Positions 1 to 41,975 of a stretch of DNA of 41,975 nucleotides are shown here, piece after piece. The stretch covers positions 1 through 41,975 of the forward strand of contig CAMYYV010000011.1 in assembly GCA_947303625.1 (NCBI GenBank). The letters run 5' to 3'. This stretch comes from an uncultured Bacteroidales bacterium. GTDB taxonomy: Bacteria; Bacteroidota; Bacteroidia; Bacteroidales; F082. How positions within the stretch are numbered: the stretch's first letter is position 1; each line of letters begins with the position of its first letter. The translations under genes were made by a program, and so were the position numbers. The notes under the pieces are model-generated. The model was not told where the DNA came from. It made no database searches and worked only from the letters and a program-made list of their open reading frames with translations.

Positions 1-107
1 CCGTAGCAACGGTTGAGCAAGGAACGGATGAAGTTGACCGTGTCGAACGACGTCCAGTCCAGAGGTTTGTCGATGAGGATGACCTCGCCTTCTTCGAAAT
101 GAAACAT
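1..107 (-). CDS. truB: tRNA pseudouridine synthase B, N-terminal fragment cut by window edge
   Basis: Only the first 35 codons are present; the gene runs off the left edge. The peptide starts MFHFEEGEVILIDKP and continues with LDWTSFDTVNFIR, the TruB N-terminal signature (GxxxxDKPxGxTS). TruB makes pseudouridine 55 in the T-loop of tRNAs. It lies downstream of uppP on the same strand, separated by a palindromic repeat, and this ftsX-DUF3098-uppP-truB order is common in Bacteroidetes. The catalytic aspartate lies outside the window. Confidence 0.85.
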   Translation of the reverse strand, partial: MFHFEEGEVILIDKPLDWTSFDTVNFIRSLLNRCY

Positions 108-112
108 GGTTT

Positions 113-206
113 TTATTTGACTTCGGGACTTCGGGACACGAGACGCGGGACGATTTTCATGTGATGGAAGGTCTCGGGTCCCGTGTCTCGCAGTCTCGTG
201 TCCATT
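113..206. repeat. Palindromic intergenic repeat, GGGAC/GAGAC family
   Basis: Between uppP and truB. One arm is rich in CTTCGGGAC and ACGAGACGCGGGAC, the other in GGGTCCCGTGTCTCG and CAGTCTCGTGTCC, so the two can pair. Related copies lie near 21826-21912, 29423-29488 and 40379-40442. Confidence 0.6.
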
Positions 207-1026
207 ATATTATGTACGGTAACACGATGGCCAGCACACCCACGATGGCGCAGTACACGGCGAACCAGATCAGCTTGCCTTTCTTCACCAAATTGATCAT
301 CCACTTGCAGGCGAAGCAACCTGTAACGAAAGCGGCGATGAAACCGATGAGTAGTACCCATGTGGGAGTTGCTGCCGATGCAGCGATGGTGGCCGCTTCT
401 TCAGCGGAAGGGAAAAACAGGTCTTTGGCATCCAAGAGAGCCTCGCCGAGGATGGGCGGGATGACCATGAGGAAGGAGAACTGGGCGAGTTTTTCTTTTT
501 TGTTGCCGAGAAGCAAACCCGTCGCTATAGTAGAGCCAGAGCGCGACAGTCCCGGCAACACGGCGCAAGCTTGCGCGATGCCGATGATGAAGGCATGCAC
601 GGGTGTGATTTTTTCTTTCTCACGAGGTTGGGCAAAATAAGAAAAGGCTAACAGTCCGGCTGTGATTAGCAGGCAGATGCCTACGACGAGCAGACCCGAG
701 CCAAATATCTCTTCCACCTTGTCCTTGAAGAAGAAGCCCACAATCATGACGGGAATCATCGAGACGAGGATGTTGACGATGTATTTTGTGCCGTCGTTCC
801 ATTTGAATTTGAAGAGGTCCTTGAAGAGCCAGGCGATTTCTTTCCAGAGAATCAGGCAGGTGCTCAATACCGTGGCGATGTGCACGATGATGGTGAAGTC
901 CAATGCTTTCTCAGGGTCGACATCAAAAAGATACTGTCCGATGGCGAGGTGGCCGCTGCTGCTGACGGGCAAGTATTCCGTCAAGCCTTGAATGATACCG
1001 AGTATTAATGCTTCTATCCAGTTCAT
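205..1026 (-). CDS. uppP: Undecaprenyl-diphosphatase UppP (BacA family)
   Basis: Polytopic membrane phosphatase that recycles undecaprenyl pyrophosphate to the monophosphate carrier used for peptidoglycan and surface glycan synthesis; over-expression of the family gives bacitracin resistance. The 273-residue length is normal. The glutamate-rich signature [13 protein letters not shown] is at residues 14-26 and the second signature PGLSRSGST at 158-166; both form the active site in the family. The rest is hydrophobic helices. It lies in a minus-strand cluster between a DUF3098 gene and truB. The gap to the DUF3098 gene holds a palindromic repeat, so co-transcription is probable but not certain. 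Confidence 0.95.
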
Positions 1027-1035
1027 AGTTCGATA

Positions 1036-1152
1036 TTTTTAATGCTGAATGTGGAATGCTGAATGCTGAAATCGCGGATTCGACGAAGTCAATGGAAGCG
1101 AAGCCCAGCGTCGCATTGCGACATTCTGCATTCTGCATTCATAATTCCGCAT
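1036..1152. repeat. Intergenic inverted repeat, GAATGCTGAATG type
   Basis: The left part has repeated GAATGCTGAATG units and the right part the complementary CATTCTGCATTC units, enclosing a central stretch with GAAGCGAAGCCC. It fills the uppP/DUF3098 gap. No ORF of interest is visible in it. Confidence 0.5.
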
Positions 1153-1428
1153 TTATTTTTTCCCTTTCCAAAAGATTGCGACTATCTCAACTACAAAGCC
1201 CGCCAAGACCAGGATGGGAGCCAAAGTGATGCGTTTGAAACTGAACATTTCCTGGTTGAATACGTCAGGGTCGGTCGATCCGCCGCCAATCATTAGGACA
1301 AAGCCTACCACGATGAGAACGATACCGATAAGCACAAAGATGTAGTTTATGGTGCCAAAGGGCATGACTTTTTGTTTGTCAGCCGTTTCGATAGGTTTTG
1401 CGGTGGTCTTTTTTATTTCTTTTGCCAT
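1153..1428 (-). CDS. DUF3098 small membrane protein
   Basis: A 91-residue protein with a short basic cytoplasmic N-terminus (MAKEIKKTTAKP) and two membrane helices, about residues 29-48 and 68-87, joined by a loop with GGGSTDP and an FxxxxFSFKRITLAP stretch. This matches the DUF3098 family, found in Bacteroidetes almost always next to ftsX, as here. No biochemical role is established; the conserved place between ftsX and uppP suggests a cell-envelope or division function, which is inference. Confidence 0.85.
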   Translation of the reverse strand: MAKEIKKTTAKPIETADKQKVMPFGTINYIFVLIGIVLIVVGFVLMIGGGSTDPDVFNQEMFSFKRITLAPILVLAGFVVEIVAIFWKGKK

Positions 1429-1459
1429 GATATGTTTTGTTTAATTATTCTGTCAATAC

Positions 1460-1487
1460 GGGCCCTTCGACAGGCTCAGGGGCCCTT
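1460..1487. repeat. CCTGAGCCTGTCGAAGGG-type palindromic repeat
   Basis: Carries CCCTTCGACAGGCTCAGGG flanked by GGGCC/GGCCC arms, a short intergenic palindrome seen in many bacterial genomes. A second copy is embedded in the repeat at 21826-21912. Confidence 0.6.
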
Positions 1488-1492
1488 GGTTT

Positions 1493-2371
1493 TTATGCGT
1501 ATAATTGGTCAACGTCAGCATGGAGGTATTTCCGAAGGGCGAGTCGGGTGGAGAGCCCGCCCAGCAGCATGCCTAAGACGATGATGCCGACGAAGATGCA
1601 AATGATTATAGTATAGTCTTGTACGATTGTCAGTTCGGGAAGGCGTTTGGTGAGTCCGTAGAGCAACAGCGCCAAGAAAGCATCAGCGATCAAACCTCCG
1701 AAGAAGCCCTGCAAGACACCGCTGCGGATGAAAGGACGGCGGATGTATGCTGGCGTGGCACCTACGAGCTGCATGCTACGCACGAGGAATCGTTTGGAGT
1801 AGATACTGAGGCGTATGGTGTTGCGTATCAGTGTGATGGCGATGATAAGCAACACGAGGCTGGCCACCATTAGCGCGATGCCGATGCGGTTCACGTTTTG
1901 GTCGATGAGGCCGACGAGCGACTTTTGGTAATAGATCTCCTTGACGTTGTTGTTTTTGAGCAACTGGGCTTTGAGGGCGGTGATGCTGTCGTTGTTGGCA
2001 TAGTCGGCGTTGAAACGTACGTCGATGGAGGGGAGGAGAGGGTTCTCCTCGTTGCCGAGCCATTGCAGGAAGTCTTCGCCGAGGTCTTCGCTCAGGCGGC
2101 GTATGGCCTCTTCCTTGGTGATGTATTCTGTCGACTTCACGGCTGGCATGGCATCGAGTTGCTTTTGCAGCTTGAGTATGTTGTCTTCCTTCACGTTGCT
2201 GTTCATCACTACCTCGAAGCCGATGTTCTCCTTGAGATGGTTAGAGAGTTTCTGCGCATGCATCATAAGCAGGGCAAACATGCCTAATAGAAAGAGTACC
2301 AGTGCAATACTCATCAGCGACATGAAATACGACCCAGCAACGCGGCGTTTGTTTGAACTCTTTTCAGACAT
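1493..2371 (-). CDS. ftsX: Cell-division ABC-transporter permease-like protein FtsX
   Basis: FtsX pairs with the ATPase FtsE at the divisome and controls periplasmic amidases for septal peptidoglycan hydrolysis. The 292-residue protein has the expected layout: a cytoplasmic N-terminus, TM1 at about 18-40, a large periplasmic domain at about 45-160 and three C-terminal membrane helices at about 165-190, 215-240 and 255-280. It heads the minus-strand cluster ftsX, DUF3098, uppP, truB. ftsE is not beside it, as is usual in Bacteroidetes. A -7 box at 2402-2409 lies about 30 bases before the start, which supports the chosen ATG. Confidence 0.93.
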   Translation of the reverse strand: MSEKSSNKRRVAGSYFMSLMSIALVLFLLGMFALLMMHAQKLSNHLKENIGFEVVMNSNVKEDNILKLQKQLDAMPAVKSTEYITKEEAIRRLSEDLGEDFLQWLGNEENPLLPSIDVRFNADYANNDSITALKAQLLKNNNVKEIYYQKSLVGLIDQNVNRIGIALMVASLVLLIIAITLIRNTIRLSIYSKRFLVRSMQLVGATPAYIRRPFIRSGVLQGFFGGLIADAFLALLLYGLTKRLPELTIVQDYTIIICIFVGIIVLGMLLGGLSTRLALRKYLHADVDQLYA

Positions 2372-2401
2372 CCTTCTAACGATTCATCATAAATGAAACG
2401 G

Positions 2402-2409
2402 CAAAGATA
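2402..2409 (-). promoter_or_regulatory. -7 box for ftsX
   Basis: TATCTTTG on the minus strand, a perfect TAnnTTTG match. No good TTTG -33 box is seen 19-21 bases upstream. It is divergent from the promoter at 2437-2469. Confidence 0.55.
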
Positions 2410-2436
2410 AACATTTTATGCGGCTCAGAATATAAA

Positions 2437-2469
2437 TTTGACTACGTCGAAATAAATTTTCTATTTTTG
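2437..2469 (+). promoter_or_regulatory. Bacteroidetes sigma-ABfr promoter for the carboxylase gene
   Basis: TTTG at 2437-2440, a 21-base spacer, then TATTTTTG at 2462-2469. This fits the consensus TTTG-N19-21-TAnnTTTG. The transcript would begin near 2475, about 15 bases before the ATG at 2490. Confidence 0.75.
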
Positions 2470-2489
2470 TAGTTTCAAAACCCAATACT

Positions 2490-4097
<1,608 letters not shown>

Positions 4098-4107
4098 TTG
4101 CCTTGTA

Positions 4108-4129
4108 GAGACGCGATTCATCGCGTCTC
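4108..4129. terminator. Hairpin between convergent genes
   Basis: Perfect 10-base stem GAGACGCGAT / ATCGCGTCTC with a 2-base loop, between the carboxylase and rlmN stops. It has no long T run, so it may be a repeat acting as a bidirectional terminator. The same GAGACGCG motif occurs in the hairpins at 16304-16373. Confidence 0.55.
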
Positions 4130-4140
4130 CAAGTTGATAT

Positions 4141-5160
4141 TTACAGCAAATTTTTCGTCGACAGCAACCCACAGGCAGCGTCGATGTCCTGTCCGCGGGA
4201 GGCGCGGATGGTGGCGATGATGCCTTTCTCGTTTAAGGCATCGCGGAACCAAGTCATGGTGGCGGTGTCGGGGCTCTTCAGCGGGATGCCGGGCACGGCG
4301 TGATACTTGATCAGATTGAAACGGCAACGGGTGCTGCCTAATAATCTCGCTATCTCCTTGACGTGGTCCTTGCTGTGGTTAAGGTCTTTGAAGATGATGT
4401 ACTCGAACGAGAGGCGGCGTTGGCCGTGCCAGTCGTGTTGTCTGACGGCGTGGATGACCTCCTTGATGGGATAGCTCTTCTCGATGGGCATCAGCTTGAG
4501 ACGCTCGTCGTGGAAGGGACTGTGCATGCTGATGGCGAGGTTGCACTTCGACTCCTCCAGGAAACGCTTGAGGTTAGGGATGAGGCCGCTGGTCGACACG
4601 GTGATGCGCGTCGGGCTCCAGCCCAAGGCCCATTCTTGCGTGAGGATGTCGAGCGAGCGCATCAGGTTGTCGTAGTTGGCCAAAGGCTCGCCCATGCCCA
4701 TGAAGACGATGTTGGTCAGCGTGTCGAACTCGGGCAGGCTGAGAATCTGGTTCATGATTTCGGCCACGCTGAGGTTCTTCTGGAATCCCTGCTTGCCCGT
4801 GGCGCAGAAGAGGCAGTCCATCTGGCAGCCCACCTGCGTGCTGACGCATAGCGTGGCGCGCTCACGGTCGGGGATGTAGGCCGCCTCGACGAAATGCTCA
4901 CCGGCAGGGAAGAGGTATTTCTTCGTGCCGTCGGTCGACACTTGCTCCTTGACGGGGGCTTTCAGCCCGGTATCATAATGCTCAGCCAACAGCGCCCGCG
5001 AGGCCTTGCTGAGGTTGGTCATGTCGTCAATGGAGGCGCAATGTTTGTTGTAGATCCAGTCCACGATTTGCTTGCCCGTGAACTTGGGCAGTGCCAGCTG
5101 TTCGACCACCTCCTGGATCTCGGCGGGGGTCTTGCCTAATAGTATCTGTTTTTCTTCCAT
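4141..5160 (-). CDS. rlmN: 23S rRNA (adenine2503-C2)/tRNA methyltransferase RlmN
   Basis: A radical-SAM enzyme that methylates C2 of A2503 in 23S rRNA and A37 of some tRNAs. The 339-residue protein has the cluster motif CxxxCxxC at C112, C116 and C119, the methyl-carrier cysteine seven residues before it (C105), and the second catalytic cysteine near the end (C330, in DIDAACG). The GMGEPL motif is also present. A -7 box at 5165-5172 ends only four bases before the ATG, so the transcript may be leaderless or nearly so. No other in-frame ATG lies near the N-terminus. The gene is divergent from the GH97 gene. Confidence 0.95.
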   Translation of the reverse strand: MEEKQILLGKTPAEIQEVVEQLALPKFTGKQIVDWIYNKHCASIDDMTNLSKASRALLAEHYDTGLKAPVKEQVSTDGTKKYLFPAGEHFVEAAYIPDRERATLCVSTQVGCQMDCLFCATGKQGFQKNLSVAEIMNQILSLPEFDTLTNIVFMGMGEPLANYDNLMRSLDILTQEWALGWSPTRITVSTSGLIPNLKRFLEESKCNLAISMHSPFHDERLKLMPIEKSYPIKEVIHAVRQHDWHGQRRLSFEYIIFKDLNHSKDHVKEIARLLGSTRCRFNLIKYHAVPGIPLKSPDTATMTWFRDALNEKGIIATIRASRGQDIDAACGLLSTKNLL

Positions 5161-5164
5161 GCGG

Positions 5165-5172
5165 CAAAATTA
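5165..5172 (-). promoter_or_regulatory. -7 box for rlmN, abutting the start codon
   Basis: TAATTTTG on the minus strand followed by CCGC and the ATG. A start of transcription 5-8 bases downstream would fall on or near the initiation codon. Confidence 0.5.
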
Positions 5173-5185
5173 CGTTTTTTTTTAC

Positions 5186-5193
5186 TACCTTTG
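5186..5193 (+). promoter_or_regulatory. -7 box for the GH97 gene
   Basis: TACCTTTG on the plus strand. It overlaps a possible TTG start at 5191, which rules out that start and favours the ATG at 5233 with a leader of about 33 bases. Confidence 0.55.
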
Positions 5194-5232
5194 CCCTTTC
5201 ATTTTATCCGTATCAACCTAAAACATCCGACC

Positions 5233-7542
5233 ATGAGAAAAAAGACGCTGTTTTGCTTGTTTATGGCTGCTATACTGGCCCTTCCGATGACGATGCTGGC
5301 CCAAAAACTAGATAACGCCGTTAAGGTGCAAAGCCCTGACGGACAGCTGGAGTTGAGTTTCGCTGTCGTTGACGGTGTGCCGCATTACGCCCTCGATCGC
5401 GCTGGGAAACCCGTGGTGCTGCCCTCAAAGATGGGCTTCACTCTCGAATGGCGCGACGACCTTGCCCATGCCTTCGTCCTCAAGGACACGAAATACGACA
5501 CTTTCGACGAGACCTGGGAACCCGTCTGGGGCGAAGAGTCACAGATTCGCAACCATTATAATGAGATGCTCGTCACCTTGGAGCAGCCCATCGGCAGCGT
5601 GGAGAGCATGGACCACTCCACTGAGAAAAAGGCCACGGTGATGCAGATACGTTTCCGTCTCTACGACGACGGCCTTGGCTTCCGCTATGAGTTCCCGATG
5701 GAGAATGCCTTGGTCTATTTCTGGGTCAAGGAGGAGCTGACCGAGTTTGCCATGGCGGGTGACCACACTGCTTGGTGGATTCCTGGCGACCTCGACACGC
5801 AGGAATACAACTATACCGAGTCACGGCTGTCGCAGATCCGTGAGTTATGGGATGGCAGCCACAAAGACGGTGGCTGGCCGTGGACAGCGTTCTCGCCCAC
5901 GGGTGTGCAGACCGCCATACAGATGAAGACCGACGACGGCCTCTACCTCAACATCCATGAGGCTGCCACGCTCGACTTCCCCACTATGCATCTCGACTAC
6001 GACGATCAGAATAGGGTCTTCCGCGCCTTCCTCTGCCCCGATGCCACAGGTTATAAAGGTCGTGTCCAAGCACCTTTCAACATGCCTTGGCGCACCGTCA
6101 TGGTGACCACCTCGGCCACCGACGCCTTGGCTTCGCGTCTCATCCTTAACCTCAACGAGCCTTGCGCTCTTGAGGATGTCAGCTGGATCCACCCGGTGAA
6201 ATATATGGGCGTGTGGTGGGAGATGATCTCGGGCAAGAGCAGCTGGTCCTACACCAACGACTTCCCCTCAGTGAAGCTGGGTGTGACCGACTATGAACAT
6301 GCCACTCCTAATGCCAACCATGGCGCCAACAATGCCAATGTGCGCCGTTATATCGACTTCGCTGCCGCCAACGGCTTCGATGCCCTCCTCATCGAAGGAT
6401 GGAACATCGGATGGGAAGACTGGTACGCCAAGCAGAAGGACTTCGTCTTCGACTTCCTCACGCCTTATCCCGACTTCGACCTGCCCGCTTTGAACAAATA
6501 TGCCCACGAGAAGGGCATCCGTCTCATCATGCACCACGAGAGCTCAGCCTCCACGCTGAACTACGAGCGATGGTTGGAGAAGGCCTACACCTTGATGAAC
6601 CAATATGGCTACGATGCCGTGAAGGGCGGCTATGTGGGCACTATCATCCCCTTCGGCGAAGGTCACTACAGTCAGCCTATCAACAACCACTATCACTATT
6701 GTATCACCGAGGCCGTCAAACATCATATCATGGTGAACTCGCACGAGGCAGTGAGACCTACGGGCCTCTGCCGTACCTGGCCCAATATGATCGGCAACGA
6801 GAGCGCGATGGGCACGGAGTTCCGTGAGCGCATCAACCCAGGACATACCACCATATTGCCCTTCACGCGCCTGCAAGGCGGCCCCATGGACTACACCCCT
6901 GGCATCTTCGAGACCGACATGGGCAAGATTGTGCCTTGGGGCGGTAAGATGCGTACCACCATTTGCAACCAACTGGGCTTGTATGTGACCTTCTACTCTC
7001 CCCTCCAGATGGCTGCCGACTTCCCAGAGCACTACGCACAACACATGGATGCCTTCCAGTTCATCAAGGACGTGGCCGTTGACTGGGACAAGAGCCTTTA
7101 TCTCATGGCCGAGCCGGGCGCCTATATCGTCACGGCGCGCCATCCCAAGCTGTCAACCTTGAATAAGGCTGCAGAGGGTGTCGGTACTTTGCCCGACGGC
7201 AAGAAAGGCGTAGTCTCCAACGCCACCAAGTTTGTGTATGACCTGCCCGACGATGCCACCATCGAAGATTTGTGGCATGCCACGCCGCACGATGTGTGGT
7301 ATGTGGGTGGCATCACCGACGAGAATGCTCGTGAGGTGGAGGTGAAGCTTAACTTCCTGAAGCCTGGCGTGAAATATGAGGCCACCATCTATGCCGATGC
7401 TAAAGACGCCAGCGGCATCCCCGATGAGCACTACAACGCGCAGGCCTACACCATCACCAAGAAGACGGTGACGTCCAAGTCGACGCTGAAGCTCAGGATG
7501 GCGCCGTGCGGCGGATTCGCGGTGTCGTTGAGAGCGCTGTGA
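5233..7542 (+). CDS. susB: GH97 alpha-glucosidase, inverting SusB type
   Basis: A secreted or periplasmic enzyme that releases glucose from alpha-glucans with inversion and needs calcium. The 769-residue protein has a Sec signal peptide (MRKKTLFCLFMAAILALPMTMLA then Q), an N-terminal beta-sandwich, a TIM barrel and a C-terminal sandwich. Counted from ATG 5233, glutamates lie at 191, 436 (in HHES), 505 (NSHEA), 523 (GNES) and 529 (GTEF). From memory, the Bacteroides thetaiotaomicron SusB calcium and catalytic residues are 194, 439, 508, 526 and 532, a constant offset of three. The base E436 is present and the retaining-type KIDF nucleophile motif is absent (VKGGYVG), which indicates an inverting enzyme. 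There are no susC/susD neighbours, so it is not in a polysaccharide locus. ATG 5233 is chosen because of the -7 box and signal peptide. Confidence 0.93.
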   Translation: MRKKTLFCLFMAAILALPMTMLAQKLDNAVKVQSPDGQLELSFAVVDGVPHYALDRAGKPVVLPSKMGFTLEWRDDLAHAFVLKDTKYDTFDETWEPVWGEESQIRNHYNEMLVTLEQPIGSVESMDHSTEKKATVMQIRFRLYDDGLGFRYEFPMENALVYFWVKEELTEFAMAGDHTAWWIPGDLDTQEYNYTESRLSQIRELWDGSHKDGGWPWTAFSPTGVQTAIQMKTDDGLYLNIHEAATLDFPTMHLDYDDQNRVFRAFLCPDATGYKGRVQAPFNMPWRTVMVTTSATDALASRLILNLNEPCALEDVSWIHPVKYMGVWWEMISGKSSWSYTNDFPSVKLGVTDYEHATPNANHGANNANVRRYIDFAAANGFDALLIEGWNIGWEDWYAKQKDFVFDFLTPYPDFDLPALNKYAHEKGIRLIMHHESSASTLNYERWLEKAYTLMNQYGYDAVKGGYVGTIIPFGEGHYSQPINNHYHYCITEAVKHHIMVNSHEAVRPTGLCRTWPNMIGNESAMGTEFRERINPGHTTILPFTRLQGGPMDYTPGIFETDMGKIVPWGGKMRTTICNQLGLYVTFYSPLQMAADFPEHYAQHMDAFQFIKDVAVDWDKSLYLMAEPGAYIVTARHPKLSTLNKAAEGVGTLPDGKKGVVSNATKFVYDLPDDATIEDLWHATPHDVWYVGGITDENAREVEVKLNFLKPGVKYEATIYADAKDASGIPDEHYNAQAYTITKKTVTSKSTLKLRMAPCGGFAVSLRAL

Positions 7543-7575
7543 AATAAGTAAAACTTTGAAAGTGAATCTTTAAGA

Positions 7576-8193
7576 ATGAAAAAAATGAACATCATTATCT
7601 GTCTGTTGGCGGCTTGGCTTGCCATGCCTTCGTGCGGCACCCCGTCAGCAAATGAAAACGACAACACCGTCTCTGGGAAAGAGCTTTGCGATACAATCGA
7701 CATGCCTCGTCCCGACAGTGCCACCTTCTATTCTGAAGTTGTGAACAAGAAGAATTGTTTCATCCTTATCTCGAAGCCCGAGTTTCGCCTCTATGTGTGT
7801 GAAGTGGTGGGGACCGACACGGTGAAACGTGTGCATTATCCCGTTTGTGTGGGTAAGGCCAAGGGTCAGAAGCAGAAGAAAGGCGACATGAAAACACCAG
7901 AGTGCACGTTCGATAAGCCGTTCACCATTACAGAGATTGTCGATGCCTCCAAGTGGACACACGATTTCGGTGATGGCCGTGGTAGCATCCTTTCATACGG
8001 CCATTGGTTCATGCGTCTGAAGACCCCTGGTCATTCGGGCATCGGCATTCATGGTAGTACCAACAACGAGAACTCAGTGCCAGGTCGTGGCAGCGAGGGC
8101 TGCATCCGTCTTCGTGACGAAGACTTGATTCAGCTAAAAGAAAACTATGCTTTTGTCGGGATGCGGGTAGTCATCCTCCCCGACGAGGAATGA
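7576..8193 (+). CDS. L,D-transpeptidase (YkuD) lipoprotein
   Basis: A predicted envelope enzyme of the YkuD fold; such enzymes make 3-3 peptidoglycan cross-links or attach proteins to the wall. The N-terminus is a lipoprotein signal with a lipobox at AMPSC, which would tether it to a membrane. The catalytic motif is visible as IHGSTN followed by GSEGCIRL, with nucleophile C176, and the residues around it fit HxG..(S)xGC(I/V)R. The 205-residue length is at the short end for the family and no LysM or other cell-wall-binding domain is seen. It lies 33 bases after the GH97 gene on the same strand, so read-through is possible, and is convergent with the GT gene. Confidence 0.88.
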   Translation: MKKMNIIICLLAAWLAMPSCGTPSANENDNTVSGKELCDTIDMPRPDSATFYSEVVNKKNCFILISKPEFRLYVCEVVGTDTVKRVHYPVCVGKAKGQKQKKGDMKTPECTFDKPFTITEIVDASKWTHDFGDGRGSILSYGHWFMRLKTPGHSGIGIHGSTNNENSVPGRGSEGCIRLRDEDLIQLKENYAFVGMRVVILPDEE

Positions 8194-8201
8194 CGGCGCG
8201 T

Positions 8202-9812
8202 TTATTCAACTGGACAGAAGAATTGCCAGTCTTCTTGATAGGTCCAGTTGTTGGTGGGGGTGCAGACGCTAAAACTTTGGTTGCCTCCTATCTTTTTCAG
8301 ACGAGAGAGTAGTTCGCGGTTTTGGTCGAGGTGCTCCGAGAACTTACCGTTTTCGATGACTACGTAGTCGTAGTCCCAGCCGAGGGCGTTCTCAAGCCAG
8401 CCGTCTTCGTCCCACATCATCGTGTAGCCTTTGCGCCCCATCTGGATGAAGGGACCGTTTTGCGCATAGCCGTAAAGACAGAGAATCTTAGCGTCGCGCG
8501 AAATGCCGAGGGAGTCAAGCACCTTGTCGGCGTCTTTGAAGCGGGTGTAGGAGACGAGGCCGTCGTTCTCCATGGCACGCCGTTCTACTTGCATCGTTTG
8601 TGCACCGCGAATCCAAAAGAAACATAATATTACAGCGATTGTGGCTCCAACGATTTTTGCAGACAACCGCCTGACCGGGATTTGTCGCAACAGCAGAATA
8701 ACGGCAAAGATAAAAGGCAGGAAAAATGTGTCCAAAAGGTAATAGTCGTGGAAAGGCATCTGTTGCATCATGGCCACGGCAAACAGCAGGCATCCGAAGG
8801 TCTCGATGAGCACCAACCACCAGAGGGAGAGCGGGGTGGGGCTGTCTGTTGAGGAGGTCTTGCCGTGCTTGAGGTTTTTGTTTTTCTTCTTTTTGACGAT
8901 AGCCACCACCAAGGCGGTTATAGCCAACGCTGCAACGACAAGATATTGTAGCCGTTGGAAGTAATGGAACGTCCATCTGTGATAGGTGTCGGCGACCAAT
9001 TCCGTGAAGTCTTGCCAATTTTCAGGCGGCACCAGCTGACCGAGGAAAATGGTCCCGTGGAGATTGCGCAGGTGCCTGTTCCATAGGAAATAAGCTAAAA
9101 ATATTGCCACTGAGACCGATATACTGGGTAGCTTATCGGGCAGGGTGCTCTCCTTGCGGATGATACGCAGCAACTCGAAACAGAGGATGGCGATGAGCTC
9201 AATGGCGAAGGTGGTGCGCATGAGCAGGGCCACGGTAAGGAAGGCGAGGCCCAGATGGAAATGCCGTCGTCGGTTGTCTTCGTAATACCTCAGATAGAAC
9301 CAGAGACCGATGATGCCCATTGTGAGGGCGGGGATGCTGGGAAGGAAGCCGTTGCTATAGTAGACAAACACGGGTGAACACAAAGCCACGAAGGTGACAA
9401 ACAACGACTTGGTAAATTTCTTGGTCACCTCAAAAGCGATACGATAAACAAACAAAAGACCTGTCATAGCCCATAAGAGCGTCCAAAGGCGGAACACCCA
9501 AGGCGAGGTGGTGCCAAACAGCTTCATCAGAAGGGCGACGACATATTCGTGGATGGGAAAGTCGGCGGAGGTGATGGTGGTGGCAGAGGGCTCTTGCCAC
9601 CAACTCGGGAATTGTTTATTGTACACCATCGTCTCGGGATGGAACAGGTCGAAGCCGTTGTCGATGAAGCCAAGGGCGAGGGCATAGTGGTCTTGCTCGG
9701 CCCAGGCATGGATGTGGGTGGGGTATTCGTCCATGTAGTTGCGCTGAAGGAACAACAATGCCAATCCGATGACCAGCAATGGGATGGGAAGTATGATCCG
9801 AAAACGTTTCAT
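8202..9812 (-). CDS. GT39-like polytopic glycosyltransferase
   Basis: An integral membrane protein of about 536 residues with around ten helices, resembling the dolichyl-phosphate-mannose/ArnT mannosyltransferase superfamily. The first periplasmic loop carries acidic residues (MDEYPTHIHAW, then SADFPIHEYVV), where the catalytic aspartate lies in this superfamily. Such enzymes move a sugar from a lipid carrier to a protein or lipid; donor and acceptor cannot be read here. An ATG at 9836 would overlap the upstream gene, so the ATG at 9812, 11 bases after the upstream stop and giving a clean basic start MKRFRI, is preferred. It probably forms an operon with the Ig-like lipoprotein gene upstream. 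Confidence 0.75.
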   Translation of the reverse strand: MKRFRIILPIPLLVIGLALLFLQRNYMDEYPTHIHAWAEQDHYALALGFIDNGFDLFHPETMVYNKQFPSWWQEPSATTITSADFPIHEYVVALLMKLFGTTSPWVFRLWTLLWAMTGLLFVYRIAFEVTKKFTKSLFVTFVALCSPVFVYYSNGFLPSIPALTMGIIGLWFYLRYYEDNRRRHFHLGLAFLTVALLMRTTFAIELIAILCFELLRIIRKESTLPDKLPSISVSVAIFLAYFLWNRHLRNLHGTIFLGQLVPPENWQDFTELVADTYHRWTFHYFQRLQYLVVAALAITALVVAIVKKKKNKNLKHGKTSSTDSPTPLSLWWLVLIETFGCLLFAVAMMQQMPFHDYYLLDTFFLPFIFAVILLLRQIPVRRLSAKIVGATIAVILCFFWIRGAQTMQVERRAMENDGLVSYTRFKDADKVLDSLGISRDAKILCLYGYAQNGPFIQMGRKGYTMMWDEDGWLENALGWDYDYVVIENGKFSEHLDQNRELLSRLKKIGGNQSFSVCTPTNNWTYQEDWQFFCPVE

Positions 9813-9823
9813 GACGGCGAGGC

Positions 9824-11605
9824 TTAGAGTTCCCAAGGATCAGCGAGGTCGATGTCCCAGCCTGCTTTGAGTTCAAGCGGGTCTTTGTATTCGATGACGG
9901 TCTCGGGCAGCGTGCGGCGATGGTAGTTGCCTGTGCTCCATTTGCCGTTGCCGTCGGCGTCCAAGAGGGCGCGGAGCTTGTATTTGGCTGGCATGAGGTA
10001 TTCGAACATCACCTCCTGTTTTTGGGTGATAGTCTCTTCTTTCAGCACCTTGCCGCTTTCGTTGGTGAGCTGCACCACAACTTGTTTCATGCCAGCAGGC
10101 GGCACCACTGTGATGTATATGTTGCCGTATTCATCGTCGGTCAAGATATGAAAATCTGCTTTGATGCGTTCGTTGGTGCGGCCTCGGATGCCCCAAAACA
10201 CCGAGTCGGGAATCTCGAAGCTGTAGATCTTTTCGGCGGCAAAAGGTGTGACGAGGCGGTATTTCATGCCGTGTTCGTCGGCAGGCTCGAGAGCGAGGGT
10301 GTCGTAATAGATGAGGGTGTCGCATTTGAAAACGGACGAGTCGCGCATCGTGTAACGTACGATGGGTTCGGAGAAGGACAGGATGAGGTCCTCGCCAGGG
10401 ATGAGGCCGCCTTTGCCAAGCAGGTTGTTGTCGACTTTCAAGGGTTCTGTCTTCTTTTTTCGTGTCTTCTTGTCCTTGAATTTTAAGCTGTAGTGCGACG
10501 AGTCGTTGACGACGGTGTCGTATTTTACCTGCACCCATAGGCTGTCCTTGACGTTGGGTGTGAAATACCATTTGATGGTGTCGTATGCAGCGGAGTGCAT
10601 CGTGACGAGGTTGAATGTGTCGGGTAGCATCTCGGGCGTCATCACCACGGCGTCTTTGGCAGGATGGCGGAACACGAAGCGCAGCAGACCTTCTTCGACG
10701 AGCTTCTTCTCTAAGAGCACCTGTGTGGAGTCCACCTCGGTGAACATATAGAGCGTGAGATTCATGGCATTTTGGTCGTACATCGTCGTCGTTTTCGTCT
10801 CGAAAACGACAGAGTCTACAACGTTCACAAGTGTATCCACCTGCATCGCCAAACTGTCCATCACTGTCGAATCCATCACGGGCAGGGCTGGTTTTTGTAG
10901 GCACGAAGCCTGTACCAGCGTGTCCAAATACGCCACCTCCTCGTTGGGCAAGTCGAAATAAAGGTTGGAGTTGGCATCCTTCAAGGCGAAGACGAGGTAT
11001 TTCTTGTTGGCCAGACCATTGAGACTGAATCTGCCTTCCTTGTCGGTCTTGGTGATGTAGTCGGGTATCGTGGTCATCGGCAGCGAGTCGAGGTTGTCGT
11101 GGTCGGCGGCATACAAAGAGACGTAGACCTCTTCGGCAGGTTTCTTGTCGTCGGCTTTCAGCACACAGCCTGCAATGGCGAGGGTGTCGATGTGGTCGCC
11201 TGTCGAGAAGCTGTAGACATAGTCCTTGAACAGGTTGCCCTCGTGCAAGTCCTTGATGGATGGGCCGAAGTTGATGGTATAGGTGGTGTTGGGCGCCAGG
11301 TCTTCCTTGAACTTGATGACCACGGTCTTGTTCTTCAGCTTGATGTCGGGTTTCTCGCTTAGCGGCGGTGAGATCATCACATTTTGGCTGGCGTTGTCCA
11401 AGGTGATGTATTCGTCGAAAGTGATTTCGACCTTCTTGCCGTTGAAGCCAACGCTGTGGTTCTCGGGCACGGCCTCTACCACCTTGGGCGGCGTGGTGTC
11501 CTTGGGTCCGCCTGTGGGTGCCACTGCATTGGCGCAACGCTGGGCGAGAAAGGCCATGAGTAGCAGCCCAACCGCTATGAGAATATGTTTCAGTCTCCGA
11601 ATCAC
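9824..11605 (-). CDS. Ig-like (Big_5 type) domain lipoprotein
   Basis: Surface or periplasmic lipoprotein of a type common in Bacteroidetes. After a signal sequence (RRLKHILIAVGLLLMAFLAQRC) comes GGPKDTTPPKVV and a bacterial Ig-like domain (VEITFDEYITLDN..., ending YVYSFSTG), then two or more beta-rich segments and a C-terminal YLMPAKYKLRALLDADGNG motif. Function is unknown. Start choice: ATGs at 11644 and 11629 both lie upstream of a perfect -7 box (11610-11617), so the transcript would exclude them. The GTG at 11605 gives a compact lipoprotein signal but would need a near-leaderless mRNA. If another promoter is used, the longer forms are possible. Confidence 0.75.
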   Translation of the reverse strand: MIRRLKHILIAVGLLLMAFLAQRCANAVAPTGGPKDTTPPKVVEAVPENHSVGFNGKKVEITFDEYITLDNASQNVMISPPLSEKPDIKLKNKTVVIKFKEDLAPNTTYTINFGPSIKDLHEGNLFKDYVYSFSTGDHIDTLAIAGCVLKADDKKPAEEVYVSLYAADHDNLDSLPMTTIPDYITKTDKEGRFSLNGLANKKYLVFALKDANSNLYFDLPNEEVAYLDTLVQASCLQKPALPVMDSTVMDSLAMQVDTLVNVVDSVVFETKTTTMYDQNAMNLTLYMFTEVDSTQVLLEKKLVEEGLLRFVFRHPAKDAVVMTPEMLPDTFNLVTMHSAAYDTIKWYFTPNVKDSLWVQVKYDTVVNDSSHYSLKFKDKKTRKKKTEPLKVDNNLLGKGGLIPGEDLILSFSEPIVRYTMRDSSVFKCDTLIYYDTLALEPADEHGMKYRLVTPFAAEKIYSFEIPDSVFWGIRGRTNERIKADFHILTDDEYGNIYITVVPPAGMKQVVVQLTNESGKVLKEETITQKQEVMFEYLMPAKYKLRALLDADGNGKWSTGNYHRRTLPETVIEYKDPLELKAGWDIDLADPWEL

Positions 11606-11609
11606 GGGG

Positions 11610-11617
11610 CAAAGATA
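11610..11617 (-). promoter_or_regulatory. -7 box inside the longer reading of the Ig-like lipoprotein gene
   Basis: TATCTTTG on the minus strand, followed by CCCC and GTG. It argues for the GTG start at 11605. No TTTG -33 box at the right spacing is seen. Confidence 0.45.
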
Positions 11618-11659
11618 AGAAAAACTCATCTTCGTGCGTGGCATTCCAAAATGATTTCC

Positions 11660-11667
11660 TATTTTTG
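11660..11667 (+). promoter_or_regulatory. -7 box for aspS
   Basis: TATTTTTG on the plus strand, about 76 bases before the aspS ATG, so the leader would include the repeat at 11701-11734. No proper -33 box is seen. Confidence 0.5.
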
Positions 11668-11700
11668 CAAGTTTGAATTTTTAAATTTTGAATTCACCCC

Positions 11701-11734
11701 AATCTTGAAATTTTGAAATGTTGAAATAATAAAT
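11701..11734. repeat. AT-rich leader repeat, copy 1 (before aspS)
   Basis: Contains TTGAAATTTTGAAAT units and matches the stretch at 15158-15191 at about 32 of 34 positions. Both copies lie just before a gene start. Confidence 0.6.
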
Positions 11735-11743
11735 TTTGAAATT

Positions 11744-13498
11744 ATGTACAGAACGCATACTTGTGGCGAACTTCGTCTTGCCGACGCCGGCAAGGAAGTG
11801 ACATTGGCAGGCTGGGTGCAGCGCGTGCGCGACAAAGGCTCCCTCGTGTGGATCGACCTCCGCGACCGCTATGGCATCACCCAACTTTTCTTGGATGGCA
11901 ACAGCGATCCCAAACTCATCGAACAGGCCCGTACCTTCGGCCGCGAATTTGTGATTCAGGCCAAAGGCATTGTCATCGAACGTGAATCGAAGAACCCGAA
12001 CATGCGGACGGGTGACATCGAGCTGAAAGTGAACGCTTTCACCTTGCTCAACGGCAGCAAGACCCCGCCCTTTACCATCGAAGATGTCAGCGACGGCGGT
12101 GACGACCTTCGCATGAAATACCGTTACCTTGACATCCGTCGTAACCCCGTGCGCAAGAACCTTGAGCTGCGTCACCGCATGGCCATGCTGGTGCGCAACT
12201 ATTTGAGCAACCTCAACTTCCTTGAAATCGAAACCCCGATGCTCATCAAGAGTACGCCCGAGGGTGCACGCGACTTTGTGGTGCCGAGCCGCATGAATCC
12301 TGGCGAGTTCTACGCTCTGCCGCAAAGCCCGCAGCAATACAAGCAGCTGCTGATGGTGGCTGGCATGGACCGCTACTTCCAGATTGTACGCTGCTTCCGC
12401 GATGAGGACCTCCGCGCCGACCGTCAGCCCGAATTCACCCAAATCGACTGCGAGATGTCGTTCGTGGAGCAGGAGGACGTGCTGAACACTTTCGAGGGCT
12501 TGGCCAAGCACCTCTTCAAGGAGATGAAAGGCATCGAATTCGACCAGTTCCCACGCATGACCTGGCATGATGCCATGAAATACTACGGTTCCGACAAGCC
12601 CGACATTCGCTTCGGGATGAAATTCGTGGAAATCAACGACGTGGTGAAAGGCAAGGGCTTTGGCCTCTTCGACAATGCCGACCTCGTTGTTGGTATCAAT
12701 GCCGAGGGCTGTTCGGAATACACCCGCAAGCAACTCGACCAGCTCACCGACTTCGTAAAACGTCCGCAGGTGGGTGCTGGCGGCATGGTCTACATCAAAT
12801 ACAACTCTGATGGCACGTTCAAGTCGTCGGTCGACAAATTCTACACGCCAGAAGACCTCAAGGTCATTGCTGACAAGTTCGGTGCCAAGCCCGGCGACCT
12901 GATGCTCATCCTCTGCGGTGAGGCCATGAAGACCCGCGTGCAACTCAATGCCTTGCGTTTGGAAATGGGCAACCAGCTCGGTCTGCGCAACCCCGACGTG
13001 TATGCTCCCTTGTGGGTCATCGACTTCCCGTTGCTCGAATGGGACGAGGAGACGCAACGCTACTATGCCATGCACCATCCTTTCACCGCACCCAAGCCCG
13101 AAGACGAGGCCTTGTTGGATGACCCGACGAAGTGGGGCGACATCCGCGCCAACGCCTACGACATCGTGATGAACGGCGTGGAGGTGGGTGGCGGCTCCAT
13201 CCGTATCCACGACCGCACCTTGCAGAACAAGATGTTCCACACCCTCGGCTTCACCGACGAGAAGGCCCAGGAGCAGTTCGGCTTCCTGATGGGTGCCTTC
13301 GAGTATGGCGCTCCGCCTCATGCCGGTCTGGCCTTCGGTTTCGACCGTCTCTGCTCGCTCTTCGGCGGCGCCGATAGCATCCGCGACTTCATCGCCTTCC
13401 CGAAGAACAATGCTGGCCGTGACGTGATGAGCGGCTCGCCTGCACCGATTGCTCAGGAGCAATTGGATGAGCTGCAGATTGCGCTGAATTTGAAATGA
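11744..13498 (+). CDS. aspS: Aspartate--tRNA ligase
   Basis: Class II aminoacyl-tRNA synthetase that charges tRNA-Asp. The 584-residue length and the insertion domain fit the bacterial type. An N-terminal OB-fold anticodon-binding domain (about 1-105, with [20 protein letters not shown]) is followed by the catalytic core: motif 2 around [19 protein letters not shown], then the GAD insertion, and motif 3 GLAFGFDRL near residue 530. Whether it is discriminating or non-discriminating (Asp only, or Asp and Asn) cannot be decided by eye. Its stop overlaps nothing, and a strong hairpin follows at 13508-13536. Confidence 0.97.
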
Positions 13499-13507
13499 AA
13501 ATGGATT

Positions 13508-13536
13508 GTAGGGCTGTCATAGTATGGCAGCCCTAC
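13508..13536 (+). terminator. Strong hairpin after aspS
   Basis: Stem GTAGGGCTG / CAGCCCTAC extended by a T-G wobble and CAT/ATG, three-base loop. There is no T run, so it could be an mRNA-stabilising or attenuating structure rather than a true terminator. Confidence 0.5.
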
Positions 13537-13560
13537 TATACCACACAAAAAATCAATAAT

Positions 13561-14316
13561 ATGAAAATGAGATACCTGAAATCTATTGTTTTGGTGGCAT
13601 TTCTGTCAGTGGCTGCATTGTTTGTCATGGCTTCTTGTTCAACCAGCAAGAAGACAACAATCCGTAAGGCTGATGCCGCCATCTCTGCCAATGCCCCTGA
13701 CTATAAACAGATCAAAAAAGCAGTCAATTCAAAGGGCAGCGAGTTCTATTATCCTGAATTGTTGAGGCGCTTCGAGGCGGCGGATACCACTTTGACCGCT
13801 GAGCACATGTACTATTTTTACTATGGGACAGCTACCCGTCCTGATTATAACCCCTATCAGATGTCCGACTACGACGCGATACATAAAGCGTTGACAAAGG
13901 AAACGCCAGGGAAAGAAGACTGGGAGAATGCCGCAAAGTCAATTGATGAGCAACTGAAGTCCGACCCGACCAATATCCGATTCCACCTTTATAAGCATAT
14001 TGTTTACAGTAACCTATATGGTCCGGAGTCGGAAAAGACCGTCGGTGCCTATAACCAGGTGGTCATGCTTCTGTCGGCGGTGACATCCACGGGTGACGGC
14101 CGCTCGAAAGAAACGGCATACCATGTGATAAGCGTCGTCGACGAATATGGTATTCTGGATGTTTTTGGTCTGTCGCCCAAGATGCAATCTTTGGTGGAAG
14201 ACAAAGGACAATCATACGACGTGATGGAACTGGAGGAAAACAAATATGGGTTGGAATCCATGTACTTCAATATCACGGTTAGCATGGAAGCAATGAATAA
14301 GATGTTTGGTTTTTGA
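13561..14316 (+). CDS. DUF4919-like lipoprotein
   Basis: A 251-residue lipoprotein with signal MKMRYLKSIVLVAFLSVAALF and lipobox VMASC. The mature part begins with a basic SKKTTIRKAD stretch and carries KGSEFYYPELLRRFEAAD and YYFYYGTATRPDYNPYQ, which resemble the Bacteroidetes DUF4919 family (name from memory, moderately sure). Function is unknown. The ATG at 13561 is chosen over an in-frame upstream ATG at 13495 because that one lies before the aspS stop and the hairpin, and only 13561 gives a signal peptide. The next gene starts 7 bases after its stop, so the two are probably co-transcribed. Confidence 0.7.
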   Translation: MKMRYLKSIVLVAFLSVAALFVMASCSTSKKTTIRKADAAISANAPDYKQIKKAVNSKGSEFYYPELLRRFEAADTTLTAEHMYYFYYGTATRPDYNPYQMSDYDAIHKALTKETPGKEDWENAAKSIDEQLKSDPTNIRFHLYKHIVYSNLYGPESEKTVGAYNQVVMLLSAVTSTGDGRSKETAYHVISVVDEYGILDVFGLSPKMQSLVEDKGQSYDVMELEENKYGLESMYFNITVSMEAMNKMFGF

Positions 14317-14323
14317 AATACCC

Positions 14324-15157
14324 ATGAAAAACAATCTGATGAAATATCTTTTTGTTCTGGCAAGCCTCCTTTTTTCGGTGTCAGCCTTCGCCCAAAGCGA
14401 TGAATCTGTATCGTCGGAACAAGACGAATGGCAGGTCACAACGGTAGGAAAGGATCTGGTCTTCACGGTCAACGGGGTGTCGTTTACCATGAAATATGTC
14501 GAAGGAGGTTCCTTCCAAATGGGGAGTGCCGAAGAGGATGCCTATCGTAACGAAACTCCTGTTCACAAGGTGACAGTAAGTTCGTTTTACATGGGAGAGA
14601 CCGAGGTTACCCAGGCCTTGTGGCAAGCCGTGATGGATAGTAATCCCAGCCATTTCAAAGGTGACAAGCGTCCTGTGGAGGATGTGAGTTGGACCAGCTG
14701 CCAAATGTTTATCCTCACTTTGAGCCAAATCACGGGATGCCACTTCCGCCTACCCACTGAGGCCGAATGGGAGTATGCCGCCCGTGGCGGGAAGAAAACG
14801 CACAGCTACCGATACTCTGGCAAGAAAAAGATAGGAGGCGTGGCTTGGTTTCTCGACAATAGCGGCAACAAAACCCACAACGTGAAAGGCAAGTCGCCAA
14901 ACGAATTGGGACTCTATGATATGAGCGGCAACGTTTGGGAATGGTGTGCCGACTGGTATGAAAAGTATGGACATGGCTCGCTTGTCGACCCACAAGGTCC
15001 TGCAGAGGGCGTCTATCACGTGTTACGCGGCGGGTGCTGGAACAGCAACGACTGGTATTGCCGCGTGTCGAACCGAAGCTTCAACAATCCCGACCATGGC
15101 AGCAATGGCTACGGATTCCGTCTGGTCCTGCAACAAAGCAATGAATCCAATGAATAA
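14324..15157 (+). CDS. Secreted FGE-sulfatase (SUMF1) fold protein, probably non-catalytic
   Basis: A 277-residue exported protein: signal peptide MKNNLMKYLFVLASLLFSVSAFA, a short linker, then one FGE-sulfatase domain. Recognisable motifs are MKYVEGGSFQMGS, GETEVTQALWQAVM, HFRLPTEAEWEYAARGG, LYDMSGNVWEWCADW, HVLRGGCW and the terminal GFRLVL. In oxygen-dependent formylglycine-generating enzyme two cysteines lie in an RCAxRS context near the end; here the segment reads CRVSNRS, so the catalytic pair looks absent. Sulfatase activation is therefore unlikely, and a binding or structural role is more plausible. It follows the DUF4919-like gene closely. A related domain is in the protein at 38051-39799. 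Confidence 0.82.
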   Translation: MKNNLMKYLFVLASLLFSVSAFAQSDESVSSEQDEWQVTTVGKDLVFTVNGVSFTMKYVEGGSFQMGSAEEDAYRNETPVHKVTVSSFYMGETEVTQALWQAVMDSNPSHFKGDKRPVEDVSWTSCQMFILTLSQITGCHFRLPTEAEWEYAARGGKKTHSYRYSGKKKIGGVAWFLDNSGNKTHNVKGKSPNELGLYDMSGNVWEWCADWYEKYGHGSLVDPQGPAEGVYHVLRGGCWNSNDWYCRVSNRSFNNPDHGSNGYGFRLVLQQSNESNE

Positions 15158-15191
15158 AATCTTGAAATTTTGAAATCTTGAAATCATAAAT
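15158..15191. repeat. AT-rich leader repeat, copy 2 (before pfkA)
   Basis: Close match to 11701-11734 (TTGAAATTTTGAAAT units), ending 12 bases before the pfkA ATG. Confidence 0.6.
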
Positions 15192-15203
15192 ACCCTCCAG
15201 AAT

Positions 15204-16298
15204 ATGAAAAGACTACTCGTATTAACCGGTGGTGGCGACTGCCCAGGCCTCAACGCCGTGATTCGCGCCATCGTCAAGAGAGCCGCCCAAGAGAAAGACT
15301 GGGAAGTGCTTGGTAGCATACAAGCCTACAACGGCATCCTGTGGGAACCCACCGAAGTCGTCAGGCTTACGCCAGAGTCGGTGCGTGGCATCCACTTCCG
15401 TGGCGGCACCATCATCGAGACCACCAACAAGGGCGGCCCGTTCAACTGGCCCGTCAAGAACGCCGACGGCACTTGGACTGCAGTGGACCGCAGCGACGAG
15501 ATGCTCCGCAAGCTGCAATACATGGGCATCGACGCGGTGATCAGCATCGGCGGCGACGGCTCGCAACGTATTTCTCAGAAACTCTATGAGAAGGGCCTCA
15601 ACATCATCGGCGTGCCCAAGACCATCGACAACGACCTCTCGTCGACGGAATGCACCTTCGGTTTCCAAACCGCCGTGCAGATTGCCACCGAGGCGGTGGA
15701 TAAGCTCGTCACCACGGCTGCTTCGCACAACCGCGTCTTCGTCCTCGAAGTGATGGGACGTGATGCCGGTTGGATTGCATTGCATAGTGCCATTGCTGGC
15801 GGTGCCGAGGTGTGCTTGCTGCCCGAGTTCCCCTACGATATCAACGTAGTGAAGGATCGTCTCGAACAGCGTTTCGACCACGACCGTGGTTTTGCCGTGG
15901 TGGTGGCCTCGGAAGGCGCACGTCCCAAGGATGGTCAGCAGGTGTATGAGATCAGCACCGAGGTCGGTTACGAGAACAAGAAGTTAGGTGGTATCGGCCG
16001 TCGTTTCATCGAGGAGATGAAGGCGGCAGGCTTCACCCACGACATGCGCGAGACTACCTTGGGTCACCTGCAGCGCGGTGGCGTGCCGATTGCCTACGAC
16101 CGTGTGCTCAGCGCTGAGTTCGGTGTGAAGGCCTTCGAGATGGTACTGAACGGTCAGTTCGGTCAGATGGTGGCCTACCATCATCCCGACCTGGTGGCCG
16201 TCTCATTGAAGGAGGCCATCTCCAAACCCAATCTTGTCACCATCGACAGCGATTTGGTGAACACGGCGCGGGGATTGAATATCTCGTTAGGTATCTAA
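15204..16298 (+). CDS. pfkA: 6-phosphofructokinase, mixed-signature (group III-like)
   Basis: Phosphorylates fructose 6-phosphate to the 1,6-bisphosphate in glycolysis. The 364-residue protein has LTGGGDCPGLNAVIRAIV at the N-terminus, the donor loop GGDGS, the catalytic PKTIDND, and EVMGRDAGWIA. Donor choice in the family tracks two positions: G in GGDGS is ATP-like, while K in PKTIDND (where classical ATP enzymes have PGTIDND) is typical of pyrophosphate enzymes. This G/K combination belongs to the mixed clade, so ATP or PPi use is undecided. No allosteric prediction is made. It is followed by a double hairpin at 16304-16373. Confidence 0.9.
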   Translation: MKRLLVLTGGGDCPGLNAVIRAIVKRAAQEKDWEVLGSIQAYNGILWEPTEVVRLTPESVRGIHFRGGTIIETTNKGGPFNWPVKNADGTWTAVDRSDEMLRKLQYMGIDAVISIGGDGSQRISQKLYEKGLNIIGVPKTIDNDLSSTECTFGFQTAVQIATEAVDKLVTTAASHNRVFVLEVMGRDAGWIALHSAIAGGAEVCLLPEFPYDINVVKDRLEQRFDHDRGFAVVVASEGARPKDGQQVYEISTEVGYENKKLGGIGRRFIEEMKAAGFTHDMRETTLGHLQRGGVPIAYDRVLSAEFGVKAFEMVLNGQFGQMVAYHHPDLVAVSLKEAISKPNLVTIDSDLVNTARGLNISLGI

Positions 16299-16303
16299 AA
16301 AAC

Positions 16304-16373
16304 GTAGAGACGCGCCATGGCACGTCTCTACATAGGTATTACATGGTAGAGACGTGGCGTGCCGCGTCTCTAC
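16304..16373. terminator. Two GTAGAGACG hairpins between convergent genes
   Basis: Two successive hairpins, each with arms GTAGAGACG / CGTCTCTAC (16304-16331 and 16346-16373), then a T-rich run on the plus strand. They lie between the pfkA and carboxypeptidase stops and probably end transcription both ways. The arm resembles the hairpin at 4108-4129. Confidence 0.7.
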
Positions 16374-16379
16374 TGTTTT

Positions 16380-19300
16380 TTATTTTTTCACGAACCTTCT
16401 GATTTCCGTGGCGTTCTGTGTTGTCAGGCGGACGACATAGGTGCCTGCGGGCAGTGTGGCGGTTTGTAGCTCCACCTTGTTGCCGCAGTTGTTTTGGCTG
16501 TAGACCATGGCACCGACGATGCTATAGATCTCAAGACGGTCGATGTCGGTCTCAGCTTCCACGGTCAGCATGTCGCCGACGGGGTTGGGGTAGAGGCTGA
16601 CGTTGACGTGGACTTGCTCGCCCACGCTTTCGGTGTACAGGAGGTTGGCCACTAAGGTACGATCGCTCGTCACGGTGAAGGTGTATTCCTGTTCTTGCGA
16701 GACGACGACGCCATTCTCCATCCATTTATCGAAGGTGTAGCCCGGGGCAGGGGTGGCCCTCACGGTGCACGACTGCCCCTGTTGGTAGGTGCCGCCTCCG
16801 ACGACCGTGCCGCCCTCTTCGGGCTTGGCCGTCACGGTGATGGTATAGGTGGGCAGCGGGTTTTCGGTGAAGTGGGCCACGAGGTTGTGGTTGTCAGTCA
16901 CGGTGAAGGTATAGCTTAAGCTGGAGGAGACGAAACTGCCATTCTCTGTCCAGTTGATGAAGGTGAAGCCACTTGCGACGGTGGCGGCAACGGTGCAGGT
17001 CTGTCCGTAGGTGTAGGTGCCGCCGCCGGTGACGGTGCCACCGTTGGCTGGGTCGGCTGCCACGCTGACGTTATAGGTGTTGAGGGTGAAGTTGGCCACC
17101 AAGTTGCGGTTGCCCGTCACGGTGAAGGTGTGGCTGGCATTGCTCGACACCACGTTGCCGTTTTCGGTCCAGTTGCTGAACGAGTAGCCGTTGGCAGCCG
17201 CGGCGGTGATGGTGCAGTTGTCGCCATAGTGGAAGGCGCCGCCGCCCGTCGCCGTGCCACCGTTGTTCGGGTTGGCTGACAAGGTGATGGTGTAGTTCTG
17301 TTGGTTGAAGTTGGCCACCAAAGTGCGGTCGCTGGTGACGGTGAAGGTGTAGCTGGCACTGGTAGAGACCACGTTGCCATTCTCGGTCCAGTTGGCGAAG
17401 GTATAGCCATTGTTGGCCGTGGCGGTGACGGTGCACGAGGCCCCATGCTGGTATGCGTCGCCGCCCGCGACACTACCGCCTTGCGTTGGGTTGGCTGCCA
17501 CGCTGATGTTATAGCTGTTGAGGTTGAAGTTGGCTACCAAGGTGCGGTCGCCCGTTACGGTGAAGGTGTAACTGGCATTGGTGGAGACCACGTTACCGTT
17601 CTCCGTCCAGTTGTTGAAGGTGTAGCCTGTGTTGGCTGTGGCGCCGACGGTGCAGCTGGTGCCTTCTTGATAGGTGCCGCCGCCTGTGACGCTACCGCCC
17701 TCGTTGGGATTGGCTGCCACGCTGACGGTGTAGTTCTGTGGCTGGGCCTCGAAGTTGGCCACTAAGAAGCGGTCGTCGGTGACAGTGAAGGCATAGCTTG
17801 GGTTGGCAGAGACCACGTTCCCGTTCTCCGTCCAGTTAGTGAAGTCGTAGCCCGTGTTGGCCGTGGCACTAACGGTGCACGACTGTCCTTCTTCGTAGGT
17901 GCCGCCGCCCGTTACGCTGCCGCCTTCGGCGGGGTTGGCCGTCACGCTGATGGTGTAGTTGATGGTGGGGCAGTCGGTTTGTTGGTAGAAGGTGATGTTG
18001 TTGGTGCTACTGGTGCCGGTGTAGAACGCGCCGTTGTTATAGAACAGGTAGTAGGTGGTGGTGCCCCCCCATCCGCTCGTCGTCTGGGTGATGCCGTCGC
18101 TGCTGATGTTCCAGCGGTTGTTGCTGCCCTGCGAGGTGCTCCAGGTGATGGCCCTGTTGCCCGAGCCATAGCCGCTGGTGCTGCGTGTGAGGTAGTAGCC
18201 GTTGTAGGAGATGTAGTACTGTCCCGAGGTGCCCGTCGAGGTCAAGGTGAAGGGGGTGTCGATCTCGCCTTGTTCGATGGAGAACAGGTCGCCGTTGGGC
18301 ATCATCGTCACTGTGGTCGTCGTCGACGAGCCACCGCTGTTGGTGGGCATGACGAGGGTGTTGCCGTTGTGGTAGCCCATGATGTAGTCGCCTGCTGCCG
18401 AAGGCATGATCTCCGCGTAGCAGTCGGTGGGGCAGCTGCCCGAAGGCGAGAGGTAGACGGTGAGGTCTACGCGTGCGCCGTCGGCGATGGTCACGTCGAG
18501 GGTCTCCGAGCAGTAGCCTTCTTTCGTGAACTTAAAGGTCCAGTTGCCGGCCTTGATGGGGCGGTGGAAGTCGCCCACGGCATGACTCGTCACCGAGGAG
18601 CCATGATGGTCGTGGTTTTGTACGGTGACCGTGACGCCTTCGATAGGTTGGTTGGTATTGGCATCCATCACCACGCCGTGCACGCCTTTCAGGCTCTGCT
18701 CCATATAGGTGAGCATGCTGTTGTGGTTGTAGTTCCAGAAGTTAGGCAGTTGCGAGGCATTGGGGGTCTTCACCGACGAGCATTCCAAGGTGACTTCACG
18801 GCATTGGCCGTAGTAGTTCATGTAGTCTTGACGGCTGCCGGTGATGGTGTACCAGGCATAGCCGTTGGTGATGCCGTTGCTTTGGTCGGTCATGTAGTTA
18901 GAGTTGACCGCTTGGGCCAGGTTGGCGTATTCTCTTGAGACTAGCTGCCACCATGCGTCGTCGGGATGCACGGGCTGGTAGGTGTCCCAGGGGTAGTTGA
19001 CCACCTCGGCGCCGCCGTGGTAGTTGGCGCCCATGGTGAACAGGTATTGCTGGGCGAGGTCCATCATCCACTGGGCTTCGTCTTGGTAGTAGGAGGCTCC
19101 ATCGGGGTGGGGGCCGTCGTCGAAGTCGGGGAAGTGACGGTTGAGGTCGACGTTGTTGCCGTTGTTGCGGCGGGCGCCGCTGACGCTATTGTTGCCGCCG
19201 TAGTAGGTGCCGTCGGGATTGGTGCAGGGGAAGATGAAGATGTCGAGGCTGTTGACCAAATTGACGATGCGCGTGTCGGTGCTGGTGCACAGCTCGTCGA

Positions 19301-19871
19301 TGAGGCGGAGCATCAGGATCATGCCTGTCACCTCGTCGCCGTGCATGGTGGAGGTATAGAGGAACTTGGGCTTGCCGTCAGGTTGTCCGTTGTGGATGCG
19401 CACGCCGAGGATCCTGCGGTGGTTGCTGGTGGAGAGGGTGCCCAGATCGACGAGGGTGCAGGTCCTGCCGCTGGCGGCCGTGGCGGGGAAGCCCTCCATC
19501 ATGTTGACATATTGCGAATAGGTCAGGTAACTGTCCCAGTCGTAGGTGCCGCGCTGCGGGTCGTACATCCTGGCTTCCTCACGTAACGAGGGCGGTGTCA
19601 ACAGATTAGGCTGGTAGCCGGCAGCCAGCAGTTCGGCATATTGCGTCGGGTTGGCGTAGCATATCGCGGTGCCGCCGTTGAAGGCATCGACGGAGCACAT
19701 CGCGTTGATGGCTTCGACCTCGGAGGGTTCTTGTATACTGAGGCTGAAATAGTATTCGTCTCTTTGACTCATCAGGTCCGCCAACGATTGCTGGCTTTGG
19801 GCCGTGAGTTCGCCACAGAACAAGGCCGTGACGATAATAAGAACAAAAATGCGTAGTGATTTCATCTTCAT
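16380..19871 (-). CDS. Secreted M14 zinc carboxypeptidase with InlB-type repeats and T9SS sorting domain
   Basis: A 1163-residue exported peptidase. Order: signal peptide (MKMKSLRIFVLIIVTALFCGELTA), M14 domain at about 80-400 with zinc ligands H177, E180 (MHGDEVTG) and H285 (ANYHGG) and catalytic E363 (VTLECSS); a carboxypeptidase regulatory-like domain (GVHGVVMDANTNQPIEGV, about 400-480); a Gly/Ser/Thr/Tyr-rich beta domain (480-637); six InlB B-repeat-like units of about 73 residues (638-1080), each with ANPxxGG...NWTENGNVV...RTLVANF; and a C-terminal domain (SLYPNPVGD...GTYVVRL...RRFVKK) typical of type A T9SS cargo. The protein is therefore probably exported through T9SS and anchored at the surface or released. 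An 18-base palindrome and a -7 box precede it. Confidence 0.93.
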   Translation of the reverse strand: MKMKSLRIFVLIIVTALFCGELTAQSQQSLADLMSQRDEYYFSLSIQEPSEVEAINAMCSVDAFNGGTAICYANPTQYAELLAAGYQPNLLTPPSLREEARMYDPQRGTYDWDSYLTYSQYVNMMEGFPATAASGRTCTLVDLGTLSTSNHRRILGVRIHNGQPDGKPKFLYTSTMHGDEVTGMILMLRLIDELCTSTDTRIVNLVNSLDIFIFPCTNPDGTYYGGNNSVSGARRNNGNNVDLNRHFPDFDDGPHPDGASYYQDEAQWMMDLAQQYLFTMGANYHGGAEVVNYPWDTYQPVHPDDAWWQLVSREYANLAQAVNSNYMTDQSNGITNGYAWYTITGSRQDYMNYYGQCREVTLECSSVKTPNASQLPNFWNYNHNSMLTYMEQSLKGVHGVVMDANTNQPIEGVTVTVQNHDHHGSSVTSHAVGDFHRPIKAGNWTFKFTKEGYCSETLDVTIADGARVDLTVYLSPSGSCPTDCYAEIMPSAAGDYIMGYHNGNTLVMPTNSGGSSTTTTVTMMPNGDLFSIEQGEIDTPFTLTSTGTSGQYYISYNGYYLTRSTSGYGSGNRAITWSTSQGSNNRWNISSDGITQTTSGWGGTTTYYLFYNNGAFYTGTSSTNNITFYQQTDCPTINYTISVTANPAEGGSVTGGGTYEEGQSCTVSATANTGYDFTNWTENGNVVSANPSYAFTVTDDRFLVANFEAQPQNYTVSVAANPNEGGSVTGGGTYQEGTSCTVGATANTGYTFNNWTENGNVVSTNASYTFTVTGDRTLVANFNLNSYNISVAANPTQGGSVAGGDAYQHGASCTVTATANNGYTFANWTENGNVVSTSASYTFTVTSDRTLVANFNQQNYTITLSANPNNGGTATGGGAFHYGDNCTITAAAANGYSFSNWTENGNVVSSNASHTFTVTGNRNLVANFTLNTYNVSVAADPANGGTVTGGGTYTYGQTCTVAATVASGFTFINWTENGSFVSSSLSYTFTVTDNHNLVAHFTENPLPTYTITVTAKPEEGGTVVGGGTYQQGQSCTVRATPAPGYTFDKWMENGVVVSQEQEYTFTVTSDRTLVANLLYTESVGEQVHVNVSLYPNPVGDMLTVEAETDIDRLEIYSIVGAMVYSQNNCGNKVELQTATLPAGTYVVRLTTQNATEIRRFVKK
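16632..17960 (-). repeat. Six tandem repeats coding for InlB-type units
   Basis: In-gene repeat block of about 220 bases per unit inside the carboxypeptidase gene. The units differ at many positions, so this is an old expansion, but short stretches such as those coding NWTENGNVVS stay nearly identical. Confidence 0.8.
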
Positions 19872-19874
19872 AGA

Positions 19875-19892
19875 TTTGCAACAAGTTGCAAA
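19875..19892. promoter_or_regulatory. 18-base palindrome over the carboxypeptidase transcription start
   Basis: Perfect inverted repeat TTTGCAAC-AA-GTTGCAAA. It overlaps the -7 box at 19889-19896 and the expected start of transcription, so it could be a repressor site or a 5' hairpin. Confidence 0.5.
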
Positions 19893-19896
19893 ATTA
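19889..19896 (-). promoter_or_regulatory. -7 box for the carboxypeptidase gene
   Basis: TAATTTTG on the minus strand, 17 bases before the ATG. No -33 box at the expected spacing. Confidence 0.5.
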
Positions 19897-19947
19897 GTTT
19901 TTTTTCAAATTTTGTAGCGCGGCAAGGCTTTAAAAGACAAAAATTTT

Positions 19948-19955
19948 TACTTTTG
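19948..19955 (+). promoter_or_regulatory. -7 box for the RNase H gene, abutting the start codon
   Basis: TACTTTTG followed by CGCCC and the ATG at 19961; implies a leaderless or very short-leader mRNA. Confidence 0.5.
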
Positions 19956-19960
19956 CGCCC

Positions 19961-20602
19961 ATGTCAAAAAACAAGTTCTATGTAGTGTGGGTGGGCCATA
20001 ACCCTGGTGTTTATGACCGCTGGGAGGTCTGCCGGAAGGAGATCGAGGGTGTCAAGGGGGCTAAATACAAAGGCTTCCCTGACCGCGCGAGTGCCGAGCA
20101 AGCCTTCCATGAGGGTCCTGACAACTATTGGGGTAAGGATGTGGCTCCTGTTGTCGACCTCTCGGCGGCCAAGGAGCAGCCTGTCAGTCCCGCCATCGCC
20201 GTGGATGCGGCCTGTGCCGGCAACCCGGGCAAGATGGAGTATCAAGGTGTCTTCGTCGACTTCGGCGTGCAGCCTGCCAACAGCTATCCGCTGTTCAAGA
20301 GCCAGGTGTTCCCCAACGGCACCAACAACATCGGGGAGTTTCTGGCCATCGTCCATGCCCTCGCCCTGCAGAAGAAAAACGGATGGAACTATCCCATCTA
20401 CAGTGACTCGGTCAACGCCCAGCTGTGGATCAGGCAGAAGAAATGCAAGACCAAGCTGCAACCTAATGACAAGAACGCTTATCTCTTCGAGCTCGTCGCT
20501 CGTGCCGAGAAATGGCTTAACGAGAATGCCATCGAGGTGCAGATACTGAAGTGGAAGACCGAGATATGGGGTGAAATCCCCGCCGATTTTGGCAGGAAAT
20601 GA
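19961..20602 (+). CDS. rnhA: Ribonuclease H with N-terminal viroplasmin (RNHH-binding) domain
   Basis: Cleaves RNA in RNA-DNA hybrids (primers, R-loops). The 213-residue protein starts with a caulimovirus viroplasmin-type hybrid-binding domain (KFYVVWVGHNPGVYDRWEVC to about residue 50, with YKGFPDRASAEQAF), then a linker and the RNase H fold. The metal-binding set is complete: D82 (VDAACAGNPG), E126 (NNIGEFLAI), D149 (YSDS) and D209 near the C-terminus (IPADFG). This two-domain type is common in Bacteroidetes. The ATG lies five bases after a -7 box. Confidence 0.92.
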   Translation: MSKNKFYVVWVGHNPGVYDRWEVCRKEIEGVKGAKYKGFPDRASAEQAFHEGPDNYWGKDVAPVVDLSAAKEQPVSPAIAVDAACAGNPGKMEYQGVFVDFGVQPANSYPLFKSQVFPNGTNNIGEFLAIVHALALQKKNGWNYPIYSDSVNAQLWIRQKKCKTKLQPNDKNAYLFELVARAEKWLNENAIEVQILKWKTEIWGEIPADFGRK

Positions 20603-20631
20603 TTCCGTTTTACGGAATAAAGTTTTTTTCT

Positions 20632-20639
20632 TACTTTTG
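20632..20639 (+). promoter_or_regulatory. -7 box for the zinc-ribbon gene
   Basis: TACTTTTG; lies 22 bases before the ATG at 20662, which shows that the longer in-frame start at 20599 is not used from this promoter. Confidence 0.5.
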
Positions 20640-20661
20640 GAGCCCAAAATACAAGATAGAG

Positions 20662-21402
20662 ATGCTGAAATACGACTCGTTTTATTTCCAATGTCCGCAT
20701 TGCCAAGCCTGGCTTGAAGGCCGCAACTTGAAGGCCGAGCTGGTCAATGAGGCTATCTTGTATTCCGACGGCAAGGTGCTGAACGACAACCTCATCACCA
20801 CGCCACAGAAGATGATCCTGTGCCCGTCGTGCGGCCATAGCTTCTGGGTCGAGCATCCCGAGGAGCCTTTCATCACCTATGAGAAGCCCGAGGCCGAGAT
20901 TTACTCGTGGAACACCTGGCGTTTCTTCGGTATCAATTTCTCTGACAACAAAGGAAAGATGGCCTTGGTCAACCACTACAAGACCTTCCTGAAGAAGAGC
21001 CACTACGATCCCAAGAAGGAGATATACCTGCGCCGTTTCCTGTGGTGGGCCTACAACGACCTGCACCGCAACCATCAGCACATCCGCCTCAAGTATTTCC
21101 TCAACGGCTTCATGAGCTATGGGGTGTGGCGTTGCAACCGACGCATGCTCCTCGAAGGAGAGAAGCTGTTCATCAAAAACTACAAGGACTTCATTGAGAA
21201 TTTGAAGCGTCTGTTGGCCTTGCTCGAGAAGCATCCCGAGGAACAGATCGACCTTGAAGTGCCCGAGATTTACAGGGAGTTGCGCCAATTCGACAAGGCC
21301 AAGGAACTGCTCGAGAAGGTGGGCAGCCGCACCCATTTCACCAACGAGATGCTGCGCCATTCCAAGTGGAAAGACGCCAGGGTCTTTATGGTGACTGGAT
21401 AA
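20662..21402 (+). CDS. Zinc-ribbon protein of unknown function
   Basis: A 246-residue soluble protein that I do not recognise. It begins MLKYDSFYFQCPHCQ and has two CxxC pairs (CPHC, then CPSCGHSFW about 50 residues later) that should bind one zinc ion. The rest is charged and helical, with YRELRQFDKAKELLEKVG near the end that resembles a TPR-type helix pair. No signal peptide or membrane segment. The start at 20662 is chosen from the -7 box; an upstream ATG at 20599 overlaps the RNase H stop. A good terminator follows. Confidence 0.7.
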   Translation: MLKYDSFYFQCPHCQAWLEGRNLKAELVNEAILYSDGKVLNDNLITTPQKMILCPSCGHSFWVEHPEEPFITYEKPEAEIYSWNTWRFFGINFSDNKGKMALVNHYKTFLKKSHYDPKKEIYLRRFLWWAYNDLHRNHQHIRLKYFLNGFMSYGVWRCNRRMLLEGEKLFIKNYKDFIENLKRLLALLEKHPEEQIDLEVPEIYRELRQFDKAKELLEKVGSRTHFTNEMLRHSKWKDARVFMVTG

Positions 21403-21409
21403 AAACAAA

Positions 21410-21435
21410 GGGGCGGCCGGATGGCCGCCCCTTTT
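21410..21435. terminator. Rho-independent terminator
   Basis: Stem GGGGCGGCC / GGCCGCCCC with a four-base loop, then TTTT. Lies between the zinc-ribbon gene and the convergent ssb gene. Confidence 0.85.
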
Positions 21436-21448
21436 CGCAGTTATTGAA

Positions 21449-21787
21449 TCATTCCTTCTCAAAATCGATTAGGAACAAGTCGTTGACCCAGACTTCAGTG
21501 ACAGAATGTCGCTGTCCCTTGTCATCGGTCCATTCGTTGTTGCGCAGGCTACCGTCGATGGCGATGCGCTTTCCTTTTCTCACGTTCTTCTCGACGCGTT
21601 CGGCTGCAGCACCCCATGCCACGATGGGGAACCACTGGGTGTCGCTGACCCATTCGCCGTTGGCGTTTTTCTTGTTTTCCGTTACAGCAAGGCTGAAACG
21701 TGCTTTTTTGCTGTTGTTGAAGGTCTTGATTTCAGGTTCTGCACCCGGGCGGCCAATCAACATGACCGAATTTCTCATTGTACTCAT
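21449..21787 (-). CDS. ssb: Short single-stranded DNA-binding protein, paralogue 1
   Basis: An OB-fold SSB of 112 residues: MSTMRNSVMLIGRPGAEPE, then FSLAVTENKK, TQWFPIVAWG and RIAIDGSLRNNEW. The acidic C-terminal tail (DDDxPF type) that recruits partners in the main replicative SSB is missing; the protein ends LIDFEKE. It is therefore probably an accessory SSB. A second short ssb lies upstream on the same strand, with a palindromic repeat between. The first 57 bases of the two genes are almost identical although the rest has diverged. Confidence 0.9.
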   Translation of the reverse strand: MSTMRNSVMLIGRPGAEPEIKTFNNSKKARFSLAVTENKKNANGEWVSDTQWFPIVAWGAAAERVEKNVRKGKRIAIDGSLRNNEWTDDKGQRHSVTEVWVNDLFLIDFEKE

Positions 21788-21825
21788 GATTTTCTGTGTT
21801 TAATGGTGAATAATAGTTGTTTGTT

Positions 21826-21912
21826 TTTTGACTTCGGGACTTCGGGACGACGAGACTTCGGGCCCTTCGACAGGCTCAGGGACCCGTCCCGCAGTCTCGC
21901 AGTCCTGTGTCA
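21826..21912. repeat. Palindromic intergenic repeat with an embedded CCTGAGCC unit
   Basis: GACTTCGGGACTTCGGGAC on the left, GTCCCGCAGTCTCGCAGTC on the right, with CCCTTCGACAGGCTCAGGG inserted in the middle. Lies between the two ssb genes; a composite of two repeat families. Confidence 0.6.
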
Positions 21913-21918
21913 GATTAT

Positions 21919-22269
21919 TTAGTTGTTTTGTTCCTTACCCCAATCCAGGAGGATGAAGTTGTTGAGGTGGATCTCTGTCGACAGGTGGCGCTGGCCGTTC
22001 TTGTCGGTCCACTCGTTGTTGCGCAGGGCGCCGTCGATGGCGATGCGCTTGCCTTTCTTCACTGCCAGCGCGACGCGCTCTGCCGTCTTGTCCCATGCCA
22101 CCACAGTGAACCACTGCGTGTCTTTCACTTGTTCGTGATTCGCGTTGCGACGCGTCTCGTTGACGGCGAGGTTGAACCGCGTGACGATGCGGTTGCCGTT
22201 GAAGGTTTTCGTTTCAGGTTCTGCACCCGGGCGGCCAATCAGCATGACCGAATTTCTCATTGTACTCAT
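21919..22269 (-). CDS. ssb: Short single-stranded DNA-binding protein, paralogue 2
   Basis: A 116-residue OB-fold SSB parallel to paralogue 1: MSTMRNSVMLIGRPGAEPE, FNLAVNETRR, TQWFTVVAWD, RIAIDGALRNNEW. It ends LLDWGKEQNN and also lacks an acidic tail. It is the first gene after a 324-base gene-free region with phased direct repeats. Tandem duplication is clear; different internal sequences suggest different DNA or partner preference, which is inference. Confidence 0.9.
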   Translation of the reverse strand: MSTMRNSVMLIGRPGAEPETKTFNGNRIVTRFNLAVNETRRNANHEQVKDTQWFTVVAWDKTAERVALAVKKGKRIAIDGALRNNEWTDKNGQRHLSTEIHLNNFILLDWGKEQNN

Positions 22270-22397
22270 AGTTGTGTGTGTTTAGTAATTAATAAATAAG
22301 TTTGATTTGTCGTGTCGCCCCCTAGGTTGGTGAGTTCGCCGAACCATTGGTTTGACGATGCAAAGTAACAACACTTGTCAAGACTAAGCCGTTGATT

Positions 22398-22442
22398 AAA
22401 CGTTTGTAGTCGACTGTAAACGTTTGTTGTCGTTTGCTGTCG
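22398..22442. repeat. Phased direct repeats TTTGTNGTCG upstream of ssb
   Basis: AAACGTTTGTAGTCG at 22398-22412 and AAACGTTTGTTGTCG at 22418-22432 are exactly 20 bases apart; TTTGCTGTCG follows at 22433-22442, 10 bases on. The spacing keeps all copies on one face of the helix. Confidence 0.6.
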
Positions 22443-22562
22443 GATATATAATTGAAATTCAATAATCTAAGTTTTTAGTGTTTTGGAAACAAATTTCCCG
22501 TAAATCTCTCGTAAAATTGGATTTATGCGAGATTTGTGTAAGATTTGTTTCCCTTATTTTCC

Positions 22563-22570
22563 TATTTTTG
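22563..22570 (+). promoter_or_regulatory. -7 box for hydF
   Basis: TATTTTTG, 26 bases before the ATG at 22596; excludes the longer in-frame start at 22545. TTTG boxes lie 15 and 26 bases upstream, neither at ideal spacing. Confidence 0.5.
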
Positions 22571-22595
22571 CGTCAAAATTGCAAAACAACGGCAA

Positions 22596-23783
22596 ATGGC
22601 AAAGGATTTGAAACCTCATATCGGCATTTTCGGGCGAAGAAATTGTGGCAAAAGCAGCCTCATCAATTTGCTGACGGGACAGAATATCGCCATTGTGAGC
22701 GACACGGCAGGTACCACCACCGACCCCGTCAAAAAAAGTCTTGAGATCTTCGGTATCGGTCCTTGTGTGCTTATCGACACGGCGGGTATTGACGACGTGG
22801 GCGAGCTGGGTCAACAGCGTGTGGAGAAGACGATGAAGGTGCTGGAGGAGATCGACTGCGCCATCCTTGTCATCACGGGAAACAACTTCGACGAGACCGA
22901 AAAGCGCATCATCGCCCGCATGAAGGAATTGGCAGTGCCTTTTTTCATCGTTCACAACAAGGCGGACCAAGAGCCGCTGCCCGCTGTCGTGAAAGCGATG
23001 ATTGAGCAGAATTATGATGCCAAGGTCTTGGATTTCAGCATCGCAAGAAATGACGACATCGCGCCGTTGGTCGAGTTGCTCAAAAAGACCATCCCCGAAA
23101 GTGCCTATCAGAAGGTGTCATTACTAGGCGGCATCATCAAGCCCAACGAGGTGGTGGTATTGGTCTGCCCCGTCGATTCGGAAGCTCCCGAGGGCCGCCT
23201 CATCCTGCCGCAGGTGATGGCCATCCGCGATGTGTTGGACAACGAGTGCATCTGCGTGGTGCTGAAGGAGACCCACCTGCAGCAGTACCTCGACACCATG
23301 CCCAAGCCCGCCTTGATTGTCACCGACAGCCAGGTGTTCGGCTTTGTGAGCCAGATCGTCCCTACCGACATCCCCTTGACCAGCTTCAGCATCGTCATGG
23401 CGCGCCTGCGCGGCGACTTCGACAATTATGTGAAAGGCACGCCGCATCTCTCAGAACTGAAAGACGGCGACACGGTGCTCTTGCTGGAGTCGTGTACCCA
23501 CCACAGCACCTGCGACGACATCGGCCGCGTGAAGTTGCCCCGCATGATCCTGAAATTCACGGGCAATGACATCAAGTTCGAGTATGTGGCGGGTCTGTCG
23601 CCCATCGAGCATCCCGAGAAATACGCCATGGCCATCCAATGCGGCGGCTGCATGAGTACGCGCAAGCAGCTACTCAACCGCACCAACCTTTTTGTCAATG
23701 CTGGCATCCCGATCAGCAACTACGGCATGGCCTTGGCCTATATGAATGGGATTTTCGAGCGGGTGATGACGCCGTTTAAGTAG
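22596..23783 (+). CDS. hydF: [FeFe]-hydrogenase maturation GTPase HydF
   Basis: Scaffold GTPase on which HydE and HydG products build the 2Fe subcluster of [FeFe]-hydrogenase. The 395-residue protein has an N-terminal Ras-like GTPase domain (P-loop GRRNCGKSS, switch GTTTDPV, DTAGIDD, NKAD), a dimerisation domain and a C-terminal FeS domain with CTHH and, about 50 residues on, QCGGC, the three cysteines that hold the 4Fe-4S cluster. hydE, hydG and hydA are not in the window. It indicates fermentative H2 metabolism in an anaerobe. Confidence 0.94.
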   Translation: MAKDLKPHIGIFGRRNCGKSSLINLLTGQNIAIVSDTAGTTTDPVKKSLEIFGIGPCVLIDTAGIDDVGELGQQRVEKTMKVLEEIDCAILVITGNNFDETEKRIIARMKELAVPFFIVHNKADQEPLPAVVKAMIEQNYDAKVLDFSIARNDDIAPLVELLKKTIPESAYQKVSLLGGIIKPNEVVVLVCPVDSEAPEGRLILPQVMAIRDVLDNECICVVLKETHLQQYLDTMPKPALIVTDSQVFGFVSQIVPTDIPLTSFSIVMARLRGDFDNYVKGTPHLSELKDGDTVLLLESCTHHSTCDDIGRVKLPRMILKFTGNDIKFEYVAGLSPIEHPEKYAMAIQCGGCMSTRKQLLNRTNLFVNAGIPISNYGMALAYMNGIFERVMTPFK

Positions 23784-23791
23784 GGGTTTAA

Positions 23792-23953
23792 AGTTTCGCA
23801 CATCCCTATGGGATGTAAAAGATGATTATTGTTTTTTTACCGAACGAAAATCCCTACGGGATTATTTTGATTCCCGTAGGGAATTGCGTTTGGTGGAATA
23901 ATAAAGCATTGTTTTTTCAGCATCCCAAGGGATGCACCATTTCATGCGAAACT
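23792..23953. repeat. MITE-like element of nested palindromes
   Basis: Bounded by a 9-base inverted repeat, AGTTTCGCA at 23792-23800 and TGCGAAACT at 23945-23953. Inside are four CCC...GGG palindromes: ACATCCC-TAT-GGGATGT (23800-23816), AATCCC-TAC-GGGATT (23849-23863), ATTCCC-GTA-GGGAAT (23870-23884) and GCATCCC-AA-GGGATGC (23920-23935). No ORF. Lies between hydF and the HTH gene. Confidence 0.65.
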
Positions 23954-23963
23954 AAAATAATGG

Positions 23964-24215
23964 TCATTCTTCTCCTATTCGTTCTTTCATCGCCGAAAGA
24001 AATGCAGCGGAATAGTATTGGAAGAAGTTGAAATTCATGGCTTTGGAGATGCGGAAAATCAAGTCACTGTCGAGAGAGGATTTGCTGAAAATTTTGTAGA
24101 CGTGATTGCGCGTGCAGCCAATCTCACGCGAAAGCCAGCCCACGCTGCGCTTGTCGGCCTTTAATTGCGCTTGAATGAGGTGCCCGATGTGGAGGTCATT
24201 CCCTGAATTTTCCAT
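23964..24215 (-). CDS. Small helix-turn-helix protein
   Basis: An 83-residue protein with an XRE-like HTH: residues 10-60 include LIQAQLKADKRSVGWLSREI, GCTRNHVYKIF and LIFRISKAMNFNFF. The end reads SAMKERIGEE. It is a likely DNA-binding regulator, divergent from the kinase operon, so control of that operon is a natural guess. Degenerate copies of its 3' end occur at 31757-31905 and 33534-33623, beside an ATPase gene, so this gene family has been involved in local rearrangements. Confidence 0.75.
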   Translation of the reverse strand: MENSGNDLHIGHLIQAQLKADKRSVGWLSREIGCTRNHVYKIFSKSSLDSDLIFRISKAMNFNFFQYYSAAFLSAMKERIGEE

Positions 24216-24232
24216 GATTTAGTCTTTGGTTA

Positions 24233-24240
24233 CAAAAATA
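24233..24240 (-). promoter_or_regulatory. -7 box for the HTH gene
   Basis: TATTTTTG on the minus strand, 17 bases before the ATG. Confidence 0.5.
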
Positions 24241-24314
24241 GCCCAACGCTATCGTATCTTTTTCATCCACTTCATCCATTTGTTTTTTCTTGCCAGACAT
24301 AAGTGATAAATGCC

Positions 24315-24322
24315 TATCTTTG
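24315..24322 (+). promoter_or_regulatory. -7 box for the kinase operon
   Basis: TATCTTTG on the plus strand, 19 bases before the ATG at 24342; excludes the longer in-frame start at 24303. Confidence 0.5.
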
Positions 24323-24341
24323 CCTCAAAACAAAGCTTACT

Positions 24342-24905
24342 ATGTTATCCCTTCCCATCATAGAAATGATCAAGAAAAAATCCGGGCTCGACTTCAGCAA
24401 TGCCAAGGACTTTGAGGTGTTGTCGGAGTCGTTTCCGGCCAGCGACCGATTGGGAGTCAATACCCTGAAACGGTTGATGGGTTATGCCAAGTCACCCATA
24501 GCACCACGTAAAGCCACGCTTGATGCTTTGGCGCATTATCTGGGTTCGTCCTCTTGGGAGGCACTCAGTGGCATGCAACCCGTAGAGAGCGACTGGATGG
24601 AGAAGGCGTTTTTCGCCGATGAGATTCGCGAAGGCACAACGGTGGAGGCTTCATGGCTGCCTAACCGTCATATCGCCTTGCTATGTATTGGCGAGAACAA
24701 ATTCCGAGTGACCGAGAGCCTGAATGGAAAGCTGTTGGTCAACGACGAGGTGAACATCTTCAACTTCCGCTTGGAGTATCCCTTGCAAGTGTTTCAAGTT
24801 GTCCGTAATGGCGAGATTGTGCGTGATGCGGCTGGCAACGAACTGGGTTATGTGGCTGGCCGCCAGAACGGATTGACAGAACTATTCATCAAGGAGGCAG
24901 TATAA
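24342..24905 (+). CDS. Kinase-operon partner protein with N-terminal helical domain
   Basis: A 187-residue cytoplasmic protein. Residues 1-75 (MIKKKSGLDFSNAKDFEVLS, LGVNTLKRLMGY, RKATLDALAHYLGSSSWEAL) resemble a helical HTH-like N-terminal domain often seen in Bacteroidetes regulators, where a 'TLxxLAxYLG..SWExF' pattern is common. Residues 85-187 look like a small beta-rich ligand or partner domain; I do not recognise it. Its stop overlaps the kinase ATG (TAATG), so the two are translationally coupled and probably work together, for example as regulator and kinase. That role is inference. Confidence 0.7.
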   Translation: MLSLPIIEMIKKKSGLDFSNAKDFEVLSESFPASDRLGVNTLKRLMGYAKSPIAPRKATLDALAHYLGSSSWEALSGMQPVESDWMEKAFFADEIREGTTVEASWLPNRHIALLCIGENKFRVTESLNGKLLVNDEVNIFNFRLEYPLQVFQVVRNGEIVRDAAGNELGYVAGRQNGLTELFIKEAV

Positions 24906-26545
24906 TGTGCAATTCCGATTTTATCAGTCCCGCACAACAAAAGCAGGAAGAAGTGCTTTTCGATAGCGGTGGCACCTGTGATTGCTATCGTCTCGTCAAA
25001 GACAATCGTGTGTATTGTGTCAAACGGCCTAAGAAGGACATGCGTTCCTCGGAAGTATACATGAACCTGTTCCGTAAGGAGTTTGAACTCGGCATCGACT
25101 TGGAGCATCCTAACATAGTGCGTTATTTCGCCTACGATGAGGACGAACAAGGCCCTTTCATTCGCATGGACTACATCGATGGTGACAGTCTTGAGGCTTT
25201 TTTGGCCCAGCATCCTGACTATTTCAAAGAGAAAGGGCCCAGGAAACAATTCTGCGACGAATTGTTCTCGGCTTTGTCCTATCTTCACGACAAGAAGATG
25301 CTGCACCTCGACCTCAAACCCAGCAACATCCTCATCACCAACAAAGGCCATCATGTGAAGCTAATTGATTTAGGTTTCGGCTGGAGCGAGAGCTATCTGC
25401 ATGATTTGGGCTTTACCCGTGAGTATTGCGCTCCCGAACAGCAGGCCGCCAAGACCGAGTTGTTTGGTCCTGCCACCGACATCTATGCCTTGGGAATGAT
25501 TCTGCAGCGTTTTGGCTTGGCTAAGAAATCTATAACGCAACGTTGTCTGAAGGAAGATCCAAGAGCGCGTTACCAGAGCATCGATGCTTTACGAAAAGCC
25601 ATGCAACGTAGCGAGACGATAAGAATTTCCTCGAAAGTGGGTCTAGGCTTAGCTGCTGCGCTGCTGATAGGGGCAATTGTTTGGCTGGTGGGTTTCAGGG
25701 AGAAGCCCTTGCCGCCGCGTCCAACATCGCCCGAAGGAACCATCAATGGATTGTTTACCATCAACGAAGCGGGCGACCAGGTGTATTTCTCGAAGGGTAA
25801 CCTGCAATACAAGCCTTCAATCAACACGTGGCGTTTTGCCGAAAACCAGTTTGACTTTATTGGCGGTGACAATGCCAATCACAACTCTGCTGAGAAGTGC
25901 TGCAATTGGTTGGATTTGTTCGCTTGGGGTGCCAGTGGGCGTGACCACGGAGCGATCTGTTTCCAGCCGTGGTGCAGTCGCAATGTTTTTGAAGACGACG
26001 CTTGGCAATATAACGCCTATGGCGTTGACACGCTGAATTTATACGATGGCGACGGTCAGGCTGACTGGGGTTACAATGCCATCAGCAATGGTGGAAATGA
26101 AGAAAACGTATGGCGTACGTTGACCATCGAGGAATGGGATTACATTCTTGAGAAGCGGTCTACTGCCACGGGCATCCGTTATGCCAAGGTTGCCGTTGAC
26201 GGCGTTAGGGGTTTGTTGTTGTTGCCCGACGACTGGGACAGCACCTATTGCCAACTACGGCATTTCAACGACGACGATGTTGACTACATTCACAACAACC
26301 TCACCGAGCCATTCTGGTCGGAGAGGGCGGAGGCTTTAGGGGCAGTATTCCTGCCGGCGGCAGGCATCCGCGACTTCGGTTATGTAGGCTTGGTAGGCAA
26401 ATACGGTCTCTATTGGTCGTCTTCCTGCCTAAACCCCAAAGAGGCCTTGGGCATCTACTTCAGCAACAGTTTCTTCTATCATTCCATCACCACCGACAAA
26501 TGCAGTGGTCGCAGTGTGAGGTTGGTGAGGGACGTGGGGCGTTGA
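24905..26545 (+). CDS. Transmembrane Hanks-type Ser/Thr kinase with lectin-like ectodomain
   Basis: A 546-residue membrane kinase. The cytoplasmic kinase domain (about 15-235) has the lysine K40 (YCVKRPKK), the helix-C glutamate E59, the catalytic loop HLDLKPSN (D136, N141), DLG at 155-157 in place of DFG, and APE at 176-178; the glycine loop is degenerate (SGGTCDCY). One TM helix is at about 245-264. The ectodomain (275-546) has QVYFSKGNLQY, WRFAENQFDFIG, WLDLFAWGASG, VWRTLTIEEWDYIL, GLLLLPDDW, VFLPAAGIRDFG, GLYWSSS and the end GRSVRLVRD, a pattern frequent in Bacteroidales surface proteins with an FGE/C-type-lectin-like fold. It should sense something outside and phosphorylate inside. The first gene of the operon is the likely partner. 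Its 3' end is duplicated at 28354-28446. Confidence 0.85.
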   Translation: MCNSDFISPAQQKQEEVLFDSGGTCDCYRLVKDNRVYCVKRPKKDMRSSEVYMNLFRKEFELGIDLEHPNIVRYFAYDEDEQGPFIRMDYIDGDSLEAFLAQHPDYFKEKGPRKQFCDELFSALSYLHDKKMLHLDLKPSNILITNKGHHVKLIDLGFGWSESYLHDLGFTREYCAPEQQAAKTELFGPATDIYALGMILQRFGLAKKSITQRCLKEDPRARYQSIDALRKAMQRSETIRISSKVGLGLAAALLIGAIVWLVGFREKPLPPRPTSPEGTINGLFTINEAGDQVYFSKGNLQYKPSINTWRFAENQFDFIGGDNANHNSAEKCCNWLDLFAWGASGRDHGAICFQPWCSRNVFEDDAWQYNAYGVDTLNLYDGDGQADWGYNAISNGGNEENVWRTLTIEEWDYILEKRSTATGIRYAKVAVDGVRGLLLLPDDWDSTYCQLRHFNDDDVDYIHNNLTEPFWSERAEALGAVFLPAAGIRDFGYVGLVGKYGLYWSSSCLNPKEALGIYFSNSFFYHSITTDKCSGRSVRLVRDVGR

Positions 26546-26551
26546 GAATGA

Positions 26552-28000
26552 TTATTCCTCAACTTCGGCGAAGAGGTGTCGAGTGGTAATTTCGCTATGA
26601 ACCAATGAGGTATTCGTTCCATTAGCAAGCCCTCTGGGAGTAACAAAAGTGAGAACAGCACCTCTTGCAACCCCAGTGATTTCCATAAAGAGACTTTTAC
26701 GTTCCAACAGTTGCTGTCCGTACGCTTTGGTGATGACAAAAGGTATTTCTGAAAACTTCATTTCCACCAAATGGATGATTTTGTCGGCTCTTTTGATTAC
26801 CAAGTCGATCTGAGCCCCTTTTCGTTGATCGTCTCTAGTAGGCTTGAACCGCCATGAAGAAGCCTCTGTAGCCATTCCCGAGATACCCAAACCTTTCTTG
26901 ATATGAGGCAGGTGTCGAAGGCAAACTTCTTCGAAGGTGAAACCTTCCCAAGAAGCAACCCCTCTGTCGGTAAAGTGGTGTTGCCAGTACTGTTCGTCTC
27001 GCGAGCGATTCTGCTCAACGTAACGGAAATAAAACAAGGTATAAAAGTCTGCCAGACGGTAAAGTGTCAGTTTTGTCTTGTTACCGAATTGGGCGTATGA
27101 GACAATGAAGTCACAACGTTCTAGGTTTTCGAGCATTTTAGAGAGTCCCCCGCCGCTGTAACCCGTTCCTTGTTCGATCTCCTCACGTGTAAAGCCTTCT
27201 CTTTTTTTAGAAAGCAACTTTACAATCGCAACGTATCGATCCGCTTTATTGAAAAGGGCGTTATACAATTCATTGAACTCGTCGCTCAAGTCACCCCCAC
27301 GACGGAAAATTAGCGCATCGACATTTTGGGGCAGACTCAGCTGAGGACGGAGTAAACTCAGGTAATAAGGCACACCACCAAAGAGCATATAACACTGAAG
27401 AATCTGATAGTCATCCCAATCGAAGCCATGGTCCAAAAGATAAGCCTTGCATTCGTTGAGATAAAAAGGTCGCAAATAAATCCTGTGCGTGATGCGGTTG
27501 TGAAGCCCTCCTTGGTTGTCTTCCAATTTGTCCTTCATCCAACTGGTAGCACTGCCGCAAGCCACAAAAACGATGTCATCGTTGTTTTGCACCCAGTTGG
27601 ACCAGAAATACTCCAGTTCATCCACAAACTCACTGCCTTGTGTGTCAATCCATGGCATCTCGTCGAAAAAGACGATTTTCCGTTTTTCTTTGCATTTTTC
27701 CAAGTATTCCGCCAACCGCAAGAAAGCATCGTGCCAAGATTTTAGCTCGGGGATGCTTTTGTCGCCAGAATAGCGCACTAGGGCTTCTCTGAAATTTTGG
27801 AGTTGGACAATTTTCTTTTGTCGGTGTGCTCCAACATAATGAAAGCTGTAGGTGTCGTTGAAGAAACGGCGTACTAAGAAGGTCTTGCCAACGCGCCGGC
27901 GACCATACATGACGATAAATTCTGAACGGTGAGAGTTTACCGCCCATTCCAACTCTTTCCATTCCCGTTCTCTTCCAACGAGTTTGTCTTCGTTTCCCAT
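26552..28000 (-). CDS. Archaeal-ATPase/DUF234-type ATPase, cassette 1
   Basis: A 482-residue P-loop ATPase: Walker A GRRRVGKT at 33-40, Walker B KIVFFDEMPW with D112-E113, a sensor segment VACGSATSW, winged-helix segments (about 275-330) and a C-terminal PD-(D/E)XK-like segment GAQIDLVI...HLVEMKFSE. This is the archaeal ATPase plus DUF234 family, which has expanded in some genomes; its function is unknown, and nuclease activity is only suggested by the fold. Start at 28000 is chosen because a -7 box lies at 28018-28025. It is convergent with the kinase gene with 6 bases between stops, and lies between two copies of the kinase 3' end. Homologous to the protein at 31976-33394. Confidence 0.87.
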   Translation of the reverse strand: MGNEDKLVGREREWKELEWAVNSHRSEFIVMYGRRRVGKTFLVRRFFNDTYSFHYVGAHRQKKIVQLQNFREALVRYSGDKSIPELKSWHDAFLRLAEYLEKCKEKRKIVFFDEMPWIDTQGSEFVDELEYFWSNWVQNNDDIVFVACGSATSWMKDKLEDNQGGLHNRITHRIYLRPFYLNECKAYLLDHGFDWDDYQILQCYMLFGGVPYYLSLLRPQLSLPQNVDALIFRRGGDLSDEFNELYNALFNKADRYVAIVKLLSKKREGFTREEIEQGTGYSGGGLSKMLENLERCDFIVSYAQFGNKTKLTLYRLADFYTLFYFRYVEQNRSRDEQYWQHHFTDRGVASWEGFTFEEVCLRHLPHIKKGLGISGMATEASSWRFKPTRDDQRKGAQIDLVIKRADKIIHLVEMKFSEIPFVITKAYGQQLLERKSLFMEITGVARGAVLTFVTPRGLANGTNTSLVHSEITTRHLFAEVEE

Positions 28001-28017
28001 TTGCTGTAAATTTGTCG

Positions 28018-28025
28018 CAAAGTTA
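28018..28025 (-). promoter_or_regulatory. -7 box for ATPase 1
   Basis: TAACTTTG on the minus strand, 17 bases before the ATG, just downstream of the inverted-repeat array at 28052-28144. Confidence 0.5.
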
Positions 28026-28051
28026 CAACATATTTTCAAAACAGAAAACTA

Positions 28052-28144
28052 TTTTTGTCCAAATCTGATAAAAAATCATAGATTTGGACAAAAAACGAAT
28101 GATTTTCGTCCAAATATATATAAAAATACTTGGATTTGGACAAA
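28052..28144. repeat. Four alternating GTCCAAAT half-sites upstream of ATPase 1
   Basis: Hairpin 1 has arms TTTTTGTCCAAATC (28052-28065) and GATTTGGACAAAAA (28081-28094), perfect over 14 bases. Hairpin 2 has TTTTCGTCCAAAT (28103-28115) and ATTTGGACAAAA (28134-28145). The four half-sites sit about 24-27 bases apart, immediately upstream of the ATPase promoter. Confidence 0.7.
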
Positions 28145-28178
28145 AAAACCATATTAATGAGGGTTGATCTTTTTGAGA

Positions 28179-28245
28179 TTTTTCTGTCAGAAGCCAGCGA
28201 AATCTGCTTTATTTTTCGGGATTTCGTTGGATTATGACGGAGAAA
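28179..28245. repeat. CAGCGAAAT hairpin, copy A
   Basis: Left arm TTTCTGTCAGAAGCCAGCG, right arm TTTCGTTGGATTATGACGG; imperfect pairing with substitutions. Same family as the copies at 31912-31974, 33429-33495 and 33631-33693. The surrounding 28001-28536 has no intact gene. Confidence 0.65.
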
Positions 28246-28353
28246 CAAATCTCACATAAATCCTAAACGAATCTTCGGTTGCCGCATTTCGATGTTTTTC
28301 CGAATTGCAAATGCTGATATTCATGGTTTCCGAATTGAAAATTCGGAGGAACG

Positions 28354-28446
28354 GGCATCTACTTCTGCAATAGTTTCTTCTATCATTCCATCACCACCGA
28401 CAAGTGCGGTGGCCGCAGTGTGAGGTTGGTGAGGGATAGGGAATAA
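28354..28446 (+). pseudogene. Remnant of a kinase-ectodomain 3' end
   Basis: Codes for 30 residues in one frame, starting GIYFCNSFFYHSITTD and ending KCGGRSVRLVRDRE and a stop. It matches the last 31 codons of the kinase gene (from 26450), with five base differences over about 87 bases, three of them silent. Upstream similarity ends abruptly beside a TCCGAATT/AATTCGGA hairpin. After the stop GGAATAA is repeated three times. There is no start codon or upstream part, so it is a dead fragment. Confidence 0.8.
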
Positions 28447-28536
28447 GGAATAAGGAATAAAACATACCTCCGCATATCGCCATTTTGTGAGACGACACGC
28501 AGAGGTATAAGGGAAAAAAGAAAATCCAGGATGGCT

Positions 28537-29292
28537 TTAATAGCCAGTGAATTTGTCAAAGACGTGCTTTTTTAAATTATTGAATTCTTTTTTTGTTAGA
28601 TATAAATCACCATACATCTCTTCCCCCGTCTCATCTAGATAAGCATACAACTCTTTAGTCTTAAATTGCTGTTTTTTGTATCCGATAATTGTCTTTTTCA
28701 CAGGATCAAGAGGAATTGCTATAGTATTTGTGTATTGGTTTTCGGGCCAGTTGACGAAGTCAACAAGGACTGTCAATGCCATCGAAGACCCTTGCAGAAT
28801 AAAGGTTCCTTTTTCCGTAGTACTACCCTCATTAAACATGCAACTATATTCCATGAATCCGCCATTATCAAATACTAGTAAGCTGTGGCACTCATCATCC
28901 TCCCACCAACCTTCCAGCCAACTCATATCTATACCTTCATCTACCGCAAGTGTCGGTGTGTCCTGCACATACTTTGACAACACATAGCCCACGATGCCGT
29001 TGCAGTCAACATGGGTCCATTCGCCTTCGGTGCCCAAAAGGGCAGCACCTTCAGGACCGTTGCGGAGAACGCCGAGGATAGGTGCCTTGGCTTGGGCGGT
29101 TTCACGAATGTTCGCATAACCGTCAAAGGCATTGGCATACACATGGGGGCGTGTGTCAACAGGTTCGGCCTCTTCTATCACCGTTGGGGTCGCTTGTTGA
29201 ACTTGGTTTTCGGTATCCACTGTTTCTTTGTTTTCTGTCTTGCCTTGACCATTGCCGCAAGAAACCATCATGCACAAACCAAGCAGGAGCAT
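28537..29292 (-). CDS. SH3-domain lipoprotein
   Basis: A 251-residue lipoprotein with lipobox MMVSC (Cys12), an acidic low-complexity linker, an SH3b domain at about 50-110 (VYANAFDGYANIRE, VLRNGPEGAALLG, GEWTHVDCNGIVGYV) and an unrecognised beta-rich C-terminal domain with WLEGWWEDDECHSLLVF. The SH3 domain is very close to the one in the protein at 38051-39799. The ATG at 29292 gives an unusually short signal; one extra base in the A7 run at 29306-29312 would join a GTG start and give a standard one (MKKNIYAVMLLLGLC...). Confidence 0.75.
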   Translation of the reverse strand: MLLLGLCMMVSCGNGQGKTENKETVDTENQVQQATPTVIEEAEPVDTRPHVYANAFDGYANIRETAQAKAPILGVLRNGPEGAALLGTEGEWTHVDCNGIVGYVLSKYVQDTPTLAVDEGIDMSWLEGWWEDDECHSLLVFDNGGFMEYSCMFNEGSTTEKGTFILQGSSMALTVLVDFVNWPENQYTNTIAIPLDPVKKTIIGYKKQQFKTKELYAYLDETGEEMYGDLYLTKKEFNNLKKHVFDKFTGY

Positions 29293-29377
29293 TACTGCAT
29301 AGATGTTTTTTTCACGTTGATTTGTTTTAGAGTTATTAGTGATTTGTGATTTACGAGCTGCATGTTAAGTAGATGTG

Positions 29378-29385
29378 CAAAATTA
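29378..29385 (-). promoter_or_regulatory. -7 box for the SH3 lipoprotein gene
   Basis: TAATTTTG on the minus strand, about 85 bases before the ATG at 29292. Confidence 0.45.
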
Positions 29386-29422
29386 GTTTACTATTAAGAC
29401 GCGCGTTCCGTTTCCACAGAAT

Positions 29423-29488
29423 GACGACGAGACGCGGGACGCAAGTCATTGTTCCACCCTCGTGTCTCAAAGTCTCGTGTCTCGTGTC
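29423..29488. repeat. Palindromic intergenic repeat, GGGAC/GAGAC family
   Basis: GACGAGACGCGGGAC on one side, CTCGTGTCTC and AGTCTCGTGTCTCGTGTC on the other; third member of the family at 113-206. Confidence 0.55.
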
Positions 29489-29553
29489 AATTGATTATGC
29501 ACTTTTATTTTGAACACTTACTAAATATATCCGTTACGTTAAAACTGACATGA

Positions 29554-31500
29554 TTATCGAATAGTGTCAATGGCGCCATCACCATTGGTGTCAATTCCTA
29601 TTCTGTCAATTGTTCCATTTCCGTCAATGTCAACACCGACGGCATCGATACTTCCGTTGCCATCAACATCGACACCAACCGTATCAATGGCGCCGTCGCC
29701 ATCGGTGTCCACTCCAATTGAGTCTATGGTCCCGTCTCCATCAGTATCCACTCCGACAGTATCTATCGCTCCGTCGCCATCTGTGTCCATGCCAACGGCG
29801 TCAAAAGTTCCGTCGCCGTCAACATCAACCATTGTGGTGTCCATTACTCCATCGCCGTCGGTATCGACTGTCATCGTGTCGATGGCGCCGTCGCCGTCAG
29901 TGTCCATGCCGACTGCATCAATGGTGCCATCGCCATCTACATCAACCATCGTGGTTTCCATTACCCCATCTCCGTCAGCATCGACCGCTATTGTGTCGAT
30001 TGAACCGTTGCCGTCAGTGTCCATGCCGACTGCATCAATGGTGCCGTCGCCATCTACATCAACTGCCATGGTATCCATTGCTCCATCGCCGTCAGCATCG
30101 ACTGCTATCGAGTCGATGGCACCGTCTCCATCAGTATCCATGCCAATAGCGTCAAAAGTGCCATCTCCGTCAACATCGACCGCCATCGAGTCGAAAGTGC
30201 CGTCACCATCGGTGTCCATTCCGACCGTGTCCAAAACTCCGTCACCATCCGTATCCATGCCCACCGTGTCGAAAACTCCATCACCGTCTGTGTCCATTTC
30301 AATTGTATCAAAAACTCCATCACCATCGGTATCTACCATTAACGCATCATCAATTCCGTCACCATCGAGATCCACCATATCTGGGTCAAGATCATCTGCA
30401 TCGAGATCATCAATTAATAGACTTCCTGTTGCCACAGAAGCCACAGCCCCCGCAATTTTAATTCCCCTCGTTATTTTCTTATTTCTACTCAGAACTTCCT
30501 TATTTCCGACAGCGTCGGGAACAAAATCTAGAAACGAATCAGGAACGAGCCCATTAAATGAAATCCTGTATTCCTCAGAAGAGGTACTTATAACATACAT
30601 GCATGATAATTTCTTAAGTTCTTCTCTAATGGATAGTATGTCGGCTCTATTTAATTGCAAAATTTCGCTATCTGCTTCCAAGGATCTTTGGCCCTTTTCT
30701 CCAACAGCGCTATTTAACCCCGAAAATTTATTAAATATCAAACGTTTGTCAGTTATATATAACGTTCCATTTGTATTAAAAATTCTGCCTTCCAAGGCTG
30801 CATTTCCTGCGAAAAGAACAGACTCGCCCTTAAGAAGATTGACATTCAACACACATCCGTCCATATTTGTTATAGAACAAATGGCGCCTACGAATAGAGC
30901 TGGATTTTTTGTAATGCTGAAATCATATATCTTTCCTGCCGCAGTTATTGAATACCTCATTCCTCCCGTTCCGCCAAGTTCTCTAATTCTTGAAATCTCT
31001 GAAAAATCCTTGACAGATATCTGTTCTAATAGTTTTGGTGGTTCTTGCTGTTTGTTTTTATTTCCCATATTACCAATAGCACCAAGAACACCTTTTGACT
31101 CATATATCCTCAAGGTTTTATTTGTGAGAACAATCCTTACTGGCTTTTTAACAAACTTTTCTCCAAACCCAGCTCTTCCACTATATACTTTCCTTTCTTT
31201 TTCTCCTTGTTGTAGCAGTTTTGGGGTGATTTTTGCTGTAATTTTTGTTGCTTCAGATCTCTCTTTAGCAGAATCTTTAATTTTCGAAGTCAATGCAGAA
31301 GCTTTTGAAAACGCTTGTTTGCTAAACAATTTAGCCTTACCAAATAATTTTGAAGAAAAACCTTCACCTTGATTTGAAGTTTCGCTAGAAGGTTGATTAG
31401 AAGACTGTACGCCTAAATTCTTTCCACAATTCGGACAAAAACTATCATCAGAATTCAAACTATGTCCACAATTTGGACAAAAATTGTACTTTTCGCTCAT
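29554..31500 (-). CDS. Zinc-ribbon protein with 21 DxDGDG calcium-loop repeats
   Basis: A 648-residue protein of unknown function. Residues 8-25 form a zinc ribbon (CPNC, CPNC). Residues 30-95 are a basic, Ser/Lys/Ala-rich linker; about 100-370 hold one or two PH-like domains (KKPVRIVLTNKTLRIYES; GRIFNTNGTLYITDKRLIF). From residue 375 to the end come 21 units of 12 residues, such as DTDGDGAIDTVG, each an EF-hand or thrombospondin-3-like Ca loop (a few have N for D). No signal peptide is present, so the repeats appear to be cytoplasmic, which is odd for a Ca-binding array. The PH-like part is AT-rich and the repeat part GC-rich, suggesting a fusion or late expansion. A broken fragment of the repeat lies at 37965-38033. 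Confidence 0.85.
   Translation of the reverse strand: MSEKYNFCPNCGHSLNSDDSFCPNCGKNLGVQSSNQPSSETSNQGEGFSSKLFGKAKLFSKQAFSKASALTSKIKDSAKERSEATKITAKITPKLLQQGEKERKVYSGRAGFGEKFVKKPVRIVLTNKTLRIYESKGVLGAIGNMGNKNKQQEPPKLLEQISVKDFSEISRIRELGGTGGMRYSITAAGKIYDFSITKNPALFVGAICSITNMDGCVLNVNLLKGESVLFAGNAALEGRIFNTNGTLYITDKRLIFNKFSGLNSAVGEKGQRSLEADSEILQLNRADILSIREELKKLSCMYVISTSSEEYRISFNGLVPDSFLDFVPDAVGNKEVLSRNKKITRGIKIAGAVASVATGSLLIDDLDADDLDPDMVDLDGDGIDDALMVDTDGDGVFDTIEMDTDGDGVFDTVGMDTDGDGVLDTVGMDTDGDGTFDSMAVDVDGDGTFDAIGMDTDGDGAIDSIAVDADGDGAMDTMAVDVDGDGTIDAVGMDTDGNGSIDTIAVDADGDGVMETTMVDVDGDGTIDAVGMDTDGDGAIDTMTVDTDGDGVMDTTMVDVDGDGTFDAVGMDTDGDGAIDTVGVDTDGDGTIDSIGVDTDGDGAIDTVGVDVDGNGSIDAVGVDIDGNGTIDRIGIDTNGDGAIDTIR
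29557..30378 (-). repeat. 36-base tandem repeat array coding for calcium loops
   Basis: About 21 copies of a 36-base unit inside the preceding gene, each coding for D-x-D-G-D/N-G. Near-identical neighbouring units suggest expansion by slippage or unequal crossing-over. Confidence 0.85.
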
Positions 31501-31666
31501 GTTGTTGTATTATTGGTTTATTTATATGATCTTTCCCAAAATCAAATCCTCTTAAACTGTTGGTTCCTATTTCGTTCTTTTCCAAACCAAATTCTTAGCA
31601 ATCGTTGCAACGATGATTGTGAACGCAAAACAATTCAGCTACATACGTTTTTCTGTTGTCACAAGG

Positions 31667-31674
31667 CAAAATTA
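31667..31674 (-). promoter_or_regulatory. -7 box for the calcium-repeat protein
   Basis: TAATTTTG on the minus strand, about 165 bases before the ATG at 31500. This implies a long leader; a nearer promoter is not seen. Confidence 0.4.
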
Positions 31675-31754
31675 CAATCTTTTTCATTATAAAAAACAAG
31701 CCAACATTGTTATTGATACTTAATAATCCAAAACAGATATAAAAATAGTATCCC

Positions 31755-31795
31755 AAATGGATAATTTGGGAGGAAAATGGATGAAGTGGATGGGG
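31755..31795. repeat. Direct repeat ATGGATAATT..., copy 1
   Basis: AAATGGATAATTTGGGAGG then AAAATGGATGAAGTGGATG. A second copy begins at 35284 after the IS element, with AAATGGATAATTCAGGAG and AAAATGGATGGAATGGAT. The first 17 bases resemble the start of the HTH gene at 24215. Confidence 0.5.
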
Positions 31796-31905
31796 CTAGG
31801 GGAAAGAATCACCCGAACAAGGCCTCCATAATGAGTTTGACGGGGCTGTCGCTGGAATGGGCGTTTTCTGTCACGACATTGAAAAAGCGGATGGGGGAAG
31901 AATGA
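31757..31905 (+). pseudogene. Internally deleted HTH-gene remnant beside ATPase 2
   Basis: Starts with ATGGATAATT (similar to the HTH gene start) and ends with a frame coding SVTTLKKRMGEE and TGA, which matches the HTH protein end SAMKERIGEE. About 150 bases compared with 252 for the intact gene; the middle is unrelated and contains in-frame stops in the other frames. It runs directly into hairpin B. Confidence 0.55.
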
Positions 31906-31911
31906 TTACAC

Positions 31912-31974
31912 TTTGTGCTAGAAACCAGCGAAATCTGTCTTTTTTTTCGACATTTCGCTGATTACTGACATAAA
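31912..31974. repeat. CAGCGAAAT hairpin, copy B (3' side of ATPase 2)
   Basis: Core arms CAGCGAAAT / ATTTCGCTG with a T-rich loop; the outer stem has mismatches. Ends two bases before the ATPase stop codon, so it may also terminate that gene's transcript. Confidence 0.65.
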
Positions 31975-31975
31975 A

Positions 31976-33394
31976 TTATTCGTTAAACAAATCATTTCCA
32001 GTAATTTGACATTGTATATCGTCTGAAAAAGCATTACGAACCAATCCTTGCGAAGTAATCATGGTGAGATGGATGGCTTTTTGCGTTTCAGTCGCTTCAA
32101 TAAAACGCATTTTCTTGTTTTGCAGCACAGCATCATATGTTGTGTCAATCTTGAATGGCGATTGCGTATATTTCATCTCACAAAGGTTGATTACCCCATC
32201 GTTTCGGTCTATCAGCAAATCAATTTGAGCTCCACTTTGCTCTCCATTCCCCTCAATCCACCAGGCATATTCACTACTGATGATACCAGCCACACCCAAC
32301 TTGGCCTTAATCTGTCGGCTATGCAACAAACAGACGCGTTCAAATGCCAGTCCGCACCAATTGAAATAGGCCGGAGAATCAAGACTCTTACTCCAGAAAT
32401 GTTCGTCATTGACCAAGTTGTCGCGCACAAACTTAAAATAAAACAGCGTATAGGCATCGACAAGCTGGAACAAGGCTCCTTTGCTCTTCTTTCCGATAGC
32501 GTTGTATTTACGGATAAAACCGCAGTTTTCAAGATCCTCAAGCATGTCGCTTAGCTTGCCGTTATCCATCAATCCTGTCCCGGCAACGATTTCAGCACGG
32601 GTCATGCCCGCTTTCTTCTTTCCAAGTGCCTCGATGATGGCGAGATATTTATCTGGATGTTTGAAAAGCGAGGCATACAACTCATCGTATTCTTCCCTCA
32701 GTTCCCCGTCTCTGGAAAAGAAGAGATTGTCTATATTCAAGGCTAGGCTCTTCGACTTATCCAACAACGACCAATAGTAGGCCACGCCACCCAGTGCCAT
32801 ATAGCCCTCCATGAGCTGCTTTCTATTCATTCCCAGTCTTCGCTGACGGGCGTATAACTCGCACTCGTGCAAAGTGAAGGGTTGCAAATGAATTCTGTAG
32901 GTCAGGCGGTTATGCAGTCCTTTCTTGTTTTTCAACAGTTTTTTGATAATCCACGACGTGGCAGAGCCGCAGGCAATGAGCACCACATCCTTTCGGGCAG
33001 AGGCGAAGCCGTTCCAGAAGTGTTCCAACGCGGACAGGAAGCTCGACCTTGGCGCGTCCATCCAAGGCATTTCATCAATGAACACCACTTTCCGCTTTTC
33101 TTTCGACCGCTCTATCAGTTCTTCCAACATGTCAAAAGCCTCCAGCCAGTTGGCAGGCAACGGTGCTTTCTCATACCCTTGTCTGCGCAAGGAAGATTGG
33201 AAGTTTTGCAATTGTTCTCGGGTGTTCTTTTTCGCCAATCCAGTATGTGCAAACGTGAATTTGTAATTGAACTGTTCCCTGATGAGAAAGGTTTTTCCGA
33301 CGCGGCGGCGACCATAAACCACCACAAACTCAGAGTATTCCGACTCAAATGCTTCACGCAGTTTCCGCTGCTCTTCTTTTCTTCCTATCAGCAT
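31976..33394 (-). CDS. Archaeal-ATPase/DUF234-type ATPase, cassette 2
   Basis: A 472-residue homologue of the ATPase at 26552-28000: Walker A GRRRVGKT at 28-35, Walker B KVVFIDEMPW, sensor ACGSATSW, winged-helix segments, and the C-terminal PD-(D/E)XK-like GAQIDLLI...NLCEMKYT. Function unknown; roles in mobile or defence elements are suggested for the family but not shown here. A -7 box at 33417-33424 lies 22 bases before the ATG, and a perfect 25-base palindrome lies just upstream. The gene is bounded on both sides by hairpins B and C and on both flanks by HTH-gene remnants. Confidence 0.87.
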   Translation of the reverse strand: MLIGRKEEQRKLREAFESEYSEFVVVYGRRRVGKTFLIREQFNYKFTFAHTGLAKKNTREQLQNFQSSLRRQGYEKAPLPANWLEAFDMLEELIERSKEKRKVVFIDEMPWMDAPRSSFLSALEHFWNGFASARKDVVLIACGSATSWIIKKLLKNKKGLHNRLTYRIHLQPFTLHECELYARQRRLGMNRKQLMEGYMALGGVAYYWSLLDKSKSLALNIDNLFFSRDGELREEYDELYASLFKHPDKYLAIIEALGKKKAGMTRAEIVAGTGLMDNGKLSDMLEDLENCGFIRKYNAIGKKSKGALFQLVDAYTLFYFKFVRDNLVNDEHFWSKSLDSPAYFNWCGLAFERVCLLHSRQIKAKLGVAGIISSEYAWWIEGNGEQSGAQIDLLIDRNDGVINLCEMKYTQSPFKIDTTYDAVLQNKKMRFIEATETQKAIHLTMITSQGLVRNAFSDDIQCQITGNDLFNE

Positions 33395-33416
33395 ATAGTA
33401 AGTGTTTTTGAGACTA

Positions 33417-33424
33417 CAAAGATA
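33417..33424 (-). promoter_or_regulatory. -7 box for ATPase 2
   Basis: TATCTTTG on the minus strand; its -33 region falls inside the arm of hairpin C. Confidence 0.5.
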
Positions 33425-33428
33425 GTTT

Positions 33429-33495
33429 TTTTTCTGTCAGAAACCAGCGAAATCTGTCTTTTTTTTCGACATTTCGCTGGTTTCTGACAGAAAAA
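33429..33495. repeat. CAGCGAAAT hairpin, copy C, perfect 25-base palindrome
   Basis: Arms 33429-33453 and 33471-33495 are perfectly complementary over 25 bases (outer TTTTTCTGTCAG, inner CCAGCGAAAT), loop of 17 bases with a T8 run. It overlaps the promoter region of ATPase 2. By far the best-conserved copy of the family. Confidence 0.8.
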
Positions 33496-33533
33496 CAAGA
33501 GATGTTATAGAAAAAGAGTCAAGTTGTGGCAGT

Positions 33534-33623
33534 TCGGTTTCCATCGCCATGCTCTTCAATTTCTTCCAGCATTATTCGGCGGAAGTGACAGCGGCATTGA
33601 AAGAGCGGATGGGGGAAGAATGA
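33534..33623 (+). pseudogene. HTH-gene 3' remnant
   Basis: One frame codes for VSIAMLFNFFQHYSAEVTAA and LKERMGEE then TGA, matching the HTH protein end (ISKAMNFNFFQYYSAAFLSAMKERIGEE) at about 60 percent. There is no start or N-terminal part. It is followed, like the remnant at 31757-31905, by a hairpin (copy D). Confidence 0.7.
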
Positions 33624-33630
33624 TTACATT

Positions 33631-33693
33631 TTGTGTCAGGAACCAGTGAAATCTGTCTTCTTTTTCGGGATTTCGCTGGGTTTTGACAGGGAA
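33631..33693. repeat. CAGCGAAAT hairpin, copy D
   Basis: Arms TGTCAGGAACCAGTGAAAT and ATTTCGCTGGGTTTTGACA pair with a few mismatches and G-T wobbles. Confidence 0.65.
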
Positions 33694-33871
33694 TGGAGGA
33701 GAATCCCTACTCCAAGAAATAGAGATTAGGGAACTTACCTTACCCTTCAATTCCATGGTAAAAACAACGATATTTCATGCCAGGCATTTTATTCACCCAT
33801 CATGTCTAAAGCGATTATAACCAAAAAAAAATTATTGGTGTCCGCTAAAACTATAGGGAGGTGAAAAAAAC

Positions 33872-33905
33872 AGGCTGAAAACTCCGAGGAGGTTCCAGCC
33901 TTTTT
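33872..33905 (+). terminator. Hairpin plus T run inside the IS left end
   Basis: AGGCTG...CAGCCT with an inner CTCC/GGAG, then TTTTT. It would block transcription entering the element from outside. Confidence 0.6.
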
Positions 33906-33908
33906 CGT

Positions 33909-33916
33909 TACCTTTG
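33909..33916 (+). promoter_or_regulatory. -7 box for the transposase gene
   Basis: TACCTTTG, 25 bases before the transposase ATG. Confidence 0.5.
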
Positions 33917-33941
33917 TTTCTGCTACAAAACAGGAATAACG

Positions 33942-35177
33942 ATGGGCAAAGGTACGCATTTTATCGGACAGCCGATGTTTGGTCAGCTGATTTCTTTGAT
34001 TGACAAGTCAAAAGTTCTCGGATTCAGCCGCGAGAAGGGCGGGGAGAGGTACGTGAAGCACTTCGACGCATGGCAGCACCTGGTGGTCATGCTCTATGCG
34101 GTCATCAAGCGCTTCGACTCCCTGCGTGAGATCACGGACTCCATGTTCCCCGAGGCTCGCAAGCTGTCGCATCTGGGGATAGGCATGATGCCCAGGCGTT
34201 CGACGCTCTCGGATGCCAACGCCAGGAGGCCCCAAGACGTCTTCGAGTCGACCTACCGCGACTTGTACGCCACCTACAAGGGCGAGCTTTCCTCGGACAG
34301 CCGAAAGCGGCAGGTGCCGAAGTGGCAGGGCCGCCTCCAGATCATAGACTCCACAACCATCACGCTTTTCTCCAACCTGCTTTTCAAGGGCGTGGGGCGG
34401 CATCCGAAAACGGGCAGGAAGAAAGGCGGCATAAAGGTCCACGCCAACATACACGCCAACGAGGGGGTGCCGTCGGACATCCGCTTCACGTCGGCGGCCA
34501 CCAACGACAGCTTCATGCTTGTCCCGTCCAACTATGCGCCGGGGGACATCCTGGCCATCGACAGGGCGTACATCGACTACGCCAAGTTCGAGGAGCTCAC
34601 GAAACGGGGCGTGACCTACGTCACGAAGATGAAGAAAAGCCTCGTGTACACCGTCGAGAGCGACAGGATGTACATGTCCCCGGCGGGACTGATGGAGTAC
34701 AGGGAACAGCATGTGACCTTCACGAAGCATGTCAAGGACGGCGAGGACATAGTCCACCATGCGCGGATTGTCACCTACGTCGACATCAAGAAGACAAGGT
34801 TGAGACTCGTGTCGCTCCTGACCAACGACATGGAGATGGGTGTGGAGGACATTGTGGCGGTTTACCGCAAGAGATGGGAGATAGAGCTGCTGTTCAAACA
34901 GCTCAAGCAGAACTTCCCACTGCGATACTTCTACGGCGAGAGCGCCAACGCCATCAAGATACAGATATGGGTCACGCTGATAGCCAACCTGCTGCTCATG
35001 GTCATACAGAAGCGCATCAAGCGCACGTGGAGCTTCTCCGGACTGGCCACCATGTTCAGGATCATGCTCATGTACTATGTCAACTGCTACACCTTCTTCG
35101 AAGAGCCGGAAAAGGACTGGCTGGCGATACTCAAGACAACGGATCCATCACCCCCAGAGCCGACCCTGTTTGACTGA
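33942..35177 (+). CDS. IS4-family DDE transposase
   Basis: A 411-residue transposase with an N-terminal DUF4372-type domain (about 5-75) and a DDE core: D136 (IIDSTTI), D207 (AIDRAY) and E315. The IS4-group YREK signature is complete and correctly spaced (Y308, R311, E315, K322). No frameshift or internal stop, and terminal repeats are intact, so it may be active. Confidence 0.95.
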   Translation: MGKGTHFIGQPMFGQLISLIDKSKVLGFSREKGGERYVKHFDAWQHLVVMLYAVIKRFDSLREITDSMFPEARKLSHLGIGMMPRRSTLSDANARRPQDVFESTYRDLYATYKGELSSDSRKRQVPKWQGRLQIIDSTTITLFSNLLFKGVGRHPKTGRKKGGIKVHANIHANEGVPSDIRFTSAATNDSFMLVPSNYAPGDILAIDRAYIDYAKFEELTKRGVTYVTKMKKSLVYTVESDRMYMSPAGLMEYREQHVTFTKHVKDGEDIVHHARIVTYVDIKKTRLRLVSLLTNDMEMGVEDIVAVYRKRWEIELLFKQLKQNFPLRYFYGESANAIKIQIWVTLIANLLLMVIQKRIKRTWSFSGLATMFRIMLMYYVNCYTFFEEPEKDWLAILKTTDPSPPEPTLFD

Positions 35178-35283
35178 GGGGAGGGCTTACTTTTCCAAGC
35201 AACCTTCCTCATCGCCTATTTATTGGCTTTCCGAACACGTCATCTAATGCTCTTTTACTTTTAGCGGACAGCAATATATCTAA

Positions 35284-35330
35284 AATGGATAATTCAGGAG
35301 AAAAATGGATGGAATGGATATGGAAAAACG
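35284..35330. repeat. Direct repeat ATGGATAATT..., copy 2
   Basis: AAATGGATAATTCAGGAG followed by AAAATGGATGGAATGGAT; matches 31755-31795. Lies just outside the right end of the IS element. Confidence 0.5.
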
Positions 35331-35392
35331 AAAACCGGGAGAAGAAGCACCTTCCTCTTCCCAATTCAATTAGCAATAGATCTGCATCCCGA

Positions 35393-36118
35393 TCAGTAAC
35401 TGCGGCATGGCATTGAGGGAGGCACCGTGTTCTCCAAAAGCCGATTCACTACCTCCCGTACACTCCTCTTCTTGTCGCATTGCGTCTTCAGATAAGCAGA
35501 CCTTCGTTCCAAATACACCCTCTTGTTCACTTCCAGCATCATGGACTGATAAGTGAACGTGCAAGTTGGTGCCTCGGAATTGCTATACGGATAGTTGATG
35601 CCCACGGAATAGCCGTTGTCCTCGAAGAGGTTCACAACATATTCCAGCAACTCTTTGCCCGGCTTAGACCAATCCTCATTGAACCCGATGCAGATGTCAA
35701 CGTCGCCCATGTCCTCTGGGAATGAATGACAGTCCAGCAGCAGCGCACCCTCGCACAGGTTGTCCCTTAACTTTTGCTGGTGGCTGTCCCACAACTGCAG
35801 TAGCTCCGCCTCATGTCGCTTGGGCACTTGCCGCCTGTAGCCGTCGAAATGTCGATAAATGATGCCTTGCCCAATGTCCTCCATCGGGTCATCCCAAAGT
35901 CGTTCCGCATCCACGATGAATCTCGAAAACGGGAAGCGCACCGTCCTGATGTTGGGATGTCTGAACCCGTGGAAGAGATAGTCCGTGTGCCAGTCGGTCA
36001 GCCGGAACACCACGTCGTTGATGAAACGTTCGTCAATCCGCCATCCGCTCAGCTTGTCGTCATACAAGCCCTCGATGGAGGCATGAGGCTCATTCAATAC
36101 AATTCTGTTGTAGTGCAT
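35393..36118 (-). CDS. N-formylglutamate amidohydrolase-like protein
   Basis: A 241-residue soluble protein of the N-formylglutamate amidohydrolase (FGase) superfamily, zinc-type hydrolases. Motifs include NEPHAS near the start, WRIDERFINDVVFRLTDWHTDY, RFPFSRFIVDAERL and LLLDCHSFPEDM. True FGases act in histidine degradation; no hut genes are nearby, so the substrate is open. The leader is about 100 bases and contains two small hairpins (TACCAC-C-GTGGTA and GTGCC-TTTG-GGCAC). Confidence 0.82.
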   Translation of the reverse strand: MHYNRIVLNEPHASIEGLYDDKLSGWRIDERFINDVVFRLTDWHTDYLFHGFRHPNIRTVRFPFSRFIVDAERLWDDPMEDIGQGIIYRHFDGYRRQVPKRHEAELLQLWDSHQQKLRDNLCEGALLLDCHSFPEDMGDVDICIGFNEDWSKPGKELLEYVVNLFEDNGYSVGINYPYSNSEAPTCTFTYQSMMLEVNKRVYLERRSAYLKTQCDKKRSVREVVNRLLENTVPPSMPCRSY

Positions 36119-36226
36119 AAGTTATCATTTTAGTTAGTTCTTAACTCACATCGTTTTACCACCGTGGTATAACTCGGTACTCGGTTGGTGTGCCTTTGGG
36201 CACTCTTGATGTCTTTATTTCGGCTG

Positions 36227-36234
36227 CAAAGATA
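36227..36234 (-). promoter_or_regulatory. -7 box for the FGase-like gene
   Basis: TATCTTTG on the minus strand, about 108 bases before the ATG. The 36119-36387 gap has nothing else I recognise. Confidence 0.5.
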
Positions 36235-36387
36235 AGCTTTTCTCTGTCTCGCTCATCATTATCTCATGCGCTTCCTCCTTATTTTGTTACCTCAAAAACA
36301 GTTTGTTGAACAACATATTGTTATTCCTTGTATTCGTTGCAAATGCAGTCAATCAACAAGTCGTGCTGGAAAACTGCTTACAGCCCG

Positions 36388-37701
36388 TTAATCTTTCAAA
36401 CACCCAATTGGCACAACAAGCACTCCGTCTTCAGGGCGTTTGTAAGCATAGTCTCCAATGCCTGTCAACACCATCAGAAACGAGGGCTTTTTCATTTTGG
36501 TGGTATCTATTTTGTCCGAAAGCGATTTTAGGTTTGCAGCACCACTGTTGATAAGGTCGGCTCCACCTATCTTGATTTCAATCAGACCGTATGAGCCATT
36601 GCGTAGATGCACCACGGCATCACACTCCAGATTGTTCTTGTCACGGTAATGGTATACTTTCCCGTCAAGCGACTCCGCATAGACTCGCAAATCCCTCACC
36701 GCCAGGGTCTCGAAAATAAGGCCAAAAGTCTCCATGTCGTTAATCAAATCCTTGGGACCCATGCCCAGAGCAGCAGTGGCAATAGACGGGTCGATGAAAT
36801 AACGGGTGTCAGACGTCCTGATGGCCGTCTTACTCCGCAAGTTTGGGTTCCATGCCACCGAGTCTTCGATGACAAATATCTCCTTTAGGGCCTTCACATA
36901 GCTATAGACGGTATTCTCCGACATTTGCTCGTCACCATTCGTCTTGATGTCGGCCAAAATGGTTCCTGCCGTTGCCTGGCTGGCTTGGTTTCGGGCATAC
37001 GATCGCATAATACGCTTGGCCAGCTCCTCATCCCTTTCCACATCATCAACCCTCTTGATATCGTTACTGACAACAGCGTCGAAATAATTGAACGCCTGCG
37101 CCAGTGCGGCTTTTTCGCTCTTTTTCAGCACGGCCTTCGGCCACCCCCCACGACAGGTTAGATATGCGAGCCTTTCAAGGTCAATATGGCTTTCCCCGTC
37201 GATTGAATCCGCATTCTCAAATAGTTTTCCGAGGCTTACCATACCCGTCGAATCTTCCGACTCCCACAAAGTCATCGTACGTAGCTTCAAGCGGGAGATT
37301 CTTCCCGTACCGGAATGGTGGATCTGCTCCTCCTCAATCAGATTCCCATCCGCATCCTTTTTCGGTTTAGGCGGAACGGCAGAGCCAGTAAGGATGAACT
37401 GTCCGTCGTCGTCACGCTTATCCACCTCGTTTCTTACTGCATCCCAAAACTGGGGCGCAATCTGCCATTCGTCAATCAGTCTGGGAGTGGCACCGGCAAG
37501 AAGCCGCGAAATGTTTGTGCGCGCAAGGGCCAAATTCTGGCTAAGCGTATCGGGGTCGGCCATCGACAGAATGCTACCAGCCTGTTGCTTAGCCAAGGTG
37601 GTTTTGCCACAATACTTTGGTCCCTCTATCAAAACCGCCCCCGATGACTCCAACTGGTCGGTAAGCATTTGGTCTGCAATACGTTTTTTGTATTCTTTCA
37701 T
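36388..37701 (-). CDS. AAA_14/DUF4143-type ATPase, cassette 3
   Basis: A 437-residue P-loop ATPase of a family distinct from the other two: Walker A GPKYCGKT at 27-34, Walker B PRLIDEWQ, FILTGSAVPP sensor, a helical middle, and a DUF4143 C-terminus with RYFIDPSIATAALG and the PD-(D/E)XK-like ECDAVVHL...YGLIEIKIG. Function unknown. The start at 37701 is chosen over an upstream in-frame ATG at 37749 because a -7 box lies at 37725-37732. Directly upstream is an array of 23-base tandem repeats. Confidence 0.85.
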   Translation of the reverse strand: MKEYKKRIADQMLTDQLESSGAVLIEGPKYCGKTTLAKQQAGSILSMADPDTLSQNLALARTNISRLLAGATPRLIDEWQIAPQFWDAVRNEVDKRDDDGQFILTGSAVPPKPKKDADGNLIEEEQIHHSGTGRISRLKLRTMTLWESEDSTGMVSLGKLFENADSIDGESHIDLERLAYLTCRGGWPKAVLKKSEKAALAQAFNYFDAVVSNDIKRVDDVERDEELAKRIMRSYARNQASQATAGTILADIKTNGDEQMSENTVYSYVKALKEIFVIEDSVAWNPNLRSKTAIRTSDTRYFIDPSIATAALGMGPKDLINDMETFGLIFETLAVRDLRVYAESLDGKVYHYRDKNNLECDAVVHLRNGSYGLIEIKIGGADLINSGAANLKSLSDKIDTTKMKKPSFLMVLTGIGDYAYKRPEDGVLVVPIGCLKD

Positions 37702-37724
37702 AATTGCGCGTTTTTTTATCGCGG

Positions 37725-37732
37725 CAAAGATA
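37725..37732 (-). promoter_or_regulatory. -7 box for ATPase 3
   Basis: TATCTTTG on the minus strand, 23 bases before the ATG. The repeat array at 37768-37878 lies immediately upstream. Confidence 0.5.
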
Positions 37733-37767
37733 CGACTTTTTTCTGACAATCAACTAATTCAATAAAT

Positions 37768-37878
37768 TTTGATGTGGCAGTTGGCCGATTTTTGGTGTGG
37801 CAGTTGGCCGATTTTTGGTGTGGAAGTTGGCCGATTTTTGGTGTGGCAGTTGGCTGATTTTTGGTGTGGCAGTTGGCC
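37768..37878. repeat. 23-base tandem repeat array upstream of ATPase 3
   Basis: Four full units of GATTTTTGGTGTGGCAGTT plus GGCC (37787-37878) and a partial unit at the left (37768-37786), with one or two substitutions between units. The period is not a multiple of three and no gene covers it, so it is not coding. Confidence 0.8.
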
Positions 37879-37964
37879 TGCAAAATCTTTCCATCCTTTG
37901 ATGTCGTAAACATTACAAAAAAGCATTGTTTTTAGCCAAAACTCTGAATTTTTTAGAGTTTTAA

Positions 37965-38033
37965 GTGTCCATGCCCACAGCATCAATAGTGCTGTCACAG
38001 TCCACGTCGACCCATTGTGGTGTCCACCACTCC
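37965..38033 (-). pseudogene. Remnant of the DxDGDG calcium-repeat gene
   Basis: On the minus strand it codes for GVVDTTM, then, after a one-base shift, VDVDCDSTIDAVGMDT, matching the units of the gene at 29554-31500 (VMDTTMVDVDGDGTIDAVG). A frameshift and two glycine losses show it is dead. It lies just after the next gene's stop. Confidence 0.75.
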
Positions 38034-38050
38034 GTGCATTTCCTGCGCCG

Positions 38051-39799
38051 CTATTGCAGCTTGAAGAACACCGGTATCTGGTAACTCACACGAACAGCCT
38101 TGCCGCGTTGCTTGCCAGGCTTCCACTTGGGCAGTGACTTGATGACGCGCATGGCTTCTTCGTCGCAGCCACCGCCGATGCCACGGAGCAGCTTCACGTT
38201 GGAGACGCTGCCGTCGGGCTCGATGACGAAGCCGACGAACACACGGCCCTGGATACCAGTCTCACGGGCAATCTGAGGATACTTGATGTTATTGGCGATG
38301 TATTCCATCAGTTTAGCCTCACCACCAGGGAAAGAAGGCATCTCTTCCACGATTTGAAAGATTTCACCTTCAAAAACTTCACTTTTTTCTTCCTTAGGTT
38401 GCTCTGCCTTTTGATTGCTGGTGGTTTGTTGGGTTGTGGTTTGAGGAGCAGCGCTTTTGCTGGCTTCTTTGAAAACCTCCGTCGGGGTGAATTGGACATG
38501 TTGCTCATAGACATACCCGACGACACCATTGCAATCGATCTTTTTCCATTCGCCTTCCGTACCTAACAATACGGCACCTTCGGGACCGTTGCGTAGCACT
38601 CCTACGACTTTAGCTTTACTGTTGGGTTCCTGACGGATGTTGACAAAACCGTCGTAGGCATTGGAATAGATTTTCTGGCCTGTGGAAACGGACTGGGCTG
38701 GGGCAGAAGATGACTGGGTAAGGGCGAGACGGAAGCCCCACTTGGGTTGGTATTCATCAGGCTTCTTGCCGGCGCGGAAAGAGACACGGCAGTCCCCTGT
38801 GCGGCTGCACCAGCAACCGCCACGCAGCACGCGGTTCGAGTTGCTGCCACCTTCATGCCTCGGGTTGTTTTCCGAGCCACTATTGTATGTGTACCATTCA
38901 TCACCACACCATTCCCATACGTTGCCGCTCATGTCGTAAAGGCCCAACTCATTTGGCAACTTGCCTTTGACATCCCGTGTTCTGCCGTTGTTGTTGGATA
39001 TCCTGTCCCAATCCCAATTGTCATCGGTGCCGTTTAAGTAATTGTCACCAGAGTTTTTCCAATACCAAGACACATTGTCATTGTCGTTGCTTCCCGAATA
39101 AGTGTAGCCGTTGCTGCGATTGCCGCCACGTGCTGCAAACTCCCACTCGGCCTCGGTAGGCAGACGGAAGTATTGGCCTGTCAGACGATTCAGCTTGGGC
39201 AGAAACTCGTTGACAATGTCGTTATAGCTCACGTTTTCCACGGGCAGGTTGTCGCCTTTGTATCTGCTTGAATTACTGCCCATCACCGCATTCCACAAGG
39301 CTTGTGTAACCTCGGTCTCGCCAATGCAGAAAGAACCGACTTTCACGCTGTGGGCGGGTCGCTCCCATTTGGAATCGGTGTCGTCCCTACCCATCCGGAA
39401 AGTGCCGCCCTCGACTTCCTTCATCACAAAGGAAACACCATTGACGGTGTATTTGTAGCCAGTACCGACCTGCTCAACGCTGTTGCTGATGGCGTTGTCG
39501 TTGTACTGGCTACTGTTGTCGTTCAAGTTGCTGTCGTCTTGGTTGCTACCGGAATTGTGCTCGTCTGGTGTCGCAACGCTTTCAACAGTTTCGGTTGCCA
39601 ATTGGGACTCAGAGGAGTTGTTCCTTACATTATTGAGGGTTAAGATCAACGCGATAATGATACCGATAAGTACGGCGGCTCCAGCGGCAACCAGCACAAT
39701 CCACAAAGGTTTCTTGGAATGCTTGATTTGATAACCGCAAAATTCACAAAACGCGCTGGAGTCGTCAATTTGTCTTTTACAATTTGGGCACTTTTTCAT
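38051..39799 (-). CDS. Multidomain envelope protein: zinc ribbon, TM, FGE-like, SH3, TonB C-terminal domain
   Basis: A 582-residue membrane protein of unknown function. Order: zinc ribbon (CPNC, CEFC; residues 4-21), TM helix 32-55, an Asn/Ser/Asp-rich linker, an FGE-sulfatase domain at about 120-362 (GGTFRMG, GETEVTQALWNAVMG, YFRLPTEAEWEFAARGG, LYDMSGNVWEWC, RVLRGGCW, GFRLAL), an SH3b domain at about 375-438, a Gln/Thr/Lys linker, and a TonB C-terminal domain at about 483-582 (FPGGEAKLMEYI, GRVFVGFVIEPDGSV, SLPKWKPGKQRGK). The zinc ribbon is on the cytoplasmic side and the rest in the periplasm. A cell-envelope sensor or energy-coupling role is inferred. FGE catalytic cysteines are not evident. 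The SH3 is close to that at 28537-29292. Confidence 0.85.
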   Translation of the reverse strand: MKKCPNCKRQIDDSSAFCEFCGYQIKHSKKPLWIVLVAAGAAVLIGIIIALILTLNNVRNNSSESQLATETVESVATPDEHNSGSNQDDSNLNDNSSQYNDNAISNSVEQVGTGYKYTVNGVSFVMKEVEGGTFRMGRDDTDSKWERPAHSVKVGSFCIGETEVTQALWNAVMGSNSSRYKGDNLPVENVSYNDIVNEFLPKLNRLTGQYFRLPTEAEWEFAARGGNRSNGYTYSGSNDNDNVSWYWKNSGDNYLNGTDDNWDWDRISNNNGRTRDVKGKLPNELGLYDMSGNVWEWCGDEWYTYNSGSENNPRHEGGSNSNRVLRGGCWCSRTGDCRVSFRAGKKPDEYQPKWGFRLALTQSSSAPAQSVSTGQKIYSNAYDGFVNIRQEPNSKAKVVGVLRNGPEGAVLLGTEGEWKKIDCNGVVGYVYEQHVQFTPTEVFKEASKSAAPQTTTQQTTSNQKAEQPKEEKSEVFEGEIFQIVEEMPSFPGGEAKLMEYIANNIKYPQIARETGIQGRVFVGFVIEPDGSVSNVKLLRGIGGGCDEEAMRVIKSLPKWKPGKQRGKAVRVSYQIPVFFKLQ

Positions 39800-39833
39800 A
39801 ATTGGTTTGGTTGGTTATGCCATTATTACGATG

Positions 39834-39841
39834 CAAAAATA
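39834..39841 (-). promoter_or_regulatory. -7 box for the multidomain envelope gene
   Basis: TATTTTTG on the minus strand, 34 bases before the ATG. Confidence 0.45.
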
Positions 39842-39906
39842 ATAAAATGTATCCTATAAACCACTTGAGAACAGAGTTTTTGAGCAGATTCTTGGGTTAT
39901 TTGTTC

Positions 39907-40362
39907 TCATAACACCGCTAAATACTCCAATAGCCCTTTGCACCCCTCCAACACATCCACCCAAGTGGCCTCGAAGTCGCCTGTATACCAGGGGTCGGCG
40001 ACATCACCGGGACGATGGGTATAATCCATCAACAGGCTGATTTTGTGTTCAGTATCCTCTCCGAACATCCGCTTCAGGTTGCGGAGGTTATTACGGTCCA
40101 TGGCGATGATATGGTTGTAATAGGTGTAGTCCTGCCGTGTCATTTGTCGGGCGGTCTTGCCCTCGCAGCCGATGCCGTGTTCGGCCAATTTGCGCCGCGC
40201 TGGCGGATAGACAGGATTGCCAATCTCTTCGGTGGAAGTGGCGGCCGAGGCGATTTCGAACTGTTCGCTCAAACCCGCTTCTTCGACGAGATGTTTCATC
40301 ACAAACTCGGCCATGGGACTGCGGCAGATGTTGCCGTGACAGATGAAGAGAAGTTTTATCAT
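39907..40362 (-). CDS. Low-molecular-weight protein tyrosine phosphatase
   Basis: A 151-residue LMW-PTP. The catalytic loop CHGNICRS is at the start (C8 nucleophile, R14; CxxxxxR) and the general acid motif DPWY is at 123-126. In bacteria these enzymes often regulate polysaccharide export or act on phosphotyrosine proteins; a kinase partner of tyrosine type is not visible here. It is on the same strand as tcdA, separated by a palindromic repeat. Confidence 0.93.
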   Translation of the reverse strand: MIKLLFICHGNICRSPMAEFVMKHLVEEAGLSEQFEIASAATSTEEIGNPVYPPARRKLAEHGIGCEGKTARQMTRQDYTYYNHIIAMDRNNLRNLKRMFGEDTEHKISLLMDYTHRPGDVADPWYTGDFEATWVDVLEGCKGLLEYLAVL

Positions 40363-40378
40363 GTTGAAATGTTATTTT

Positions 40379-40442
40379 GACACGGGACTTCGGGACGCGG
40401 GACACGGGACGTCTCGTGTCTCGCAGTCTCGCGTCTCGTGTC
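40379..40442. repeat. Palindromic intergenic repeat, GGGAC/GAGAC family
   Basis: CACGGGACTTCGGGACGCGGG on the left with CTCGTGTCTCGCAGTCTCG on the right. Fourth copy of the family at 113-206; fills the gap between the phosphatase and tcdA. Confidence 0.55.
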
Positions 40443-41162
40443 TTATTTGTTTAGAAACTCATTAATCACCACCGAGGCACAAAAGAGGCCGAAGGTGGCA
40501 GGCATATAAGAGATGGTGCCCACGTTGGAGACTTTGTTTTGTTCGTTCACGTCATCAGTGGTGACGGCGGAGGCATCCACAGGCTCAGGCGAATAGACCG
40601 CCGTGATGCCATCAAAGACACCTAAACGATGCAGGCGCTTGCGGATATAAAACGCCAAACGGCAGTGGTTCGACTTGGAGATGTCGCAGATCTCCACTCG
40701 CTCGGGATGGAACTTGCCGCCTGCACCCATGCTGCTCACGATGCGCTGGTTGTTTTGCTTGGCGTAGTAGAGCAGAAACACCTTGGGCGCCACCGTGTCG
40801 ATGGCATCCACCACATAATCAAAGGGCTGCGCCATCAGGTCGATGATGGCTTGGTCTTTCAGGTATTGGTTGAGGACGGTCAGCTCAATCTCGGGGTTGA
40901 TGTCGCGCAGACGCTCGGCCATCACCTCGGCCTTCGGGCGACCAAGGGTGCTTTGCAGTGCTAACAATTGTCGGTTGCGGTTGGTCACATTCACCACATC
41001 GCCGTCCACGAGGGTCATGCGGCCGATGCCGGCACGGGCCAACTGCTCGGCGGCGTAGGCACCTACGCCACCCAAGCCCACCACAAGCACGTGTTTGGAT
41101 TTCAGTATGTTGATGCCTTCATCGCCGATTAATAGGCGGGTTCTGTCTCTCCAGTCTTCCAT
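40443..41162 (-). CDS. tcdA: tRNA threonylcarbamoyladenosine dehydratase TcdA
   Basis: An E1-like enzyme that cyclises t6A at position 37 of ANN-decoding tRNAs using ATP. From ATG 41162 the protein is 239 residues and starts MEDWRDRTRLLIG; the nucleotide site VVGLGGVGAYAAEQLARAG and DGDVVNVTNRNRQ are clear, as is DAIDTVAPK. Several family members carry a catalytic cysteine; none is assigned here. The in-frame ATG at 41192 lies inside a repeat, so 41162 is preferred. The TatD gene lies upstream on the same strand. Confidence 0.92.
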   Translation of the reverse strand: MEDWRDRTRLLIGDEGINILKSKHVLVVGLGGVGAYAAEQLARAGIGRMTLVDGDVVNVTNRNRQLLALQSTLGRPKAEVMAERLRDINPEIELTVLNQYLKDQAIIDLMAQPFDYVVDAIDTVAPKVFLLYYAKQNNQRIVSSMGAGGKFHPERVEICDISKSNHCRLAFYIRKRLHRLGVFDGITAVYSPEPVDASAVTTDDVNEQNKVSNVGTISYMPATFGLFCASVVINEFLNK

Positions 41163-41179
41163 AGTGTGTTCCTTGTTGT

Positions 41180-41277
41180 CGCTTTGCGTCATTGCGAGGA
41201 GGAACGACGAAGCAATCCAGGGGAACCAATCGGTTTTCTGGATTGCTTCGCTTCGCTCGCAATGACGCGAAGCGTGT
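41180..41277. repeat. CATTGCGAG palindromic intergenic repeat
   Basis: GTCATTGCGAGGAGGAACGA and GAAGCAATCCAG on the left, CTGGATTGCTTCG and CTCGCAATGAC on the right. A repeat type widespread among bacterial genomes. It covers the TatD/tcdA gap. Confidence 0.65.
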
Positions 41278-41936
41278 CATACAAACAATCGTGCAAAATT
41301 AGCAAATAATCGTCTTTGCAAAACAGCAATGTCAATGTCTAGTAATTTCGCTGCCTCGTCGTAAATCGTTTCAATTTCCACTTTTGCCATATCGGTTTCA
41401 AGAAAGAGATAATCCAAGTCAATGAATCTGAAAGAATTATAAATCTTTCGCTCAAGATGAAGCAGGCTTTCACCCACCGAAAGATAAATCCCTTGGCCAT
41501 TCAATTGCTTCACGTCTTGCTCCGTTCCGCTGAAGCCGTGAAGTATCCAAGGCTGCTGCGCTTTGTGTTTCTTCCGCAAGGCGATGATTTCGTTGTGGCT
41601 CCTCACATCGTGCAGAATCATAGGCTTTAGCAAAGCTTCCGAAAGCTCGATTTGTCGCTCAAAAAGTCCTATTTGCTGCTCATAAGTCGCCTTGTGCACC
41701 TTATCCAAACCTGCTTCGCCGAGGGCAAGGACATTTGGTGATTTCAGCCTTTCTTCTAACTTTTTGAGTGATGTTTCCATTTGAAAAACATCCTTATCCG
41801 CTTCCCATGGATGAATGCCATAGCTGTAATAGCCTTGCTCGCGACAAGTTTGGTTAAGGTCCAAGTTTACGATTTCTATCAAATCGTCGCCGGATTTTGC
41901 CGTATGCGTGTGTATGTCAACAAAAGACGGGTTCAT
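41277..41936 (-). CDS. TatD-family metal-dependent hydrolase
   Basis: A 219-residue TatD-type DNase-like protein of the short Bacteroidetes type. Metal ligands are visible as DIHTHT near the start, GEAGLDK (about 90), LHDVR, LHGFSG and LETDMAKVE. Start 41936 is chosen over the in-frame ATG at the window edge because a -7 box (41944-41951) lies between them. TatD proteins have 3'-5' exonuclease or D-amino-acyl-tRNA-related activity in some species; the role here is unknown. Confidence 0.88.
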   Translation of the reverse strand: MNPSFVDIHTHTAKSGDDLIEIVNLDLNQTCREQGYYSYGIHPWEADKDVFQMETSLKKLEERLKSPNVLALGEAGLDKVHKATYEQQIGLFERQIELSEALLKPMILHDVRSHNEIIALRKKHKAQQPWILHGFSGTEQDVKQLNGQGIYLSVGESLLHLERKIYNSFRFIDLDYLFLETDMAKVEIETIYDEAAKLLDIDIAVLQRRLFANFARLFV

Positions 41937-41943
41937 CAGGACG

Positions 41944-41951
41944 CAAAAGTA
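41944..41951 (-). promoter_or_regulatory. -7 box for the TatD gene
   Basis: TACTTTTG on the minus strand, seven bases before the ATG. The window ends with TTG 21 bases further upstream, probably the cut -33 TTTG. Confidence 0.5.
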
Positions 41952-41975
41952 GCAAATTTCCCATAAAGTGCTCAA

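What the first reader, a model, noticed from the sequence alone, without database searches (positions are those of the whole stretch)
26449..33693. Two DUF234 ATPase genes each lie between duplicated 3' ends of another gene, in the same arrangement
Seen: ATPase 1 (minus, 26552-28000) abuts the 3' end of the plus-strand kinase gene, and beyond its own 5' side lies a second copy of that 3' end (28354-28446, five differences). ATPase 2 (minus, 31976-33394) abuts a 3' end of an HTH gene plus hairpin (31757-31974), and beyond its 5' side lies a second HTH 3' end plus hairpin (33534-33693). In both, the duplicated ends point the same way and the ATPase is convergent with the first. Inference: the ATPase plus its upstream repeats is a small cassette that inserts at the 3' ends of genes and carries or creates a copy of the end.
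Basis: partly seen in the sequence, partly recalled or inferred. Interest (0 to 1): 0.72.

Follow-up and report, generated by a model that had tools for sequence, protein, structure and literature searches.

The report
Hairpin-ended mobile ATPase-nuclease genes
Two ATPase-nuclease genes in this bacterium belong to a large family, now listed as candidate virus-defence genes, whose members often sit between matching DNA hairpins and have inserted next to the ends of other genes, copying a few dozen bases of the target, although no known transposase was found in them.

Summary
Each ATPase has an AAA+ domain fused to a PD-(D/E)XK nuclease domain (PADLOC family PDC-S27, a candidate defence gene). 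Of 48 related genes tested in the window's genus, 45 have a direct repeat within 250 bp on both sides, by eye mostly a 50-70 nt hairpin. Over 130 distinct genes from many genera, 70 have such repeats, against 5 of 214 control ORFs.

Homology between copies at different sites ends at the hairpins. Three occupied sites have unoccupied counterparts in other genomes, with one target copy, no hairpin and no ATPase; the occupied sites carry duplications of 25, 62 and 67 bp, all at gene 3' ends. The window's ATPase 1 sits between 84-bp copies of a kinase 3' end, but only 2-17 bp of its empty junction could be checked.

Shown: a mobile unit with hairpin ends and long, variable target duplications. Inferred: its own protein moves it. 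Against that: 24 of 36 hairpins of this type lie away from such a gene, some between other defence genes; 60 of 130 genes show no duplicate; paralogues in one genome reach only 59.4% identity (66 pairs). Nine literature searches showed no account of this mobility.

The parts
24905..26545 (+). protein kinase-domain gene whose 3' end is the target of element 1
26449..26532 (+). target copy A (84 bp, inside the intact kinase gene)
26552..28000 (-). ATPase 1: AAA+ ATPase_2 / DUF234, PDC-S27 family
   Evidence: Pfam, PADLOC E = 3.9e-186
28052..28146 (.). two hairpins of another sequence (28052-28094, 28103-28146) in the 5' region of ATPase 1
   Evidence: z = -6.9 for the first
28179..28248 (.). element hairpin, 5' side of ATPase 1
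   Evidence: z = -5.6
28353..28436 (+). target copy B (orphan copy of the kinase 3' end), directly after the element edge shared with L090
31757..31909 (+). decayed remnant of the small 'HTH' gene (start and 3' end)
   Evidence: repeat matches, start read by eye
31910..31975 (.). element hairpin a, 3' side of ATPase 2
   Evidence: z = -3.6
31976..33394 (-). ATPase 2: AAA+ ATPase_2 with C-terminal PD-(D/E)XK domain, PDC-S27 family
   Evidence: (E = 1.3e-201)
33429..33495 (.). element hairpin b, 5' side of ATPase 2; 25-bp perfect arms, 17-nt loop
   Evidence: z = -11.9
33534..33627 (+). 3'-end remnant of the small 'HTH' gene (residues 56-83)
33628..33693 (.). hairpin c next to that remnant
   Evidence: z = -5.1

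Best explanation
Each ATPase gene is the only gene of a small mobile element whose ends are DNA hairpins, repeated in direct orientation. The element inserts preferentially beside the ends of other genes and leaves a long duplication of the target (25-67 bp proved at three sites; up to 118 bp where only the occupied site was seen), so the neighbouring gene stays intact. Most likely the encoded protein acts on its own ends: the AAA+ module assembles on the hairpins or target, the PD-(D/E)XK domain makes two widely staggered nicks in the target, and host repair fills the gaps, giving the long duplication. The 5' hairpin lies just upstream of a promoter-like box, so the protein may also limit its own expression. 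SHOWN: insertion, target duplication, hairpin borders, conserved catalytic motifs. INFERRED: that this protein is the mobiliser, and every chemical step.
For: Empty sites: 25-bp repeat in Prevotella sp. tc2-28 (L175/G173), unoccupied in G248 (98% over 376 bp, one copy) and G295 (88%); 67-bp repeat in G062 (L090), unoccupied in G052, G084, G075 (93, 90, 90%); 62-bp repeat in G052 (L069), unoccupied in G037, G058, G071 (84, 84, 81%). These eight loci show no ATPase match in the DNA held and none of the hairpin core motifs tested. Borders: the window element 2 and G087 align (83.5%) from 31912 to 33494, the outer hairpin edges; elsewhere in the 16 kb compared only hairpin copies, short ATPase 1 cross-matches and one 28-bp match appear. 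L062 and L063 share a 96.8% element with both flanks different. Repeats on both sides: 45 of 48 genus genes; 70 of 130 distinct genes against 14 of 600 mismatched flanks and 5 of 214 control ORFs. Window: three of the five differences between the kinase-end copies clearly arose on the orphan copy (six or seven of seven relatives agree with the other copy), one is unclear (4 of 7), and at one the orphan is closer to the relatives. Walker and nuclease residues K34, D107, E108, D392, E406, K408 are invariant in 24 sequences; the C-terminal model matches PD-(D/E)XK nucleases. Hairpins 89-97% against gene 83-85% identity among three related elements.
Against: 60 of 130 family genes show no direct repeat; in a wider set only 17 of 82 have paired hairpins by the strict test. 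Of 36 window-type hairpins listed, 12 lie within 200 bp of an S27 gene and 24 do not. The same hairpin brackets an Abi_2 gene and a DUF4143 ATPase gene in G066/G060, and other loci of these families carry direct repeats (5 of 30, 6 of 29), so the machinery may not be this protein. No near-identical copies inside one genome among the loci fetched: best of 66 pairs 59.4%. Hairpin type is not strictly tied to protein type: the two window ATPases, 44% identical, share one hairpin. Unoccupied sites are in other species, and deletion between the repeats would restore the same sequence. No excision product and no experiment.
Confidence: 0.5

Rival explanations
1. Passenger model: the ATPase is a defence gene carried as cargo. 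Hairpin-bounded single-gene units are moved in trans by an unidentified recombinase or transposase, much as integron cassettes are moved by an integrase encoded elsewhere.
For: The same hairpin brackets three gene families; two of them lie in one tandem array (hairpin-DUF4143 ATPase-hairpin-Abi_2-hairpin, L088). The Abi_2 unit is found hairpin-to-hairpin at another place in G060 (91%), and G061 has the array without the DUF4143 unit and with one hairpin fewer. All three families are in PADLOC: PDC-S27, PDC-S01, AbiD. 24 of 36 hairpins are not beside an S27 gene. One copy per type per genome in the pairs tested.
Against: Repeats on both sides are the rule for S27 genes in the genus (45 of 48) but hairpin pairs are rare for S01 (0 of 30 by the test, the query's own locus by eye) and Abi_2 (2 of 29, both already known from L088 and L093). 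S27 and S01 are both described as ATPase-nuclease fusions (PMC12988326, section 20 read), so two of the three bracketed families share the proposed chemistry.
Confidence: 0.35
2. Recombination model: incoming DNA carrying the gene with its old neighbourhood recombines at a shared gene end, leaving the displaced end as an orphan copy; no dedicated insertion machinery.
For: Repeat copies differ by 0-15%, and 3 of 5 kinase-end differences are synonymous.
Against: Window and G062 share the same element edge but have different target duplicates; unoccupied sites hold one copy with both flanks continuous; the window's orphan copy carries most of the clear changes.
Confidence: 0.09
3. Static model: the hairpins are operators or terminators of the ATPase gene and the duplicated gene ends are unrelated remnants of paralogues.
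For: A TAnnTTTG box lies 28-42 bp before the ATG in 35 of 48 distinct genes, directly after the 5' hairpin in those printed; 'HTH' and kinase genes have several copies; 'HTH' paralogues flank the element in G085 without adjoining it.
Against: Hairpin on the 3' side as well; homology between copies stops at the hairpins; unoccupied sites. The arms have T at the 5' and A at the 3' end, so no terminator U-tract follows the stem.
Confidence: 0.05

Closest known systems
PDC-S27 phage-defence candidate (ATPase_2/DUF234; PADLOC)
   Same: both window proteins hit the PADLOC profile end to end; described in print as an ATPase fused to a PD-(D/E)XK domain (PMC12988326, section 20 read)
   Different: the passages seen (PMC12988326, PMC13356809) treat it as a defence gene; none of them mentions hairpins, target duplications or mobility
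REP/REPIN palindromes with RAYT transposases
   Same: palindromic ends, lone palindromes beside gene 3' ends, one linked gene
   Different: no Y1 (HUH) model in the linked gene; four palindromes in the own assembly; target duplications (their absence in IS200/RAYT movement is recalled)
Insertion sequences (DDE type)
   Same: single gene, repeated ends, target duplication, defined borders
   Different: no transposase model in the protein; direct hairpins rather than ordinary terminal inverted repeats; duplications of 25-67 bp and longer, variable (short fixed lengths for DDE elements are recalled)
Integron gene cassettes (attC)
   Same: single genes separated by hairpins, presence or absence of one gene plus one hairpin (L088 against L037)
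   Different: insertion elsewhere with target duplication; integrase and attC boxes not looked for
Homing endonuclease genes; R2-type restriction-like endonuclease
   Same: selfish-looking nuclease gene; the C-terminal domain is of the same broad fold as the R2 protein's endonuclease (Foldseek rank 5, E = 0.015)
   Different: target is duplicated, not split; no reverse transcriptase model in the protein; AAA+ domain present

Membership tests
PDC-S27 | full-length match to the PADLOC profile | tested here: met
   E = 3.9e-186, 1.3e-201 and 1.6e-190 for ATPase 1, ATPase 2, L175 protein
PDC-S27 | anti-phage activity | not testable with these tools
   PMC12988326 passage: experimental validation pending for most PDCs
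AAA+ (ATPase_2) with PD-(D/E)XK nuclease | Walker A/B and D...ExK motif intact | tested here: met
AAA+ (ATPase_2) with PD-(D/E)XK nuclease | nuclease fold of the C-terminal domain | tested here: met
Insertion sequence | target-site duplication | tested here: met
   25, 62, 67 bp against unoccupied sites
Insertion sequence | recognised transposase (DDE, HUH, serine, tyrosine) | tested here: not met
   Pfam scan of both window proteins: only AAA/ATPase_2, DUF234 and HTH_IclR models at E <= 0.001
REPIN/RAYT | Y1 transposase linked to high-copy palindromes | tested here: not met
   no Y1 model in the linked genes; four copies in the assembly
Integron cassette | attC site and integron integrase | not tested
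   no search for either was made
Homing endonuclease gene | insertion that splits its recognition site without duplication | tested here: not met
   target duplicated at three sites

The most novel reading that the evidence does not exclude
PDC-S27 genes, counted among the commonest defence candidates of archaea and rumen bacteria, are a new class of autonomous mobile element: a single AAA+/PD-(D/E)XK protein that recognises DNA hairpins as its ends, inserts at gene ends with duplications of tens of bases, can mobilise other hairpin-bounded defence genes (DUF4143 ATPases, Abi_2) in trans, and restricts itself to one copy per type per genome.
Probability: 0.33. Interest if true: 0.93.

Novelty: categorically new. 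Interest (0 to 1): 0.78.

Why it matters
Thousands of PDC-S27 loci are being counted as antiviral defence (2865 in one rumen survey, 3503 in archaea in another; passages read in PMC13356809 and PMC12988326). If they are mobile elements, or cargo of a hairpin-cassette system, those counts need a second reading, and the spread of defence genes in Bacteroidales gains a concrete vehicle. Insertion without a recognised transposase and with long, variable target duplications would be new chemistry. The question is directly testable, because borders, unoccupied sites and conserved catalytic residues are now defined. If only the passenger model is right, the novelty falls to a new variant of a gene-cassette system.
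Full report

THE OBSERVATION. The best hairpin has 25-bp perfect arms and a 17-nt loop; folding z-scores of the four copies run from -3.6 to -11.9. It occurs four times in the assembly, all in this stretch; weaker partial matches elsewhere have E >= 0.036. ATPase 2 lies between two of them, the 3' one adjoining the stop codon, the 5' one ending about 35 bp before the start codon.

IT IS COMMON IN THE GENUS. Of 48 testable relatives of ATPase 2 in the genus (best matches), 45 have a direct repeat on both sides within 250 bp. By eye these are mostly hairpins; their sequence differs between subtypes while the two copies at one locus agree. In a wider set from genome records titled Bacteroidales, Prevotella, Kiritimatiellae, Verrucomicrobia and others (a few belong to the same genus) the association is weaker: 17 of 82 by a strict hairpin test, against 0 of 300 mismatched flanks and 0 of 223 control ORFs; 34 of 80 with any direct repeat within 800 bp, against 3 of 170 control ORFs and 1 of 300 mismatched. 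Pooled with 600-bp flanks, 70 of 130 distinct genes have repeats on both sides, 56 hairpin-like and 23 not (9 both), 60 none, against 5 of 214 control ORFs and 14 of 600 mismatched flanks.

THE UNIT HAS MOVED. Window element 2 and its 92%-identical counterpart in G087 align from the outer edge of one hairpin to the outer edge of the other (31912-33494, 83.5%); outside that, the 16 kb compared show only further hairpin copies, short ATPase 1 cross-matches and one 28-bp match. In G087 the unit lies between the convergent genes rlmL and pth (names by eye); among 29 other loci the aligned coding ends are 3-17 bp apart in 10. In G085 the same element lies beside an 'HTH' gene. Elements L062 and L063 are 96.8% identical with both flanks different.

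TARGET DUPLICATION AT THREE SITES. In Prevotella sp. tc2-28 (L175, genome G173) the element lies between two copies of 25 bp that hold the last codons and stop of an HTH_3 gene. Genome G248 has the same place, 98% identical over 376 bp, with one copy and no element; G295 likewise at 88%. G209 has the same insertion (ATPase 99%) with a 32-bp repeat. In G062 (L090), ATPase 1's close relative lies between copies of 67 bp spanning the 3' ends of two convergent genes; G052, G084 and G075 have one copy and nothing between (93, 90, 90%). In G052 (L069) the repeat is 62 bp, the 3' end of another gene, and G037, G058 and G071 are unoccupied (84, 84, 81%). These eight loci show no ATPase match in the DNA held and none of the hairpin motifs tested. 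Where only the occupied site is known, repeats were seen for example in L209 (36 bp, identical, ending in the stop codon), L181 (54), L222 (71, a gene start), L206 (99, a gene start), L192 (118), L163 (36, intergenic) and L215 (48, intergenic) (gene positions by eye).

THE WINDOW'S OWN SITES. Element 1 shares its right edge with the G062 element although the sequences beyond differ. Copy B at 28353 begins exactly there. Against seven related kinases, three of the five differences clearly arose on copy B, the orphan, one is unclear, and at one the orphan agrees better with the relatives. After copy B the sequence resembles what follows the kinase in relatives, but only for 2-17 bp, so the empty site is not fully shown. 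In five genomes (G020, G070, G007, G067, G084) a hairpin of the window type, without an S27 gene beside it, follows the same kinase's end by 2-8 bp; G018 and G052 have a different hairpin there (by eye). The site is thus used repeatedly. The 3' hairpin of element 1 is missing in the window but present in its 91% relative L087. For element 2 the 'HTH' duplicate may be paralogue debris.

MECHANISM. The hairpins are border, and probably operator: a TAnnTTTG box lies 28-42 bp before the ATG in 35 of 48 distinct genes, directly after the 5' hairpin in the loci printed (that this is the Bacteroidetes -7 element is recalled). Long, variable duplications suggest two distant nicks in opposite strands followed by fill-in. 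The protein has the two activities one would ask for, a motor and a nuclease, judged by motif and fold, and the hairpins are better conserved than the gene between them (89-97% against 83-85%). That the protein does this is inference.

EVIDENCE THAT COMPLICATES IT. Of 36 window-type hairpins listed, 24 do not lie within 200 bp of an S27 gene. Some bracket other genes. In G066 (L088) the order is hairpin, DUF4143 ATPase (PDC-S01), hairpin, Abi_2 (AbiD), hairpin. The Abi_2 unit recurs hairpin-to-hairpin in G060 (91%), and G061 has the Abi_2 side joined to the left flank with one hairpin and no DUF4143 gene. This resembles a cassette array. Over the genus such hairpin pairs are rare for these families: 0 of 30 S01 loci by the test (the query's own locus by eye) and 2 of 29 Abi_2 loci, both known already; direct repeats of any kind occur in 5 of 30 and 6 of 29, one of them a long tandem duplicate. 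Inside single genomes no two S27 proteins exceed 59.4% identity in 66 pairs, unlike ordinary insertion sequences; the pairs cover only loci fetched here.

WHAT IS KNOWN. PMC12988326 (passages and section 20 read) counts 3503 S27 in archaea and 4562 in bacteria, calls S27 and S01 ATPases fused to a PD-(D/E)XK domain, and says validation is pending for most such candidates. PMC13356809 (passages read) counts 2865 in rumen genomes. Nine literature searches turned up no account of its mobility; the library lacks most subscription papers and preprints.

VERDICT. The element fails a defining feature of insertion sequences, REPIN/RAYT and homing genes as tested, while sharing traits with each. I file it as a mobile element of no known class whose mobiliser is not yet identified.

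Noticed in passing
L088 6221-8956 (G066); L093 5045-6238 (G060); L037 400-465 (G061): Window-type hairpins bracket a DUF4143 ATPase gene (PDC-S01) and an Abi_2 gene (AbiD) in a tandem array; the units occur apart or are missing one by one in other genomes, like cassettes.
   Followed up: partly
L363 (G053:C39:67800-69300): The target site used by the L090 element holds about 190 bp of other DNA in G053, including a damaged window-type hairpin, with about 16 bp of the site repeated: perhaps a decayed element at the same site.
   Followed up: partly
window 33833-35276: Insertion sequence with DDE_Tnp_1 and DUF4372 transposase (33942-35177) and 21-bp terminal repeats; a start of the small 'HTH' gene directly follows its right end, so the IS sits in that debris.
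   Followed up: no
window 37767-37878: About five head-to-tail copies of a 23-bp unit lie upstream of the DUF4143 ATPase gene 36388-37749 (minus strand; PDC-S01); no flanking duplicate.
   Followed up: partly
window 36120-36217: SAM-I/IV riboswitch on the minus strand (60.3 bits), upstream of an ORF at 35393-36118.
   Followed up: no
window 29554-31500: 648-aa ORF with a zinc ribbon and a long array of 39-bp (13-residue, D-x-D-G-D-G type) repeats.
   Followed up: no
rlmL-pth junction in L098-L126: By eye this convergent junction holds palindromes of several unrelated types in different species, including a GTCATTGCGAGG...CAATGAC type, and two loci carry about 780-800 bp of other DNA there: an insertion hotspot.
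   Followed up: partly
L089, L095, L096, L266, L270: Hairpins of the window type sit 2-8 bp after the end of the kinase gene in five genomes without an S27 gene beside them, possibly scars of lost elements.
   Followed up: partly
L080 1697-4897: A 1066-aa ORF used as control lies between 97-bp repeats that are 99% identical; perhaps another mobile unit.
   Followed up: no
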